Source: Desulfobacterales bacterium (GTDB taxonomy: Bacteria; Desulfobacterota; Desulfobacteria; Desulfobacterales; JAAELO01). From it: a stretch of DNA of 64,000 nucleotides. Below, one piece after another: positions 1 through 64,000 of this stretch. The position numbers and the translations under genes are program-made. Position 1 is the stretch's first letter, and each line of letters begins with the position of its first letter. Location of the stretch: assembly GCA_024226555.1 (NCBI GenBank), contig JAAELO010000756.1, positions 1 through 64,000 on the forward strand, in the 5' to 3' direction. Below the pieces are notes generated by a model that worked only from the letters and a program-made list of their open reading frames with translations, ran no database searches and was not told the DNA's origin.

Positions 1-65
1 AACAAACCACCTTGATGCCTTGTTGTCAGCCCTAAACTTGTATAACTTCTTATATTTTACATTAA

Positions 66-227
66 GGGAATCTATAATAACCGCCTTTTAACCGAACTAC
101 AGCGTTATTACGAAAAAAAATTTGTTTTAAAGCAGCTCTTTATTTTTTCTAATGCAGAGATTTTATAAAACTGAAAGCTTTTATAAACGTTGAATTTCAA
201 TCATAATACTAATTATTTGAGGTTCCC
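66..227. repeat. MITE copy A (TA-flanked inverted-repeat element)
   Basis: The left end reads GGGAATCTATAATAA and the right end AATTATTTGAGGTTCCC, forming terminal inverted repeats. It belongs to a family repeated throughout this window (see the copies at 10014, 11023, 20996, 23971, 31905, 32968, 33267, 41830 and 41964). The interior is AT-rich with no ORF. It fills most of the upstream region of the first gene. Confidence 0.75.
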
Positions 228-269
228 TCAACCTAATTTTCTAATCAAATGTTCCGGAGGATAATTTTT

Positions 270-647
270 ATGAAGCAGCTAAGTGTTATTATTGTTGATG
301 ATAATAAAGCCACTCTCAGACTAACTGAAATCAATCTTAAGAGTATGGGATTTGAAAAAATATTCACAGCAAAAGATGGAAAAGAAGGTTTTGACCTGAT
401 AAGTTCAGAAAAAATTGATTTAATTATAGCAGATTGGGATATGCCCGTCATGAACGGTATGGAGATGCTAAAAAAAATTAAAGCTGACAATAATTTAAAA
501 GATATTCCTTTTATTATGCAAACAAGTCAGAGATCCCAGGATCACATAATGACCGCACTTAAAAATGGTGTGAACGGTTATATTGTAAAACCATATGATT
601 CAAATGTACTGAAAGAAAAGATAGAAGAGATTCTAAAAATAAAGTAA
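270..647 (+). CDS. Stand-alone CheY-like response regulator
   Basis: A 125-residue single receiver domain with no output domain. The acidic pair is D10/D11 (motif VIIVDDN), the phospho-acceptor is D55 (in IIADWDMPVMNG), the switch Thr is T85 and the conserved Lys is K107 (IVKPYD). It should accept phosphate from a histidine kinase and signal by protein contact, as CheY or SpoIIAA-type regulators do. I chose the ATG at 270 rather than the in-frame ATG at 249, because GGAGG at 256-260 is correctly spaced for 270 and would lie inside the coding region otherwise. No kinase or chemotaxis gene is adjacent, so the partner is unknown; the large sensor kinases elsewhere in the window are candidates only by inference. 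Confidence 0.9.
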   Translation: MKQLSVIIVDDNKATLRLTEINLKSMGFEKIFTAKDGKEGFDLISSEKIDLIIADWDMPVMNGMEMLKKIKADNNLKDIPFIMQTSQRSQDHIMTALKNGVNGYIVKPYDSNVLKEKIEEILKIK

Positions 648-762
648 GTTCCATTCATATTATGCTGAATGGAATGCTGGGTTTTTATGTTTATTCCCTC
701 GCATCGTTTCAACGAATATATAAAAGTCAACCATAAGCCACTGTAATAATTCTTGCATTTCT

Positions 763-1035
763 TTGCCTAAGCTGTCATATGTTTGCGAAAATTTAGATAT
801 GGGAGTTTTTTTGGAAATAATAAAGAAATACTATCAAATGGACAAAACAAAAATAAGCTTTTTAAGATATATTCTTGAAGCTTATGATGGAGTTGCTGTT
901 CTAACAACAATTGACAAGAATGAAGGAGTTGTTGTTCTAAGAACATCACCTGGTTTTGAAGATGAGGTTAAAATTATAATCTCTGATTTAACCGAGGCTA
1001 TATCCATAAAACCTTATGAGATTGAAGAAAACTAA
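763..1035 (+). CDS. DUF4911 family small protein
   Basis: A protein of up to 90 residues resembling the DUF4911 family, whose function is unknown. Members of this family are often found next to miaB in deltaproteobacteria, and here the stop codon is one base before the miaB start, so the two are surely co-transcribed. The predicted fold is mixed alpha/beta with an LTTIDKNEGVVVLRTSP core. The start is uncertain: position 763 is a TTG without a clear Shine-Dalgarno sequence; an ATG at 799 would give 78 residues. Coupling to miaB suggests a tRNA-modification or iron-sulfur role, but this is context only. Confidence 0.6.
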   Translation: MPKLSYVCENLDMGVFLEIIKKYYQMDKTKISFLRYILEAYDGVAVLTTIDKNEGVVVLRTSPGFEDEVKIIISDLTEAISIKPYEIEEN

Positions 1036-1036
1036 G

Positions 1037-2380
1037 ATGAAGAATGTTTATGTAAATACAATTGGTTGTCAGATGAATGTATACGATTCTGAGCTAATGA
1101 TAAAAATATTAAAACCTCTTGGATATGTTCAGATCGATTCCATCAAGAAAGCCGATCTTATAATTATTAATACATGTTCGATTCGCGAAAAAGCAGCTGA
1201 AAAAACATTTAGCTATTTAGGAAGAATAGCACAGGCGAAGAAGGAAAAACCCGATCAAATCGTTGTTGTAACCGGATGTGTTGCTCAAAATCTTGGAAAA
1301 GAGATTACGAGAAGAGCTCCCTACGTGGATATAGTCCTCGGTACCAGGGTTCTGGGAAGACTTCCTGAATATGTTAAGAAAGTATCTGAAAAAAGAGACA
1401 GAATAATAGATATCGAGATGACTGAGGGTTTTGATGAGATAAAAGGTTACGAAGAGCCTAAGGAAACAAAAGTCTCAAAATTTGTAACAATTATGCGGGG
1501 GTGTGATAATTACTGCAACTACTGTGTTGTTCCATATGTCAGGGGTAGGGAAATTAGCAGGGAACCTGAATCAATTATAAATGAAATAAAGTCACTAATT
1601 GATGGTGGAACAAAAGAGATCACGCTTCTTGGACAGAACGTTAATAGTTATGGATTAAAAGAAAATCTTTGCTCCTTTCCGGAACTTCTTCATAAAATAA
1701 AGAATATAGATGGTCTTGAGAGGATAAGGTTTGCAACATCTCATCCAAAAGATTTGTCTGATAATTTAATAGAAGCGTTTAAAAATATTGATAAATTATG
1801 TGACAACTTCCATCTACCGGTTCAATCAGGTTCAAATAACGTTCTAAAAGGGATGAACAGAAAATATACACGGGAAATATATATTGAACGAATTATAAAA
1901 TTAAGATCAGTTCGTCCGGATATCTCAATAACTTCAGATATTATTGTTGGTTTTCCAGGTGAAAGTGAAGAAGATTTCAATGATACTCTTCTATTATTGA
2001 AAGAGATTGAGTTTGACAGTCTTTTTGCTTTTAAATATTCAGACAGATCTGTTGCCCCTGCTTCCAAATTTAAAAATAAAATTGAAGAAGATGTTAAGAC
2101 AGATCGTTTGGCAAGGCTTAATGAACTTCAAAATGAGATCTCAAAAAAGAAAAATATCATATATGAAGAACGAGTGGAAAAAGTATTAGTTGAATCATTA
2201 AGTAAAAGACAAAGTACAGAAATTTCTGAAGATATTAAATTAAAGCAATGGATGGGAAGAACCTCTTCAAATAAGATAGTAAATTTTAATCACACAGAAG
2301 ATGATCTTATTGGTAGAACAATCGAAGTAAAAATCGAAAAAGCTCGTGCTAATTCATTATGGGGAATCTCTACAAATTAG
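1037..2380 (+). CDS. miaB: tRNA-2-methylthio-N6-dimethylallyladenosine synthase MiaB
   Basis: A radical SAM methylthiotransferase that converts i6A37 to ms2i6A37 in tRNAs reading UNN codons. The N-terminal UPF0004 domain carries the three Cys ligands of the auxiliary cluster (NTIGCQMN at residue 11, NTCSIREKA near 46, VTGCVAQ near 80). The radical SAM cluster motif is GCDNYCNYC (about 155-163), and a C-terminal TRAM-like segment ends the protein. The length (447 residues) is normal. The ATG at 1037 is preferred over 1016 because it gives the canonical start MKNVYVNTIGCQ and lies one base after the DUF4911 stop. The last codons (WGISTN-stop) are encoded by the left end of an inverted-repeat element, so the C-terminus has been rewritten by an insertion. 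Confidence 0.95.
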   Translation: MKNVYVNTIGCQMNVYDSELMIKILKPLGYVQIDSIKKADLIIINTCSIREKAAEKTFSYLGRIAQAKKEKPDQIVVVTGCVAQNLGKEITRRAPYVDIVLGTRVLGRLPEYVKKVSEKRDRIIDIEMTEGFDEIKGYEEPKETKVSKFVTIMRGCDNYCNYCVVPYVRGREISREPESIINEIKSLIDGGTKEITLLGQNVNSYGLKENLCSFPELLHKIKNIDGLERIRFATSHPKDLSDNLIEAFKNIDKLCDNFHLPVQSGSNNVLKGMNRKYTREIYIERIIKLRSVRPDISITSDIIVGFPGESEEDFNDTLLLLKEIEFDSLFAFKYSDRSVAPASKFKNKIEEDVKTDRLARLNELQNEISKKKNIIYEERVEKVLVESLSKRQSTEISEDIKLKQWMGRTSSNKIVNFNHTEDDLIGRTIEVKIEKARANSLWGISTN

Positions 2381-2495
2381 AATTATGACTGAAAATCTAA
2401 TTATTAAGCTTTAATTCTATAAACTACTACAGGTATTATCAACAGATTCCCCATGGGGTATCTCTACAAATTAGAATTATGACTGAAATTCTACT
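2361..2495. repeat. MITE-like repeat with duplicated left end
   Basis: GGGGAATCTCTACAAATTAG at 2361 and GGGGTATCTCTACAAATTAG at 2455 begin two near-identical ~40-bp segments. The first unit ends with the inverse sequence AACAGATTCCCC at 2441-2452. It resembles a short member of the window-wide inverted-repeat family, partly duplicated. It overlaps the last codons of miaB. Confidence 0.6.
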
Positions 2496-2763
2496 TAAAA
2501 AGCTTTTAGAAGCCGTCTCAAAAATAATTCATAGTTTTAATCTTCCTGCAATCTAACAAAGGGCTCCAAACTTTTGAAAAGTTTGGCAAACAGAATGTGG
2601 ATGAAATGTTTACTTGTCAATTTTTCAACCATAAAGTTTTTGATTGAACTTTTTACAAAAAGTTTATCACCGAAGGTTTGAGATGAAAATTTAAGAATAA
2701 TAAAAACATTGAAAGCCTTAAGTACTGCATTTTTGGTATTTAAAGATTCCTGTAGAAAACCTT
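2496..2763. other. Intergenic region with an inverted repeat
   Basis: No gene is visible. A perfect palindromic hairpin, CCAAACTTTTGAAAAGTTTGG, lies around 2568-2588. Nearly the same hairpin recurs at 31678-31699 inside the tRNA array, so it is a dispersed repeat rather than a gene-specific terminator. Confidence 0.5.
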
Positions 2764-4035
2764 TTATAATCTCTGAATCAGATATGTATAAGCAGGGAGG
2801 TTACTGCTGTTTTTAATATTATAAAACTCCCTTTGCATCTTTCCTTTATCACCACCATCATTAAAATATGAAAAATACACATCTCCTTTGTTGTATTTTC
2901 TTTTAACTTTCTCTCTAAGTAGCTCCATTATAGATGAATAGTGGTTTTCTGGAAGATTACTTCCATAGATGAAGTTTGATGTTACTTCTATGTTTGGAAA
3001 CATCCTGTTTATTTCAACCATCCTTAAAAAGGCTTTTTCTACTAATTTTTTTTGAAGGGGTTTTTTCAAAAAATCCAGCGTTTCCTGATCAAAAGACTCA
3101 AGCCCTACGTTTATATATGTATAAAACGGCAGCGAGTTAATTCTTTTAAAATCTGCATCTGTCTTATTCAAAATGGATTCAACACTTCCAAACATAAAAA
3201 TCTTTGAGTTTCTCATATTTGACTCTTTAAAACCAAATCTTTCATATGCATATTTAGCAGTATGTTCTATCAGATCAGTTTTCGCATACAGTGCATCGTG
3301 TTGTCCTATAAATAGCGAGTTATAGTTTGATATATCTTCTCCATAAAATTCTTTAAGATTATCAATTTGGTCTATAATGCTATCAGGTTCTCTTTCGCAA
3401 AATTCCTGGCCTGATTTTACAGAGCAAAAACCGCAGTTATAGAGACATCCGTCAGATATTATTACTGGAATAACGTCATAATCAACATGCCTTGAATCAG
3501 GGGGCAGTACACTTACCCGACCTCCAATTATTGTATGGAATTTATGTGATTTAAGTGCACATGTTTTTTTATTATATTGAACAATTTTTTCTAAAAACAG
3601 AGATGTTTCATTATCAATCAATGGATTGTTCTTAATCTCTGTAATTTCTTCCAGCAGATCTTCAATGGAGTTTATTGAGTCTTTGACTGATTCATTTTCA
3701 AAGGGGTTACTTCTTAGTAGTGAATTGCTTGAGTATGAAAAACATGGATAGTAGTGTTCACCAATTATACTGTACAGTCCTGCATATCCACCTGAAGAAT
3801 AATAAACCCAGTCATTTGCAACAGTTCTTTTTAACCATTCCAGAGGATTAGGCCAGTTTCCGTTCTTACCGGTTATATAACGAATCTCTCCATTTTGATT
3901 GAACTGATATATGTAATCTTTTGTCTTAATTTCTGAATAAACGCCATAACGTATTGGATAGCTTACTTTTGTATACTGATCAGAACCATTTACGTTTAGA
4001 GCTATTTCAAAATTATTAATTTTATTATATTTCAT
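2764..4035 (-). CDS. Radical SAM protein (B12-independent, function unknown)
   Basis: A 423-residue protein with a radical SAM core. The cluster motif DGCLYNCGFC (C-x3-C-x2-C) lies near residue 200, preceded by a ~190-residue N-terminal region unlike the common housekeeping families. Downstream are typical core-barrel segments (INVGLESFDQETLDFLKKPL and SNFIYGSNLPENH). The tail is rich in Tyr, Asn and Lys. It lies downstream of an ATP-grasp gene on the same strand, separated by a small inverted-repeat element, which suggests a two-gene unit. The substrate is not apparent. A peptide- or small-molecule-modifying role fits the ATP-grasp partner, but this is inference. Confidence 0.75.
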   Translation of the reverse strand: MKYNKINNFEIALNVNGSDQYTKVSYPIRYGVYSEIKTKDYIYQFNQNGEIRYITGKNGNWPNPLEWLKRTVANDWVYYSSGGYAGLYSIIGEHYYPCFSYSSNSLLRSNPFENESVKDSINSIEDLLEEITEIKNNPLIDNETSLFLEKIVQYNKKTCALKSHKFHTIIGGRVSVLPPDSRHVDYDVIPVIISDGCLYNCGFCSVKSGQEFCEREPDSIIDQIDNLKEFYGEDISNYNSLFIGQHDALYAKTDLIEHTAKYAYERFGFKESNMRNSKIFMFGSVESILNKTDADFKRINSLPFYTYINVGLESFDQETLDFLKKPLQKKLVEKAFLRMVEINRMFPNIEVTSNFIYGSNLPENHYSSIMELLREKVKRKYNKGDVYFSYFNDGGDKGKMQREFYNIKNSSNLPAYTYLIQRL

Positions 4036-4049
4036 ACTTCTAATTCATA

Positions 4050-4103
4050 GGGAATCTATAATAACTGTATTTTATCCAAAATTCTAATTATTAGAGGTTT
4101 CCT
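4050..4103. repeat. Short MITE copy between radical SAM and ATP-grasp genes
   Basis: GGGAATCTATAATAACTG at 4050 and the inverse ATTATTAGAGGTTTCCC ending at 4103 form a hairpin of about 54 bp, followed by a second solo end (GATTCCCTATA). It is flanked by TA. It has no coding capacity and may act as a terminator for the upstream gene. Confidence 0.65.
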
Positions 4104-4112
4104 ATAGATTCC

Positions 4113-4901
4113 CTATATCTGATTTGTTTCAACCAGATCTATCAAATACTTATAGTAGTTTATACCACGTTCTTTGAAGCCTTTTATACCATACTTCATG
4201 TTAGCTTCAAGTACATAATAATTGTTAGAATTGCAAATTATATCGATACCCACATTATCCCATTTGCATTTTTTTGCCGTTTCTAATGCAAGGTCCAAAG
4301 CTTCTTTGGGAATATTATCAAAAGAATATGTGGCACCCTTTGCTATATTGTTTCTAAATTCACCTGCTTTTGAAATCTTAAAATAGGAGATAGCTACCCT
4401 ATCTCCAATAACAACAATCCTGATATCCCTGTTGGATTCAATAAACTCCTGAATATATGCAGGTGTTACATTTTCAAGGTATTCATCAAGATCCTTTCTG
4501 TTTTCGATTAGGTACACTCCATCACCCATTGATGAACCTCTTGGTATTTTTGCCACAAAGGGAAAATCAAAATAATCCAGGATCGTTTTTTTCTGCCTCT
4601 TCCCATAAAAAACCCGGGTTCTAGGATGTGGAATATCAAGGAGATTAAAAAGTGCTGTCTGTTTTATTTTATCAAGTGCATATTTATATGTGTGGTAGCT
4701 TGGAAAAATCTCTTTACCCATTGCATCAAAAAGCTCTGCATAGAATGTGGATGGAAAATAAATTTTATCCGCATTTTTAATTAGTTTTGCCTCTTCACTG
4801 GAATAGTCTGAAAAATTTGGCTTCACACTAAATGTTAAAACTTTATCAGATCTTTTCAGATATGGTTCAAGGGCAATTATTGGTTTTTCTGTTTTATCCA
4901 T
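4113..4901 (-). CDS. ATP-grasp family ligase (RimK-like)
   Basis: A 262-residue protein with an ATP-grasp fold. Visible signatures are the Lys-containing segment PFVAKIPRGSSMGDGV with its glycine-rich loop, the QEFIESNRDIRIVVIGD strand, and the metal-binding end GIDIICNSNNYYVLEANMKYG (Glu and Asn ligands). RimK-type enzymes form amide bonds between a carboxylate and an amine using ATP. It is the first gene of a minus-strand pair with a radical SAM protein. The pair suggests a peptide- or metabolite-tailoring pathway, but no precursor peptide is visible in the flanks. The start ATG follows a weak GGAAATT-type ribosome-binding site. Confidence 0.75.
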   Translation of the reverse strand: MDKTEKPIIALEPYLKRSDKVLTFSVKPNFSDYSSEEAKLIKNADKIYFPSTFYAELFDAMGKEIFPSYHTYKYALDKIKQTALFNLLDIPHPRTRVFYGKRQKKTILDYFDFPFVAKIPRGSSMGDGVYLIENRKDLDEYLENVTPAYIQEFIESNRDIRIVVIGDRVAISYFKISKAGEFRNNIAKGATYSFDNIPKEALDLALETAKKCKWDNVGIDIICNSNNYYVLEANMKYGIKGFKERGINYYKYLIDLVETNQI

Positions 4902-5186
4902 TCAAAATTTCCTGTTTAATGTTTAAGAAAACAATAGACCATGTTGAAAGAATAAGATCAATCAATGATTTTTAATCATGAATTGATATTTGAAATTCTA
5001 ATAATTTTTTGATCAGACCCTCTAAAATAAGAATTTCATTATTAATTTTGCATTTTAAAAGCCCATGGATGAAAAATAATATTTATTTTAATCTTCTGAT
5101 ATTATATAGAATCTTAACTCTTTTCGTATAAAGAGTAATTTTTTGTGTTTGGTATGATAAAAAACGTTCAAAGGAGAGGGAATCAG

Positions 5187-7847
5187 ATGAGTTCCGATTT
5201 ATTAAGCAAGGGATATGAACCTAATGCTGTGGAAAAGAAGTGGTACGATTACTGGGAAAAAGAGAAACTATTTGCAGCAGAAGAAGATAGTGACAAAAAA
5301 AGTTATTCGATTGTCATTCCCCCTCCAAATGTCACAGGTATGCTTCACATGGGTCATGCACTGACCTTTACAATGCAGGATATTTTGTGCCGTTACAGAA
5401 GACTTCGTGGTGATAATGTTCTCTGGATGCCAGGAACAGACCATGCAGGTATCGCAACACAAAACGTTGTTGAAAAGAAACTTGCAATTGAAGGTATAAC
5501 AAGACAGGATCTTGGACGTGAAAAGTTTATAGAAAAAGTCTGGGAATGGAAAGAGGAGTACGGAAGTGCTATTATCAACCAGTTAAAGCGTCTTGGCTCA
5601 TCATGTGATTGGGACAGAGAACGCTTTACAATGGATGAAGGTCTTTCAGATGCCGTAAGAAAGGTTTTTGTAGATCTTTATAATCAGGGTCTTATCTATC
5701 GAGGTCATTATATTATCAACTGGTGCCCAAGATGTAATACCGCTCTTTCAGATCTCGAAGTTGAGCATGCTGATAAAGATGGAAAGCTCTATCACGTAAG
5801 ATATCCATTTGAAGACGGATCAGGGGAATTCATTGTTGCAACAACAAGACCTGAAACAATGTTTGGTGATACAGCAGTTGCGATTCACCCTGAAGATGAG
5901 AGATATAAAGATTTTCACGATGTTAAAATAAAACTGCCTCTTACTGACAGAGTAATTCCTGTTATTAAAGATGATTATGTTGATATGGAATTCGGTACAG
6001 GAGCTCTTAAAGTAACGCCAGCTCACGATCCAAATGACTTTGACCTTGGGAAAAAGCATGACCTTGAGTCATTAAAAGTTATTGATGATAAAGGCGCTAT
6101 GACAGAAGCTGCTGGTAAATTTAAGGGACTTGATCGTTTTGAATGCCGAAAAGCTGCGGTTAAAGAACTTGAAGCTCAGGGTTTTCTTGTAAAGATTGAT
6201 GAACATGAGCACAGTGTTGGTCACTGCTACAGATGTCAGACTGTTGTTGAACCAAATCTTTCCCAGCAGTGGTTTGTTAAAATTAAGCCATTAGCCGACA
6301 AAGCTATTAAGGCTGTTGAAACAGGTAAAACAAGAATTCTGCCTGAGGTATGGAAAAAAACATACTTCGAGTGGATGTATAATATCAGAGATTGGTGTAT
6401 ATCAAGACAGATCTGGTGGGGACACAGAATTCCGGCCTGGGTATGTTCAGACTGTGGAAAAGAGATTGTTGCACTTGATGATCCAACGGCATGTCCGGAT
6501 TGTTCATCAAAAAATCTTGAGCAGGAAACAGATGTTTTAGATACATGGTTCAGTTCTGCTCTATGGCCTTTTTCAACAATGGGTTGGCCTGAAGAGACTA
6601 AACTTCAGGAAACTTTCTACCCCACAAGTGTTCTTGTTACAGGTTTTGACATTCTGTTTTTCTGGGTAGCAAGAATGATGATGATGGGTATTCATTTTAA
6701 GGAAGAAGTTCCATTTCACGATGTTTATATTCACGCACTTGTTCGTGATGATAAGGGTCGTAAAATGAGTAAATCCCTTGGAAATGTTATCAACCCACTT
6801 GATGTTATTGATGAATACGGAACAGATGCTCTAAGGTTTACACTTACAGCATTTGCAGCCATGGGACGTGATATAAAGCTTTCTGTAGAAAGAGTTGAAG
6901 GTTACAGACATTTCATTAATAAACTCTGGAATGCAGCAAGGTTCTCCTTTATGCACATAGAAAAAGGATGTGAACCAATAAATTATGATGAAATTTCCCT
7001 TGTTGATAAATGGATTTTATCCAAGATGAAGGGTGTTTCACAAAGAGTTGCAAAATCTCTTGATGAATATAAATTCAATGAGGTTGCAAGTGATCTGTAC
7101 AAATTTGTATGGCATGAACTTTGTGACTGGTATCTGGAAGCTGCAAAACCAGCACTGTTTGGAAAAGCTGGTGATGCTCAAATGGCAGCGTCTAAAAACG
7201 TTCTGGCAAGAGTTCTTCGTGATACACTGATTATGCTTCACCCTGTTGTTCCATTTGTCACTGAAGAGATCTGGAGTAAGCTTCCAGGAACAGAAGGCTC
7301 TATAATGGTAGCAACCTATCCTGAAGATGCAATTGATGCAGATTCAATTATTCTGGATGAAAAGATAGAAAAGGATATGGAGACTTTATCCAGCATCGTT
7401 TCCGGTATAAGAAACATCAGAGCTGAGATGAATATAGCACTATCGAAAACACTTAACGTTATTGTTCAGACAGAAGATAGTGATATTCGTGAAATGCTGG
7501 AATGCCAAAAGAACTTCATTATTAACCTTGCAAGACTCGAATCTTTAACCATTCAGGATAAAGGTGACAGACCAAAATCTGTTGCAACCGTTCTTGTGGA
7601 AGGAATTTCTGTATTTGTTGATCTTGAAGGTGTTATCGATTTCTCAAAAGAGCTTGAAAGGCTTGAAAAAGAGCTTGGCAAAGTTGATAAAAATCTTGAT
7701 GTTTTAACAAAAAAGTTAAGTAATAAAGGCTTTACAGATAAAGCGCCGGCTCAGGTCGTAGCTAAATCCATTGAAGAGAAAGAAGCTTTGGAAGATAAGA
7801 AAGCAAAGATTATTGAAAACATAGAAAAGACGAAACCTTTGGTTTAG
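5187..7847 (+). CDS. valS: Valyl-tRNA synthetase
   Basis: A class Ia aminoacyl-tRNA synthetase charging tRNA-Val. The HIGH-type motif is HMGH at residues 54-57 within PPPNVTGMLHMGHAL, and KMSKS lies near residue 525. The CP1 editing domain with ATTRPETMFGDTAVAIHP hydrolyses mischarged Thr-tRNA. Zinc-type cysteines are present (CPRC, CSDCGKE, CPDC). The C-terminus is the Lys/Glu-rich coiled coil typical of ValRS. At 886 residues the length is normal. The ATG at 5187 follows a strong AAGGAGAGG (5171-5179); the longer frame from 5145 has no such signal. The gene is followed by an intrinsic terminator. Confidence 0.97.
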   Translation: MSSDLLSKGYEPNAVEKKWYDYWEKEKLFAAEEDSDKKSYSIVIPPPNVTGMLHMGHALTFTMQDILCRYRRLRGDNVLWMPGTDHAGIATQNVVEKKLAIEGITRQDLGREKFIEKVWEWKEEYGSAIINQLKRLGSSCDWDRERFTMDEGLSDAVRKVFVDLYNQGLIYRGHYIINWCPRCNTALSDLEVEHADKDGKLYHVRYPFEDGSGEFIVATTRPETMFGDTAVAIHPEDERYKDFHDVKIKLPLTDRVIPVIKDDYVDMEFGTGALKVTPAHDPNDFDLGKKHDLESLKVIDDKGAMTEAAGKFKGLDRFECRKAAVKELEAQGFLVKIDEHEHSVGHCYRCQTVVEPNLSQQWFVKIKPLADKAIKAVETGKTRILPEVWKKTYFEWMYNIRDWCISRQIWWGHRIPAWVCSDCGKEIVALDDPTACPDCSSKNLEQETDVLDTWFSSALWPFSTMGWPEETKLQETFYPTSVLVTGFDILFFWVARMMMMGIHFKEEVPFHDVYIHALVRDDKGRKMSKSLGNVINPLDVIDEYGTDALRFTLTAFAAMGRDIKLSVERVEGYRHFINKLWNAARFSFMHIEKGCEPINYDEISLVDKWILSKMKGVSQRVAKSLDEYKFNEVASDLYKFVWHELCDWYLEAAKPALFGKAGDAQMAASKNVLARVLRDTLIMLHPVVPFVTEEIWSKLPGTEGSIMVATYPEDAIDADSIILDEKIEKDMETLSSIVSGIRNIRAEMNIALSKTLNVIVQTEDSDIREMLECQKNFIINLARLESLTIQDKGDRPKSVATVLVEGISVFVDLEGVIDFSKELERLEKELGKVDKNLDVLTKKLSNKGFTDKAPAQVVAKSIEEKEALEDKKAKIIENIEKTKPLV

Positions 7848-7870
7848 TTTTTTGCTAACATAGATTTATA

Positions 7871-7910
7871 GAAGCAACCTAACCTTTTTAAAGGTTAGGT
7901 TGCTTCTTTT
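7871..7910 (+). terminator. Intrinsic terminator of valS
   Basis: A perfect 17-bp inverted repeat (GAAGCAACCTAACCTTT at 7871-7887 against its complement at 7890-7906) is followed by TTTT. Its position rules out the in-frame start at 7900 for the next gene. Confidence 0.9.
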
Positions 7911-7923
7911 AAGGAAGAAACAT

Positions 7924-8754
7924 ATGGATCAGGTACAATACATAATAGATTTTGCATTAACTGAAGATATAGGCCCAGGTGATATAACCACAGATAACCT
8001 GATCGATGAAAGCCAAATGGGAAAAGGTATAATCCTTGCCAAGCAAAAACTAATTGTATGTGGTGCAGATGTCGTTAAAAAAGTTTTTCATACTCTGGAC
8101 AGTAATACAAAAGTAAAATCATTTATGAAAGATGGAGAAATCGCCGAAAGTGGTGATGTTATGTTTGAGATAGAGGGAACATTAAGAACCCTTCTAAAAG
8201 GAGAACGAACAGCACTTAATTTTCTTCAACGGCTTTCAGGAATTGCTACCAACACAAAATCTTTTGTTGAACTCATGGGAGATTCTAAAGCAAGGCTTGT
8301 GGACACAAGAAAAATAACACCAGGTCTTCGTGTTCTTGAAAAATATGCAGTCACTGTTGGTGGTGCATACAATCACAGGACCGCTCTTTATGATGGTGTA
8401 ATGATAAAAGACAACCATATAGCAGTGTCCGGTGGAATTAAAAAAGCAGTGGCAACTGTAAGAGAAAAGATCTCACACCTCGTAAAAATAGAAGTTGAAG
8501 TATCCAATATGGATGAACTTTCAGAAGCACTTGAAGCAAAAGCCGATGTAATAATGCTGGACAATATGGATCTTAAACAGATCAAAGAAGCAGTTGCTTT
8601 TGTTAAAGGAAAAGCTGTTCTTGAAGTATCAGGCCTTGTAACAAAGAAAAACCTTAAAGAACTTTCCGAAACAGGTGTGGATATTATCTCATCAGGAGCT
8701 CTAACACATCAGGCACAATCTGTTGATATCAGTATGAGAATACAAAATCTATAG
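7924..8754 (+). CDS. nadC: Nicotinate-nucleotide pyrophosphorylase (carboxylating)
   Basis: Quinolinate phosphoribosyltransferase, the step in de novo NAD synthesis that converts quinolinate and PRPP to nicotinate mononucleotide and CO2. Recognisable motifs are the start ALTEDIGPGDITT, GERTALNFLQRLSGIAT, DTRKITPGLRVLEKYAV with the substrate-binding Arg/Lys residues, GGAYNHRTALYDGVMIKDNH and the C-terminal barrel end VSGLVTKKNLKELSETGVDIISSGALTH. The length is 276 residues, normal for the family. The ATG at 7924 follows AAGGAAGAAA (7911-7920) and lies just past the valS terminator, so transcription presumably starts between the two or reads through. No nadA or nadB is nearby. Confidence 0.95.
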   Translation: MDQVQYIIDFALTEDIGPGDITTDNLIDESQMGKGIILAKQKLIVCGADVVKKVFHTLDSNTKVKSFMKDGEIAESGDVMFEIEGTLRTLLKGERTALNFLQRLSGIATNTKSFVELMGDSKARLVDTRKITPGLRVLEKYAVTVGGAYNHRTALYDGVMIKDNHIAVSGGIKKAVATVREKISHLVKIEVEVSNMDELSEALEAKADVIMLDNMDLKQIKEAVAFVKGKAVLEVSGLVTKKNLKELSETGVDIISSGALTHQAQSVDISMRIQNL

Positions 8755-8790
8755 AAGATAAAATTCACAATCAAAATATCTTACAAAAAT

Positions 8791-8815
8791 AGGCAGGTTA
8801 AAAAACCTGCCTTTT
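8791..8815 (+). terminator. Intrinsic terminator of nadC
   Basis: AGGCAGGTT and AACCTGCCT form a 9-bp stem with an A-rich loop, followed by TTTT. Confidence 0.85.
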
Positions 8816-9623
8816 CTATTTTATGAAACCATAAAACCCTACATAACGCTTGGCATTCCCGAGAATAATGAGACTGTGTCACAAATCAATTTATATGTTT
8901 AAGAGTGAAAATATTTTGTATTAGGGCATTAGAGATATTTGCGCCAATGGTTGTCATTCCAGAACCTGATTAAAGCTTGTTCTTAATCAGGTATCAGGAA
9001 TCCAGAGGTTTTAAGCAATCAAAATATTCTTTAATTGAAATAAGTATTCTTCCAAAAAACAAAAAGAAACAAAAACCCTCTGCCGATGCTGAAATAAAAT
9101 GCTTTGCTTTTATTTTAATCTAAACTTTTAAACAACCTACATAAAAAATTCCAAAAACGTAAATTTTTTATTCAAGGTTTAACAAACACATTATGAAATA
9201 ATTTTTCGTGATTGGTTTTGTAGGGGCGGTGCTTGCCTCCATCCGTTCCGATAAACTATAAATCAAAATGTAATTGAATTATCCACAAAACTAATGAAAA
9301 AAATCAGTAGGGTGTTAACGTCCTTCAACGCACCTTAACAAACTTAGCAGCGTGTCATTCCTGAGAATATTTTATTGTTTTTTTGTAAAATATGAGTCTG
9401 GAATCCATATGTTTTGCAGGCAAAAGAATGAAACTGGCAAATAATAGTGAATAACTATCTTATTATATTTTTGATTGCTGAATCTCTGTAGAAGACAATT
9501 AATAATTTTTTTTTAATTACATTTACTTCAAAAAAACACAAAAAGTTTCACATGTTAGGTATGTCAGGTAGTTTTCTATTTTTGAGCTATAGTTACTTTA
9601 TTTCCGGTTAATTAGAGGTTCCC
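8816..9623. other. Gene-poor intergenic region with degraded repeats
   Basis: I see no credible gene. It contains two copies of a dispersed repeat in which GTCATTCC-type sequence is matched downstream by GGAATCCA-type sequence (about 8953-9003 and 9354-9417; a solo copy recurs near 31729). A solo right end of the MITE family, ATTAGAGGTTCCC, lies at 9611-9623. The region looks like accumulated mobile-element debris. Confidence 0.5.
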
Positions 9624-9824
9624 TAAGCAGATAGAAATAACACAAACTGCAAATATTTTATTAGCAGTAAAAGTGTTTTTTTCTTGATCAAATTGAATTC
9701 TCAGAGTATTGTTTTAAACGATACGATAAAAACATTGAGTTTTTATTGACATAGCAAGCCGGAAAGGAGCTACGAACTCCTAACCGACTCTAAACAAAAA
9801 CCATTCTCTACAGAGGAGAACGAT

Positions 9825-9975
9825 CATGTCTGTATATTCTTTTACAGAATCCACAAGGTTCCGTCAACGCCTCTTTCACACGCCGGGGCAGTTTTTACAC
9901 ATTAAACAGTTTAAATATGGAAAACAAGCAGATTCTAATGGCCTTCGTTGCGGGCTTATATGCTGTATTTCCTAA
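9825..9975 (+). pseudogene. Possible remnant ORF (SFTES repeat)
   Basis: A short frame from the ATG at 9825, preceded by GAGGAGAACG, begins MSVYSFTESTRFRQRL and stops after about 49 codons. The DNA segment TCTTTTACAGAATC...TTCCGTCAA recurs at about 14297-14325, in similar context. It looks like a fragment of a duplicated or mobile sequence. I do not recognise the protein. Confidence 0.3.
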
Positions 9976-10013
9976 ATTAATTGTGTAACTGAACCGGGAC
10001 TCAAATAAACAAA

Positions 10014-10146
10014 GGGAACTCTCTTAATAATTAGTATTTTGATTGAAATACAAGGCTGAGAAAAAAATAACGAGCCGATTTTACTACAGTTATTTTTTTT
10101 TGAAGAACGCAGTAGTTCGGTCAAAAGGCAATTGTTAGAGGTTCCC
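10014..10146. repeat. MITE copy E
   Basis: The left end is GGGAACTCTCTTAATAATTAG and the right end GCAATTGTTAGAGGTTCCC, with the family-typical interior (GAAATACAAGGC, AACGAGCCGATTTTACTACAG, AACGCAGTAGTTCGGTCAAAAGG in successive blocks). There is no ORF. Confidence 0.8.
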
Positions 10147-10291
10147 TAATAAGTTTTTTATGTGGTTTCTGTATCATTAAAATCTTTAAATATTTTTTAG
10201 AAATCAAATAAAAAGCACTTTTACTTTGAATTGCCTATTGCTCCCTTTATTTCTGAACCGGTTTTGCGCGTGGAAGAGGTATATTAAGTAT

Positions 10292-10477
10292 GGGAGCCTC
10301 TATAACTTAGATTTTGAGATGAAGTACAAGTGAGTCGGAAATTATAAACCGCAGGAATATATGGCAATATTTTGAGGATTATCTTTTTCAAATCATGTCT
10401 CTTGTTTTTCAAATCGTCTTTTCTTATAAAAAAACAAGATATGTAACTCGCTCAAAAGATAGTTAGTAGAGGTTCCC
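10292..10477. repeat. Divergent MITE copy F
   Basis: GGGAGCCTCTATAACTTAG at the left and GATAGTTAGTAGAGGTTCCC at the right are degenerate forms of the family ends. The interior is longer and more diverged than in other copies, suggesting an old insertion. Confidence 0.6.
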
Positions 10478-10538
10478 ACAGTATTTTAAGTGTCAGGTCT
10501 GGCCAATGAACTGCCCCCATGGTCAAACCTTAAGGTTT

Positions 10539-10569
10539 AACCGGGCAAAATTAATTTTTTGCCCGGTTT
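10539..10569. terminator. Hairpin, terminator-like
   Basis: AACCGGGCAAAA pairs with TTTTTTGCCCGGTT across a short loop. It could be a bidirectional terminator ahead of the small gene that follows; there is no obvious gene upstream for it to serve. Confidence 0.5.
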
Positions 10570-10698
10570 CAAAATCAAATTTCAATATTGGAATCCTGTC
10601 ATAGGAGCACTGTCAAAATTTATAAAGACATATCATTACCCGACTTGATCGGGAATTTCAGGCTTAATAAACGACTTAAAAACATAAGGAACCTTTTA

Positions 10699-10998
10699 AT
10701 GTATATAAAAATCAACTACAACTTTGTAGAAACACTGGTAAAATTCAATGATGTTATCGCAAGCTATGGCGGAACCTATGACAAATGGTATGTTGGTTTA
10801 ACAAGAGATCCAAAACACAGTTTTTCAGATATTCACAAATTGAATTTTAATAATATCCACTGGATTCTAACTAATAAATGTTCTCCGGTAATCACTGCAT
10901 ATTCCAAAAGAATGCTAACAGCACTTGGTTGTAAATCCGATAAGGAACTGGATATGAATGATTCTGATCGTGTATACCTCTATCGGATTTACAAATAG
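10699..10998 (+). CDS. Small conserved hypothetical protein (YDKWYVG motif)
   Basis: A 99-residue protein with YDKWYVGLTRDPKHSF in the middle and a C-terminal VYLYRIYK. This pattern (D-x-WYVG-x-T-x-DP, then W, then a VYxY end) matches a widespread family of small uncharacterised bacterial proteins that may be related to the GIY-YIG fold. I would not claim nuclease activity. The ATG at 10699 is preferred over 10588 because AAGGA at 10687-10690 is well placed, and the extra N-terminal residues have no family resemblance. It stands alone in an accessory region between two inverted-repeat elements. Confidence 0.6.
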   Translation: MYIKINYNFVETLVKFNDVIASYGGTYDKWYVGLTRDPKHSFSDIHKLNFNNIHWILTNKCSPVITAYSKRMLTALGCKSDKELDMNDSDRVYLYRIYK

Positions 10999-11022
10999 CA
11001 ATTGATGCTGTTACCTATTAAA

Positions 11023-11208
11023 TGGAATCTCTAATAATTAGAATTTTTGATGAAAAATAGCGTTTATAAAAGCTTTTAGTTTTATAAAATTTCTGCATAG
11101 CAAAAAATAACGGGCTTATTCGTTTGTAAAAAGGTTTTATTTTTTAAAGCTTACAGTTTTGTTTTTGTTATATCTGTGTTTTGCAAAAAGATCAGTTATT
11201 AGATTCCC
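11023..11208. repeat. MITE copy G
   Basis: The left end GGAATCTCTAATAATTAG is followed by TTTTTGATGAAAAATAGCG. The right end is AGATCAGTTATTAGATTCCC. The interior resembles other copies, with an internal AAGCTTTTAGTTTTATAAAA segment also seen in copy A. Confidence 0.75.
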
Positions 11209-11486
11209 TAAACAGGTTTTCTCCGATTGTTTTATTAACGTTTTGATATTTGAAAAGAGGATTTTATTGGATATCTGTTTTTTCAAAATTATGATATTTG
11301 TTTTTGCATTACATCACCTGTTATTGTACGAATGATAGCATTTTGTATAAATACAATTTACTTTTTATATTTTTAATGATAGTGAATTATTTTATTTTAA
11401 ACTGAAATATTTTAGATATTGACCCGGAAATTAAATAAATGTTTATTTAATTTGTTAATACAATTGTTATTTCATTAGATTAAGGC

Positions 11487-11580
11487 TGGCAACAGCCTCC
11501 GGTTACCCAACGATCGAGCTACCGTTTCACATTTTTAAATTAATAGCTTAATACGCTCGACGGGTAATTAGATGTTAGCA
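11487..11580 (+). other. attC-like recombination site 1 (integron cassette boundary)
   Basis: An imperfect palindrome. TTACCC then TCGAGC on the left (11503-11519) pairs with GCTCGA then GGGTAA on the right (11555-11567), with unpaired bases between the two blocks. An R'-like GTTAGCA closes the site at 11574-11580, immediately before a GNAT gene. This bulged-stem layout is characteristic of attC sites recognised by integron integrases. The R boxes deviate from the RYYYAAC / GTTRRRY consensus, so the call is tentative. Confidence 0.45.
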
Positions 11581-11595
11581 TCGAAGAGATTAGCA

Positions 11596-12066
11596 ATGAT
11601 TAAACTTTGCAAATTTGAATCAACTGATATCTCCAAATTACTTGAATGGATTCCTGACGCAAGGTTCCTTTTGCAATGGGCTGGGCCTAAATACATTTTC
11701 CCATTGAATAGAGACCAATTAATGATGGAACTTGATGGAACAAAGGGCCATCAACCCTCACATTTCATGTTCAAATCCATATATACCGCTGATAAAAAAA
11801 CTGTTGGTCATATAGAATTAATGGCTGTCGATTATAACAAAAGAACTGCCAGATTGGGTCGTGTTTTAATAGGGCCGAATGAAATGCGTAGTAAGGGATA
11901 CGGGAACCAGATGATTCACGATGCTCTTAAGTTCGGTTTCGAGATATTAAATCTAAATGAAATAGATTTGGGAGTTTTTGATTTTAATAGTTCTGCAATA
12001 AAATGTTATCAAAAGATAGGGTTTAGGAAGTATGAAATTCGACAAAATGCCAGAAAAATTCAATGA
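11596..12066 (+). CDS. GNAT-family N-acetyltransferase (C-terminus frameshifted)
   Basis: A GNAT-fold acetyltransferase using acetyl-CoA. It shows a RimI-type start (MIKLCKFESTDISKLLEWI), a VGHIELMAVDYNKRTARLGRVLIGP beta-strand region, the acetyl-CoA loop RSKGYGNQM and the C-terminal NSSAIKCYQKIGFRKYE. The frame ends at 12066 after ARKIQ. A +1 frame continues as FNDEVWTLVMMKLAKK, which is what a complete GNAT C-terminus looks like, so there is a one-base frameshift around the A-run at 12054-12060. The substrate is unknown. ATG 11596 is preferred over 11572, which lies inside the attC-like site. GNAT genes are common integron cassettes. Confidence 0.75.
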   Translation: MIKLCKFESTDISKLLEWIPDARFLLQWAGPKYIFPLNRDQLMMELDGTKGHQPSHFMFKSIYTADKKTVGHIELMAVDYNKRTARLGRVLIGPNEMRSKGYGNQMIHDALKFGFEILNLNEIDLGVFDFNSSAIKCYQKIGFRKYEIRQNARKIQ

Positions 12067-12128
12067 TGAAGTATGGACTCTGGTTATGATGAAATTGGCA
12101 AAAAAATGTTGGCAAAAAAAAAAAATGT

Positions 12129-12252
12129 GCGAACAATAGCTTGCACAGCCGACCGGGCTACGCCACCACTTTTTAGAACTGTCATATCAAAGTATTTCAT
12201 TTTTTTAAAGGTTTTAGCAGTGCCCGCCCGCCGGTTGAAACAAACGTTAGGC
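12129..12252 (+). other. attC-like recombination site 2
   Basis: The right end is a perfect GTTRRRY box (GTTAGGC, 12246-12252). The left end reads GCGAACAATAGCTTGCACAG, the usual look of an attC left half. Between them, GGCTACGCC and CCGCCCGCCGG segments could form the bulged stem. The next gene starts six bases after the R' box, as in integron cassettes. Confidence 0.55.
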
Positions 12253-12257
12253 AGCAG

Positions 12258-12602
12258 ATGATGACTAAAAACATTGAAAAAACTATATTACAAGCATCAG
12301 AACATGCCCATGAATTGATCCATAAATTACACAGATCAGATCCTGATAATGAAACATTTGAGCAAGTTGGATTGCTTGCCGGTCATAAGACGGTTGTTGA
12401 TTTTATAGACTATGGTGAGATAGGCTGCGCATTGCATCATCTTCTTTACATGATCCATGAATCAGACATTGAGTTTCCGAGAAAGCAAATGCTGAGGCTA
12501 CATCATATTGCTCATGAGATAGGTGAAAAGAATCACTACAGCAAAGAAAATCAAGTGAATCTTACTACTGAACAGATATCAAAAATTTACAATACACCAT
12601 GA
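12258..12602 (+). CDS. Small all-helical hypothetical protein (cassette gene)
   Basis: A 114-residue protein, rich in His, Glu and Leu and predicted helical throughout. The segment VGLLAGHKTVVDFIDYGEIGCALHHLLYMIHE resembles the helical core of MafI-like immunity proteins, which neutralise polymorphic toxins. The match is from memory of the pattern and weak. The gene starts immediately after an attC-like site (GTTAGGC) and has tandem ATGs (12258 and 12261). No toxin gene is adjacent, so if it is an immunity protein it would be an orphan carried as a cassette. Confidence 0.6.
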   Translation: MMTKNIEKTILQASEHAHELIHKLHRSDPDNETFEQVGLLAGHKTVVDFIDYGEIGCALHHLLYMIHESDIEFPRKQMLRLHHIAHEIGEKNHYSKENQVNLTTEQISKIYNTP

Positions 12603-12931
12603 TAATCTGTTAAATGAGCTGCCGAACATACCACTGCACCTGACCGCGAGAACTTACGCGGTTTAAAAAAAATAATTCTTCTTTTTATATTATAAACGCC
12701 CCGGTTCGTTTTTAAAAACAAAAACGACATCCTACGAAAAGCTGTAATTATTAAAAGAAGAAAAAGGCATTCTACTGTGACTATTATTCACCAAAAAGGT
12801 GCTTTTTAGAGCTTATTTTGATAAATAGAGAAAGAACAAAAAAGTTGTTCGTTTCAGTAATTTAAATTTTAACTATGCCGCTGGTAAATGTAACCGTTGT
12901 GCGGTGTATTCATTTAGGATGATAAAATAGT
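12603..12931. other. Intergenic region with a possible interrupted attC site
   Basis: After the cassette gene, GCCGAACATACCACTGCACC (12621-) is followed by the hairpin ACCGCGAGAACTTACGCGGT (12643-12662). About 230 bp later GTGCGGTGTATTCATTTAGG (12899-12918) is a partial inverse of the left end. The distance is too long for a normal attC site, so it may be one site interrupted by an AT-rich insertion. I see no gene. Confidence 0.35.
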
Positions 12932-13156
12932 ATGAGTATTAAACAAAAAAATAATCCATTACATGGTATTACGTTAGAAAAAGCGATAATCAGATTAGTA
13001 GAACATTACGATTGGGAAGGACTGGCTCAGAGGATTAGCATCAATTGTTTCAAGAGTAATCCATCAATTAAGTCATCTTTAAAATTCTTACGCAAAACAC
13101 AATGGGCGAGAGAGAAGGTTGAAAGTTTGTATATTTCAACATTTAAAAATAAATAG
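12932..13156 (+). CDS. VF530 family DNA-binding protein
   Basis: A 74-residue protein of the VF530 (DUF2132) family. The signature runs [22 protein letters not shown], then [22 protein letters not shown], then [11 protein letters not shown]. The family is named after a Vibrio fischeri protein whose structure suggested DNA binding; its role is unclear. The length is complete for the family. The gene has a short leader after an attC-like right end (ATTTAGG), so it is probably the third cassette of the small array. VF530 genes occur both on chromosomes and as cassettes. Confidence 0.85.
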
Positions 13157-13325
13157 TTAGAATTCCATTCTCTGAAATTATAAGGTTATACACCATTGAA
13201 TATAAAGAAAAGACAAGAGGACAGAGCTTCAAATACCCTTTGTAAAGGGCAACTGATGATTTTGACCATATGTCTTTGAAACAGGAGAATAAGAAAGGGG
13301 ACAATAAAGAAATTTTTAATAATGA

Positions 13326-14228
13326 CTAATGGATGCCAACATGCTTATTATTGATTAACAATAACCTTCTGTTCACTAAATCAAGTTCATAAATATCTTC
13401 AAAAAACCATGCTGCAGTCCCACCATAACAGTCTCTTGCATAATTACTGAATTTTATCAGTATTTTTTTATCTTCTTTTAAAACTGAGATACTGTTATTG
13501 TCATTATTACAACAGTCACTTTTGTCCTGTTTTAAAAGAATAATCTTATCCTTCGTTTTTTTTGAAGCAAGCTGAAGTTCTGTTTTTTTGGCCCCATTAA
13601 TTAGATATATTTTGGGACATGTACGCATTTCATCCGACATTCCGGATTTCCCTTGCTCTACAACAAGGCAATTCTGAATATTCACAAATCTTAAATCAAG
13701 TCCATTATGTTCTTTGTGCTTGCACTTTATAATGTTAAAAGGTTTTTTGGTTTTAATTTTTTCAGTAATAAGTTCTCGAAAATCCATACAGGTTAAATGA
13801 CGGCGTGTATTGCAGTATACTTTTTTTGCTTCAGAAATGCCTTTTTTTAAATCCATACATTTACCGTAGTTATACATGAGAGATGATAGAGGCTTACCTG
13901 TATCTGAATCATCATCAATCAATTCAAGTACATCCTCAAAACATTCAAAACAGGCTTTTGGATCATTTTTTTTGTAAGCAGCTAATGCAAGGTCTGAATA
14001 TGCCCATATCATTATCTTTTTTATTTCAGAACGACACTGTTTTGATGTTATCGCTTTTTCCATGAAATTTCTAAGACCAGTATAAGCTTTTTCATATTTT
14101 TTCTGTTTATACATCTTCAGAAAAACAGCTCGTTGTTTATTAATATTTTTGCAATGGATTATTTCCGCCGAAACGGTTGTAGTAGTAAAAAAGCAAATTG
14201 CAATCAGTAAAATTAGCTTGATGATCAA
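13326..14228 (-). CDS. Secreted hypothetical protein, Lys/Cys-rich
   Basis: A 300-residue protein with a clear signal peptide (MIIKLILLIAICFFTTTTVSA) and no further membrane segment, so periplasmic or surface-exposed. The first half is helical and TPR-like (KQKKYEKAYTGLRNFMEKA, LALAAYKKNDPKACFECFEDVLEL). The second half is beta-rich and contains several Cys (about ten in total), suggesting disulfides. I do not recognise the family. It is a single gene on the minus strand with its promoter region abutting a degraded repeat. Confidence 0.7.
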   Translation of the reverse strand: MIIKLILLIAICFFTTTTVSAEIIHCKNINKQRAVFLKMYKQKKYEKAYTGLRNFMEKAITSKQCRSEIKKIMIWAYSDLALAAYKKNDPKACFECFEDVLELIDDDSDTGKPLSSLMYNYGKCMDLKKGISEAKKVYCNTRRHLTCMDFRELITEKIKTKKPFNIIKCKHKEHNGLDLRFVNIQNCLVVEQGKSGMSDEMRTCPKIYLINGAKKTELQLASKKTKDKIILLKQDKSDCCNNDNNSISVLKEDKKILIKFSNYARDCYGGTAAWFFEDIYELDLVNRRLLLINNKHVGIH

Positions 14229-14444
14229 AATAAGAACCTTTCCTTTGATGATTTGAAACTATGGGAACCTCTATTTTATATCGAAAAAGAAACTATTACT
14301 ATTTCTTTTACAGAATCACATTTGTTCCGTCAATCACTTACTATTAACATGGTTTCAAAATACATGGGCAGATCTTCAAATAACCTTTGTAAAGGACTAC
14401 TGAATATTTGCCCATTATCTTTCTTAAATTATAAATTATATTTA

Positions 14445-14536
14445 GGGAATCTCTAATAACCTCTTTTGGCGAAATACTTTGTTATTTTTTGAAATGCCTT
14501 GTATTTCATCCAAAATTTTAATTTTTAGAGGTTCCC
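14445..14536. repeat. MITE copy H (short)
   Basis: GGGAATCTCTAATAACCTC on the left and TTTTAATTTTTAGAGGTTCCC on the right enclose about 55 bp. It lies at the 3' end of the large kinase gene and could serve as its terminator hairpin. The adjacent 14297-14430 segment is the second copy of the SFTES remnant. Confidence 0.7.
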
Positions 14537-17500
14537 TTAAGTATCCAGGGGTAGTTTGATAATAAAAGTAGTTCCTTTACCAGGAGTGGACTTAACGCTC
14601 ATCTCTCCCCTGTGATTCTCTGTGATTATGAAGTAGGAGACGCTCAGTCCAAGACCAGTACCAACTCCGGTTGGTTTGGTAGTAAAAAAGGGTTCAAAAA
14701 CACGCTTGAGGGTTGCATCAGTCATACCTGTACCACTATCTTCAATTTCCATGCGGATTTTATTTGCACTAACCTCGTGTGCAAGTCGCAGGATGAAATA
14801 TGGCTTCTTACTATCATCCTTTTCTATTGCTTCCTGAATAGCATCTGCTCCGTTACGAAGGATATTAAAGAGAACCTGTTGAATTTTACCTGCCTCACAG
14901 GGAATTTCAGGCAGATTATCTTCATATTCACGAACTATTTTTATCTGACGGAAGTCAAACTTCTTCTTAAGGTCGTAATCACTTCCTGCCATATCAACAG
15001 TCTGATCAAGTAAGTCAACCAGATTATGAGATTGAAAAGAGTTACTTTTCCTCGCGAAACTCAGCATATTGCTTACAATCTGAGTGGCACGTATGCCTGA
15101 TTCGTTGATAATCTCAAGCATTGATATAATTCCACGTGCTTCCATAAAAGAGTGGATATTTTTCATCGAAATACCTATTTCTTTTGCCACGCGCTGATTT
15201 GCAGGCATTTCAAGATTTGTAAGACGTTTATTTATTACATCAGCAATCTGCATTATTCCAGCCAGAGGATTATTAATTTCATGTGCCATACCAGCAGCTA
15301 ACCCACCAACAGAAAGCATTTTTTCGCTCTGGATCATCATCTCTTCCATTTGTACATGTTCGGTTGTATCATCTATACGAATTACAGCTCCAACCTCACT
15401 GTTAGAGATTAGAGGATAGACCGTTACATCCTCGTATCGTTTTCCATCCTTATCATTTCGACACCGCCTGGGATCAAAATAGACTTCATGTGACTGCATG
15501 GCATTTCTAACTTGTTCCATTTCATCATAGAGACGGGGAATAACAATTTCCAACGGTTGACCTTCAGCATCTATTGGTGAAATCCCTGTACTTCTTTGTG
15601 CCTCAGCATTCCATTGTGTAACTTTCCCCTCGGAATCAACACCCACGAGCACAGAAGGCATTGAATCGATGATATTGGACATATAGTTACGAAGGCGGTG
15701 CAGTTCTTCTTCGGCTTGCTTGCTTTTGGTTATATCTATAGATGTAGACATAAGAGCAATTGGATTGCCATTATCGTCCAAAACAGTGGCTGCTGAGACA
15801 AGGACGTCAAATAAAGTACCGTCTTTTCTTTTTGCTTTTATTTCACCGCTCCATTTTCTTCCTTTGCCCAATAGTGAGCCCATGATCTCATCCACCCTGT
15901 CATTTACCATCCATAAATCACTAAAATGTAAACCAATGACGTCTTCAGGGCTATCATATTTCCATAATTTTAAAAAAGTTGGATTTACATATGTTACAAT
16001 ACCTTCCAGAGTTGCTGTGGAAATAGTGCTTGAGGCTGAACGTATAATGAAGTCTTTTTTCCTGAGTTCTTTTTCAGCCTGAACTATTTCATTAAATAAT
16101 TTTGCATTTTCCAGAGATATTGCTGCCTGGGAAAGTATTATATTAAGATGTTTTATTCTTTCATCAGAAAAGACATTTGTGTTTAGATTATTTTCTAAAA
16201 AGAGTGCTCCCTGTACCTTCTTTTTATTGAGAATTGGCATTGCCAGAACAGATTTAGAAGAGTTATTTTTAATATAACTATCCTTAATGAACTGACCTTC
16301 AAAACAAGCGTTTTGCAGTATTATGTTTTCACCTGTTCTAACTACATATCTTATAATTTTTTCAGATAGTAAATTTGTGTTTTCCAGATTTTCATCGATA
16401 AATATCTCTTTTTTCTTACTTTCAACATTGAAACCGGAAACGATTGAGAGTGTTGTTTTTTGCTTTAAAACGATATATCCTTTTTGAGCACCTGTATTTT
16501 CAATAATGATTTCCATAAGCTTTGAGAGAAGCTCATCTGTTACAATTTCACTGGAAATAGTTTGCGTTGCCTTTTGGACAGAATCAATATCCAATATAGT
16601 GAAACTTTCATCAGGAACTGTTTTATTCTGCATTTCATGTAAAAACAGATGGGGATATTCATTTTCAAGAATTTCACTCTTTGGAGTACAACCCCATTTT
16701 TTATAGCATAAATAAGCATCATAGATATAAGCTTCAGATATTCTACCTTTTCCACGTTTTTTCCAGAAAGAAGCTATCAGCTCATTTATAATTCCCTGAA
16801 GGTGTAAATAGCTATTTTCCTCTGCAGATTGAACAGCTTTATCGTAAAAATCAATTGCTTCTGAATATTCATTCTTTATTCGTTTTACTTCAGCAGTCAG
16901 TATATAATACATAGGAGCAAAATTTAAGTGATTGAGATCTGCATAATTTTTAAACTCCCGGCTTAAACCTATTGTTTTATCCAGATATTTTTCCTGTTTA
17001 TCCATCGAGACTTTTTCATAATTCTGCATAAGGGTTATTCCATAAAAGCAAAGCCCCAGGTATGGTTGAAACTGACCAGCATTAGCTCTGACATAATCTT
17101 CAAAATTTGTTTCTGAAACTATTTTTAACGACTTCTCATATTCTCCAAAAACAATGAAAATCAGTAGTTTACATATGTTAAATAATCCAATTGCCGGGAA
17201 TTGTTTTGTAGTATGAAATTTTTGAAAATCCAACTCTTCATTGAAAGCATCACCTTTAATAAGGTATTTATCTTTAGCTAATCCTAACAGGTTATAAACA
17301 GCTTGTTTGGGAGGATTAAAGTACGTCAGAGAAGTTTCCTGTCTTAATATGTGTATTGAATCTGTAAAAGTATCATACTGCTTTTTGGCTGATTCAAGGT
17401 TATCTCCGGCTAACAAAAATCTCATACAATAGTGATTCACACAATAAGATGCCCATTGAGTATTCCCGGCATCTATTCCTATATGATATGCTTCTATTAG

Positions 17501-20476
17501 TTTGTCTCTTTTCCATCTCAAAGGTTTTTTCCAGAAATGAGCATGATTATAAAGCATATATTTTGACGAAGTTTCATAAAACTTATTTTCAAATTTGTCG
17601 GTAATTGCAATTGCAAGTTTTGCAAGCTTATACCCTGTATCATTAGTTTTACTATCCATGGCAAGGATTGAACCAAGAGTGGAAAAACCAATCGCAGCCA
17701 CCGGACACAAACCTTTTTCTATGGACAGATTTACAATTTCATACGTCATGTAAGGCAAAATATCAGGATAAGTATTCCAGTATGGGACAAGAACACTTAC
17801 CAAAATCCCAATAGCTTCAGTATGAAGCGAATCGCTTATATCGGGGAGATCTATCAGGGATTCAATTTCTCTGTCACCAATGTTTTTTAAAAACCTGTCG
17901 ATCTGTTTATTCTTTGTTTCTTCATCAATCTTTTTGGGATGGGGAAAACTTATTCCCAGATCATTAATAATTTCTATTGCAAGATCCACTGCTTCTCTGA
18001 ATTTTCCGGTGTTTTCATGATAGATGAAAATCAACTGATAAATTCTGGATTTATCCAAAATTGTTTTCGCATTCTCTAAAACTATATTAAACAACTCCCC
18101 GGCCTTTTCGAAATTGGTAGACATATGTTCTACTTCTGCCCAACCTGAATATATATCAAGGGTAAATTCATAATTTTCCTTCCAGCTGTTTTCATGTAGT
18201 AAGCTACTTGCAATTTTGTAGTAATATCCTGCATTCCTGTATGCTGCTGAACTTTTGGCTTTTTGTGCAACCCTGACATTCAGTTTCAATAACTCATAAA
18301 TCTCATCGTCATCATTTATCAGAGAAATTCCTTTGTTGAAATGTTCTGCAATACTAAATAAATTTTCATCTATTTCCTGATTGCTATAATTTTGAATTAA
18401 TAAGCGTCCGGTTAAAAGGTGTTTTTGAGGTTTCATATCTTCTGGAATCAGAAAGTAAGCAGCTTCCAACACTTTGTCATGTATGAATTTATAAGTGCCC
18501 TGAAATTTGAATATCATTCCTGAGTCAAGAACAGGGTGTAGAAGTTTTTCCACTTCATATTCAGTTTTTTTTGAAATATAAGAAAGGTTTCTGTTTTTAA
18601 ATGAAATGCCTATGCAAGAGGCAGACATTATTATCTCACGACTTTCGGCCGGAAGTTTTTTAATATTTTCTGCCATTAGAATCGTTACATTATCTGTGGG
18701 TTTTTTTGCTATAATTTCATTAAGATTCCAATCCCATACCCCTTTTCCCTCGTATCTGATCAGGTTTTCTCTATATAAATTCTGGAGAAATGATTTTATA
18801 AAGAATGGATTACCATTGGTTTTTTGTGAGATTAAAGTTGAAATTTCTTTCGCCTTGTTAAGGGAACAATCTAGGGTATCTGCAACCCAGCAGTTTATGC
18901 TATCCAAATTGAGCGGTTGAAGATTAATATATTGAACATCAACACCTGTCTTTTTGATGTCTTCAACAGTTGTAATAACCGGATGGCTCTCATCTACTTC
19001 ATTGCTGCGATATGCTCCAATAAACAGAAATGATTTTGTAAGGTGTTCAGAAGTTATCAGTTTAATAAGATTTAAACTGGCTAAGTCTATCCATTGCAGA
19101 TCATCAAGGAAAATAATAAGCGGATGTGCCATTTGATCGAAAACAGATACAAAGTTCTGAAAAACAATGTTAAAACGATTTTGGGTATCACTGCTTCCAA
19201 TCATAGGAGCAGGGGGTTGTTTACCTATTATCAATTCAAGATCGGGTATTATATCAATAATCAGTTGTCCATTTACGCCTAAAGCTTTCAGCAACTTTTC
19301 TTTCCATACCATGATCTCCGTATCATTTTTACCAAGAATCTGCTTTATTAAATCCTTAAATCCACTGGCTATAGCGCTATAAGCGATATTCTTTTTCAGA
19401 TGTTCATATTTTCCTGTGGCAAAATAAGCGTCATTTATTGTTATCTCTTTTTGAAGTTCATTAACAATTGCAGATTTGCCTATACCGGAATAACCCGTAA
19501 CCATAAGGATAACAGTATCACCTTTACATACTTTGTTGAATTGTTCATGGGATTGTTGTATCTCATTTTCCCGGCCATAGAGTTTCTGGGGTATTTTGAA
19601 TTCACCTGAAAAATCCTTTTGGGCAATTTCAAAATTTTTAAGTTTTTTTGCCTTTAAATCTGAAAGATTGTTATAGAAATACTCTAAATCATACTTCAAA
19701 CCTTCTGCAGACTGATAGCGTTTAGAAACATTTTTATCTAAAAGCTTAATAATAATATCGGATATTATATGGGGAACCGAATCATTAACTATATGCGGAG
19801 CATCGGCCTTTTTGGCAATATGCCAGTGAATCATTTCAAGTATGTCTTTAACTTCAAAAGGAAGTCTTCCGGTGAGCATTTCATAAAAAGTAATACCAAG
19901 GGAATAAAAATCAGTTCGGTAATCTGCATTACGGTTAATTCTACCGGTTTGTTCCGGAGAAATATACTCAATAGAATCTTTAAAATTATTGTAGTCGCCT
20001 TTTATATGGTAATTATTATAAGTTGCCTTGGCGAAATCATAAATTTTTATTTGTCTTGTTTTTTTGTTTATTAAAATATTAGAGGGTTTAATCAATTGAT
20101 GGATAATATTTTTACTGTGAATTTCAGCTAAACCTTCTGCAATCTGTATTGCAATTATCAGGAATGTTTCAAGACCAAGCCCGTTTTCGGGTATATAATT
20201 ACTTAGTTTTATTCCTTCAAAATATTCGCTTATTAATAAAGGTTTAGTATCTGTTTCTATAAACTCGACATATCGTACTATGTTTTTGTGATCAAAAACC
20301 TTTCCTGTTTCATATTCATTTGATAATCGCAAAACAGGTATTTGTGTTTTATATTTATCAAGTGGGGTTTTAATAATTAATTTTAAATTGTCAGAATTAC
20401 GAACAGCAGAGTATATATTATAGTTTTTTCCACTATGTAGCTTTCTTTCTATCTCATATCCTCTAATTATGTCCAT
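14537..20476 (-). CDS. Giant hybrid sensor: kinase-like domain, AAA ATPase, TPR, GAF, PAS and histidine kinase
   Basis: A 1979-residue signalling protein. In order it has a Ser/Thr kinase-like domain (1-270), an AAA/NB-ARC-type ATPase with Walker A GYSGIGKSAIV and Walker B LIIFLDDLQW (about 300-560), a long helical TPR-like region (600-1230), GAF (about 1270-1430), two PAS domains (1440-1700), HisKA (HEINNPL, with the phosphorylatable His) and HATPase_c with N, G1 and G2 boxes (NILRNGADAI, DSGTGM, TGLGLSVSYF). The N-terminal kinase keeps the Lys (LIIKTP) but has HQLIKPSN in place of HRD and DFA in place of DFG, so it is probably a pseudokinase. No transmembrane segment is evident, so it is cytoplasmic. 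No response regulator is adjacent. Confidence 0.9.
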   Translation of the reverse strand: MDIIRGYEIERKLHSGKNYNIYSAVRNSDNLKLIIKTPLDKYKTQIPVLRLSNEYETGKVFDHKNIVRYVEFIETDTKPLLISEYFEGIKLSNYIPENGLGLETFLIIAIQIAEGLAEIHSKNIIHQLIKPSNILINKKTRQIKIYDFAKATYNNYHIKGDYNNFKDSIEYISPEQTGRINRNADYRTDFYSLGITFYEMLTGRLPFEVKDILEMIHWHIAKKADAPHIVNDSVPHIISDIIIKLLDKNVSKRYQSAEGLKYDLEYFYNNLSDLKAKKLKNFEIAQKDFSGEFKIPQKLYGRENEIQQSHEQFNKVCKGDTVILMVTGYSGIGKSAIVNELQKEITINDAYFATGKYEHLKKNIAYSAIASGFKDLIKQILGKNDTEIMVWKEKLLKALGVNGQLIIDIIPDLELIIGKQPPAPMIGSSDTQNRFNIVFQNFVSVFDQMAHPLIIFLDDLQWIDLASLNLIKLITSEHLTKSFLFIGAYRSNEVDESHPVITTVEDIKKTGVDVQYINLQPLNLDSINCWVADTLDCSLNKAKEISTLISQKTNGNPFFIKSFLQNLYRENLIRYEGKGVWDWNLNEIIAKKPTDNVTILMAENIKKLPAESREIIMSASCIGISFKNRNLSYISKKTEYEVEKLLHPVLDSGMIFKFQGTYKFIHDKVLEAAYFLIPEDMKPQKHLLTGRLLIQNYSNQEIDENLFSIAEHFNKGISLINDDDEIYELLKLNVRVAQKAKSSAAYRNAGYYYKIASSLLHENSWKENYEFTLDIYSGWAEVEHMSTNFEKAGELFNIVLENAKTILDKSRIYQLIFIYHENTGKFREAVDLAIEIINDLGISFPHPKKIDEETKNKQIDRFLKNIGDREIESLIDLPDISDSLHTEAIGILVSVLVPYWNTYPDILPYMTYEIVNLSIEKGLCPVAAIGFSTLGSILAMDSKTNDTGYKLAKLAIAITDKFENKFYETSSKYMLYNHAHFWKKPLRWKRDKLIEAYHIGIDAGNTQWASYCVNHYCMRFLLAGDNLESAKKQYDTFTDSIHILRQETSLTYFNPPKQAVYNLLGLAKDKYLIKGDAFNEELDFQKFHTTKQFPAIGLFNICKLLIFIVFGEYEKSLKIVSETNFEDYVRANAGQFQPYLGLCFYGITLMQNYEKVSMDKQEKYLDKTIGLSREFKNYADLNHLNFAPMYYILTAEVKRIKNEYSEAIDFYDKAVQSAEENSYLHLQGIINELIASFWKKRGKGRISEAYIYDAYLCYKKWGCTPKSEILENEYPHLFLHEMQNKTVPDESFTILDIDSVQKATQTISSEIVTDELLSKLMEIIIENTGAQKGYIVLKQKTTLSIVSGFNVESKKKEIFIDENLENTNLLSEKIIRYVVRTGENIILQNACFEGQFIKDSYIKNNSSKSVLAMPILNKKKVQGALFLENNLNTNVFSDERIKHLNIILSQAAISLENAKLFNEIVQAEKELRKKDFIIRSASSTISTATLEGIVTYVNPTFLKLWKYDSPEDVIGLHFSDLWMVNDRVDEIMGSLLGKGRKWSGEIKAKRKDGTLFDVLVSAATVLDDNGNPIALMSTSIDITKSKQAEEELHRLRNYMSNIIDSMPSVLVGVDSEGKVTQWNAEAQRSTGISPIDAEGQPLEIVIPRLYDEMEQVRNAMQSHEVYFDPRRCRNDKDGKRYEDVTVYPLISNSEVGAVIRIDDTTEHVQMEEMMIQSEKMLSVGGLAAGMAHEINNPLAGIMQIADVINKRLTNLEMPANQRVAKEIGISMKNIHSFMEARGIISMLEIINESGIRATQIVSNMLSFARKSNSFQSHNLVDLLDQTVDMAGSDYDLKKKFDFRQIKIVREYEDNLPEIPCEAGKIQQVLFNILRNGADAIQEAIEKDDSKKPYFILRLAHEVSANKIRMEIEDSGTGMTDATLKRVFEPFFTTKPTGVGTGLGLSVSYFIITENHRGEMSVKSTPGKGTTFIIKLPLDT

Positions 20477-20530
20477 AATCTAAAACCCCTTCAAACAAAA
20501 ATTACAATTCTGTCCCAGTAATATGCATAT

Positions 20531-20685
20531 TAGAATCTCTTTTTTTTGATCGAACGACTTTGTTATTACGAAAAAAAAACTGAAAACTTTATAAAATAAA
20601 AGAATTTTTATAAACGAATCAGAGAGTCATCTCGTTATTTTTATTACTTGTATATCAACCAAAACCTTAATTAATAGAGGTTCCC
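20531..20685. repeat. MITE copy I
   Basis: The left end is degenerate (AGAATCTCTTTTTTTTGATC). The right end is TTAATTAATAGAGGTTCCC. The interior shares TTGTTATTACGAAAAAAAA with copy A. It lies upstream of the giant kinase gene. Confidence 0.65.
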
Positions 20686-20995
20686 ATTCGTAAATCATCT
20701 ATAGACTTATCTATCAAAAAAAACATGGATATTTTCAGATTAATATTTCATAGTGTACAGGTATAAAAACTAAGAACATGTTTTTTAATAATCGACGAAT
20801 TTGAAATACTTTGATAAAAGTGAGTTTTATTATCATGAAATAAAAGAGATTTTATTCATATCATTTACAATTCGCCCATTCCTCATTATGAGATCTACAA
20901 AAGAAGATAAACCTGTATTCTGAATAATCTAAAAAAACTTGTTTTTAATCCTAACATTTTTTACATGTTTCATCAAAAAACTTTATAATAACCTA
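20686..20995. other. AT-rich intergenic stretch
   Basis: No gene, hairpin or repeat stands out. It probably holds the promoter of the giant kinase gene or only spacer. Confidence 0.4.
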
Positions 20996-21131
20996 GGGAA
21001 TCTCCTAATAACAGATTTATTTGCGAAACACAGTAAAATCAACCTGTTGTATTTTGTAATGCAGAGATTTTATTAAACAAAAGCTTTTATAATCTGTTTT
21101 TCATGAAAAATTTTAATTATTAGAGATTCCC
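20996..21131. repeat. MITE copy J
   Basis: GGGAATCTCCTAATAACAG at the left and TTTTAATTATTAGAGATTCCC at the right. It is flanked by TA on the left (CCTA) and CT on the right. Confidence 0.75.
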
Positions 21132-21251
21132 TCTAAAGCATAAGAGTTTTGTTGAAATGCAAAGTATAACGTTTATAAACCTCGGAGAGCAAGGCTACTA
21201 TTGATGCATATTTTGAATTTTGATATATAGGAATTCAGGAGGAGTATTTTT

Positions 21252-21827
21252 ATGGAATGGTTTTACGTTGTTAATGATGAAAGAAAGGGACCGGTAAGCG
21301 AAAGTGAATTCGATGCCCTTGTGAAAGATAATGAAATTACAAATGAAACCCTTGTCTGGAATAGTGATATGAAAGACTGGGAAATCTATGGGATAATTAA
21401 CAAGAATATTCCACCAAAAATTCCTGTTCAAGTAAATCTTGGCGAAAAATCTAAAAAAGATATTCAGGAGGAAAAAACCTTTGGAATATTGTGTCATCTC
21501 TCGACATTTGCTGGATTTATGATTCCCTTTGGTAGTATTTTAGGACCTCTGATAGTTTGGTTAGTCAAAAAAAATGAATATGAATTGGTGGATTCATGTG
21601 GCAAAGAATCTTTAAATTTTCAGATCTCCCTTACTATTTATACTTTAATTCTTCTGTTCTTCTTTTTTATTGTATTTTTGTCACAGACAGAAATTATAGT
21701 TGTTTTTTTAGTACCAGTAATGATTATAGTTTTCCTGGTTGATATAATTTGTGTTATTAAAGCCTCTGTACTTGCTAATAATGGGGAAGTTTACAGATAT
21801 CCCCTTACTATACGATTTTTCAAATAG
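21252..21827 (+). CDS. GYF_2 / DUF4870 domain membrane protein
   Basis: A 191-residue protein. The N-terminal ~55 residues are a GYF_2-type domain (MEWFYVVNDERKGPVSESEF ... LVWNSDMKDWE), a fold that binds proline-rich or other peptides. The C-terminal half is DUF4870-like: KTFGILCHLSTFAGF, PFGSILGPLIVWLVKKNE, then ESLNFQISLTIY and two or three membrane helices. Such fusions are common, and the role is unknown; the protein probably sits in the inner membrane with GYF in the cytoplasm. A strong GGAGGAG lies nine bases before the ATG. The gene stands alone. Confidence 0.85.
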   Translation: MEWFYVVNDERKGPVSESEFDALVKDNEITNETLVWNSDMKDWEIYGIINKNIPPKIPVQVNLGEKSKKDIQEEKTFGILCHLSTFAGFMIPFGSILGPLIVWLVKKNEYELVDSCGKESLNFQISLTIYTLILLFFFFIVFLSQTEIIVVFLVPVMIIVFLVDIICVIKASVLANNGEVYRYPLTIRFFK

Positions 21828-21857
21828 TGACTGGTATAAAAACAAGTGGTAAATTAT

Positions 21858-21899
21858 GGGAACCTCTAATAACTGTATAAATAAGAGTTATTAGAGGTT
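21858..21899. repeat. Minimal MITE hairpin, probable shared terminator
   Basis: GGGAACCTCTAATAACTG and GAGTTATTAGAGG form an almost continuous stem of about 13 bp with a 14-nt loop. It lies between two convergent genes, so it can terminate both. It looks like a family member reduced to its ends. Confidence 0.65.
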
Positions 21900-21905
21900 A
21901 ATATA

Positions 21906-23636
21906 TTATCCAGTTTCCTCATCCCTAAGAACTCTTCGAAGTATTTTTCCCACGTTGGACATGGGGATCTCATCGCGAAACTCTATACTACGGGGTCTTT
22001 TGTAAGCAGTCATATTTTCTTTACAAAAATTAAGAATCTCTTCTTCTGTAGCGGTTTGACCATCTACAATTTTCACAAATGCTTTTACAGTTTCGCCACT
22101 TTTACCGTTCTTGACTCCAATTACTGCAGCAAGTTCAACCTTTGGATGTGTAAAGAGAACATCTTCCACATCCCTTGGATAAACATTAAATCCACCAACA
22201 AGAATCATATCTTTTTTTCGGTCTGTAATTGTAATATATCCATCTTCGTCGATATTACCAATATCACCTGTTAGAAAATAACGGTTTCCATCCAGTTTTA
22301 CAAAGGACTGTTCATTGGCATCCGGACGGTTCCAGTATCCTTTCATAACCTGTGGACCAAATGCTGCAATTTCACCATCTTCTCCCTTTGGCATCTCCTC
22401 ATATGGATTCTCTGCATTTAGAATTTTGACATGGGTATCCGGCAGTGGAAAACCAATTGAACCAACTTTTCTGGATTCAGGAAAGGTAGGATTAGCTGTA
22501 AGAGCGGGCGCTGTTTCAGTTAAGCCATATGCCTCAAATATAATCGCGCCTGTTTTCTCTTCAAAATCCTTGCATACCTCTGGTGGAAGCGGTGCACCTC
22601 CGGAAATACAACCCTGAAACGAGGACACATCATATTTGCTTAGATCAGGATGATTGGAAAATGCCACAAACAAAGTAGGAACAGCAGACATAAATGTGGG
22701 TTTGTATTTATCAACAGTTTTAAGCACATCAGTGAAAGGTGGATTACCAGCTCTTGGGTCAGGTATGCAAATCAGCTGTGCTCCCAGTTTACATGCTGTC
22801 AGCATGGCTCCTGTAAGACCAAAGCTGTGAAACCAGGGAAGAACTCCTAATACACAATGGTAATCACCTTCTTTTAGCTTTTCCGGAGCACCTTCCTCTG
22901 ACTGTACGAGGCGACACCATTCCATTGTTGCCATAAGGTTATGAGTGAAATTGGTATGAACAAGTTCAGCTCCTTTGGGGAGGCCTGTTGTTCCTCCGGT
23001 ATAAAGCATGACTGCAGTATCATTTTCAGGATCTATTGATATTTCAGGAGCAATTGGTTTTGAGCTTGCTACAATATCATCAAACATCAGGTGTTCATTC
23101 TCAATATTACCAGCTTTTGGTATTTTACCAAGAAGCCCCCCGATTAATCCCTTCAATTTTGGAAGGTATGATTTTATATTACAGACAACAACCGTTTCAA
23201 CCCCTGTACCATTCACAGCATCCGCGGTGTTTTTGTAGAATTCAGGATGATCCATACAGAATACCATCTTAGCTTCTGAATCATTGAGCTGGTGATTTAG
23301 TTCCGATGCTGTATATACAGGATTACAGTTTACAGCAACTGCACCTGTTTTTAGAATACCAAAAAATATTTCCGGGAAATGGGGCAGGTTAGGAAGGAAA
23401 ATTGCAACCTTATCCCCTTTTTTTATACCTTTATTGGTTAGAAAATTTGCAATTCGATCAGCTGTATCTTTGACTTTTGCATAGGTTTTAGTTGCCCCGG
23501 AAAAAATAGTAAACACATTTTCAGGATACTTTTTAGCTGTGTCATCCAGAATTTGATACAAAGGAAATTTGAAATTATCTAAATGGTGGGATACACCTTC
23601 TGGCCAATAGGGGGTTTGCCATTCTTCAAGGGTCAT
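21906..23636 (-). CDS. fadD: Long-chain fatty-acid-CoA ligase (AMP-binding)
   Basis: A 576-residue acyl-adenylate-forming enzyme. The P-loop-like motif is MLYTGGTTGLPKGAELVHTN (near 215), followed by EAYGLTETAP (near 370), the TGD hinge region (YFLTGDIGNIDEDGY) and DRKKDMILVGGFNVYPRDVE. The C-terminal catalytic Lys is in GKILRRVLRDE. It activates a fatty acid to acyl-CoA with ATP. The overall pattern is that of FadD-type enzymes, but medium-chain or aromatic acids cannot be excluded. AGGAGAA precedes the ATG. It is a single gene, convergent with the GYF_2 gene. Confidence 0.88.
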   Translation of the reverse strand: MTLEEWQTPYWPEGVSHHLDNFKFPLYQILDDTAKKYPENVFTIFSGATKTYAKVKDTADRIANFLTNKGIKKGDKVAIFLPNLPHFPEIFFGILKTGAVAVNCNPVYTASELNHQLNDSEAKMVFCMDHPEFYKNTADAVNGTGVETVVVCNIKSYLPKLKGLIGGLLGKIPKAGNIENEHLMFDDIVASSKPIAPEISIDPENDTAVMLYTGGTTGLPKGAELVHTNFTHNLMATMEWCRLVQSEEGAPEKLKEGDYHCVLGVLPWFHSFGLTGAMLTACKLGAQLICIPDPRAGNPPFTDVLKTVDKYKPTFMSAVPTLFVAFSNHPDLSKYDVSSFQGCISGGAPLPPEVCKDFEEKTGAIIFEAYGLTETAPALTANPTFPESRKVGSIGFPLPDTHVKILNAENPYEEMPKGEDGEIAAFGPQVMKGYWNRPDANEQSFVKLDGNRYFLTGDIGNIDEDGYITITDRKKDMILVGGFNVYPRDVEDVLFTHPKVELAAVIGVKNGKSGETVKAFVKIVDGQTATEEEILNFCKENMTAYKRPRSIEFRDEIPMSNVGKILRRVLRDEETG

Positions 23637-23970
23637 CTTATTCTCCTTTTGCTTTTGGAACCTAAAAAAAACAGGTTCCTTATAAATATTTAAACCACTT
23701 CCTTATTGAGCGTGTGCCTCAAAAAAAGAAGATTTTTCCGAATGTTTCTTTTTTTACCTTCGATCTTCAAATCTTTGTAAATGAAATATTCTTCTGTTTA
23801 ACAAACCATGAGTCCTGTTAAGTTTCCACATAAAAAGACCATGTTTTTGTTTGTTAATATTGCTTTTGTAAATATCTATTCAATGGAGTTCTGTTGTTTA
23901 TTAATATGTAAAAAAGCACATGGGAATATATGAGTCAAGAATATTTTGCGTACAAGCAAACGGGAATTAA

Positions 23971-24112
23971 GGGAATCTCTAATGGGAATCTCTAATAATT
24001 AGAATTTTTGATGAAATACAAGGCTAAGAAAAAAACAATGGGTTGATTTTACTACAGTTGTTTTTTTTGAAAAAGCAGTATTTCGCAAAAAGATCAGTTA
24101 TTAGAGGTTCCC
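23971..24112. repeat. MITE copy L with reduplicated left end
   Basis: The left end is present twice: GGGAATCTCTAAT at 23971, then GGGAATCTCTAATAATTAG at 23984. The right end is CAGTTATTAGAGGTTCCC. The interior (GATGAAATACAAGGC, GGGTTGATTTTACTACAG) is well preserved, so the copy is young. The rest of the gap 23637-23970 shows no gene. Confidence 0.8.
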
Positions 24113-24256
24113 TTAAGGCATTTCTTTTGGATAGAATTCATACAAACACCGGTATCCAAACTAAACCGTATTTTTTATAGATTGAAAAAAAACTTTTTTG
24201 AAGCTAAATTGATTTGTTGTTCCTTTATAAAATAAAATTATTATAAGGATTATAAA

Positions 24257-25213
24257 ATGAAAAAATTTTTATCTCTTTTTCTATTATTCATTTTTATTTA
24301 TCAATCAGGTTTAGCAAATACTAACTCTAAAAACACAAAATACTCGGCATGGGTTGATAGTGTAAGAGTGAGAAAAACTCCCGGTTTTAAAAGTAAAACT
24401 ATCACCTTTTTAAAGGTTGGAGAAACAATATATTCAACAGGAATTCAGAGTAAAACCAGACACAAAATCACAATGAGAGGAATTCATTTTAATGAATATT
24501 TTATAAAAATCAAAACGAAAAAAAATCAGGTAGGATGGGTATTCAAAGGTGAGCTTGTTAGCTCTTATCAATTCGAGGTTATAAAAAACAAGATTGAGCT
24601 CTCTCTTCCATTAAACTATGCTTATAGTTATAAACATGCAAGTAAGTGGAAAAAGTTAAAATGGTTTGGATTATTTAAAACTAATAATCAACTTCAACTC
24701 CTGAAAACAAAAGTTAAGATTAAAGTTAATGAGGGTTATAATGATGATCAGGTTATAATTACTTCTTTAAATAAAAGAGTTTCACCTCTCTTTTATATAT
24801 CAGGCATAAAGCACAGAAATGTGATTACGGCAGTAATTTTAAATAAACTTAAAGCTTTTGATGAGAAAAACGGAGTACTTAAATTTTCTTTCCTAAAAAA
24901 AAGATACATACTAATATCCGAATCTAAAAATAATCTTTCTGTTCCTGGAAATAAAGCTGCTGGATACCAATGGATTCTGTTTTATCAAAAAAAAGATGGA
25001 ACAATGCTCTCTCAAATCATTGCCAGATCATTGGGATCTCCCCCTGTTGTGATATGGGCAGGAGATATGAATGGGGATAATAAAATTGATCTCTTTTTAA
25101 AATGTGAAAGAAGTGGTTGGGGCAATTCTGTATTACTACTCTCATCCAAACAGAAATCACATCTTTTAGTTAATAAAATTGGTGAGGTCTGTTTTTGGGG
25201 ATTGCCTGATTAA
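24257..25213 (+). CDS. Secreted SH3b-like domain protein
   Basis: A 318-residue protein with a signal peptide (MKKFLSLFLLFIFIYQSGLA). After it comes an SH3b-like segment (SAWVDSVRVRKTPGFKSKTI, then LKVGETIYST and VGWVFKGELVSS) as found in bacterial SH3 proteins that bind cell-wall peptides. The C-terminal part has a D-x-N-x-D-x-K-x-D pattern (AGDMNGDNKIDLF), an EF-hand or FG-GAP-like calcium loop that is often seen in extracellular repeats. It is probably periplasmic. There is no operon partner: the 340-bp gap to the next gene is AT-rich with no further ORF. Confidence 0.75.
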   Translation: MKKFLSLFLLFIFIYQSGLANTNSKNTKYSAWVDSVRVRKTPGFKSKTITFLKVGETIYSTGIQSKTRHKITMRGIHFNEYFIKIKTKKNQVGWVFKGELVSSYQFEVIKNKIELSLPLNYAYSYKHASKWKKLKWFGLFKTNNQLQLLKTKVKIKVNEGYNDDQVIITSLNKRVSPLFYISGIKHRNVITAVILNKLKAFDEKNGVLKFSFLKKRYILISESKNNLSVPGNKAAGYQWILFYQKKDGTMLSQIIARSLGSPPVVIWAGDMNGDNKIDLFLKCERSGWGNSVLLLSSKQKSHLLVNKIGEVCFWGLPD

Positions 25214-25553
25214 AAAAAGGTACCTTTTGACTGAAAGGAAAGAATTAATGTTTGCAAAAAAAAGGTGATAATAATAATTTTAGAAGATTTCATAACTAAT
25301 TATCCTTTTAAGAGAATATTTCTGATCCCCCTAATTACTGATCAGATAGTTTTTTTTATAGCTTCGGATATACTGTTTTCAGATATCTGAATATGAAAAC
25401 ACCCCCACTCTATAGATTTATTTATATTAAACATGGTTTTGCAATACTATACATTACCGACCGTCCCTCTTCAAAGGCTTTTTATAAACTTGACACAATT
25501 AAAACAGCTTTCTATATTGTGAAAAATTCTTTAAAAATTATGAGGAGGGGTAA

Positions 25554-27293
25554 ATGCAAGCTTTAATGATTATGGTTTTTGCTTTTGTAGGTTATATAGT
25601 TATGTATAATCTATATGGTAAATTTATTGGTCAAAAAATTTTCAAGCTTTCCAATAGTGCAACTCCACCTTCCGTTTCCATGGAAGATGGTATTGACTAT
25701 GTTCCAACTAAAAAAGAGGTGATATTTGGACATCATTTTACCTCAATTTCCGGAACAGGACCTATTGTAGGACCAGCAGTGGCGATTATATGGGGATGGG
25801 TTCCTGCATTAATCTGGGTTTTTGTTGGAAGTATTTTCATGGGAGCAGTTCACGATTTTGGATCTTTGATTATATCCATGAGAAACGAAGGAAAATCGAT
25901 TGCTGATTACACAGGGAAATATGTGAATGATAGGGTCAAATTTTTCTTTTTTCTCATTGTATTTCTTGAGTTATGGATTGTGATTGCAATATTTGGTCTG
26001 GTTATAGCAGTAGTTTTTAGTATGTATCCTGCATCTGTTTTTCCGGTATGGTGTGAAGTTATTATCGCTGTTGTTCTTGGTCATATGATATACAAGCAGG
26101 GAAAAAGCATAATGACATGGTCAATTGTTGCTGTTGTTCTTATGTATGTTACAGTAGCTCTTGGAGTATATATTCCGTTTAAGATGCCTTCTATTATGGG
26201 GATACCAGCAACTGGTATGTGGACTATAATTTTACTTGCATATGCATTTATAGCTTCTACGCTTCCTGTTACTACACTCTTGCAACCACGTGATTTTATA
26301 AATTCACATCAGCTAATGATAGCGATGACTCTTCTAATTCTTGGAGTTCTGTTTTCAGCTTTTGGTGGAAATTTAGAGATGGTTGCTCCAGCAGTGCAGA
26401 TAGCACCAGCTAAAGCCCCATCCATGTGGCCATTTCTGTTTATAACAATAGCGTGCGGAGCAATTTCAGGATTTCACTCACTTGTTTCTTCAGGAACATC
26501 AGCAAAGCAGGTAAGATCTGAATCAGATTCCCTTTTTGTAGGATACGGTTCCATGCTTATGGAAGGAACTCTTGCAACTCTTGTAATTATTGCAGTATCT
26601 GCCGGGATCGGTATGGGTTATGTTACTAAATCCGGTGAAACATTAGTTGGTGCAGCAGCATGGACAACACACTACTCATCCTGGGCAGCAGCAGCAGGTT
26701 TGGGTTCAAAAGTTGCAGCTTTTGTAAATGGCGCGGCTAACATGATCGCTTCAACAGGGATACCAAATTCATTCGCTGTTGTTATAATGGGTGTTTTTGT
26801 TGCATCCTTTGCAGGAACAACTCTTGATACTGCAACAAGAATACAGAGATATATTGTTTCTGAACTTGCTATCAGTGCAAAACTTCCGGTTCTTTCAGGA
26901 AAATATATAGCCACAGCAATAGCTGTTATTTCAGCTCTGATACTTGCTTTCGCAACTGGTGCTGGTGGAAAGGGTGCATTAAAATTATGGCCTCTTTTTG
27001 GCGCGGTAAACCAGACTTTAGCAGGCCTTGCACTTGTAATAATCACAGTTTATCTAAAGAACAAAGGTGGTCTGAAATGGATAATTTCAGGAGTACCTGC
27101 ACTTTTTATGATATTTATGACTATCTGGGCTTTGATTATAAATCAGACAAAATTCTATTCAAGCGATAATATGCTACTTACTATAATCAACGGAATAATT
27201 CTGTTTATAGCTATATGGATTGCTGTAGAAGGCATACTTAAGTTTATCTCCATCAAAGATGATGGTGATTTAGCTGAAGCGCCTGAAAATTAA
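25554..27293 (+). CDS. cstA: CstA-family transporter (carbon starvation protein A)
   Basis: A 579-residue polytopic inner-membrane protein of the CstA family, which imports peptides or pyruvate. The family start is clear: YNLYGKFIGQKIF, then DGIDYVPTKKEVIFGHHFTSISGTGPIVGPA (conserved GHHF and GPI). It is followed by about fourteen hydrophobic helices with PRDFINSHQL and SGFHSLVSSGTSAKQ. Its length is in the shorter class (E. coli CstA has about 700 residues). The ATG follows GAGGAGGGG. The substrate cannot be read from sequence. An intrinsic terminator follows, so it is probably monocistronic. No LytTR/YpdA-type regulator is adjacent. Confidence 0.92.
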   Translation: MQALMIMVFAFVGYIVMYNLYGKFIGQKIFKLSNSATPPSVSMEDGIDYVPTKKEVIFGHHFTSISGTGPIVGPAVAIIWGWVPALIWVFVGSIFMGAVHDFGSLIISMRNEGKSIADYTGKYVNDRVKFFFFLIVFLELWIVIAIFGLVIAVVFSMYPASVFPVWCEVIIAVVLGHMIYKQGKSIMTWSIVAVVLMYVTVALGVYIPFKMPSIMGIPATGMWTIILLAYAFIASTLPVTTLLQPRDFINSHQLMIAMTLLILGVLFSAFGGNLEMVAPAVQIAPAKAPSMWPFLFITIACGAISGFHSLVSSGTSAKQVRSESDSLFVGYGSMLMEGTLATLVIIAVSAGIGMGYVTKSGETLVGAAAWTTHYSSWAAAAGLGSKVAAFVNGAANMIASTGIPNSFAVVIMGVFVASFAGTTLDTATRIQRYIVSELAISAKLPVLSGKYIATAIAVISALILAFATGAGGKGALKLWPLFGAVNQTLAGLALVIITVYLKNKGGLKWIISGVPALFMIFMTIWALIINQTKFYSSDNMLLTIINGIILFIAIWIAVEGILKFISIKDDGDLAEAPEN

Positions 27294-27300
27294 TAATATT

Positions 27301-27334
27301 GGGCCTGATTCAGATTACTGATTCAGGCCTTTTA
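27301..27334 (+). terminator. Intrinsic terminator of cstA
   Basis: GCCTGATTCAG and CTGATTCAGGC form an 11-bp stem with one central mismatch, followed by CTTTT. Confidence 0.8.
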
Positions 27335-27365
27335 TCGATTTCCGAGAAAAGATAGAAAGTTCTAA

Positions 27366-27794
27366 ATGCAGAAAAACCTAAAGAATAACTATATTTTTAT
27401 AATAGTACCAGTAATAACCCTATTTATTGTGTTTGGTGTAATAAAAGAGTTTAATCTGGTAAATATCAAGCTACCTCTTCCAGTTTTTATTTATCCGCTC
27501 ATTTTTATTTTATCAGCAACTACTTCTATTGCCGGACCGATTTTTTTAAGAACATATTTTGCAAATAGTATGCGAAATAGTAAAAGTGTAGAAAGGGATA
27601 TTTTTTTTAGATTTGAAAAAAGGCTTCTTTTTTTGTCATTGATAACACCCTATTTGGCATTAATTTCTATAGTTTTCGAGTTTCCTAAGTTCTACTCAGG
27701 ATTTATTGTGATGTTCTCACTTTATGCTGTTTACTATTACTTTCCTTCTAAAAAAAGAATAGACTTTGATAAGAAAATATTCAGGGTAAAATGA
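27366..27794 (+). CDS. Small four-helix membrane protein
   Basis: A 142-residue hydrophobic protein with four predicted membrane helices (for example YIFIIVPVITLFIVFGVI, PVFIYPLIFILSA, LLFLSLITPYLALISIVF, FIVMFSLYAVYYYF) and a basic C-terminus. I do not recognise the family. Its stop codon overlaps the start of the next gene (ATGA), and that gene in turn is followed within five bases by an ArsA-like ATPase. It therefore looks like the membrane part of a three-gene unit. Confidence 0.7.
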   Translation: MQKNLKNNYIFIIVPVITLFIVFGVIKEFNLVNIKLPLPVFIYPLIFILSATTSIAGPIFLRTYFANSMRNSKSVERDIFFRFEKRLLFLSLITPYLALISIVFEFPKFYSGFIVMFSLYAVYYYFPSKKRIDFDKKIFRVK

Positions 27795-28081
27795 TAGAAC
27801 TAATAAAAACAATCTGTCGTAAAATAAAATCCTACTGGGAAATTGCAGACAATGTGGCAAGGCACAGAGCTGTGGACAGTATTGAAGATGAGATAGAAGA
27901 GATGGAGTATATCTTTGCTCTCCTGGTTCAGGGATCTTTTGTTGGTATGCCATCACCTCCCGTTCATATTTCACTTTCACTCCTTCCCCACATGGAAAAA
28001 GATTTAAGCCTTATGATGGAAAGGGTAACAACTTCAAATCAGCCAATATCCAAACTATTCTCCACATTTGATATAGGATAA
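27791..28081 (+). CDS. Small acidic helical protein upstream of ArsA-like ATPase
   Basis: A 96-residue helical protein (WEIADNVARHRAVDSIEDE, then FVGMPSPPVHISLSLLPHMEKDLSLMMER). I do not know the family. It overlaps the previous membrane-protein gene by four bases and ends four bases before the ATPase gene, so translation is coupled. This suggests an obligate partner or adaptor of the ATPase. Confidence 0.65.
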   Translation: MIELIKTICRKIKSYWEIADNVARHRAVDSIEDEIEEMEYIFALLVQGSFVGMPSPPVHISLSLLPHMEKDLSLMMERVTTSNQPISKLFSTFDIG

Positions 28082-28085
28082 ACAG

Positions 28086-28997
28086 ATGAGCTATCCGGAA
28101 ATTATATTTTTTTTAGGTAAAGGTGGTGTTGGAAAATCAACAGGGTCTGCTATTTTATCAATACTGCTTTCACAAGCAGAAAAGAAAGTTCTCCTTGCTT
28201 CCTTTGATTATGCCCATAATCAATCAGACATTTTTCAAAAGAACTTTTCCGATAAACCCACAAAAATTAACCCTAATCTTGAAGTTCTTCAGATCAACAG
28301 AGATAAAGAGGTAAAAAAATATCTTTCAAAAACAACTAAGGATGTTAAAAAATCTTTTACCTATCTAACGTCGTTCAACCTTGAGGGATATTTCGATGTG
28401 TTAAAGTTCTCTCCAGGTATGGAAGAATATGCTCTTGTTACTACCTTTATGAATATTAGAGAAAAATATAAAGATTATGATTATCATATAATTGATATGC
28501 CTCCAACAGCAGTTTCTTTAAGATTCTTCAATCTTCCCTCACTATCTTTGACATGGATAGACCAGCTTGAAAAACTCAGGATGGAAATTTATAAGAAAAA
28601 AGAGATTGTTTCAAAAATAAAATTTGCGGGAAAAGAGATAGAAAAAGATAAAGTTTTGTTAAAAATAAGAGAGATCAAAAAAGATTATCTTGATATGAAA
28701 GGTATATTTGAATCGAACACAGATTCAAGCATATATACAGTTTTCAATTCCGATCTTCTGTCAGTAAATGAAACAAGCAGAATAGTTTCCGATCTTTCAA
28801 AGTTAAACATCAATACCAAAGGTTTTATCTGTAATGACAGATCAGGTAATGAAAAAGTAAGTTCAGATCTTAAAACCATAGAAAGGTATGGAAAAATTAA
28901 ATCCCTGCCCTTCTCAAAAGAGCCGTTAATCGGTGAAGCAAAAATCAAAGAGTATATCCAAAAAAACAGTATCAGTATCGAAAATATACTTTTTTAA
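28086..28997 (+). CDS. ArsA/GET3-like ATPase
   Basis: A 303-residue P-loop ATPase of the SIMIBI class. The deviant Walker A is FLGKGGVGKSTGSAI, switch I lies in ASFDYAHNQSDIFQ, switch II in HIIDMPPTAVSLRFFNLPS, and the A-loop region near PFSKEPLIGEA. The domain order follows ArsA/GET3, but the protein is one half-size unit, as in Get3 and single-domain bacterial ArsA. There are no arsenical-binding Cys pairs and no ars genes around. Coupling with two small genes, one of them a membrane protein, suggests targeting or remodelling of a membrane partner, not arsenite export. That role is inference. Confidence 0.8.
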   Translation: MSYPEIIFFLGKGGVGKSTGSAILSILLSQAEKKVLLASFDYAHNQSDIFQKNFSDKPTKINPNLEVLQINRDKEVKKYLSKTTKDVKKSFTYLTSFNLEGYFDVLKFSPGMEEYALVTTFMNIREKYKDYDYHIIDMPPTAVSLRFFNLPSLSLTWIDQLEKLRMEIYKKKEIVSKIKFAGKEIEKDKVLLKIREIKKDYLDMKGIFESNTDSSIYTVFNSDLLSVNETSRIVSDLSKLNINTKGFICNDRSGNEKVSSDLKTIERYGKIKSLPFSKEPLIGEAKIKEYIQKNSISIENILF

Positions 28998-29207
28998 ACC
29001 CTGCTATTTTTAAACCTTTTAAAAACCTATTCCTAAGAAATATAATAAAAATGAAAACCGGTATAGAATATATTATATATAAATAGATATATGTATATAA
29101 ATAACGCTGTTAATTAAACGCTATTTTTATTTTAATATTCTAATTTAATTTTTATAACATCGTATATACGGCTGCTTAGATAAATAAATTGTATTTTGTT
29201 TTTTGAA

Positions 29208-29223
29208 TGGCACACGAGATGCA
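29208..29223 (+). promoter_or_regulatory. Sigma-54 (RpoN) promoter of the TerD-like gene and tRNA array
   Basis: TGGCACACGAGATGCA keeps the -24 GG and the -12 GC separated by exactly ten bases and matches the sigma-54 consensus TGGCAC-N5-TTGC at all but one core position (ATGC for TTGC). Transcription would begin near 29234, about 40 bases before the ATG at 29274. Sigma-54 promoters need an enhancer-binding activator; no such gene is in the window. Confidence 0.7.
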
Positions 29224-29273
29224 ATTATGAAGAAACAAGATTTAAAACAAAAAAATATTTTAGGAGCAAAATC

Positions 29274-31442
29274 ATGTTACAGGAAATTTTATTAAAAAGA
29301 CTACATATCTTATCTGTTGGAAAAGCAGAAACAAACCTTAAGAAGAAATTAGGTTTTCTTGCTGAGTTAGGAAGCATGGGATACAAAGTTACAAATCCTG
29401 AAGCTTATAATGATTCTGTTCTTCATAACTATTCAGGTACTATTTCAATACTTCAAGAGATGAAGGGTGGAAATGTTAATTATGTACCTTTATTTCAGGG
29501 ATTCCCAAACGAAGTACCTGATCAGGACGAATATTTTGTTAAAAGAATAGTGGGATTTGTAAGCAACTATATCAAAGTATCAGAAGGTGAAGCACTCGAT
29601 AGTGGCTTTATAGTTCCAGAGTGGCTTTTTGATCTTGAAGAGTTTGGAGCTGATCCAATAACTCAGTTTCAGGACAAATCACTATTTAAGAAAGGTATAT
29701 TAAGCCAGTTAAAACGTAAGAAAGATTCAAATACAGTCTGGTTTGATCTTCAGATTAAAAATCATGATTATGCTATTTGCGCTTTAAAAGAATACTTACA
29801 AAGTATTCTTTATTCAAAATCATCAGTTAAAGAGGAGCTGAAAGACCATATAGTATATCTTTTAAATTACTTTAAAGCAGACGATATTGATGCAGATAGA
29901 GTAGTTTTTAAAGAAACAAAAAGTTATTTGATGAAATTCTACTGGGATAGAAAAGATTATAAAGCATTGGAAAGCTACCTTAAGACTCCAACTGATTGCT
30001 TAAGGTTGTTTGCGGCGTTAACAGATTCAGACACATCATTAACTGCCAAAATAAAGTTTCCAAAGCTTAAGAGAGCTCAGAGAAGGTTTATTTTATACGT
30101 TATTAACAGATGCTCAAATGCTGCTGAAGATATGAATGTTTATAAAGGTTTATGGCTTGAATTAGGTCGCTATCTGCACCCAGGTGAATATAAGGATAGT
30201 TATAAAAAAACATATGAAGCCTTTGATATATTAAGGAATAAAAAAGTAATTACTTTTAATTCAAGAATAGAATCTTTTATTAAAGATAAGAATATAGATA
30301 ATTTACTTGATTTGATCTCAAAAAGACCAGGTATCTTTGCAAGAAAACTTCACCAGGTCCTTGAGGTTTCAGCCACTGTTTATGAAACAGAAAAAGTACT
30401 GACTTCATTTGAGAGTGTTGTTGATAAGGTAGAACTTAAAAACCTTATGGTTATGGACTCATATTTTAAAACAATAGAACAGTCTGACTTTCGAACTATC
30501 ATTAACAAAAGGGGTAAAATTCTTGTGATGGATAATAAGAAAGAAAGAGTTTCAGAAGAGTTTGTAGTAAAGCTATTAGGTATATTTGAAGAAGCTATGA
30601 TTAGAAAAATAGCTGAAGACAAAGACAACTGGGTTGATAAAACAGCATGGGTTGACAATGAACTACTAAATTACACTGTACCTCTTCAGCAAAGAGCAGC
30701 ATCAGATGGACTAATGACCTTAGGTCGTGGTAGTAAAATACCTCTGGACGAAGGAAAGGTTTTAAGACTGTTTGTATACTGGAAGCAAAAGGAACAACGA
30801 ACAGACCTTGACCTGTCTCTCATTAAATATGATGAGAACATGAAATTTACTGGTCATATCAGTTATACAAATCTTAAATCCGGAGGTATTTTACACTCTG
30901 GTGATATTCAGTCAGCTGAACATGGTGCTGCTGAATTTATAGATATAGATTTGTCCGCCTTAAAGAAGATGAAAGATGTAAGGTATATAGCTACCCAGGT
31001 TTATAAATATTCTGGTGAGAGGTTTCAGGAGATGGATTGCCATTCTGGCTGGATGATTCGGGATAAGGTTAATAAAGACTATAAGTCATTCGATATCAAA
31101 ACAGTGCAGAATAAATTTGACATCAATGGTGCTGGTTCATATGCAATTCCAATAGTTGTTGATGTTGTGAAAAATGAAATTACTTTTGTGGATCTTTATG
31201 TAAATGGTGTTAATGCAGGAAATAATGTGGAAGGTGCTCATTCTGATATATCTGTTATTACAAGAGAGATGTTAAGAATGATCGACACAAGACCAAACAT
31301 GTTTGATCTTGCACATCGCAACATTAAAGGAAGATGCGCAGTATTGGTAGAAAATAAAGATGAAGCTGATATTACTTTCGGTATTAAAGATTGTGATTAC
31401 AACGTTTCGAATATCGAGACAGTATTATCAGAACTTATTTAA
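29274..31442 (+). CDS. TerD-like domain protein upstream of the permuted tRNA array
   Basis: A 722-residue protein. Residues 1-460 are helical and rich in Leu and Lys, with segments such as LWLELGRYLHPGEYKDSY and ISKRPGIFARKLHQVLE, which suggest a HEAT-like solenoid reminiscent of TROVE-type RNA-binding proteins. The C-terminal ~260 residues resemble TerD: PLQQRAASDGLMTLGRGSKIPL, RTDLDLSLI, HSGDI and GAAEFIDIDLSAL, a calcium-binding beta-sandwich fold. It is preceded by a sigma-54 promoter; TAGGAGC at 29261-29267 selects the ATG at 29274 over the longer frame from 29196. The first permuted tRNA scaffold starts 15 bp after its stop with no terminator between. TerD proteins are linked with RNA-repair and stress operons; a role in handling these tRNAs is my inference. 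Confidence 0.75.
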   Translation: MLQEILLKRLHILSVGKAETNLKKKLGFLAELGSMGYKVTNPEAYNDSVLHNYSGTISILQEMKGGNVNYVPLFQGFPNEVPDQDEYFVKRIVGFVSNYIKVSEGEALDSGFIVPEWLFDLEEFGADPITQFQDKSLFKKGILSQLKRKKDSNTVWFDLQIKNHDYAICALKEYLQSILYSKSSVKEELKDHIVYLLNYFKADDIDADRVVFKETKSYLMKFYWDRKDYKALESYLKTPTDCLRLFAALTDSDTSLTAKIKFPKLKRAQRRFILYVINRCSNAAEDMNVYKGLWLELGRYLHPGEYKDSYKKTYEAFDILRNKKVITFNSRIESFIKDKNIDNLLDLISKRPGIFARKLHQVLEVSATVYETEKVLTSFESVVDKVELKNLMVMDSYFKTIEQSDFRTIINKRGKILVMDNKKERVSEEFVVKLLGIFEEAMIRKIAEDKDNWVDKTAWVDNELLNYTVPLQQRAASDGLMTLGRGSKIPLDEGKVLRLFVYWKQKEQRTDLDLSLIKYDENMKFTGHISYTNLKSGGILHSGDIQSAEHGAAEFIDIDLSALKKMKDVRYIATQVYKYSGERFQEMDCHSGWMIRDKVNKDYKSFDIKTVQNKFDINGAGSYAIPIVVDVVKNEITFVDLYVNGVNAGNNVEGAHSDISVITREMLRMIDTRPNMFDLAHRNIKGRCAVLVENKDEADITFGIKDCDYNVSNIETVLSELI

Positions 31443-31481
31443 GGATTAAAAACAAAGAGGATTAGATATTATTTCCTTCTA

Positions 31482-31558
31482 CATTCCAAGCCGAAAACGC
31501 GGGTTCGATTCCTGCTCGTCAACCTTTAGTTGATGATAGTTTAGTGGCAGAACATCGG
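31482..31558 (+). tRNA. Permuted tRNA-Gly(TCC)
   Basis: The 3' part (31482-31523, anticodon TCC at 31485-31487, T-arm 31499-31515, acceptor strand TCGTCAA) precedes the 5' part (31530-31558: TTGATGA, D-arm GTTT...GAAC, TCGG). Joined after G31558 to C31482 they give acceptor 7 bp, D-stem 4 bp, anticodon stem TCGGC/GCCGA and T-stem 5 bp with loop TTCGATT. The 6-nt linker is CTTTAG, and G31529 could pair with C31523 as an extra acceptor pair. No CCA is encoded. The flanks are GAGGATTA 31457-31464, arm 31465-31472 (GATATTAT), TTCCTTCT 31473-31480, return arm 31563-31570 (ATAGTATC) and tail 31571-31579. Confidence 0.85.
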
Positions 31559-31785
31559 GATAATAGTATCAATTTCCTCAAAAAACATAAGGATTATAAG
31601 AAATAAATATCAATAAATTAACAAAGAAAAACCCTCTGAAAGCGAACAAACCAAAATCGTGTTTGTTCTATTGAGTGCCAAACTTTTGAAAAGTTTGATA
31701 AACACATTTTGCTGAAAAAAGATTGATTGTCATTCCTGAGGGGATTTACAATAATCCAAAGAGGATTACAGACCATTTCCTTCTT

Positions 31786-31863
31786 ATTAAGATCTATCTG
31801 CCGCAGGTTCAACTCCTGTCCATCAGTTAAATCTGGTGGTAGCTCAGTTGGTAGAGCAATAGA
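31786..31863 (+). tRNA. Permuted tRNA with anticodon TAA
   Basis: The 3' part (31786-31827) precedes the 5' part (31833-31863), with linker TAAAT. The acceptor CTGGTGG/CCATCAG pairs with one G-T wobble, the D-arm is GCTC...GAGC, the anticodon stem ATAGA/TCTAT is perfect and the T-stem GCAGG/CCTGT pairs. The loop reads ATTAAGA, so the anticodon is TAA with G37. TAA would be Leu, but there is no long variable arm and position 73 is T, so the identity is open. ATTAA occurs at both cut ends, so the exact join is ambiguous. The flanks are GAGGATTA 31761-31768, arm 31769-31776 (CAGACCAT), return arm 31868-31875 (ATGGCCTT, two mismatches) and tail 31876-31884. Confidence 0.8.
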
Positions 31864-31894
31864 ATTAATGGCCTTAATCTCCTCAACATAAATC

Positions 31895-32081
31895 GGATTA
31901 GGTAGTGGGAACCTCTAATAAGCGGAGTTTTGATTCAAATACAAGGCATGAGAAAAAAATTACCTATGGTTTAAAGGTGATTCCTTTTTCGAAAAACGCA
32001 GTATTTGTTCAAAAGAACAGTTATTAGATGTTCCCTAATACTTCCTTCTAAAAACCTTAAAATAGTATTACCGATTTCCGT
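31895..32081 (+). ncRNA. Empty scaffold copy (no tRNA), split by a MITE
   Basis: GGATTA (31895-31900), then GGTA (31901-31904), then a MITE, then ATAC (32038-32041) and TTCCTTCT (32042-32049). Removing the insert with one TA of its target duplication rebuilds the 8-nt arm GGTAATAC, which pairs perfectly with GTATTACC at 32065-32072. The tail GATTTCC follows. Between the arms there are only 15 nt (32050-32064) instead of a tRNA. The outer GAGGA/TCCTC helix is degenerate (TCGGA/TCCGT), so this copy is probably inactive. Confidence 0.65.
31905..32035. repeat. MITE copy M inserted in a tRNA scaffold
   Basis: GGGAACCTCTAATAAGCGG and CAGTTATTAGATGTTCCC are the ends. TA at 31903-31904 and TA at 32036-32037 are the target-site duplication, which can be recognised because the interrupted 8-nt arm has a perfect complement. 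This is the best evidence in the window that the family transposes into TA. Confidence 0.8.
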
Positions 32082-32099
32082 TAATAAAAAATATATTTT

Positions 32100-32176
32100 C
32101 TGGGAGTAGATCAGTCTGGTAGATCGCGTGATTTGGATTCACGAAGCCGCAGGTTCGAATCCTGCTTCCCAGACCA
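32100..32176 (+). tRNA. tRNA-Pro(TGG), linear copy 1
   Basis: A normal colinear cloverleaf of 77 nt with CCA encoded (32174-32176). The acceptor is CTGGGAG/CTTCCCAG, the D-stem GATC/GATC, the anticodon stem CGTGA/TCACG and the T-arm GCAGG-TTCGAAT-CCTGC. The loop TTTGGAT gives anticodon TGG with A at position 37, whereas tRNA-Pro almost always has G37. The acceptor and T-arm still look like bacterial tRNA-Pro. Confidence 0.85.
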
Positions 32177-32218
32177 TAAAAATAAAAACGAGGATTAGAG
32201 ATAGCTTCCTTCTAAATA

Positions 32219-32297
32219 TTTTACCCCGCAGGTCGTAGGTTTGACTCCTACCCAAAAGCAAATGCTTTTGGTAGCTCAGTTGGATAGAGCAGCGGGC
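32219..32297 (+). tRNA. Permuted tRNA-Lys(TTT), copy 1
   Basis: The 3' part (32219-32259: TTTTAC loop, CCCGC, T-arm GTAGG-TTTGACT-CCTAC, CCAAAAG) precedes the 5' part (32265-32297: CTTTTGG, GCTC...GAGC, GCGGG, C). The acceptor stem is 7 bp, with G32264 able to pair with C32259 as an eighth. The anticodon stem GCGGG/CCCGC is perfect and the anticodon is TTT (32220-32222). The join lies at about position 32/33. The flanks are GAGGATTA 32190-32197, arm 32198-32205 (GAGATAGC), TTCCTTCT 32206-32213, return arm 32304-32311 (GCGATCTC, one mismatch) and tail 32312-32320. No CCA is encoded. Confidence 0.85.
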
Positions 32298-32367
32298 CAT
32301 TAAGCGATCTCATTTGCCTCAACTTAAAAACTAAGAATATATTAAGCTGGCTAAGTAAAAAACTAAA

Positions 32368-32457
32368 TTTGCAAGGCGTCAGCATTTGATCAGGCGCGAA
32401 GATGTATGTTTTTAATACCTCGAACGTCTGATCTATTGCTGCAACAAAGCAAATGGA
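32368..32457. other. Long imperfect hairpin inside the tRNA array
   Basis: GTCAGCATTTGATCAGGCG on the left is matched by the inverse ACGTCTGATCTATTGCTGC on the right, and the outer AATTTGC pairs with GCAAATG. The two arms are about 25-30 nt with mismatches and a loop of about 25 nt. There is no tRNA or ORF in it. It might be a processing signal or a remnant of another element. Confidence 0.45.
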
Positions 32458-32503
32458 GAATTTTTACAACGCCAAAGAGGATTACAGACCATTTCCTTCT
32501 ATC

Positions 32504-32583
32504 GCCTTTTAAGCTACAGGTCGCGGGTTCGAGTCCCGCCCAGCAGATTTTGAACTGCTGGTAGCTCAGTTGGTAGAGCAGTA
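32504..32583 (+). tRNA. Permuted tRNA-Lys(TTT), copy 2
   Basis: The clearest permuted tRNA. The 3' part (32504-32547) starts GCCTTTTAAGC, giving the canonical Lys loop CTTTTAA; the 5' part (32555-32583) ends in GTA. The join must lie between positions 29 and 30, because GC of the anticodon stem GTAGC/GCTAC comes from the upstream piece. The acceptor CTGCTGG/CCAGCAG is perfect, the discriminator is A, the T-arm is GCGGG-TTCGAGT-CCCGC and the D-arm GCTC...GAGC. The linker is TTTTGAA. The flanks are GAGGATTA 32477-32484, arm 32485-32492 (CAGACCAT), TTCCTTCT 32493-32500, a perfect return arm 32588-32595 and tail 32596-32604. Confidence 0.9.
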
Positions 32584-32625
32584 AATAATGGTCTGAATTT
32601 CCTCAACAAAAAAAGAGAGTTTTCT

Positions 32626-32702
32626 CGGGGAGTAGATCAGTCTGGTAGATCGCGTGATTTGGATTCACGAAGTCGCAGGTTCGAGTCCTGCTTCCCCGAC
32701 CA
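32626..32702 (+). tRNA. tRNA-Pro(TGG), linear copy 2
   Basis: A colinear 77-nt tRNA almost identical to the copy at 32100-32176, with CCA encoded. The acceptor is CGGGGAG/CTTCCCCG; the D-stem (GATC/GATC) and anticodon arm (TTTGGAT, A37) are the same. The difference in the acceptor stem is compensated on both sides (T-A to G-C and similar), which shows it is under selection. Confidence 0.87.
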
Positions 32703-32763
32703 ATATAACATAGCAAATGGAGATTTCTTACAGAAAGAGGACTAAAGATCATTTCCTTCTAAC

Positions 32764-32841
32764 TTTGGGACCCACAGGTCGCAGGTTCAAATCCTGCCCG
32801 GAACGAAAGTTTTGGTGGCCCAGTCTGGGTAGGGCGGTGGG
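32764..32841 (+). tRNA. Permuted tRNA-Pro(TGG)
   Basis: The 3' part (32764-32805: TTTGGGA loop, CCCAC, T-arm GCAGG-TTCAAAT-CCTGC, CCGGAAC) precedes the 5' part (32809-32841: GTTTTGG, GCCC...GGGC, GTGGG). The linker is only AAA. The acceptor pairs with two G-T wobbles. The anticodon is TGG with G37, the normal Pro arrangement, unlike the two linear Pro copies nearby. The flanks are GAGGACTA 32737-32744, arm 32745-32752 (AAGATCAT), TTCCTTCT 32753-32760, a perfect return arm 32848-32855 (ATGATCTT) and tail 32856-32864. No CCA is encoded. Confidence 0.85.
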
Positions 32842-32880
32842 TATATAATGATCTTGATTTCCTCTACTTAAAAAGTGTTT

Positions 32881-32965
32881 GAGGATTAGAAGTTGTTTCC
32901 TTCTTAATATTTGCAGGTTCGACTCCTGCCATGTATGTGGTGAAAATAACAAGTTCAATTTCCTT
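32881..32965 (+). pseudogene. Decayed permuted tRNA
   Basis: The scaffold is intact: GAGGATTA 32881-32888, arm GAAGTTGT, TTCCTTCT, return arm ACAAGTTC (32949-32956, one mismatch) and tail AATTTCCTT. Inside, only a T-arm (GCAGG-TTCGACT-CCTGC, 32913-32929) and part of an acceptor remain; anticodon and D arms are gone. A MITE begins at 32968, directly after the tail. Confidence 0.75.
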
Positions 32966-32967
32966 AA

Positions 32968-33097
32968 GGGAACCTCTAATAATTAGAATATTTGATGAAA
33001 AACAAGGCATAACAAAAAATAACGGGTTGATTTTACTACAGTTTTATTTTTGATATAACGATGTGTTTCGCAAAAAGATCAGTTATTAGAGGTTCCC
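32968..33097. repeat. MITE copy N
   Basis: GGGAACCTCTAATAATTAG and CAGTTATTAGAGGTTCCC are the ends. It is about 90 percent identical by eye to the next copy at 33267, so both are recent. Confidence 0.85.
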
Positions 33098-33266
33098 ATA
33101 AGTTAACTAAGGCATTCTTTTTGGTGCGAAAAAGTTATTTTTAAGGCCGAAGATGATGTAATGCTAAGTTGTTCTCAAAAAGATTGAATATGCCCTATTT
33201 ACATTTTTCTTGCATTATTAATAAGTTAAAGTTAAAATTAGGACTAATTTTATTGAAATAACTCAA

Positions 33267-33394
33267 GGGAACCTCTAATAATTAGAATATTTGATGAAAA
33301 ACAAGGCATAACAAAAAACAACGGGTTGATTTTACTACAGTTTTATTTTTGTTATATCTGTGTTTAGCAAAAAGATCAGTTATTAGAAATTCCC
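33267..33394. repeat. MITE copy O
   Basis: It has the same ends and interior (ATATTTGATGAAAAACAAGGC, GGGTTGATTTTACTACAG in separate blocks) as copy N, with a slightly altered right end (TTATTAGAAATTCCC). The space between copies N and O (33098-33266) has no gene. Confidence 0.85.
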
Positions 33395-33516
33395 TCAATT
33401 CTAAAAAATATTACTTTCCTGTTTCTGGTTTGCATCTTTAGTTTATAGAACTGATTTTTTAGTTTTTAGATTCCCGATATAGATTCAATTTTAACCTTAA
33501 AAATCTGGAGTAAACT

Positions 33517-34320
33517 ATGAAAAGTAGATTAATTATCACACTGACTATTCTATTCACTATATCTGTTATTTTTGTTGCAAATCCTATTGCTGCTGATGCC
33601 AAAACCCTGCTTATCGGAATTGATGTTCAGGATAATTTCCCCTCCATAGGACCTACTGGTACAGAAAATGGTTTAAACCCGGGAATTTTCATAGAAGAGA
33701 TGCGATATATTGAAAAAAAGGCAAATATAAATTTTAAGTATAAACGTATACCATGGAAGAAGTGTCTGATTAACCTGAAAAGAGGAAAATTAGATGGTGT
33801 CGTCTGCGGGAGTTATAAAAAAGAAAGAGGTGTATTTCCGATGACAAGTGCTGGTAAACCAGATTCAAAAAGGCGATTTTCAGATTCAAGTTATTATTTA
33901 TATGTGAAAAAAGATTCCGATCTTAAATGGAATGGGAAAAAATTTAATAAAAGGAATATTCGTATTGGTGCACAACTAGGGTTTTCAATTGTAGCTGTCC
34001 TAAAAAAATTAGGTGTTAGGGTAGATGAAGTAACTTCCATAAAAATAAATTTTAGAAAACTTATGAAGGGTCGTATTATTGGACTTGCTGCCCATGAAGA
34101 TTCGGGCGATGCTGCAATGGTAGACTACAGCAATGTAAAGAAACTTAAAATACCTCTAAAAACAAAATCTTACTATTTTATAATGTCACACCAGATTTTT
34201 AAATCAAATCCAAAACTTGTTAATAAAATCTGGAAAGCATGTGCAACTTTACAAGGGAAAAAACTTAAAAAAATGAAAGCTAAATACAGAGGAAAAAAAG
34301 GCTGGGCAGATTTGAAATAA
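33517..34320 (+). CDS. Periplasmic substrate-binding protein (SBP_bac_3)
   Basis: A 267-residue protein with a signal peptide (MKSRLIITLTILFTISVIFV, cleavage near AAADA). The mature part is a two-lobe SBP_bac_3 domain: FIEEMRYIEKKANINFKYKRIPWKKCLINLKRGKLDGVVCGSYKKERG in the first lobe and NIRIGAQLGFSIVAVLKKLG in the second. Orphan proteins of this type without an ABC permease are common in environmental deltaproteobacteria and may feed sensor proteins. GGAG precedes the ATG at a good distance. The next 320 bp are unusual in composition and hold no convincing gene. Confidence 0.85.
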   Translation: MKSRLIITLTILFTISVIFVANPIAADAKTLLIGIDVQDNFPSIGPTGTENGLNPGIFIEEMRYIEKKANINFKYKRIPWKKCLINLKRGKLDGVVCGSYKKERGVFPMTSAGKPDSKRRFSDSSYYLYVKKDSDLKWNGKKFNKRNIRIGAQLGFSIVAVLKKLGVRVDEVTSIKINFRKLMKGRIIGLAAHEDSGDAAMVDYSNVKKLKIPLKTKSYYFIMSHQIFKSNPKLVNKIWKACATLQGKKLKKMKAKYRGKKGWADLK

Positions 34321-34642
34321 GATTAATTTTGAATTGAAAAGGATATTGTAGATCTGCTCCTTTTCTTTAAGAGTGTATAAGAGCAGATCGTTACCGAAGA
34401 TCCCATTGTACCCTGGTGGTTCAGAATTGTCATTTACTGCCTTTTGGCACTCGAACAAGGATACACAATATCTGTTGAAGATCCCCTACTTAGCAAAATC
34501 TGTTAACAAGGTTCTGCTGATGAACTCCGATGTTCTGCCTGAACGGGAAATAGCGGAGACTTTCAGTCTGGTTCAGGGACATACGGTTATTTTGGAATAT
34601 GGCTTGTCAGGGCTGTTTTGCATGAGGGAATGAGGATATCTG
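34321..34642. other. Atypical-composition spacer with a possible gene remnant
   Basis: GATCTGCTC and GAGCAGATC (34351-34388) form a perfect 9-bp inverted repeat with a 20-nt loop. Beyond it the sequence is richer in G+C than its surroundings. An 86-codon frame (34373-34633) and a second frame with PWWFRIVIYCLLALEQ interrupted by stops look like remnants of a foreign gene. I cannot assign either. Confidence 0.35.
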
Positions 34643-35401
34643 ATGCTGCAAAAAATAACGAAGTTCACCATCATCTTAATATTTTTGAACATGGTCGTGA
34701 ATGCTCAGGAATGTAAGGTCCTTCGGGTTGCCGGAGCAAATGGGTGGTTACCCATGTCATTTACAGATCCTTCCACCGGTAAACCCGTCGGTGTGGCCTA
34801 TGATTTCGCCAGACTCGTTGGAAAGAAACTCAAGCGTGCTGTAGTAATCCGAAACGAACTGCCCTTTAGGCGGATTCTGAAGTATCTTGAAGACGGAGAG
34901 CTTGATATATGCGTCTCGTTATATTGGAATGAAGAACGTGCTGCAAAATATCTCTTTACCGAGCCATATTTTGTGAATCAAACGCGCGTATGGGTTGTCA
35001 AAGGCAAGGAGTTTCCTTTTAAGACATTTGACGACCTGATTGGGCGTGTTGGTGGGATTCCGGCTGGTGGTAGTCTTGGAGCAAAATTCGATGCATTTGC
35101 GAAAGCTCATAATTTAAAGTTAGAAGAAGTCAAAACCAAAAAGCAACGGTTTTTTAAAATGTTGCGGGGCCGAACGGATTATCTTCTTCAAGACTATTAT
35201 GATGGGTTAACATTTCTCAAGCACCATGGGTTACAAGATCAATTTGTGGCCTTAGATCGTCCGCTTTCTGAGAATAAGGTGTATTTTGCAGTGTCACGTA
35301 AATCACCCTGTGCCGATCTGCTTCCTCAGATTAATTACATCATTAAGAAAGCGAAGCAGGACGGTATCATCCAGGCTCTTATTAAGAAATATACCAGGTG
35401 A
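34643..35401 (+). CDS. Periplasmic substrate-binding protein (SBP_bac_3), foreign composition
   Basis: A 252-residue protein with a signal peptide (MLQKITKFTIILIFLNMVVNA) and a complete SBP_bac_3 domain: KVLRVAGANGWLPMSF, VGVAYDFARLVGKKL, LEDGELDICVSLYWNEERA, then GGIPAGGSLGAKFD in the second lobe. It binds an amino acid or similar small solute. The codon use and G+C are clearly higher than in the neighbouring genes, which suggests recent transfer together with the spacer just upstream. It has no transporter partner. Confidence 0.85.
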   Translation: MLQKITKFTIILIFLNMVVNAQECKVLRVAGANGWLPMSFTDPSTGKPVGVAYDFARLVGKKLKRAVVIRNELPFRRILKYLEDGELDICVSLYWNEERAAKYLFTEPYFVNQTRVWVVKGKEFPFKTFDDLIGRVGGIPAGGSLGAKFDAFAKAHNLKLEEVKTKKQRFFKMLRGRTDYLLQDYYDGLTFLKHHGLQDQFVALDRPLSENKVYFAVSRKSPCADLLPQINYIIKKAKQDGIIQALIKKYTR

Positions 35402-35498
35402 TCATGAGAAGGCATTGAACTACTTAAGGATTCTTCACAAAAAAAGAACTGTTGTATGTTTATAAAATTAAAACTTATTTTATAAACGAATCTGCCCG

Positions 35499-36296
35499 TT
35501 ATTTTTTTATTCCAATAACAGGTAGGCGGTTTGGCTTCTGGTCCAACCATTTTTTAAAAACATTCTGATAAAAGCCTTCTTTGACGAGCTTCTGAATGAT
35601 TATGTCATATTGTTCAGCAAGCTCATGACCGATTGGTGATTTTTTGCTGAAAGCGATGTAGCCGTTATATCCTTTATTAAATGGTTTTTTGTTAATAACA
35701 ATATTATCTGTCAGCTTATTTTTTTTCATTAAATGACAGCCAACAATATAATCAATAATTATAGCATCAACTCTTTTCATATCAAGTTTTTTAAGATTTT
35801 GTATATCTTTGGTTACCAAATCAAATTCAAATATTTTAGACTCTAAAAATTCTTTTGGATATGAAAAGCCTTGTATTCCACCAATGTTTAATCCTTTTAT
35901 ATCATTTGGGCTTCCATTAAAATCAATTTCAGGGGTGTCTTTATGACGAAAAATTGCAAGAAGTTCAACATTGTAATCATATTTAGGATACCATAAAAAT
36001 TCATCTCTTTCCGGTTTATACCAAATGGAGATAATACCGTCTGCTTTCCCATTACGAACCTCATCAATAGCCCGTTTCCATGGGCGAATAACGTGCTTAT
36101 ACTTATAACCCATTCTTTTGAAAAGTTCTGTTAATATATCAATTCTCATACCTTTAATTTTACCATTATCTCTGAAGTTGTGTGGTTCGTACTCTGCACT
36201 GACTATAGTAACAGTTTGTTGAGCAATTGCGATATTAGAACTCAGGAAAATTGTACACATTATAATTAACATTGAGAAATTTAAATTCATTGACAT
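35499..36296 (-). CDS. Periplasmic substrate-binding protein (SBP_bac_3)
   Basis: A 265-residue protein with a signal peptide (MNLNFSMLIIMCTIFLSSNI from the second Met). The SBP_bac_3 fold is clear: VTIVSAEYEPHNFRDNGKIKGMRIDILTELFKRMGY, IDEVRNGKADGIISIWYKPERD, LNIGGIQGFSYPKEF and KKSPIGHELAEQYD. It is convergent with the previous gene. It is the third such protein within 3 kb, though the three differ substantially in sequence. They are therefore paralogues of different origin and not tandem duplicates. Confidence 0.85.
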   Translation of the reverse strand: MSMNLNFSMLIIMCTIFLSSNIAIAQQTVTIVSAEYEPHNFRDNGKIKGMRIDILTELFKRMGYKYKHVIRPWKRAIDEVRNGKADGIISIWYKPERDEFLWYPKYDYNVELLAIFRHKDTPEIDFNGSPNDIKGLNIGGIQGFSYPKEFLESKIFEFDLVTKDIQNLKKLDMKRVDAIIIDYIVGCHLMKKNKLTDNIVINKKPFNKGYNGYIAFSKKSPIGHELAEQYDIIIQKLVKEGFYQNVFKKWLDQKPNRLPVIGIKK

Positions 36297-36686
36297 ATAG
36301 ATTACTCCTTAAAAATTATTTGCTCTTTTGAATGAATGCCTGACACAGGGGGATTTCGTGTTAGTGGAACCATTGGGAGCTCTCCAACACTTAATTGATC
36401 AAAAAAATAAGTATTCTTCTGCATTTTTAAACTCAAATAGGGAATCCCTAAAGAGTATTTTATCTAAACTATAATTTTCATTCTATTGTAATTCAAATTA
36501 GTATGCCAAAATTCATAAGAAATAAGGTTTAGTTTATCATGTTGTATTATGTGGAATAAAGACATTTTTAAAAAAATAATATCTCACAAAAGGATACAGT
36601 GAGACATAAATAAGACAGTATCTTTTAATAGCTTCAAGCCATTCTCTCAATTACCCCATGGTAATTGATTATAGGTTCCCCTTCCC
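36297..36686. other. Intergenic region without recognisable genes
   Basis: It contains a solo MITE-like end (GGGAATCCCTAAAG near 36439) and short direct repeats around ATGGGTAATTGATTATA at 36657-36705. No ORF of interest. Confidence 0.4.
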
Positions 36687-37205
36687 TTATGGGTAATTGA
36701 TTATAAATTTGGTAACTCCAGGTGTTTTTATTCCTTTAAGAGGTAAAGACTCATAGTATGTATTATACTTGATGCCACAGAATGATATAATATGCATTGG
36801 GAATAATGTTCTTATTCCGAGTATAGTTGAAATTTCTTTTTCATCATCATCATCAAAAAATGAAAAGTTTATAAGATGCCATTGTTTACCAAAGTAGACT
36901 CCGAGAGAATGAGCCTCATTGTTCATGACAAATAGAAATGCTGGTAGATAATCGTTTGAACACATACTGACTTTCGCCTTATAATACGTATAATCATAAG
37001 GAGAAGTTTTTAAGAAATTTATTACTGGTATTAAAAAATCTGATGAATAATATACTCTGTATAGCTCTTCATGTACAAGCAGTGAATGAAACCCATCATT
37101 TATCATCCTGTTAGCATCTTCCGGGTCACTATACTCAGCCCATACAGGATGAATGTCAAATAACCCGGGGTCTATGTCGTTATAATGTATAAGTCTTAAT
37201 TTCAT
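36687..37205 (-). CDS. Hypothetical protein, 172 residues
   Basis: A soluble protein rich in Tyr, Phe and Asp, with an acidic run (FFDDDDEKE). It begins MKLRLIHYNDIDPGLFDIHPVW. I do not recognise the family. The ATG is preceded by AT-rich sequence without a strong ribosome-binding site. It lies alone between two intergenic regions. It is likely to be a real gene, because its length and codon use match its neighbours. Confidence 0.6.
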   Translation of the reverse strand: MKLRLIHYNDIDPGLFDIHPVWAEYSDPEDANRMINDGFHSLLVHEELYRVYYSSDFLIPVINFLKTSPYDYTYYKAKVSMCSNDYLPAFLFVMNNEAHSLGVYFGKQWHLINFSFFDDDDEKEISTILGIRTLFPMHIISFCGIKYNTYYESLPLKGIKTPGVTKFIINYP

Positions 37206-37634
37206 AAATATAATACTTTGATTCGTTAAACAATTTACATCTCTAACAAAGCTGTCATAGGTCTCCAGAGAGTTAATTACATTTTAACAAGCGCAGGGTA
37301 TTTTCAACTGAATTTTGTACTATCAGTGGTCTATATTCATTGCCAGATAAACTGAAATTTAATGTAAAATTAGTATGATTCTATCATAAATACCTGTATT
37401 CGTAACTATAAAATAGTTAATAGTTAGTGGTTTAATTAAATTCAATGTGACCTGATAGGTCTAAACAGATCAAACTTTGTTGATATGGATCTGGAACAAG
37501 AGTGCTTAATTTAAAAGGAAATTAAATTAATACAGTTTAAAAAAACAATTAGATTCATTGAATTTTAAAATTCACAGCAGGTTTATGTTTTGTAAGAACC
37601 ATATGTAAAGCAACTATCTCAAAATATATTTAGC

Positions 37635-37663
37635 TTGACAATAATTAGCATGCTAAATATAAT
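37635..37663 (+). promoter_or_regulatory. Consensus sigma-70 promoter overlapping a palindromic operator
   Basis: TTGACA (37635-37640) and TATAAT (37658-37663) are both perfect consensus, with a 17-bp spacer. The spacer holds the perfect palindrome TTAGCATGCTAA (37645-37656). A MarR-type dimer bound there would block polymerase, so this is the likely autoregulatory operator of the MarR gene and the downstream dehydratase genes. Confidence 0.75.
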
Positions 37664-37690
37664 CATCCTAAATATTGAGATGGAGATTTT

Positions 37691-38110
37691 ATGAAAAAAA
37701 ACAGACGACTGGTATTTTTAAATTTAACAGCACAGCATTTATTAAAGAACCACCTGATAAATGCTTTTATAAATGATGGAGTTGAAATTACACCAGCCCA
37801 TACGGGGATTTTATTCTCTCTTTTAGAGGGGCAAAAATCCATGAATGATTTAAGCGAACTATTGAATGTTAAGAATTCAACAATCACAGGTTTGGTGGAT
37901 AGGCTGGAAAAAAAGGGTTTTGTTAAAAGGGTTTCAGACCCTAAGGATAGAAGAAAATGGAATATCGTAATAACTGATTCAGGAACAATCGAAATAAAAA
38001 AAGCTTCTAAAGTTATAAGCAGTATAAATAATGAAATTTGTGAAGGGTATACAGATGATGAGTTAGACTCTTTTACAAAGATTCTTAAAGGGATGATAGA
38101 TAAATTTTGA
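37691..38110 (+). CDS. MarR-family transcriptional regulator
   Basis: A 139-residue winged-helix protein. The MarR core is visible: VEITPAHTGILFSLLEG, MNDLSELLNVKNSTITGLVDRLEKKGFVKRVSDPKDRRKWNIVITDSG (recognition helix, wing with D-x-DRR), and a C-terminal dimerisation helix. MarR proteins release DNA on binding aromatic or acyl-CoA ligands. It is divergent from nothing, lies directly upstream of a 2-hydroxyacyl-CoA dehydratase cluster and has a perfect promoter with a palindrome in its spacer, so it probably represses itself and the cluster. Confidence 0.9.
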   Translation: MKKNRRLVFLNLTAQHLLKNHLINAFINDGVEITPAHTGILFSLLEGQKSMNDLSELLNVKNSTITGLVDRLEKKGFVKRVSDPKDRRKWNIVITDSGTIEIKKASKVISSINNEICEGYTDDELDSFTKILKGMIDKF

Positions 38111-38143
38111 TTAAATAGTTATTTACAAAGAGGAGGTCATTTG

Positions 38144-39190
38144 ATGCCTGAAAACAGGAGTAAAATTGGAATAACATGTGCTTATGCTCCAATTCAGATT
38201 ATTCACGCTGCCGGATTTACCCCGTATAGAATATTGCCTGCCACAGATTCAAAAGACCAGGCAGGACAAATACTCCATGATAATATATGTCCCCATGTAA
38301 AAATGATTTTAGACAGAGTATTAGGTTCAGATATTCCGGAACTTAGCGGAACTTTGTTTATAAACAGTTGTGATTCGATGAGAAGGCTTGCAGGAGCATA
38401 TCGAAAAACAAAACCAGAAGCTAAAAATATTACAGTTGATCTTCCATCATCTGTAACTCAGACCTCTGTTACATATCTTGCGGACCAGTATAAGAAGATT
38501 GCAAAGGTTCTTGAAGAGTGGGGCTCCCATGAAATCACAGAAAAAAGACTTTTAGATAGTATACAAATATACAATGAACTAAAAAATCTTACACAAAAGT
38601 TGCAACTGTTCTTTAATGAAAACAAAATAAAAGATGCAAACAGAAAAATGCAGGGGGTATACAACCTCACATTAACCCATGATCCTGAAATAGTAATCGA
38701 AGCGATAAAAGAATTATTAACCATTGATGAAGGTGAAACATCCAATTCAGTTCCTGTATTTCTTTTTGGTAATGTACTGCCTGACGAAGAGTTATTTAAC
38801 CTTTTTGATGATTGTGGCGCTCAGATTGTCGATGACGACCTTTGTACAGGATCACGTTATATCTCAGAAATAAAACTGACAGGTTCTGATATTTTCAGTG
38901 ATATCGCAGAAAGCACTCTACTTAGTCCTCCCTGTGCAAGAACATTTGATCCTAATAACCCTGGTGCTATGGCAAAAAATATTTTTGACAGAGCTGGTAG
39001 CGTAAATGCAAAAGGGGTAGTTGGATATACTCTGAAATTCTGCGATCCATATCTTGCCAGAATACCGGAAATAAGGTCCGTTTTAAAAAGAGAAAAGATT
39101 CCATTTCTGCAACTTGAAGGAGATGGAAGATCCGGGACTATTGGGCAACAATTGACAAGAATAGAAGCTTTTATAGAGATGTTGAGGTGA
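38144..39190 (+). CDS. 2-hydroxyacyl-CoA dehydratase subunit (D-component)
   Basis: A 348-residue subunit of the HgdB/FldC/BcrB-like family. Two such subunits carry a [4Fe-4S] cluster each and perform radical dehydration of a 2-hydroxyacyl-CoA, or reduction of an arene-CoA, after one-electron activation. Family signs are IGITCAYAPIQIIHAAGFTPYRI, NSCDSMRRL, GSRYISEI, FCDPYLARIPEIRSVLKREKIPFLQLEGDGRSGTIGQQLTRIEAFIEML. Cys residues near 72 and in CDPY are probable ligands. The ATG at 38144 follows GAGGAGG. It is 31 bases after the MarR gene and five bases before the sister subunit. Confidence 0.85.
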   Translation: MPENRSKIGITCAYAPIQIIHAAGFTPYRILPATDSKDQAGQILHDNICPHVKMILDRVLGSDIPELSGTLFINSCDSMRRLAGAYRKTKPEAKNITVDLPSSVTQTSVTYLADQYKKIAKVLEEWGSHEITEKRLLDSIQIYNELKNLTQKLQLFFNENKIKDANRKMQGVYNLTLTHDPEIVIEAIKELLTIDEGETSNSVPVFLFGNVLPDEELFNLFDDCGAQIVDDDLCTGSRYISEIKLTGSDIFSDIAESTLLSPPCARTFDPNNPGAMAKNIFDRAGSVNAKGVVGYTLKFCDPYLARIPEIRSVLKREKIPFLQLEGDGRSGTIGQQLTRIEAFIEMLR

Positions 39191-39194
39191 TGAT

Positions 39195-40400
39195 ATGCTT
39201 GAATATTATACAGAACTTGAAAATGGCTTAAGTAAAGCAATTAGTGGAAGTAATAAAACGAATGCCCGGAAAAAATTTGCTCTTGAAATGACTAAGCTCG
39301 GTAGAGACCTTTACTCCGGTGAAAAAAAAGTATCCTGGTGCGGGTTTACAGCCCCGTTTGATATCCTTAATACTTTTGGTGTTACATCTTGTTTTGTTGA
39401 GTATAATGGTGCCATCTTAGCATCTATCGATAAAGCAAACGACTATCTAAACGACTCAGAGCAAGCAGGATATGCAGTTGATTCCTGTGCATTCCACAAA
39501 TCGGTCTTTGGTGGAGTAATGAAAGGAACTATGCCTGTTCCTGATTTTATTGTTGGAACAACAACGCCTTGTGTTGCAGGCCTTGCAGTTCTTGAGAATA
39601 TGGCGAGAGTCTATAAAAAACCATTCTTTGTTTTGAACATTCCTGAAACAGATACTATAGATAACGTTCAATATCTTAAAAATCAACTAACTGAGATGAT
39701 AGATTTTGCATCACAGCACTCTGGAGTTAAATTTGATTTTGATAAATTTAAAGAATCCATTAAGCTGACAAATAAAGCCAGAGAGATAATGGTAAAAATA
39801 TTTGATTTAGCAAAATCTACCCCTTCTCCTGTTAATAATAAACTGTTAAAAGATTTTGGTATAATTCTTCCTCTTTTCTTTGGTACAGAGAAAGGAGTTG
39901 AACTTTGCAATGCTTTCTATAATGAGTTTAAGAACACTGTTAGAGAAGGGGTTTTCAGAGAAGAGAAAATTAAACTACTATGGATTCAAACAAGGATCCA
40001 ATTCAGGTACAATCTGGAGAAAATATTAGAGGAGAATTTTGGAGCTAAAATAGTAGTTGATGAACTGAATATGATCAACTGGGATCCTATTGATCCTGAA
40101 AACCCTTTGGAATCTATAGCTTTGAGGATGATAAAACATCCATACAGTACCACCATTGAAAACAGGGTAAAAAAGCTGCAGGACCTTTCAAAAGAGTATG
40201 GAGTAGATGGAGCGATTAATCCATGTCACTGGGGGTGTCGTCAGGGAACTGGAGCAAGAGGATTAATTTCAGGTGGTTTAAAAGAGGCTGGAGTTCCTGT
40301 TTTAAACCTTGAGATAGATTGTGTGGATACCAGGAATTTAGCCGAGGGGCAGCTAATGACGAGAATAGAAGCGTTCATGGAAATGCTTTTGGAAAAGTAA
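39195..40400 (+). CDS. 2-hydroxyacyl-CoA dehydratase subunit (second D-component)
   Basis: A 401-residue partner of the preceding gene. Typical elements are VSWCGFTAPFDILNTFGV, DSCAFHKSVFGG, the LNIPETD segment, PCHWGCRQGTGARGL and the end LNLEIDCVDTRNLAEGQLMTRIEAFMEML. The heterodimer would be activated by the ATPase encoded 450 bp downstream. Substrate candidates are 2-hydroxyglutaryl-, phenyllactyl- or lactyl-CoA, or an aromatic acyl-CoA; none can be chosen from the sequence. The GATG overlap context suggests coupled translation. Confidence 0.87.
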   Translation: MLEYYTELENGLSKAISGSNKTNARKKFALEMTKLGRDLYSGEKKVSWCGFTAPFDILNTFGVTSCFVEYNGAILASIDKANDYLNDSEQAGYAVDSCAFHKSVFGGVMKGTMPVPDFIVGTTTPCVAGLAVLENMARVYKKPFFVLNIPETDTIDNVQYLKNQLTEMIDFASQHSGVKFDFDKFKESIKLTNKAREIMVKIFDLAKSTPSPVNNKLLKDFGIILPLFFGTEKGVELCNAFYNEFKNTVREGVFREEKIKLLWIQTRIQFRYNLEKILEENFGAKIVVDELNMINWDPIDPENPLESIALRMIKHPYSTTIENRVKKLQDLSKEYGVDGAINPCHWGCRQGTGARGLISGGLKEAGVPVLNLEIDCVDTRNLAEGQLMTRIEAFMEMLLEK

Positions 40401-40851
40401 AATTCCTTTATCTACTTCGTTATAAATCCTGATCAGACCTTCGACATACAAAACCGTATGCCGCAAGGCCTGCTCAGAATTTAATGCCTTGTATGCCTTG
40501 TATATAAAGTTTTTTACTTTGCCAATAATAAGCAGAAATTGAAACGAAATGGTTTTTTATGCGATTGAAGACAGAACACTACAGGTTTATCCGTGGATGA
40601 ATGAGCAATTTAAAGTCTGATGCGATTTCAGTATCAGGTTTGGCCACTGGCTGATGTATTAAAATAGAACTTAGAGGTCGCCCGGGGGAATCTATTTAAA
40701 AAATATTCGCTTAGAGGTTTTATAAGTATAAACTAAATATAGGATTAATGACTTTGTTATAATATAGAAATAGAGTTACTTAATATCTATAAAATTTAAA
40801 CTGAAATGTTTTCTATTTTTAGAAACATAAAGCATAAAGGGAATTTAAATC
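40401..40851. other. Intergenic region between the dehydratase and its activator
   Basis: No gene. It contains AT-rich sequence and a few short repeats. It may hold a separate promoter for the activator gene; nothing stands out clearly. Confidence 0.4.
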
Positions 40852-41634
40852 ATGTACTATTTAGGAATAGATATAGGAAGTCTTTCGTGTGATGCAGTTT
40901 TAATTAATGAAGCAAAAGAGGTATTATCAAGTTCCGTTATTCCAACCGGAGCAAAAAATATTGAGGCGATAGCAAGGGTTAAGAAGGAAGTCTTTGAAAA
41001 TTCCGGGATATCTGAATCAGATCTTAAAGCCATTGTTTCAACAGGATATGGTCGAAACAGAGTGGAAGAGAAGTTGACTTCAGTAACTGAGATAACATGT
41101 CATGCCAGAGGAATTTCTGAAACATTTAAAGGGACTGAAGTGCTGGTTGATATTGGTGGGCAGGATAGTAAAGCAATACTTTTGGATGAAGATGGAAAAG
41201 TTGCTGATTTTGCCATGAACGATAAATGCGCTGCTGGTACAGGAAGATTTCTTGAAGCTATGGCAAGAGCTCTTCAGGTTGATATAGAAGAACTTGCAAA
41301 CCTTGATGAGGGTGCAATGAAAGGCCTTACTTTGAGCAGTATGTGTACAGTTTTTGCAGAAAGTGAAGTGGTATCCTTAATCGCCAATGGAACAGAGATA
41401 AATGAGATAGTAAACGGAATGAACAGAGCAATTGCATCAAGAACACTATCACTTGTAAAAAGAGTAAAGCAAGATATAAATGGTTCAAAAATCTCAATGT
41501 CCGGTGGTGTTGGGAGAAATCATGGAGTAGTAAGAGCATTAAGTGAAGCTTTGAAGTGTGAAATTAATGTTCCGGAAAAGCCAGACACAATTGGAGCTTT
41601 AGGCGCTGCATTGATTGCACTTGAAAGATCATAA
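40852..41634 (+). CDS. 2-hydroxyacyl-CoA dehydratase activator (ASKHA ATPase)
   Basis: A 260-residue homodimeric [4Fe-4S] ATPase of the BcrAD/HgdC family, which uses ATP to inject one electron into the dehydratase. The ATPase motifs are GIDIGSLSCDAVL, STGYGRNRV, VDIGGQDSKAI and SGGVGRN. The bridging cluster Cys residues are in NDKCAAGTGRFLE (near 127) and SSMCTVFAESEV (near 166). The length is normal. It is encoded 450 bp after the two dehydratase subunits and probably serves them, although the 1433-residue fusion at 51954 also has activator domains. Confidence 0.92.
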   Translation: MYYLGIDIGSLSCDAVLINEAKEVLSSSVIPTGAKNIEAIARVKKEVFENSGISESDLKAIVSTGYGRNRVEEKLTSVTEITCHARGISETFKGTEVLVDIGGQDSKAILLDEDGKVADFAMNDKCAAGTGRFLEAMARALQVDIEELANLDEGAMKGLTLSSMCTVFAESEVVSLIANGTEINEIVNGMNRAIASRTLSLVKRVKQDINGSKISMSGGVGRNHGVVRALSEALKCEINVPEKPDTIGALGAALIALERS

Positions 41635-41829
41635 ATATAATTATTTAATTTTATTGCACGGCTGATTTTACTACAAATACTTCGTTGCAAGTCACTCGTG
41701 GTATGCATGATAAAACTTCATGTCTTGTATTTATAGCAAACTCAACCATGTACCACTAATACAAAATTTATTAAGTTTTTTATAAACGACATATACTAGA
41801 TTTTGATAACCAAATAAATTGATACTATA

Positions 41830-41959
41830 GGGAACCTATAATATCTAGAATTTTGATTGAAATACAAGGGTGAGAAAAATGTAACGAGCTGATTTTAAAA
41901 CAGTTATATTTTACGAACAACGCTGTAGTTCGGTCAAAAGGCAGTTATTAGAGATTCCC
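41830..41959. repeat. MITE copy P
   Basis: GGGAACCTATAATATCTAG to CAGTTATTAGAGATTCCC. It shares the TATA between it and the next copy, so the two are arranged head to tail. Confidence 0.85.
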
Positions 41960-41963
41960 TATA

Positions 41964-42093
41964 GGGAATCTATAATATCTAGAATTTTGCTTGAAATACA
42001 AGGGTGAGAAAAATGTAACGAGCTGATTTTAAAACAGTTATATTTTATGAACAACGCTGTAGTTCGGTCAAAAGGCAGTTATTAGAGATTCCC
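41964..42093. repeat. MITE copy Q (tandem with P)
   Basis: It is almost identical to copy P (only a few substitutions visible across 130 bp) and joined to it by TATA. Either a duplication or an insertion into the TA end of a resident copy explains the arrangement. Confidence 0.85.
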
Positions 42094-42098
42094 TATAA

Positions 42099-42929
42099 TT
42101 AATAACTACATAATTTGTAGTAAGGTATGTAAAGTTCAGGTTCAAAACCCATTTTCAGAGCAAGCCTTAATGAAGGTTCATTTGAATCCCTACACGACCA
42201 CACTGGTTCATACCCATTTCCAAGACAATAATCAATCAAAGCTGCGCATGTATAGAGAGCAAAACCTTTACCCCTACATTCTGGAATTGTTTCCATGCCA
42301 AGTTCGAGCTTCTTATCAATAATAAAAGAAGCGAATGCGATTGCTACATTTTTACTTTCATATTTAAGAGTAAAACCAATAGATTTTTCAATAAACTCCT
42401 CCGGGCTATTCCAGAAATGATGTGGAACAACACTTCCTTTGAAATTTTCATACATGTCCTTATCAGTTAATACAATTTCAAACTTATCAACAATACTTCT
42501 TTTTTTAAAAGCCTCATATATTTCAATATTGAACTTAAAATTTACTCTTTGGTGTTCAATAATTTTATCCTTTTCATATTCACAACTCCCATGCTTAATA
42601 CGATTTTGTCCCCACATATCTGAAAGTACCAAGCTCCATCTATTGGGATAAACCTGCATCCATTCATCACCATTTCTCATTTCATTATTGTTCAGGGAGT
42701 AGTCAAAAATAGATCTGTTAAAGCTTTCATTATCGGTTTCTCCAAAAAGCAGCGACATTCCATACGGATGGACAATGTGAAATGATAGTGGATTATCTTC
42801 ATTATCAACATATATTTTACCTTCAACATTGCCATTAACCACAGAAACAGCAAACAGATTGTTAATTTTTAACTCATTTAATGGTTTCAGTACTTTATAA
42901 TATAGACTTTTTTCCAACAAAATCATCAC
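42099..42929 (-). CDS. GNAT acetyltransferase (PF12746-like)
   Basis: A 276-residue two-part protein. The N-terminal half resembles the GNAT_acetyltran family (MILLEKSLYYKVLKPLNELKINNLFAVSVVNGNVEGKIYVDNE, HPYGMSLLFGE). The C-terminal half has the acetyl-CoA fold: ESKNVAIAFASFIIDKKLELGMETIPECRGKGFALYTCAALIDYC, with the RGKGFA pyrophosphate loop, then SCRDSNEPSLRLALKMGF. The substrate is unknown. It stands alone behind a tandem MITE pair. The tail of the gene nearly touches copy Q. Confidence 0.83.
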   Translation of the reverse strand: MMILLEKSLYYKVLKPLNELKINNLFAVSVVNGNVEGKIYVDNEDNPLSFHIVHPYGMSLLFGETDNESFNRSIFDYSLNNNEMRNGDEWMQVYPNRWSLVLSDMWGQNRIKHGSCEYEKDKIIEHQRVNFKFNIEIYEAFKKRSIVDKFEIVLTDKDMYENFKGSVVPHHFWNSPEEFIEKSIGFTLKYESKNVAIAFASFIIDKKLELGMETIPECRGKGFALYTCAALIDYCLGNGYEPVWSCRDSNEPSLRLALKMGFEPELYIPYYKLCSY

Positions 42930-43227
42930 TGAATCTCCTTTTCATAATTAATGAAAAATATACTTACAAAAATATTCAAAAAAAAGCAGATACAGATTGT
43001 ATTAAAAAATTTAATAACAACCGATACTTGTATAACCAATAACGATCAGCTAAAAAAGAATTCACTTTATTTTTCAAACAATTATTGTTAAAATCATTGT
43101 TAATAAAGAATTCAATTTATTTCTATACCATATTACCGGTCAGGTTCTAATCAATGACTATACTCATTTTGATGCAATGGAATTCAAAATTTCTGATATA
43201 TCTTTTAAAAAGTTTGTTAGGGGGAAT
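42930..43227. other. AT-rich intergenic region
   Basis: A short direct repeat, AATTCAATTTATTT-like, occurs at 43062 and 43108. No gene is visible. Confidence 0.35.
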
Positions 43228-44008
43228 ATGAAACAATTTCTATATGTCATTATACTTATATTATGGGTTGTACAAATAAATGCTACTGAAATTAAGATAT
43301 ACACTAATGATAGCATACCAACTAATTACAAGGAAAATGGTAAACTTATTGGAACAACTGTAGATATTGTTGAAGAGATTCAAAAATATTTGAAAAAGGA
43401 TGTGAAAATAGAAGTCTATCCCTGGGCCAGAGCTTATGCGCTATCAAAAAAGGAATCAAATATTGTTATTTTTACTTGCTGCCAAAACACAGGAGAGGCT
43501 TGATTATGGGTTTCAGTATTTAGGACCTGTAATAACCAGAAAGCATACTTTATACATGAAGAGAGGTGATGGATTCACAATTAATACTCTGGAAGATATC
43601 AAAAATCAAAAATTATATGCAGGATGTTTGTTAGGAGATTGGAGGAGTAAATTCCTTAAAAAACAGGGTATTCCTATACAAAATGTTGGAACATATAAAC
43701 AAAACGTCCTGAAGCTCTTAGCTGGTAGAGTTTCATTAATGGTTGCATCGGATATGAAGATTAAATCTTTATTAAATAAAGTTGGAGTGGGGTTAAATGA
43801 AGTTGAACCAGTCTATGTTTTCAGGGTGTCTCCAAGTTTCATAATGTTCTCAAAGGGGACTGACCAGAATGTTATAGATCAGTGGAAAAAAGCATTTTCA
43901 AAGATAAGTAAAACAGATTATTTTAAAAAACTCTCAAAGAAATGGAGTAAAATTCTATTAGCTCCGATAAAATATTCCCATGATAAAGGTTTATATGTAG
44001 ACCAATAG
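43228..44008 (+). pseudogene. Frameshifted periplasmic substrate-binding protein (SBP_bac_3)
   Basis: The first frame starts MKQFLYVIILILWVVQINA (signal peptide), continues TEIKIYTNDSIPTNYKENGKLIGTTVDIVEEIQKYL, and stops soon after NIVIFTCCQNTG. The second frame resumes at AAKTQERLDYGFQYLGPV, which is the natural continuation. One extra T near 43476-43481 (ACTTGCTGCC) explains the break; without it, NIVIFTAAKTQERL reads through. It is either an inactivating mutation or an assembly error. The downstream frame is intact to 44008. Confidence 0.8.
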
Positions 44009-44055
44009 TTTTAAATTTGTATCACGTTAACCTGCCAAATAATACATAAATAATC

Positions 44056-44075
44056 TGCAGTTATTAGAGGTTCCC
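44056..44075. repeat. Solo right end of the MITE family
   Basis: GCAGTTATTAGAGGTTCCC without a matching left end nearby. It may serve as a terminator half-site between the convergent genes. Confidence 0.55.
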
Positions 44076-44080
44076 TTGAT

Positions 44081-45955
44081 TTACTTATAAAACCGACTTT
44101 GTTCTTTGATGACCTCTTTAAAGATTGTAGGATCCAGATCTGCATCTTTTAAAATTGAGTAATCAGGAGCAAATATTTCATACCCACCTGTATATAATAT
44201 TTCCGTAATCCTGTCTTTCTCGATAATTGCATTTGTTGACAGTCCTCCTCCTGAAAAAATCCATCTTCTGTCTGATTTATTAAACAAACTTCTGCCATTA
44301 CTATAATCTGAATATGGATTATTACACCCAAGTACGCCCTTCATTATTGTTGGTGTAATATCAATGTGGTTTGTCAAATGGTTGTAGTTAGCATCTTTTT
44401 TACCTGGCCAGTATATAACCAGAGGAACTTTTATCTGATATTTTGTATAGTTGGAACCATGCCCCCAAAAATTTCTTTTATTGTCATTAAATTCCTGCCC
44501 ATGATCGCCTGAAATTACTATTACAGTATTTTTCAAATCGCCTGATTTTTCAATTTTCGATAATACTTTGCCAACAAGAGAATCTATGAAATGTACAGCT
44601 GTTTTGTACTTATTGAATATTGGTGTTCGGTCATACTCATTGTTAAATTTATGATAATCAACTCTTTCAGCAACGTTATCAAAAACTTTTTTATAATCAG
44701 GAGGATATGCATATTTATGTGCAGAATCAAAGAACAGAAATGTAAAGTAAGGTTCTTTTCTATCTCGTTTCTCATACCATTTACCCCAGTCATCCATTAT
44801 GTTTAAATCTTTTTCCCAGCCACTATTACCTATGGACTCTAATCTTAAATTTTCAACATCGCTGAACACAGTTTGATTAAAAGCTGGTGTAATAAGGTCT
44901 GAACTGGTAAATATACCCATTTGATATTTATGATCTATTAAGCTTTTAATCAAAAGAGAACCAGTTTGATTAGTTTCCATGCTGTTCCAGTAAGTACCAA
45001 ACAATCCATAAAAAAAGCCAAAAACACCTACTCTCGATCCATTTCCACTACTTGTATGGTTTTGAAAATTCAAAGTAGGTTTATCTTTAACAAATTTGTC
45101 CATGTTAGGTGTTACCGCACTATTCAATGTGTCAAATCGCCATGAATCGATAAGTATATAGACAATATTTAAAGGATCAGTTTTTTCAAATTTCAAAGGA
45201 GATATCGGGTATTTCACTTCACTATTTCTGTTTTTTGATTTTGATAGTTTATTTATTTTCCAGTTCTCATTAAGATCAACATAACCATGATAAAGTAAGA
45301 ATCTTTTGCCGGTTAATGGCATAAAAAGTGGTATATGTTTTGTGATTGTAGTAATAGGTCTGTAGTATTTTGCATCAGCAAACATATGACCCACATGAAT
45401 TCCAGAAATCAATAAGATATAAAATGCAATTATTAATACTTTAAATTTAAGTCTGAAAGAGCTTTGTGCTATATTGGAAGATATTTTTGAGATGAATGTT
45501 TCCGCAGATATTGTTAAAATAATAAAAACAACTGCAACTAAATAAGTTACCCATGAAAAATCAAAAATCTGTTTTCCACCCTTAAAAACCAGTTCAAGAA
45601 CCATACCGTTAATATGGAACCGATACTGACTATATATTTCATAATCAAGTAAAAGGAGTATAGCACCCATAGTTGCTGATAGTATGCATATGCTTTTTAC
45701 TAAGCGAGGTCTTGGTATTATTAATATCAGAGGAAAATAAAGAATTAGAACTACTAAAAACACCAAACTAATGGAATGACCGAGCACAACGCCGATCATG
45801 TATAAAAGAGTAGTAATGTTTTCAATCTCATTAGTATATTTTAGGTATCTACCAATCAAAATAACAAAAAAAATATAATTAAAAATTGAAAACCAGCCTA
45901 ACCATTTGAATAAGTATTTTCTTTGTGACATTGGTTTTTCGATATCAGAACTCAC
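44081..45955 (-). CDS. YejM/PbgA-like inner-membrane sulfatase-fold protein
   Basis: A 624-residue protein with five N-terminal membrane helices (1-210, DUF3413-like) and a C-terminal alkaline phosphatase/sulfatase-fold periplasmic domain (from about 260: NIVYILIDSWRFDTLNSAVTPNMDKFV; SGNGSRVGVFGFFYGLF; VISGDHGQEFNDNKRNFWGHGSNYTKYQIKVPLVIYWPGK). In E. coli YejM/PbgA regulates LPS synthesis through LapB/FtsH. The nucleophile position has Thr/Ser replaced as in YejM (TSSGNGSR), so it may be non-catalytic. This supports a Gram-negative envelope. It has a short leader and no operon partner. Confidence 0.85.
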   Translation of the reverse strand: MSSDIEKPMSQRKYLFKWLGWFSIFNYIFFVILIGRYLKYTNEIENITTLLYMIGVVLGHSISLVFLVVLILYFPLILIIPRPRLVKSICILSATMGAILLLLDYEIYSQYRFHINGMVLELVFKGGKQIFDFSWVTYLVAVVFIILTISAETFISKISSNIAQSSFRLKFKVLIIAFYILLISGIHVGHMFADAKYYRPITTITKHIPLFMPLTGKRFLLYHGYVDLNENWKINKLSKSKNRNSEVKYPISPLKFEKTDPLNIVYILIDSWRFDTLNSAVTPNMDKFVKDKPTLNFQNHTSSGNGSRVGVFGFFYGLFGTYWNSMETNQTGSLLIKSLIDHKYQMGIFTSSDLITPAFNQTVFSDVENLRLESIGNSGWEKDLNIMDDWGKWYEKRDRKEPYFTFLFFDSAHKYAYPPDYKKVFDNVAERVDYHKFNNEYDRTPIFNKYKTAVHFIDSLVGKVLSKIEKSGDLKNTVIVISGDHGQEFNDNKRNFWGHGSNYTKYQIKVPLVIYWPGKKDANYNHLTNHIDITPTIMKGVLGCNNPYSDYSNGRSLFNKSDRRWIFSGGGLSTNAIIEKDRITEILYTGGYEIFAPDYSILKDADLDPTIFKEVIKEQSRFYK

Positions 45956-46139
45956 AGGTTTACCTCAATTTATATTTAATAATTTAATTTATTTAAATTG
46001 ATTAAAATATTAAATTAAGGTCTTTTTAGCAAGTTATATTTATAGGCGAGCTTATAATATGATTCATTATTAATGTTAAACAATAAATGTCATATGTGAA
46101 TTGAAAATTATAAAGTTTGCAAATTACTGATTTAAAATA

Positions 46140-46412
46140 TTATGCAACATGATGTGCTTTGACTTTGTAATTGAATTCATTTTGAATAATTTCACAAAGA
46201 AGTTCCATCGCTTTTGTTGTAATTATATCTCTTTCCCATCCAGCATTGTTAAGAGTTTTATTTATACCGGGGAGAGTAAATTTACCACCCTGACATAAGA
46301 TCTGTAAAGTGTCTTTCACCAAAGTTGTAATCTCATCAGTTGTGAGGCTTTTTTGGCATAGTTCCCAATATAACATTGTACAAATTTCCTGGCTTGTTCT
46401 TTTATCTGACAT
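46140..46412 (-). CDS. Hypothetical protein, 90 residues
   Basis: A small helical protein (MSDKRTSQEICTMLYWELCQ ... GGKFTLPGINKTLNNAGWERDII). It is unknown to me. It has an AAAGG ribosome-binding site before the ATG. No partner. Confidence 0.55.
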   Translation of the reverse strand: MSDKRTSQEICTMLYWELCQKSLTTDEITTLVKDTLQILCQGGKFTLPGINKTLNNAGWERDIITTKAMELLCEIIQNEFNYKVKAHHVA

Positions 46413-46655
46413 ACTAAGCGCCTTTCATATTGGAGTAAAATCTATAGGTCCAATTAGGAGGGACCTGATTAACCTGATGATTTCTTACTGGATCAATTTA
46501 TAGAAGTGAAATTAGTTTATCATTATTAAAAATATATCGTAACTTTCAAAATAAATCCATAGGCAGGAACACTTATTTATATAGTATATATTCCCGAATC
46601 ATGTTAAAAAAATGGCAAAATTATTGTATATATTTTGAAAAATGAATGGGGAATA

Positions 46656-47303
46656 ATGGGTAAAAAAAAGTTTTATGCAGTAAAATCCGGATATAATCCA
46701 GGTGTTTACACAAGTTGGGAAAGTGCAAAAAAGGAAGTGGATGGATTTAAGGGTGCTCTTTATAAAAGTTTTTCAAAAAAAGAGGAAGCGATTCTCTGGA
46801 TTGATGGTTTGAATGACAACGAAACTACAAACAATAAACAAAATATTGTCATTTACACAGATGGAGGTTGTATTAATAATCCCGGACCAGGGGGGTATGG
46901 CGCTGTTTTAATATATGGTGATAAAGAAAAAAAGATCAAAGGAGGATTTTCGCACACTACAAATAACAGAATGGAATTAATGGCTGTTATTGAAGCCCTT
47001 AAAACACTTAAAAAGAAAGATATTCCTGTTTCACTTTATAGTGATTCAAGATATGTTGTAAATGGTATATCAAAGGGTTGGGCGAAAAAATGGCGAAAAA
47101 ACGGTTGGATTAAATCTGACAAAAAAAGAGCTCAAAATGTTGATCTTTGGGAAATATTACTAAATCTTGTTAAAGATCTTAATATTGAATTCATTTGGGT
47201 TAAAGGTCATGCTGGTAACAAGTATAATGAAATATGTGATACCCTGGCAAACGGTATGGCAAGAAAAAGCGGGCTTCCTGTTGATAAAGGGTTTAATCCT
47301 TAA
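46656..47303 (+). CDS. rnhA: Ribonuclease HI with N-terminal hybrid-binding domain
   Basis: A 215-residue enzyme that degrades RNA in RNA-DNA hybrids. The N-terminal HBD/viroplasmin-like domain (KKFYAVKSGYNPGVYTSWE ... FSKKEEAILWIDG, residues 3-50) binds hybrids. The catalytic domain follows: YTDGGCINNPGPGGYGAVL, RMELMAVIEAL, YSDSRYVVNGI and CDTLANGMA provide the Asp/Glu/Asp/Asp active site, with W and K at GWAKKWRKNGW forming the basic handle. The second in-frame ATG at 46656 is used, because the domain begins there; GGGGAA lies close upstream. The fusion is more typical of RNase HI in Gram-positives, deltaproteobacteria and eukaryotes than of E. coli. Confidence 0.93.
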   Translation: MGKKKFYAVKSGYNPGVYTSWESAKKEVDGFKGALYKSFSKKEEAILWIDGLNDNETTNNKQNIVIYTDGGCINNPGPGGYGAVLIYGDKEKKIKGGFSHTTNNRMELMAVIEALKTLKKKDIPVSLYSDSRYVVNGISKGWAKKWRKNGWIKSDKKRAQNVDLWEILLNLVKDLNIEFIWVKGHAGNKYNEICDTLANGMARKSGLPVDKGFNP

Positions 47304-47562
47304 GGGAATTTCTAATAAATTTACCTAACACAAGTAGCTGTATCAATAATCCTAAACTTGATTTGCCTGATCCCGATTAAATATATCTTTATAAAAATCA
47401 ATGATGATACGAAGGAAGAACTGCTTAAGACCTGTAAAAGCCAATTTTGGTAATCCATTTTATTTTTTGAACTATATATCTAAGTGTAGTATGTTGCCTG
47501 ATTGATGATATTTACACTTTTAGTTCATAGTACAGAGAAGAACGTAAAGGATCAGCTATTTT

Positions 47563-47970
47563 ATGAAAGTAAAATTTAGGTTTAATGTTAGATATTTTTG
47601 CATGTTTGTCTTGATGTTCTTAATTGAACTGATTATTGCTATTTTCATAAAGGACTCTTTTATCCGTCCTTTTATAGGTGATGTTTTAGTGGTTATACTT
47701 TTATATTTGTTTATTCGAATATTTTTTTTAAGTGGAAAATTAAAATTAGTTATCGGGGTGCTACTATTTTCCTACTTAATAGAGATTGGCCAGTATTACG
47801 ACTTAGTATCTGTTCTACATTTACAAGATATTACGGTTGCAAGAATTGTGATCGGTTCAACATTTGATGTTTTGGATTTATTTGCATATTCTCTCGGAGC
47901 TTTTTTGTTAATGTCTCCTGATATAATTATATCTATTAAAAAAATCTGCTCAAAAGAAAATTCAGATTGA
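47563..47970 (+). CDS. DUF2809 membrane protein
   Basis: A 135-residue integral membrane protein with four helices. The family signs are KFRFNVRYFCMFVLMFLIELIIAIFI, FIRPFIGDVLVVILLYLFIR, EIGQYYDLVSVL and GSTFDVLDLFAYSLG. DUF2809 proteins are small, of unknown function and often isolated. AGG-type ribosome-binding site weak. The gap 47304-47562 before it begins with a solo left end of the inverted-repeat family (GGGAATTTCTAATAA). Confidence 0.8.
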   Translation: MKVKFRFNVRYFCMFVLMFLIELIIAIFIKDSFIRPFIGDVLVVILLYLFIRIFFLSGKLKLVIGVLLFSYLIEIGQYYDLVSVLHLQDITVARIVIGSTFDVLDLFAYSLGAFLLMSPDIIISIKKICSKENSD

Positions 47971-47975
47971 ATATA

Positions 47976-48572
47976 GGGAATCTCTATATTTAATCAGGTA
48001 ACCATTAATAAGGATCGATGCCAGATCCTGTGGTAAACCTTGTTGTATACAATAATTAACTATATCAGGTAAGTTTTTATCATCATTCTCACTGGCTTTT
48101 ATCTTCATATCTATCGTTAATTCTTAACGCCTTCAAAATGTTTCTGGTTCTATCTGCAGTTATTATGTTCGTGGGCGGCGCAACGCCAGAAGATAGCAAG
48201 ATATGGCTAAAAAACAAAAAATCCAACAAATCAATTCCAGCGCAGTGAAGTCGAAAAAAAAGAGTCCGCATACGATACGTAATAGGTAGATTCCTGCGAT
48301 GAAAAGAACGACTGTTTTTTCTAAAAATTTAAATTCCTTTAGCCTTGCTAAATAAAGAGATATAAAAGTGGAAAAAACAAAAAGGTAAGTGATGCCGGCA
48401 TCCAACGTTAGCATAAGCCCTTTATTCATTGAACTAAGCATTGCAAGCTCCTCATTCCAGTTAAAAAGTTTCCAGAATAAAACGTGAAGTATTGCGAATG
48501 AAAGGCTGATAGATCCGCCGGCATACAGTAATTTTTTTCGTATTTGGTTCCTTCCCAAAATTAGAGGTTCCC
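47976..48572. mobile_element. TA-flanked unit with MITE-type ends carrying a gene
   Basis: The left end GGGAATCTCTATATT (47976) and the right end AAAATTAGAGGTTCCC (48572) face each other, and both are flanked by TA. The unit is 597 bp, far longer than the usual 55-190 bp, and contains the whole gene at 48163-48558. It may be one element with a passenger gene or two solo ends that happen to flank it. Confidence 0.4.
48163..48558 (-). CDS. Small four-helix membrane protein
   Basis: A 131-residue hydrophobic protein (GSISLSFAILHVLFWKLFNW, AGITYLFVFSTFISLYLARL, TVVLFIAGIYLLRIVCGLFF, LICWIFCFLAISCYLLAL). I do not recognise it. Its start codon is only about fourteen bases from an inverted-repeat end, so promoter and ribosome-binding site must lie in or beyond the repeat. 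The next gene on the same strand also encodes a four-helix protein of nearly the same size. Confidence 0.6.
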   Translation of the reverse strand: MGRNQIRKKLLYAGGSISLSFAILHVLFWKLFNWNEELAMLSSMNKGLMLTLDAGITYLFVFSTFISLYLARLKEFKFLEKTVVLFIAGIYLLRIVCGLFFFDFTALELICWIFCFLAISCYLLALRRPRT

Positions 48573-48721
48573 TATAGATAAAAGAAGTTTAATAAATCGT
48601 AAAAATACATAATTAAGTAGCTATGATAGTAAAAACAGATGGATAAAAGGAAAGTTAATAATTCCCCAAAATATCATTTTAGCTGAATTCTCTATCCAGA
48701 GTATAAACATTATAGCGGCAA

Positions 48722-49114
48722 CTATATGCTCACTACTTTTCGCCTGTTGGAAAACCAAATATAAAAAAATGAGATGGATAAAGTTGACTCGATAGTAATT
48801 GAAATTAAAATATCATTACTTACAAAGCCACGCATCAATTCATAAGTTCCTGTCATTGCCAATCCCAGCATTGTCACACAAACACTAAGTGAAATAGCCT
48901 GCATAGCTTGAGAATGAGGGATACCTCTGGCCAAAAATGTCAAAACGCTGATTCCCAACATTAGCATAGAAGCCCGACGACAAATAAAATATGATGCTTC
49001 GGTTCCCTTTATTCCCAAATCCGAAAATAGTGATTGTGGAGAAAAGAAAAGTAAATAAAACAGGTAAAGACAAAGAACTGATGTAAAAACGCTCAAAATT
49101 TTAAATTTATTCAT
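48722..49114 (-). CDS. Small membrane protein, last gene of the tetR operon
   Basis: A 130-residue protein with four hydrophobic helices (ILSVFTSVLCLYLFYLLFF, RRASMLMLGISVLTFLARG, AISLSVCVTMLGLAMTG, ILISITIESTLSISFFYIWF). It resembles small DUF4345-type membrane proteins, without certainty. It starts 22 bases after the DUF2867 gene, on the same strand, so it probably belongs to that operon. Confidence 0.7.
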   Translation of the reverse strand: MNKFKILSVFTSVLCLYLFYLLFFSPQSLFSDLGIKGTEASYFICRRASMLMLGISVLTFLARGIPHSQAMQAISLSVCVTMLGLAMTGTYELMRGFVSNDILISITIESTLSISFFYIWFSNRRKVVSI

Positions 49115-49136
49115 AATATCTCCATTTCTGAATGGC

Positions 49137-49676
49137 CTATAGTTTCTTCAGTAATTTTTTTGCCAGATTTTTTAGCATGACCCTAATAATCAACTTATGA
49201 AATGGTTTTACAGGTATAAAATATGCTTTTCCTAATTTATTATGGAACTGAACCAGAGTATTTGAATATATTTTATAAAAACCATCTCTATCTTTTTCCA
49301 TTAAAATTGATGTCCTGAAATAGAGATGTTTATCATTCTCGGACATGACAATTTCATTTTCAGATCTATCCGAAACTGTAAACATTACTGCCTTTTCTCC
49401 TTTTTTAAAATACACCTTTTTATCAAAGGTTGTTTTTTCAGAGGGAGGATGTCCTGCTTTAAGGCAAAATGGTTTAACACAAATATCTCTGATTTTTAAA
49501 AGGGAATCCACCCAACCAGGGTTAAATGTAAAAGCAATTGCTGTTAAATAATCAATTGAAATATCATCTGGTATTTCAACCCTAACCATATAGGAATCAA
49601 TATAATCCACATCGCCTTTTATATCCCTTGTGATAAGGGAACTTTCAGGCAATTTATTAATTTTAAAAACTTTCAT
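49137..49676 (-). CDS. DUF2867-like protein
   Basis: A 179-residue soluble protein with the DUF2867 pattern: ITRDIKGDVDYIDSYMVRV at the start, FNPGWVDSLLKIRDI, then a beta-rich centre (DRSENEIVMSENDKHLYFRTSI) and a basic end. The function is unknown; related folds bind lipids or polyketides. The ATG at 49676 follows GGGAAG and begins two bases after the preceding stop, so it is coupled to the ABC1 kinase. ATG 49691 would overlap by 13 bases. Confidence 0.8.
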   Translation of the reverse strand: MKVFKINKLPESSLITRDIKGDVDYIDSYMVRVEIPDDISIDYLTAIAFTFNPGWVDSLLKIRDICVKPFCLKAGHPPSEKTTFDKKVYFKKGEKAVMFTVSDRSENEIVMSENDKHLYFRTSILMEKDRDGFYKIYSNTLVQFHNKLGKAYFIPVKPFHKLIIRVMLKNLAKKLLKKL

Positions 49677-49678
49677 TT

Positions 49679-50986
49679 CTATTCTTCCCACTCATAACGG
49701 TTTCTTAATTTAATCCTTACCTGCATCTGCTCAAAAATCCGATAAATCCCATATCTAGTTCGATCAAGGAAAACAAAACCCGGTTGTGAATTGAAATATT
49801 TCCTGTATTTTCCGAGTTCTTTAAAATAATCCATGGGCTCTGAAAAAATATCCTTATTATCTCTGAAATCAAAATATTCATCTTTATAGAATCTGTTGTA
49901 CCATTTTGAAATTTTGAACATTATTTGTGTAACTTCATCTCTTATTTTTTTCGAAGTTCCTTTTTTAAGCATATTGAGATCATTAAAAAATGTGAAATAC
50001 TCAGAATCACCTGTTAGTATGCTTTTATTTAGTGATGAATAGATATCTTTGAAGTCTGAATCAAATCGTTTAATGCATCCAAAATCTATTAACCCCACCT
50101 TCAAATCCTTTGTTATAATAAAGTTACCAGGATTAGGATCAGCATGAATACAGTTTAATTCGTAAAATCCCTTTAAAAAAATTTCATAAAGTATTTTGGC
50201 TATTTTATTCTTATCTTCATGGGATGGTTTTTCCTTTATCCACTCATTTAAAGAAACACCTTCAATATATTCTGTAGCAATCAAAACATCGCTATTATAT
50301 TTCTTATAAAGTTTAGGGACTATAACAGAATCCATTTCAAGATTTTCTTTAAAGAAGGAGAGACTTTCAGCCTCTTTTATATAATCTGTCTCTTCAGTTA
50401 ACTTCTCTTCAATTTCATCTAACATGGGAAGAAGAAAAGATGCATTTGATAGTGGCCTTACCATTGTTTTCACAAGTTTCAGATCACTTTTTATAGTATT
50501 TTTAACTCCCGGATACTGTATTTTTACTGCGAGCTTATCCCCTTCATTAGTTTCAGCTCTGTGAACCTGTCCTAAAGAAGCTGCCGCAAATGCTTTTCCA
50601 TCAAAAGCTTTAAAAACATCTTCATAGGGTTCTTCATATTGTTCATTTAATATTTTACGTACAATAGCACGGTTTAATGGGGGAACCTTATTATAGGATT
50701 TAGAAAGTTCATTCCTTAACTCTTCGGGAAGCAGGTCAAATTCCATGCTGAGAAACTGAGCTATTTTAAGAGCAGTTCCTTTTAAAAAGGTAAGGCTTTT
50801 AAAAATTGTTATTGCGCTCTCTTCAGATAACTCTTTTTTTGCAGTTTTTTTATTCTCATCTGAAAGAAATGGTTTCTTCACAAGATACTTAAGAACTTTT
50901 CCACCAACTTTGGCAGCAGTTCCGGTTCCCACAACTGTCCTTTTAAATTTACCTTCGGGCATATTCTCATTCATATTCTCATTCAT
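49679..50986 (-). CDS. ABC1/UbiB-family atypical kinase
   Basis: A 435-residue member of the ABC1/ADCK/UbiB family, atypical kinases linked with quinone and lipid homeostasis. Motifs: KxGQ-like ALKIAQFLSMEFDLLPEELRNEL, the Ala-rich nucleotide loop AAASLGQVHRAE, the lysine in KLAVKIQYPG, HADPNPGNFI and LIDFGCIKRF with the catalytic DFG. The first ~30 residues contain an imperfect repeat (MNENMNENM). It lies in an operon behind TetR and before DUF2867; similar TetR-ABC1-DUF2867 sets suggest a lipid-related role. Confidence 0.88.
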   Translation of the reverse strand: MNENMNENMPEGKFKRTVVGTGTAAKVGGKVLKYLVKKPFLSDENKKTAKKELSEESAITIFKSLTFLKGTALKIAQFLSMEFDLLPEELRNELSKSYNKVPPLNRAIVRKILNEQYEEPYEDVFKAFDGKAFAAASLGQVHRAETNEGDKLAVKIQYPGVKNTIKSDLKLVKTMVRPLSNASFLLPMLDEIEEKLTEETDYIKEAESLSFFKENLEMDSVIVPKLYKKYNSDVLIATEYIEGVSLNEWIKEKPSHEDKNKIAKILYEIFLKGFYELNCIHADPNPGNFIITKDLKVGLIDFGCIKRFDSDFKDIYSSLNKSILTGDSEYFTFFNDLNMLKKGTSKKIRDEVTQIMFKISKWYNRFYKDEYFDFRDNKDIFSEPMDYFKELGKYRKYFNSQPGFVFLDRTRYGIYRIFEQMQVRIKLRNRYEWEE

Positions 50987-50989
50987 ATT

Positions 50990-51715
50990 TTACTCCATAA
51001 ACTTACGTTTGATTATATTTATGGTCTCTTTATGTCTGCTAAATGTATCCATTTTTGATAAAATGTGGTTCTTAAAAAAATAGGAAGCCAGGTCAAAAAC
51101 CTTATTTACAATGCCTGACTCTAAAACAGAACTGATCAAATCGAGACTTCTGTCGATAAGTATAGTGGTTTCACTAAAATTATCAGAAGTGTCTTTTAAC
51201 CAGAAAAAAACTATTCCAATATAGTAGTCCCAGATAAGGTGGTAAATGATTTCATCAAAAATCTGAGGGGGTATCTCACCTGCTTCTGATGCAGCATCGA
51301 AAATATCTTTTATAATGATCCTGAAAAGATCTCGAATTTTTTTAATCTCTTTGCTGTTTTGATTTAATGTAAAGAAGATTCTTTTAAAGCTGATCTCAAC
51401 AAACTCTCTATCAGCAAGAAATAATTCTAGTTTGATGTGAAAAAGTGTCTGGAGTTGTTCATTTATTGAATATTCATTAAAATCTTCAATTTTTTTTATT
51501 TTTCCAACACAATCATTTAATCTTTCTTCATAATATGCAAAAAGTATGGACTCTTTTGTGGGGAAGTAGTTATAAATAGTGGCATCACCAAAGCCTGCTT
51601 TCTTAGCAATACCCCTCATGGTAGCAGCTTTATACCCACCTTCAATAATAAGATCCACCGATGTTTCAATGATCTTTGCCCGATTGATTTTTTTCTGTTC
51701 ATTGCTTATTTTCAT
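50990..51715 (-). CDS. TetR-family transcriptional regulator
   Basis: A 241-residue regulator. The N-terminal HTH reads QKKINRAKIIETSVDLIIEGGYKAATMRGIAKKAGFGDATIYNYFPTKESILFAYY, followed by a helical ligand-binding domain. It ends three bases before the ABC1 kinase gene, so it is the first gene of the operon and presumably autoregulates it. The ligand is unknown. Confidence 0.9.
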   Translation of the reverse strand: MKISNEQKKINRAKIIETSVDLIIEGGYKAATMRGIAKKAGFGDATIYNYFPTKESILFAYYEERLNDCVGKIKKIEDFNEYSINEQLQTLFHIKLELFLADREFVEISFKRIFFTLNQNSKEIKKIRDLFRIIIKDIFDAASEAGEIPPQIFDEIIYHLIWDYYIGIVFFWLKDTSDNFSETTILIDRSLDLISSVLESGIVNKVFDLASYFFKNHILSKMDTFSRHKETINIIKRKFME

Positions 51716-51953
51716 AAAAGACCTCTTTAATAAGAATATTGCTATTCAATATTTATGTAAACTATAATTTTAATATATAGCATATTCGCATTAAGTCAAC
51801 GTAAAAAAATAATATTACAAATTCAAACCTTTAAATGTTATAAATCTGCTGTGAATCTTATATTGACTTACTCACCATATTTTTTTTATTATGTTTATTT
51901 AGAGGTTCTTTAGAGTTTAACACTAAATCCATTTGAGAGATTGAGCATAAAGT

Positions 51954-54900
51954 ATGAGCATAAAAAAAAATGCAATAGGTATCTGCCTCGGAGCTTCAAC
52001 CATTTCCGCTGTAAAAATAAAAGAAGGTGCAAACGGTTTTGAAACTGTTTGTAAAATAAAAAAAGGCCACGATGGAGATCCAAAAAAAGTACTCCTATCT
52101 GTTTTAAATGACCTTGATATTGATAACAGTGATTCAATTTGTATAACCGGAAGAAAATTAAGTAAGAATGTCAATTTAACTTCCATATCAGAACCAAAAG
52201 CTGTTGAACTCTCATTTGCTTCTGTAAAACCTATCGGGACAAGCTGCCCTGCAGTAGTTTCAGCAGGTGGTGAGACATTCATGGTATATGCCCTGGATTC
52301 AAAAGGGAAAATATCAAGAATAATTACAGGCAATAAATGTGCCTCAGGAACCGGAGAGTTTTTTTTCCAGCAGCTAAGAAGAATGGATGTTTCAATAGAA
52401 GAAGCATCATCATATGCTGAAACGGCAAAGCCATATCAGGTTTCCGGCAGATGCTCTGTTTTCTGCAAGTCAGACTGCACCCATGCAACAAACAAAGGGA
52501 TTCCGAAGTCAGAAGTTACAGCCGGACTATGTAAAATGATGAGTGAGAAAATATTAGGTCTCCTCAAAAAAATTGATATGAAAAATATCATGATAACAGG
52601 AGGCACATCAAATAACAAAATAATGCTTAAATACCTGAAAGAAGAGATTGATGGTTTAATCATTCCAGATAATGCAGAATATTTTGAAGCTTTTGGAGCA
52701 GCTCTCTATGCAGATAAAAATAAAACCAAAAAATACAAAGGTGTGGAAAAGCTTTTTGCAATAAAAAATGAACAAAATGATATACACCCCCCACTTTCAG
52801 ACGTTAAAAACCAGGTTACATTTAAAACAATCAAAAAGGACAAAATCAGAAGGGATGATCTTTGTATTTTAGGCTTAGACGTTGGTTCAACAACAACAAA
52901 AGCTGTTCTAATAAGGAAAGATGACAGGGCATTTCTTGCTTCAGTTTATTTAAGAACCAATGGAGATCCCGTTACTGCTTCACTCAACTGCTACAAAGAG
53001 ATTCTGTCTGAAATAGAAAAGTCTGTTGGTCTAAAAGGGGTTGAGATTGAGGGTCTTGGTGTTACTGGTTCGGGTAGAAAAATTGCCGGACTCCATGCTG
53101 GAAGCGATGGCGTGATCAATGAGATTATTGCCCATGCAACAGCTTCTGTTTATTTTGATAAAAATGTAGATACAATATTTGAAATTGGTGGGCAGGACGC
53201 AAAGTATACTCACATCTCCCAGGGAGTACCTTCAGACTACGCTATGAATGAAGCATGCTCAGCAGGAACTGGTTCTTTTCTTGAAGAATCAGCCCTTGAA
53301 ACACTTGGTATACATGTGGAAGATATAGGAGATATTGCGCTAAAAGGATTAAAACCACCAAATTTCAATGACCAGTGTTCAGCATTTATCTCATCAGATA
53401 TAAAAAACTCTATCCATGAAGGGGTTGAAAGGGAAGATATTGTTGCTGGCCTCGTTTATTCAATTTGTATGAACTATACAAACAGGGTTAAAGGAAACAG
53501 AGAGGTTGGAGAAAAAATCTTTATGCAAGGCGGGGTTTGCTACAATAAAGCGGTGCCTCTTGCCATGGCATATCTCACAGGAAAGCCCGTCATTGTCCCT
53601 CCTGAACCAGGTCTTATGGGTGCCTTTGGAGTAGCTCTTGAAATAATTAAAAGGATCGATGAGGGAATCCTCCCAAAAGAGAATTTTGACCTTGAGACTC
53701 TTGTAAAAAAAGATTTTAAATATGGAAAGTCTTTTATATGTGAAGGTGGAAAAGAGAGATGTGACAGGAAATGTGAAATTTCGATGATTATATTGGATAA
53801 TCAAAAACATCCTTTTGGTGGTGCCTGTAACAGATATGAAAATATCAGAAAAAAAGCAGATTACGATATTAATGAACTTGATCTTGTTAAACTTCGGCAA
53901 AATCTTATTTTCGACAAATATGGCGCGAAGAAGCCAGCTCAAAGCAAAGGGAAAATAGGATTTAATAAAAGCTTTCTTGTAAATACTTACTATCCTCTTT
54001 ACTCCACATTCTTTTCCGAACTTGGATATGAACCTGTATTACCAGAAAGCGCATCCCAACATGGAATTGACGAAAGAAATGCTGCCTTTTGCTATCCTGC
54101 AGAACTATCCCATGGTTTTATACATACTCTGATAAACTCAAAAGAGCCCCCTGATTATATATTTCTTCCACATTTAAAAGCTGTGCCTTCTTCTAACAAG
54201 AGTATCCACTCACAGGTTTGTCCGTTTGTTCAGGGGGAGTCATTTATTTTAAAGTCAACATTCAAAAACAAGATTGAATCAAAAGGCTGCAAAGTATTGA
54301 CTCCGCTTCTTGATATGACAAAAGGACTTGAAGATGTGGAAAAAGCATTTGTTAAAACTGCTGTTTCCATGGGCGAAAATAAAAAAGATGCTATCGCTGC
54401 ATTTATTCGTGCTGTGGATTCTCAAAACAGATGTTTTTCAGAGATGAAACAGATAGGAAAAGATGCTCTAGACCACATAAACAGAGTCTCTCATAAAAAA
54501 ACAATTGTTCTCTTTGGAAGACCCTATAACGCTTTTCCAAATGAAGCCCACATGGGTATACCAGGAAAAATTGCTTCGAGAAATACGGTTGTAATACCAT
54601 TTGACTTTCTCCCATATGAGAGAGAATCATGCGAAATAACAATGTACTGGGGTGTTGGACAGCAACTTATGAAAGCAGCCGAGTTCACTTCTAAAAACCC
54701 GAATCTATTTGGTATTTTTATAACAAACTTTTCCTGTGGACCGGATTCATTTATCGTAAGTTACTTTAGAAATAAGATGGGAAAGAAGCCCTCTCTTACC
54801 CTTGAGTTAGATAGCCATACTGCGGATGCTGGTATTGAAACAAGAATAGAAGCTTTCTTTGATATCATAGAAGGATACAGAAGAGTTAAGCTTAAAGATA

Positions 54901-56255
54901 AAGAAGAAACCGATTTTAAAGCTGCCAGGATTGATCTTTCTTCAAATGAAATAATGGTTGAATCGTCAAATGGTCTCAAATTACCGCTTACTGATAAACG
55001 TGTAAGAATTCTCTTCCCATCCATGGGCTTTGGAACAGATCTAATGGCTGCAGTTTTCAGCTCTGTTGGATATAATGCCACAGCAAGAACCGATTATGAT
55101 GAAGAGATTTTGAAAATCGGAAGAGCTAATACAACCTGCAAGGAATGTTTGCCACTTATCCTGACAACAGGAAACCTTCTTTCTTTCCTTAGAGAGGAGA
55201 AAAACAATGGTGAGATCCTTGTATATTTTATGCCTTCGACCAATGGCCCGTGCAGGTTTGGTCAATATAATGTTTTTATGTCAAATTTAATAAAAAAACA
55301 AAAACTGAAAAATGTTGCTCTTCTGTCTCTGAATTCAGAAGACACTTATAATGGCCTTGGAGCTCAGTTTGAAAAGAAATTATGGTGTGTTATATTAATA
55401 TCAGACCTTATGGAAGATATACATTCCATGCTCATGACAAATGCTAAAGATACAGAAAGCGCCCTTTCCATTTTTGAAAAAGAGTGGAACCATTTTGTAG
55501 GAAGAGCAAAAACAGGATCCATTAAGTCAATGGAGAGGGATCTAAAAAAAGTAGCTAAAGTACTGAAAAATATTCCATTGAAAAACCCAACCAGAAAAGT
55601 TCCAATGATATCACTCACGGGTGAGATATTTGTTAGAAGGGATTCCTTATCAAGGCGTAATATTACAGGCATCTTAGCAAAAAAAGGTTTTGCAACCACA
55701 TGCTCCCCTGTTGCAGAGTGGATATCATATACAGATTATCTCACTAAAAATAAATTATCCAAAGTGAAACTTGGAATGGCTGATAAAATTAAGTTTCTCC
55801 TGAAGAGGAGATTTATGAATAAGTATGAGAGAAGAATAAAGAAAATTCTCAACAAAACGGGCCTTTGTCACAGTAAACCTTTATGTATTGATAAAATTGT
55901 TAAAAAAGCATCACCATATATATCTCCATTTTTAACAGGCGAAGCTATATTAACAGTTGGTGGTGCTCTTCATGAAATAGCAGACCATGCATGCGGTATT
56001 ATCTCAATAGGACCATTTGGTTGTATGCCAAGCAGGCTATCAGAATCTGTCTTAACTGAAGTCATGAAAAAAGAGTATAAACTGGCTTCATCTGTAAATA
56101 ATAAAAAGATAAGTAAAACACTGGAAGATGTTGAAGATCTACCATTTCTCTCCATCGAATCTGACGGATCTCCTTTTCCCCAATTGATCGATGCAAAACT
56201 GGATGCATTTTGTCTCCAGGCGGAACGTTTACACAGGAAGATGCTGGATTCTTGA
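51954..56255 (+). CDS. Fused acyl-CoA dehydratase activase / dehydratase-like protein
   Basis: A 1433-residue protein. Two BcrAD-type ATPase modules come first (about 1-265: CLGASTISAVKIKEG, GNKCASGTGEF; about 300-570: LGLDVGSTTTKAVL, FEIGGQDAKYTHI, NEACSAGTGSFLEE, MQGGVCYN), then a DUF2229-like domain (NTYYPLYSTFFSELGYEP, about 670-900) and HgdB-like dehydratase domains (FPSMGFGTDLMAAVFSSVGY, TTCKECLPLILTTGNLL, GPFGCMPSRLSESVL). It is a known architecture of uncertain chemistry in anaerobes. A reductase or dehydratase of acyl-CoA, or an electron-activating protein for benzoyl-CoA-type reactions, fits. It may act with or separately from the cluster at 38-41 kb. It is a single gene with a promoter gap of 240 bp. 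Confidence 0.9.
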   Translation: MSIKKNAIGICLGASTISAVKIKEGANGFETVCKIKKGHDGDPKKVLLSVLNDLDIDNSDSICITGRKLSKNVNLTSISEPKAVELSFASVKPIGTSCPAVVSAGGETFMVYALDSKGKISRIITGNKCASGTGEFFFQQLRRMDVSIEEASSYAETAKPYQVSGRCSVFCKSDCTHATNKGIPKSEVTAGLCKMMSEKILGLLKKIDMKNIMITGGTSNNKIMLKYLKEEIDGLIIPDNAEYFEAFGAALYADKNKTKKYKGVEKLFAIKNEQNDIHPPLSDVKNQVTFKTIKKDKIRRDDLCILGLDVGSTTTKAVLIRKDDRAFLASVYLRTNGDPVTASLNCYKEILSEIEKSVGLKGVEIEGLGVTGSGRKIAGLHAGSDGVINEIIAHATASVYFDKNVDTIFEIGGQDAKYTHISQGVPSDYAMNEACSAGTGSFLEESALETLGIHVEDIGDIALKGLKPPNFNDQCSAFISSDIKNSIHEGVEREDIVAGLVYSICMNYTNRVKGNREVGEKIFMQGGVCYNKAVPLAMAYLTGKPVIVPPEPGLMGAFGVALEIIKRIDEGILPKENFDLETLVKKDFKYGKSFICEGGKERCDRKCEISMIILDNQKHPFGGACNRYENIRKKADYDINELDLVKLRQNLIFDKYGAKKPAQSKGKIGFNKSFLVNTYYPLYSTFFSELGYEPVLPESASQHGIDERNAAFCYPAELSHGFIHTLINSKEPPDYIFLPHLKAVPSSNKSIHSQVCPFVQGESFILKSTFKNKIESKGCKVLTPLLDMTKGLEDVEKAFVKTAVSMGENKKDAIAAFIRAVDSQNRCFSEMKQIGKDALDHINRVSHKKTIVLFGRPYNAFPNEAHMGIPGKIASRNTVVIPFDFLPYERESCEITMYWGVGQQLMKAAEFTSKNPNLFGIFITNFSCGPDSFIVSYFRNKMGKKPSLTLELDSHTADAGIETRIEAFFDIIEGYRRVKLKDKEETDFKAARIDLSSNEIMVESSNGLKLPLTDKRVRILFPSMGFGTDLMAAVFSSVGYNATARTDYDEEILKIGRANTTCKECLPLILTTGNLLSFLREEKNNGEILVYFMPSTNGPCRFGQYNVFMSNLIKKQKLKNVALLSLNSEDTYNGLGAQFEKKLWCVILISDLMEDIHSMLMTNAKDTESALSIFEKEWNHFVGRAKTGSIKSMERDLKKVAKVLKNIPLKNPTRKVPMISLTGEIFVRRDSLSRRNITGILAKKGFATTCSPVAEWISYTDYLTKNKLSKVKLGMADKIKFLLKRRFMNKYERRIKKILNKTGLCHSKPLCIDKIVKKASPYISPFLTGEAILTVGGALHEIADHACGIISIGPFGCMPSRLSESVLTEVMKKEYKLASSVNNKKISKTLEDVEDLPFLSIESDGSPFPQLIDAKLDAFCLQAERLHRKMLDS

Positions 56256-56636
56256 AAAAATGTATTTAAAACGTAGATGAAATCTTGAATTATCTCTTTT
56301 TATCTTCAGGTATTTGGTTTTTGATAGTTTCAATAGTTTAAAAAGTTATATTTTATGCAGTTAATTAAATCATTATCTGTTTTTATAGCTTTCGATATTT
56401 AGATTACTTAAGCACCACAAACATTTAAAACACAATAATACTTATAGTTTGTGGCTATACAACTTAAACTTATTTTAGAATATCTTCATTTTATCCCTTT
56501 ATTTTTAAGTGTATTCGTTTGAATTTAAGTTTTAAATACTATCATAATATGGTAAATATTTATAATCAGCTTTGTTTCTGAAGTTAATTATCCAAATATA
56601 ACAAGAGTTTACTAACCACGCAGGAAACGTAAAATT
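56256..56636. other. Intergenic region
   Basis: AT-rich with no gene or distinctive repeat. It should hold the promoter of the downstream sensor kinase operon. I cannot place a convincing -35/-10. Confidence 0.4.
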
Positions 56637-59600
56637 ATGAATTTCAACAGCCTCAAAATAAAGCAAAGTATCTGTTTTGGAATAATAATGTTTATTCTTA
56701 CAGGTGTGAACCTTTTTTCTATCAACAGAATGGAAAAGCTAAAAGATAAAATAGATGAGATCACCGAGAGTAGTATTCCTGTGATGCTTACCATCTCTGA
56801 AATTAACCTGAATACCTCCAAACTGAGAAATCACGAGCTGCAACATGCTTTTATCAAAAATTCCGCCGAGATGAGAGGTCGTGAAGAGCAGATGGATCAG
56901 TTGAAAAGAGCAATTAACAGAGATGTTAGAAATTATGAAGCAACTATATTAACAGCACTTGAAAAAAGACGTTTTAAAGTATTTAAAAGTAAATGGGTAA
57001 ATTACTCCCTTTTCCATAAAAGCTTTCTGAAACTTTCAAAAGCAAACCTGAAAAAAGATGCTCTTGAGATTTTGAATGATGAAGCTCTTGAGCTCTTTGA
57101 TGAGTTCAGTAAAGACCTGGATCAACATGTAAAGACTATAAAAATAAGAGCAATAAACTCAACAAAATTAGCTGCTGCTGAGTATTCCACAGCTCGTATG
57201 ATTGTATTCATTCTTCTTGCATGCACGATTTTATTTTCAATGATAATTGCAGCACTACTTGTTCGTTCAATCAGTGTCCCAATTAACAACCTGAAAAAAG
57301 CTGCCCAGAATGTTTCTGAAGGAAATCTTGATATTGACCTTCAAATAAAAAGTCGTGATGAGATAGGAAATCTATCCAAATCATTTAACAAAATGACACA
57401 GTCACTTCAGGAAGCCCAAAGTCGGAGCGAGATGATTAACTGGTTTAAAACCAGCCAGAATGAACTCAATGAGATTATGAGTGGTGATAAAGATCTTAGA
57501 GATCTATCATCAAACATCATCTCTTTTCTATCAACATATCTTTCAGCTTTTATCGGAGCTATCTACCTGGCTGAAGATAGTGGCGATCTAAAACTCACAG
57601 GAAGCTATGCATTTGATGGAGATAGTAAGAAAAAAATTAAAATTGGTGAAGGTCTTGTTGGTCAGGTAGCAAAAGAGAAAGAAATAATACATATTCAGGA
57701 TATACCAGTGGGTTATTTCAATATTAAATCAGGTCTTGGTCAAACAGAAACAAGGAGCCTTTTAATAGTTCCTTTTATGATTGAGGAAGAGCTAACCGGA
57801 ATTATTGAACTTGGTACCCACAAAATTTTTGAAAAGGATAAGATAAAATTTTTAGAATCTGTTACAGAAAAAATTGCTGTTGCTTTCCACTCCGCAAAAT
57901 CAAGGGATCAAATCGGGTACCTTCTTAAAGAGACTCAAAGACAAGCTGATAAGATGCAGATTCAACAGGTTGAGTTACAAAATGCTAAAGAGGAAGCAAT
58001 ACATGCTAACAATGCAAAGAGTGAATTTCTTGCAAGAATGAGTCATGAGATAAGAACCCCGATGAATGCAATTATCGGTATGGGCCATCTCGCTTTAAAA
58101 ACTGATCTTACCCCAAAACAAAGGGATTATCTTGGGAAAATTCAGTCTGCATCCAACTCACTTTTGGGTATAATTAATGATATTCTTGATTTCTCGAAAA
58201 TTGAAGCTGGAAAAATGGATATTGAATATATCAAATTCCAGCTTGATGATGTTCTTGGAAATATATCCAATCTTGTTAGTATAAAAGCCGAAGAGAAAGG
58301 AGTTGAACTTTTCTTTTCTGTGGCTGAAGATATGCCGGTCTCACTTGTTGGTGACCCCTTAAGGCTACAGCAGGTTTTAACCAATTTAATGAATAATGCA
58401 GTAAAATTTACTGAAGATGGTGAAATTATTTTAAGTGTTGAGCTTGTTACCTCTGTTAATGATGATGTAACAGTTCAGTTTGCAGTTACAGATACCGGAA
58501 TTGGTCTTACAGATGATCAAATTGGTAAACTATTTAAATCATTCGCCCAGGCCGATGGCTCTACAACACGTAAGTATGGTGGTACTGGTTTGGGACTTGC
58601 TATTTGTAAACGTCTTGTGGAACTAATGGGTGGAGTTATAACCGTTACTAGCGTTCCTGGTAAAGGGAGTGTTTTTACATTTACAGTGATTTTCAAACAC
58701 TCTGAAGTTCAGGATGGTTTTGAATTTATGCCATCTGTAGAACTACGTGGCATGAATGTTCTTGTTGTGGATGACAGTGAAACATCAAGAAAAATATTGA
58801 AACAATCACTTGAAGGTTTCTCTTTCAATGTGACAACTGTAAATTCGGGCTATGAAGCGATAGATCTATTACATAAGGATAGCACTTTTGACCTTGTGTT
58901 AATGGACTGGAGTATGCCGGGTATAAATGGAATAGAAACCGCTGAGAAGATAAAAGCTTCCGAACTTAAGAACATTCCAACAATCATTATGGTAACAGCC
59001 TATGGACGTGAAGAGATAATGAAACAGGCTGAAGAGGCCGAACTTGACGGTTTTTTAATTAAGCCTGTGAACCAATCCCTTCTATTTGACACTATAATGG
59101 GTATTTTTGGCAAAAAAGAGACTAAACGTAAAAAATCAACTACCAACATTAACCCTTTAGAAATCAGAAAAATAAAGGGAACTAACATTCTTCTTGTTGA
59201 AGATAATGAAATAAATCAGGAAGTTGCAACAGGCCTTTTGACTGGTGTGGGTTTAAAAGTTGAAATTGCAGGTAATGGTAAAATTGCTTTAGATATTGTA
59301 GAGGAGAGAGGCGAAGAGTTTGATATAGTTCTAATGGATTTACAAATGCCTGAAATGGATGGATTTGAAGCAACAAAAAAAATCAGAGCTCTTGATAAAA
59401 ATTCCAAAATACCAATTATTGCCATGACAGCTCACGCGATGGCAGGCGACAGGGAAAAGTGTCTGGATGCAGGTATGAACGACCATGTTACCAAACCAAT
59501 CGATCCTGAGAAACTTTTCAGTACTCTTATTAAGTGGATTAAGAAAGAGAAAATCGCAAATGGCAAAACTACCCCGGAAAAAGTAACTTTTGAAACAAGT

Positions 59601-60224
59601 GAAGTTCCGGAAATTCCAGGGATTGATGTTAAAGCAGGAATTAAAAGAGTTGGCGGTAGTTGGGATCTGTTTAAAGGCATTTTGATTAAGTATTTCAAAA
59701 ACAATGCAGAGGATGCAGCGGAACTTTCAAAAGCAGTTGAAGAGAAAGATTGGGAAGAATCAAAGCAGATTGTACACAAAATTAAAGGTGTCTCTGGTAA
59801 TCTTGCTGCAACAGGTCTTTATGAAGCATCTGAAAAACTTGAAGATATAATTCTTAGTGATAAGAAAGGAAAAATTAATCCTGCACTTAAGAGATTTAAT
59901 TCAGAATGGACAACTCTTTTTGAAGTTTTAAACGAGTTTTTTCATGAGAATGGTGATGAGTCTGAAAAATCTGAAACCCTCAAAAAACCTGTTGATCTTA
60001 ACAAGGTTCATTCCGCTCTTTCTGAACTTAAAGAAGCGATTAAGTCCAGAAAACCTAAGAAATGCAAGCCATATCTGGAAGAACTATTAAACTTTTCATG
60101 GCCGGAAGAACTTCATGGCAATTTGGATAGTATTGGTAAATATGTAAAAAGATATAAATTCAAAGAAGCACAAAGCGAACTTGATGCAATAGAAGATTTT
60201 ATTGAGAAAAATTCAGGGGTATAG
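56637..60224 (+). CDS. Hybrid histidine kinase: HAMP-GAF-HisKA-HATPase-REC-REC-HPt
   Basis: A 1195-residue membrane sensor. TM1 lies near 12-29 and TM2 near 187-208, with a 4HB-type periplasmic helical bundle between them. HAMP follows (210-262), then GAF (280-420), a short coiled coil, and HisKA with the phospho-His in [17 protein letters not shown]. HATPase_c motifs are [19 protein letters not shown] and [14 protein letters not shown]1 has VDDSE and [11 protein letters not shown]2 has VEDNE and [11 protein letters not shown]; HPt has [11 protein letters not shown] with His. The relay His-Asp-His-Asp could deliver phosphate to the adjacent HD-GYP regulator, which begins three bases later. 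The signal is unknown. Confidence 0.93.
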
Positions 60225-60227
60225 ACG

Positions 60228-61310
60228 ATGACAGACCTATCAAAATGTACCGTTTTAGTTGTTGACGATACTGAGACCAATGTTGATATATTGGTTGAAG
60301 CATTAGATGATAGTTATGATGTGAGTGTTGCTTTGGATGGAGAAACAGCTCTGGAAATTGTGGATGAAACTCCCCCCGATCTTATTCTTTTAGATATTAT
60401 GATGCCTGGTATAGATGGTTTTAAGGTTTGCCAGTTATTAAAATCAAAGGAGAGTACAAAAGAGATTCCAATAATTTTTCTGACTGCAATGAATGACCTT
60501 GAAAGTAAGACGAAGGGTTTTGAACTTGGAGCTGTTGATTTTGTTACTAAACCTTTTGAAATCACGGAAGTAAAAGCAAGGGTTAAAACCCATCTTTCCC
60601 TTAAGGTAGCAAAAGAATCTCTGAAAAATCAAAATACTATTTTGGAGGAGATGGTTGCTGAAAGGACAAGAGAACTCGAAGAAACCAAAGAGATTATAAT
60701 ACATTGTCTTGCATCACTTGCTGAAACAAGAGACCCGGAAACAGGTGGACACATTTACAGAACTCAGAACTATGTAAAGGTTCTTGCTAATGAATTGAAA
60801 AGCCATGATGCTTTTAAAGATGACCTGTCAGATGACGTTGTAGATATTCTGTACAAAACAGCCCCCCTCCATGACATCGGTAAAGTAGGCGTTCCCGATG
60901 ATATTCTCCTTAAGCCCGGAAAACTAACCGACGAGGAATTTGAAGAGATGAAGAACCACACAGTGTACGGTAGAGATGCTATTATCTCATCCGGCGCAGA
61001 CCTTGAATCCAATACATTCTTAAGATATGCATGTGAGATCGCTTATTCACATCAGGAAAAATGGGACGGTTCAGGATATCCGGAAGGAATAAGTGGGGAT
61101 AATATACCAATTTCAGGAAGACTTATGGCTGTTGCAGATGTTTATGACGCTCTCATAAGTAAAAGGGTTTACAAATCTGCCATGGATCATGAAAAAGCCT
61201 GTGAAATAATCCTTGATGGAAAGGGCTCCCATTTCGATCCGAATATAGTCGATGCATTTGAAAATGTTATGGAGAAATTCAAAGTTATATCAACAGAATT
61301 TAAAGACTAA
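60228..61310 (+). CDS. Receiver-HD-GYP response regulator (cyclic-di-GMP phosphodiesterase)
   Basis: A 360-residue RpfG-like regulator. The receiver is at 1-125 (VLVVDDTETNVD, phosphorylatable D in LILLDIMMPGIDG, TKPF), then a coiled coil. The HD-GYP domain has AETRDPETGGHIYRTQ, HDIGKVGVPDDILLKPGKL, HTVYGRDAI and SHQEKWDGSGYPEGISGDNIPISGRLMAVADVYDAL, with HD and GYP motifs intact, so it should hydrolyse cyclic di-GMP. It is directly downstream of the hybrid kinase, and its stop overlaps the Smr gene start, so the three are one operon. Confidence 0.93.
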   Translation: MTDLSKCTVLVVDDTETNVDILVEALDDSYDVSVALDGETALEIVDETPPDLILLDIMMPGIDGFKVCQLLKSKESTKEIPIIFLTAMNDLESKTKGFELGAVDFVTKPFEITEVKARVKTHLSLKVAKESLKNQNTILEEMVAERTRELEETKEIIIHCLASLAETRDPETGGHIYRTQNYVKVLANELKSHDAFKDDLSDDVVDILYKTAPLHDIGKVGVPDDILLKPGKLTDEEFEEMKNHTVYGRDAIISSGADLESNTFLRYACEIAYSHQEKWDGSGYPEGISGDNIPISGRLMAVADVYDALISKRVYKSAMDHEKACEIILDGKGSHFDPNIVDAFENVMEKFKVISTEFKD

Positions 61311-61579
61311 TGGATGAACATATTGAATTTCCGATAACAGATGAACTTGATCTTCATACATTCAGCCCTAAAGAGGTTTCTGAACTACTTCCCGAGTACT
61401 TTATTGAATGCCGGAAAAAAAGTATTTTCTCCGTTCGTGTTATCCATGGTAAAGGTAAGGGGATTCTAAAAAAAAGAGTCCACTCTCTGCTCAAAAAAAA
61501 TGAACTGGTCCTTGATTATCACGAAGCAACACCCTCTCATGGAGGTTGGGGGGCAACAATAGTTGAACTTAAGAAATGA
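61310..61579 (+). CDS. Smr-domain protein
   Basis: An 89-residue Smr domain alone: ELDLHTFSPKEVSELLPEYF with the DLH motif, VRVIHGKGKGILKKRV with HGKG, and SHGGWGATIVELKK. Smr domains are nucleases related to MutS2 C-termini and bind nucleic acids; this is a minimal version. The start overlaps the stop of the HD-GYP gene (TAATGG). The functional link with the signalling genes is unclear; it may only share their transcript. Confidence 0.88.
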   Translation: MDEHIEFPITDELDLHTFSPKEVSELLPEYFIECRKKSIFSVRVIHGKGKGILKKRVHSLLKKNELVLDYHEATPSHGGWGATIVELKK

Positions 61580-61653
61580 ACTGCACAATGACATTCATCT
61601 GTTTTTCTGATATACATCTCTTTTTATAATAAAATGAAAGACAGGATATATAA

Positions 61654-64000
61654 ATGTTCAATTTTAAAGAAGGCCAACGCTGGATCAGTGAGATGGAGCC
61701 GGAACTCGGCCTGGGAACACTATTTGAAGAAAAAAACAACAGGATTACTATTCATTTTACAGGTAGTAATTGCACGCGGCAATACGCCCTGACAACTGCC
61801 CCTTTAAAAAGGGTGAAGTTTAAAGAGGGAGATGAAATATTAACTTCAGACAATCAAAAATATTTAGTCGATTCAGTTGAAGAAAAAAATCATCTTTTCT
61901 ACTACATAAGTTCAGGTTTTGAAATTTCAGAGAAAGACCTTTCAGATACAATGAGTTTTACTTCTCCAAAAGATCGGATATTTGCCGGCCTCTTCGATTC
62001 AGTTAAAAACTTTAACTTAAGATATGAAGCAAACCTTCAAAAATATAAAGCTGAAAAATCAGATGTTACAGGTTTTATTGGTGGAAAAATAGAACTTATC
62101 CCCCACCAGTTCTACATCGCAAATATAGTATCACAAAGATTTGTCCCAAGGGTGTTGCTTTCAGATGAAACCGGCCTTGGTAAAACAATTGAAGCATGTC
62201 TGATAATAAACCGTCTGCTTTTAAATGAACAGATAGGAAGAGTTCTTATCATTGTACCGGACTCCCTTGTTCATCAGTGGTTTATAGAACTTTACAGGCG
62301 TTTTAATCTTTCATTTAATATCTACAGGGATGACTGTCTTAAAGATTCAGTAGATAACCCATTTATGGAAAACCAAACAGGTATTGTAAGTTTTGATCTT
62401 ATAACCGAAAATCCCCAAATAAATGAAAAGATAATTGAAGCAGGCTATGACCTTGTTGTTGTGGATGAAGCGCATCATTTAGATGCAGGAAGCACAACCT
62501 ACAATTTTATTAAAGCATTAACAGGAAGAAAAACAGGTCTGATACTGCTTACAGCAACACCCGAACAACTGGGAGAAGAGAACCATTTCCACCATCTGGC
62601 TCTCCTGGATTCCAAGAGATACAGCAGCTTTGAAGCATACCAAAAAGACAGGTCTGAATATAAGAAAGTAGTGAATCATATAATCTCTCTCCAGAAAGAG
62701 GGAAAAGATAAAGAGATTGAAGAACTTTTAGATCAGAGAGGACCCGGAAGAGCAGTATTTAGGAATACCAGGGAGACAATTAAGGGTTTTCCACAAAGAA
62801 AAGGAGTTCTATATCCATTAAATGGTTCAGATAAAAACGCAAAACTTATCTGGTTAAGAGACATTCTTAAAGAATTAAAGGGTAAGAAAACATTTCTGAT
62901 CTGTGAATCAAGAGAGAGGTCAGTTGAGATTGAGTCATACTTAAAATCAAATATAAAACTCAACATAGCCCTGTTTAACGAAGATATGACCATTCTTCAA
63001 AGGGACAGAAGTGCAGCCTGGTTCTCTGAAGAAAATGGAGCAATGGTTCTTATCTGCTCAGAAATTGGTGGTGAAGGCAGAAACTTCCAGTTTGCAAGTG
63101 AACTTATAATGATGGATGTTCCATTTAACCCGGAACTGATAGAACAAAGAATAGGAAGGTTAGATCGAATAGGTCAGAAAAACGAAATAACAATTCACTT
63201 GCCATATATTAAAAAATCACCAGAAGCCCTTCTCGTCAATTGGTATGATAATCTTGGGTTGTTCAAACAGAATATTAACGGGATTCATCAAATCTTTACT
63301 AAATTTAAAGATACTATTTCAAAACTGATAGGTGATGTTTCACAAACAGGAGAGATTAACAAAAACAGAGTTGAAGCTCTTTTAAATGAAACTGATGATT
63401 ATAAAGTTAAGTTACTAAAAAAATTAAGTGACGGAAAAGATATTCTTATTGAACTCAACTCATTTCGGCCTAATGTATCAAAAGGTTTGATCAAAAGCAT
63501 TCAGGCTGAGGATAGCGAAGAGCTTGATGATTTTATGATAAGGATCTTTGAACACTTTAACGTTCCTTATGAAGATACTCTAAAAAGAACCTATAAACTC
63601 TATCTTGCAAAAGTGGACTCAGGTTTTCCAACCCCGCCACTTAAACAAAACCAGATGATGATAACTTTTGACAGGGATCTTTCAGTTACAAGAGACGATA
63701 TAGATTTTATGAGTCAGGATCATCCAATGGTATCAGATTGTATCGATCTTTTAATATCAGCTGAAACCGGAAATACTGCAATTGGTGAAATTGATGCAGG
63801 TGAATTTAAATTAGTTCTTGAGTCTGTATATATTTTAGAGTGCGTAGCTCCGGCAAATGTATATATCAGGAAGTTTCTACCAAAAACTCCAATCAGAGTC
63901 GTTATAGATCATACCATGAAAGATGTGACTAAAGAATACAGTTTTGATCAGTTTAAAGACCTTAAAAATGGTGATAAATCTTTCCTCAATGTTCCTGAAA
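61654..64000 (+). CDS. rapA: RNA polymerase-associated protein RapA (3' end beyond the window)
   Basis: A Swi2/Snf2-type ATPase that binds RNA polymerase and recycles it. Visible: an N-terminal SH3/Tudor-like region (FKEGQRWISEMEPELGLGTLFEEKNNRITIHF), the helicase motif I DETGLGKTIEA (61 kb + ~500), DEAH-like VVDEAHHLD, LLTATPEQLGEE, and motif V/VI FQFASELIMMDVPFNPELIEQRIGRLDRIGQKNEI. The ATG at 61654 follows CAGGATATATAA with a weak ribosome-binding site. At least 782 residues are present; E. coli RapA has 968, so roughly 190 residues are missing at the right edge. Confidence 0.9.
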   Translation, partial: MFNFKEGQRWISEMEPELGLGTLFEEKNNRITIHFTGSNCTRQYALTTAPLKRVKFKEGDEILTSDNQKYLVDSVEEKNHLFYYISSGFEISEKDLSDTMSFTSPKDRIFAGLFDSVKNFNLRYEANLQKYKAEKSDVTGFIGGKIELIPHQFYIANIVSQRFVPRVLLSDETGLGKTIEACLIINRLLLNEQIGRVLIIVPDSLVHQWFIELYRRFNLSFNIYRDDCLKDSVDNPFMENQTGIVSFDLITENPQINEKIIEAGYDLVVVDEAHHLDAGSTTYNFIKALTGRKTGLILLTATPEQLGEENHFHHLALLDSKRYSSFEAYQKDRSEYKKVVNHIISLQKEGKDKEIEELLDQRGPGRAVFRNTRETIKGFPQRKGVLYPLNGSDKNAKLIWLRDILKELKGKKTFLICESRERSVEIESYLKSNIKLNIALFNEDMTILQRDRSAAWFSEENGAMVLICSEIGGEGRNFQFASELIMMDVPFNPELIEQRIGRLDRIGQKNEITIHLPYIKKSPEALLVNWYDNLGLFKQNINGIHQIFTKFKDTISKLIGDVSQTGEINKNRVEALLNETDDYKVKLLKKLSDGKDILIELNSFRPNVSKGLIKSIQAEDSEELDDFMIRIFEHFNVPYEDTLKRTYKLYLAKVDSGFPTPPLKQNQMMITFDRDLSVTRDDIDFMSQDHPMVSDCIDLLISAETGNTAIGEIDAGEFKLVLESVYILECVAPANVYIRKFLPKTPIRVVIDHTMKDVTKEYSFDQFKDLKNGDKSFLNVPE

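What the first reader, a model, noticed from the sequence alone, without database searches (positions are those of the whole stretch)
32504..32583. Lys-TTT copy 2 fixes the join inside the anticodon stem
The upstream piece supplies G30-C31 and the complete CTTTTAA loop, while the downstream piece ends at position 29 (GTA). So the split is in the anticodon stem, not the loop. In the other copies the cut falls at 30/31, 31/32 or 32/33. The join is therefore not at a fixed tRNA position, which argues against the standard bulge-helix-bulge splicing at 37/38 and for recognition through the outer scaffold.
Basis: seen in the sequence. Interest (0 to 1): 0.7.

Follow-up and report, generated by a model that had tools for sequence, protein, structure and literature searches.

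The report
tRNA-mimic RNAs beside TerD-family protein
What looked like a tRNA gene cut inside its anticodon stem is one of five tRNA look-alikes built, with swapped halves, into a conserved hairpin RNA that across bacteria and phages sits next to one uncharacterised protein family, much like the Y RNAs that partner the Ro60 protein; it is probably a tRNA mimic and not a tRNA gene awaiting splicing.

Summary
At 32477-32604 a circularly permuted Lys-like tRNA (3' half, 8-nt linker, 5' half) is cut at 29/30: the upstream piece holds GC plus the whole CUUUUAA loop, and the downstream piece ends in GUA. Across the other copies, and in relatives elsewhere, the cut ranges from about 28/29 to 31/32 or later.

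It is not best read as a split tRNA gene. The genome has ordinary tRNA-Lys(UUU), Gly(UCC), Pro(UGG) and Leu(UAA) genes. No tRNA-splicing endonuclease was found, no bulge-helix-bulge is present, and the window's linkers carry no CCA.

The outer scaffold is a covarying hairpin (96% of cells paired; covariation 0.81 versus 0.17 shuffled) not in Rfam 15. It lies beside genes of the uncharacterised MXAN_6230/SCO0854 (TerD-like) family in several phyla and in phages. A blind DNA-motif scan of genomes brought back that gene in 67 of 116 loci. The permuted tRNA is an optional module in the hairpin loop; related permuted tRNAs lie next to Ro60/TROVE genes.

Best reading: a Y-RNA-like tRNA-mimic RNP with a partner unrelated to TROVE, differing from described YrlA RNAs by keeping the anticodon loop. 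Binding and function (decoy or tether) are inferred, not shown.

The parts
29274..31442 (+). Partner candidate: 722-aa MXAN_6230/SCO0854-family protein (helical N-terminal part, TerD-like C-terminal domain; its RING-like segment has lost the zinc ligands)
   Evidence: NF041916 E=1e-96, below its curated cut-off; AF2 pLDDT 84.7; Foldseek 2qng E=1e-4; alignment
31457..31579 (+). RNA c1: scaffold + permuted Gly(UCC)-like tRNA, cut 30/31, linker CCTTTAG
   Evidence: R2 38.1 bits
31761..31884 (+). RNA c2: scaffold + permuted tRNA, loop AUUAAGA (UAA), cut at 31/32 or later, linker TTAAAT
   Evidence: R2 only 14.9 bits
32036..32077 (+). Plain hairpin copy, 5' lower strand lost to a MITE-like insertion
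   Evidence: R2 23.1 bits, model positions 8-58 of 62
32190..32320 (+). RNA c3: scaffold + permuted tRNA, loop AUUUUAC (UUU), cut at 31/32 or later, linker CAAATG
32477..32604 (+). RNA c4 (the finding): scaffold + permuted Lys(UUU)-like tRNA, cut 29/30, linker ATTTTGAA
   Evidence: R2 38.1 bits
32477..32493 (+). c4 scaffold 5' strand: GAGGA, internal loop UUA, 9-nt upper-helix strand
32493..32500 (+). Conserved UUCCUUCU element between the upper helix and the tRNA-like domain
32504..32517 (+). c4 anticodon arm, upstream piece: GC-CUUUUAA-GCUAC (30-43)
32523..32546 (+). c4 T arm and 3' acceptor strand CCAGCAG
32555..32583 (+). c4 5' acceptor strand CTGCTGG, D arm, positions 26-29 (A-GUA)
32587..32604 (+). 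c4 scaffold 3' strand: AATGGTCTG, AATT, TCCTC
32737..32864 (+). RNA c5: scaffold + permuted Pro(UGG)-like tRNA, loop UUUGGGA, GAAA linker
   Evidence: R2 35.7 bits
32881..32965 (+). RNA c6: scaffold with T-arm-only module
   Evidence: R1 48.6 bits, R2 32.5 bits; similar modules in L150, L278, L353
32100..32176 (+). Intact tRNA-Pro(TGG)-like gene within the array (loop UUUGGAU)
32626..32702 (+). Second intact tRNA-Pro(TGG)-like gene within the array

Best explanation
The element is a small noncoding RNA of a bacterial Y-RNA-like kind. Its outer hairpin (4-5 bp, asymmetric internal loop, 8-9 bp, then UUCCUUCU) is the docking part for the neighbouring MXAN_6230/SCO0854-family protein. In some copies the hairpin loop carries a tRNA look-alike made of swapped tRNA halves, closed by a short hairpin where the acceptor end would be, with the anticodon loop kept. 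The break in the anticodon arm is simply where the scaffold enters, so it may lie in the stem (c4, c1) or at its loop end; nothing is spliced. Most likely use: the RNP presents a tRNA mimic, either as decoy or sensor for tRNA-cutting or tRNA-repair enzymes, or as a tether for an RNase as YrlA does for PNPase. Shown here: permuted anatomy, covarying scaffold, gene linkage, ordinary tRNAs present. Inferred: transcription as separate RNAs, protein binding, decoy/tether role (the decoy-or-tether step alone I put at about 0.4).
For: Permuted tRNA inside a scaffold with compensatory changes. Plain-hairpin relatives: 33 sequences, 96.2% of cells paired, covariation 0.812 vs 0.165 shuffled and at most 0.19 when slid. 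Linkage: of 10 loci fetched by protein alone, 8 hold R2 hits flanking the gene (four of the eight did not contribute to R2). A DNA pattern scan of viral contigs gave 13/74 loci with the gene, and all 11 loci with two or more motifs had it. A tandem-motif scan of genomes gave 67/116, mostly 5-150 nt away. Motifs near 95 such genes: 214 on the gene's strand, 9 on the other. Related permuted tRNAs directly upstream of TROVE genes in G018 and G059 and on TROVE-bearing phage contigs; sub-threshold Rfam YrlA matches to c4 (2.3e-8), c3 and others. YrlA precedent: basal stem binds Rsr, tRNA-like domain binds PNPase (PMC8394870); decoy for an anticodon nuclease proposed for YrlA (PMC7790460). RNA-repair neighbours: rtcR in Variovorax, RtcB in phage Weasels2, an RNA ligase in Vibrio. 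Ordinary Lys, Gly, Pro and Leu tRNAs in the genome.
Against: No expression or binding data. The protein is not TROVE by profile (hhalign probability 0.1), and no Ro60 appears among the top 50 Foldseek hits. R2 does not match the TROVE-linked RNAs and scores c2 weakly and c3 not at all, so kinship to Y RNAs rests on architecture, the tRNA-like domain and the UUxCUUC element. Secondary-structure energy alone prefers other folds of the tRNA-like part in c1, c4 and c5 (c4: -42.8 vs -48.2 kcal/mol). Most loci carry plain hairpins without a tRNA module.
Confidence: 0.72

Rival explanations
1. Permuted pre-tRNA genes: an endonuclease cuts both scaffold boundaries, RtcB joins 29 to 30 giving a circular pre-tRNA, and RNase P plus 3' processing open the linker, as in algae.
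For: All tRNA parts and anticodon loops are present; the genome has three RtcB genes; some phage copies keep N73-CCA in the linker (L353 x2, L289, L302); algal permuted tRNAs mature through circles (PMC3978253).
Against: Ordinary genes exist for the same anticodons; no EndA found; no BHB; window linkers have no CCA and one is a GAAA tetraloop; cut point varies; L150 and others lack U33; scaffold copies exist with no tRNA at all.
Confidence: 0.09
2. The hairpins are cis-acting leaders that regulate the adjacent protein gene (tRNA- or protein-sensing attenuators), not separate RNAs.
For: Most motifs lie just upstream on the gene's strand (174 upstream vs 40 downstream).
Against: In the window and in Niallia, Vibrio, Variovorax, Weasels2 and LR745208 they lie downstream of the gene; the window has five permuted copies spread over 1.5 kb with tRNA genes between; no terminators detected; on the L302 phage contig the permuted copy is not adjacent to the gene.
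Confidence: 0.12
3. Relics: a decayed tRNA-gene array broken by MITEs, whose permuted look comes from tandem tRNA duplicates.
For: Tandem tRNAs do match R1 (L008/L009); three MITE-like repeats lie in the array; CCA remnants in some linkers.
Against: Pairing is kept with compensatory changes in scaffold and stems; the same architecture occurs in several phyla and phages. Tandem duplication may well be the origin, but not decay.
Confidence: 0.04

Closest known systems
YrlA, bacterial Y RNA (Rfam RF02553)
   Same: Outer protein-binding stem with internal loop; permuted T arm - acceptor hairpin - D arm closed by the anticodon-stem position; related permuted copies sit next to TROVE/Rsr genes.
   Different: Scores below the Rfam cut-off; anticodon loop retained; lower stem/internal-loop sequence differs; linked to MXAN_6230-family protein, no TROVE found in this genome; tRNA module optional.
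Ro60/Rsr (TROVE) RNP and RYPER
   Same: Helical protein plus hairpin RNA with a tRNA-mimic module, often near RNA-repair genes.
   Different: Partner protein not detectably related to TROVE; has a TerD-like domain in place of vWA.
Circularly permuted tRNA genes (Cyanidioschyzon, Thermofilum)
   Same: 3' half - linker - 5' half order; variable junction in C. merolae.
   Different: No BHB, no EndA found, ordinary genes also present, scaffold conserved without the tRNA.
Phage tRNAs that evade anticodon nucleases
   Same: tRNA-like RNAs with intact anticodon loops, many in tRNA-rich phages (L278, L258).
   Different: Acceptor end closed, scaffolded, permuted; no decoy activity tested.

Membership tests
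YrlA / bacterial Y RNA | Covariance-model score above Rfam gathering score (69 bits) | tested here: not met
   45.4 bits for c4, 39.3 for c3
YrlA / bacterial Y RNA | Permuted T arm - acceptor hairpin - D arm on an outer stem | tested here: met
YrlA / bacterial Y RNA | Adjacent rsr (TROVE) gene | tested here: not met
   No TROVE in this genome; met for relatives in G018 and G059
YrlA / bacterial Y RNA | Bound by Ro60/Rsr; tRNA-like domain modified by tRNA enzymes or bound to PNPase | not testable with these tools
   needs biochemistry
Circularly permuted tRNA gene (BHB type) | Bulge-helix-bulge at the junction | tested here: not met
   About 10 or more unpaired nt on one side and 3-6 on the other, no 3-nt bulge/4-bp/3-nt bulge (structures)
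Circularly permuted tRNA gene (BHB type) | Splicing endonuclease present | tested here: not met
   PF01974 absent from the genome, four archaeal controls positive
Circularly permuted tRNA gene (BHB type) | Yields mature charged tRNA | not testable with these tools
   RNA needed
TROVE/Ro60 protein | TROVE domain in the neighbouring protein | tested here: not met
   no Pfam hit; hhalign probability 0.1
MXAN_6230/SCO0854 family | NF041916 profile match | tested here: inconclusive
   E=1e-96, 325 bits, below the 600-bit equivalog cut-off; RING zinc ligands missing

The most novel reading that the evidence does not exclude
A second, TROVE-independent class of Ro/Y-type RNPs, spread over many bacterial phyla and large phages, in which a TerD-domain protein holds hairpin RNAs that can display whole tRNA mimics including the anticodon loop, as replaceable decoys or sensors for anticodon nucleases and RNA-repair enzymes.
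Probability: 0.35. Interest if true: 0.9.

Novelty: new variant of a known kind. Interest (0 to 1): 0.76.

Why it matters
It gives a widespread protein family of unknown function (MXAN_6230/SCO0854) a concrete RNA partner to test, adds a covarying RNA family absent from Rfam 15, and widens the Y-RNA idea beyond Ro60. Because these mimics keep different anticodon loops, the question of what Y-RNA tRNA mimicry is for (decoy, tether or sensor) becomes testable loop by loop.

Tried and rejected
Group II intron / ribozyme scaffold: only a 21.5-bit chance-level Rfam match. TROVE homology of the partner: rejected by hhalign and absent from the top 50 Foldseek PDB hits. Profile search with the 11-protein alignment: no stretch conserved enough; the single-protein scan of genome contigs found no relative. 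R1 hits L008/L009 are ordinary tandem tRNA genes; L004/L006 are permuted-looking but have no Ro or TerD neighbour in the stretch read and were left aside. Known-defence match of the upstream gene: none in PADLOC. c6 as a mere relic: weakened, T-arm-only modules recur. The constrained energy printed for c2 came out below its own MFE (non-standard pairs in the given structure) and was not used. Papers on MXAN_6230/SCO0854: none in the open library; Burroughs & Aravind 2016 and the bacterial Ro60 review were not held, so an earlier mention cannot be excluded.

Full report
What is in the sequence. Between 31457 and 32965, just downstream of an ORF at 29274-31442 and on the same strand, lie five RNAs in which a tRNA appears with its halves swapped: 3' half, a 4-8 nt linker, 5' half. 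All five sit inside one scaffold: GAGGA / 3-nt loop / 9-bp strand / UUCCUUCU on the left, and the complementary 9-bp strand / 4-nt loop / UCCUC on the right. Stems of the scaffold, T arm, acceptor, D arm and anticodon arm hold with many compensatory changes between copies. A sixth copy carries only a T arm (32881-32965), and a plain-hairpin remnant (32036-32077) is cut by a MITE-like repeat.

The finding itself. In c4 (32477-32604) the upstream piece gives G30-C31, the loop CUUUUAA and GCUAC (39-43); the downstream piece ends GUA (27-29). Testing every cut point, only 29/30 gives five pairs. c1 is cut at 30/31; c2, c3 and c5 give all of 27-31 in the 5' piece. Elsewhere, L278 copies cut at 28/29 and 30/31, and the His-like copy of L353 admits 27-29. 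By eye phage Weasels2 also has a GC-CUCUUAA-GC mini-hairpin like c4, although the script preferred another cut there. So the stem cut is real, recurs, and is one of several positions.

Why it is not best read as a tRNA gene. ARAGORN finds ordinary tRNA-Lys(UUU) x2, Gly(UCC) x3, Pro(UGG) and Leu(UAA) genes in the genome. Re-joined, the copies are in general no closer to the ordinary tRNA of their own anticodon than to others (c4: 51 identical positions with Lys, 55 with Gly); c1 is the exception, its best match being Gly(UCC). The linkers in the window have no CCA and c5 has a GAAA loop. No EndA family protein was found, while archaeal controls rang. RtcB is present three times, so ligation as such cannot be excluded. 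Algal permuted tRNA junctions also vary in position (PMC3978253), so variability alone does not decide.

What the scaffold is. The protein upstream belongs near MXAN_6230/SCO0854 (NF041916, E=1e-96 but below the equivalog cut-off). Its homologs on plasmids and phages were fetched by protein similarity only. In 8 of these 10 loci a hairpin with the same CUUCCUUCUA element flanks the gene. Blind DNA scans then gave 13/74 viral and 67/116 genome loci with the gene; in the viral set all 11 loci with two or more motifs had it. Around 95 such genes the motif lies on the gene's strand 214 times and on the other 9 times. The pattern-fetched loci were chosen for the motif, not for the gene or its strand. 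Thirty-three hairpins align as NNGG-CUAU-(8-9 bp)-CUUCCUUCUA...UAG-(8-9 bp)-nCUUU-CCNN; 96.2% of cells are paired and the covariation score is 0.812 against 0.165 in shuffles and at most 0.19 when slid. No Rfam 15 family other than sub-threshold YrlA matched them.

The tRNA module. Permuted tRNAs in this scaffold next to the gene occur in the window, Fulvivirga (L150), a Stahlbacteria MAG (L231), phage Weasels2 and viral contigs L077, L275, L278 and L353. The window protein's closest relatives found (L150 and L278, about 46%) both have tRNA-bearing copies. Anticodon loops differ (UCC, UUU, UGG, GUG, GCU, UCU and others) and mostly keep U33; L150 does not. Several phage linkers keep N73-CCA, and ordinary tandem tRNAs match R1, which suggests that the permuted module arose from tandem tRNA duplicates captured by the hairpin. 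Similar RNAs lie directly upstream of TROVE genes in G018 and G059, and in L309/L323/L258 on contigs that carry TROVE. These also show UUACUUC or UUCCUUC before the tRNA-like part.

The protein. AF2 (25-sequence alignment) gives pLDDT 84.7: a helical N-terminal two-thirds and a beta-rich C-terminal domain. Foldseek's only strong PDB hit is 2qng (SAV2460, deposited as of unknown function; E=1e-4). The TerD assignment rests on Pfam TerD matches in two family members and a weak profile match to a tellurite-resistance protein. It is not TROVE by profile.

Mechanism. YrlA tethers Rsr by its basal stem and PNPase by its tRNA-like domain (PMC8394870), and a decoy role against an anticodon nuclease was suggested for YrlA (PMC7790460). 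By analogy I propose that the MXAN_6230-family protein holds the hairpin and that the module presents a tRNA mimic to tRNA-acting enzymes; RNA-repair genes near some homologs (rtcR, RtcB, an RNA ligase) fit. Binding, expression and function are not shown. The kept anticodon loop is the feature that departs from described YrlA RNAs.

Verdict. Observation confirmed; interpretation partly supported; a new variant of the Y-RNA-like tRNA-mimic kind, linked to a protein family not known (to me or in the library searched) to have an RNA partner.

Noticed in passing
window 32100-32176 and 32626-32702: Two intact tRNA-Pro(TGG)-like genes with CCA sit between the permuted copies; their loop UUUGGAU (A37 U38) differs from the genome's ordinary Pro(TGG) loop UUUGGGA, so they may also be tRNA mimics.
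   Followed up: partly
window 31906-32036, 32967-33098, 33267-33397: MITE-like repeats bounded by GGGAACCTCTAATAA / TTATTAGAGGTTCCC interrupt the array.
   Followed up: no
window 29274-31442, about residues 121-145: Segment SGFIVPEWLFDLEEFGADPITQFQ aligns with the RING-like CGHLVNHRLFDLEKFGACPICQHQ of the Variovorax homolog; the zinc ligands are lost here.
   Followed up: partly
L309, L323 (viral contigs with TROVE): Permuted-tRNA RNAs combine a GCGAAUGC stretch like the YrlA consensus with the UUCCUUCU element; a possible bridge between YrlA and the TerD-linked RNAs.
   Followed up: partly
L278 (viral contig), 1-9877: A phage tRNA cluster with more than 20 ordinary tRNAs, at least three permuted tRNA mimics, a T-arm-only copy and the MXAN_6230 homolog.
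   Followed up: partly
consensus hairpin, A4: CUUCCUUCUAA contains CUUCUAA, identical to the anticodon loop of tRNA-Arg(UCU); may be coincidence, since UUACUUCG/UUACUUCC variants exist.
   Followed up: no
G000:C870:629-701: Predicted tRNA-Pyl (CTA) in the window's genome.
   Followed up: no
L034 (G006:C328) 5181-5297: Weaker permuted-tRNA hit just upstream of a vWA-domain-like protein lacking a TROVE hit.
   Followed up: partly
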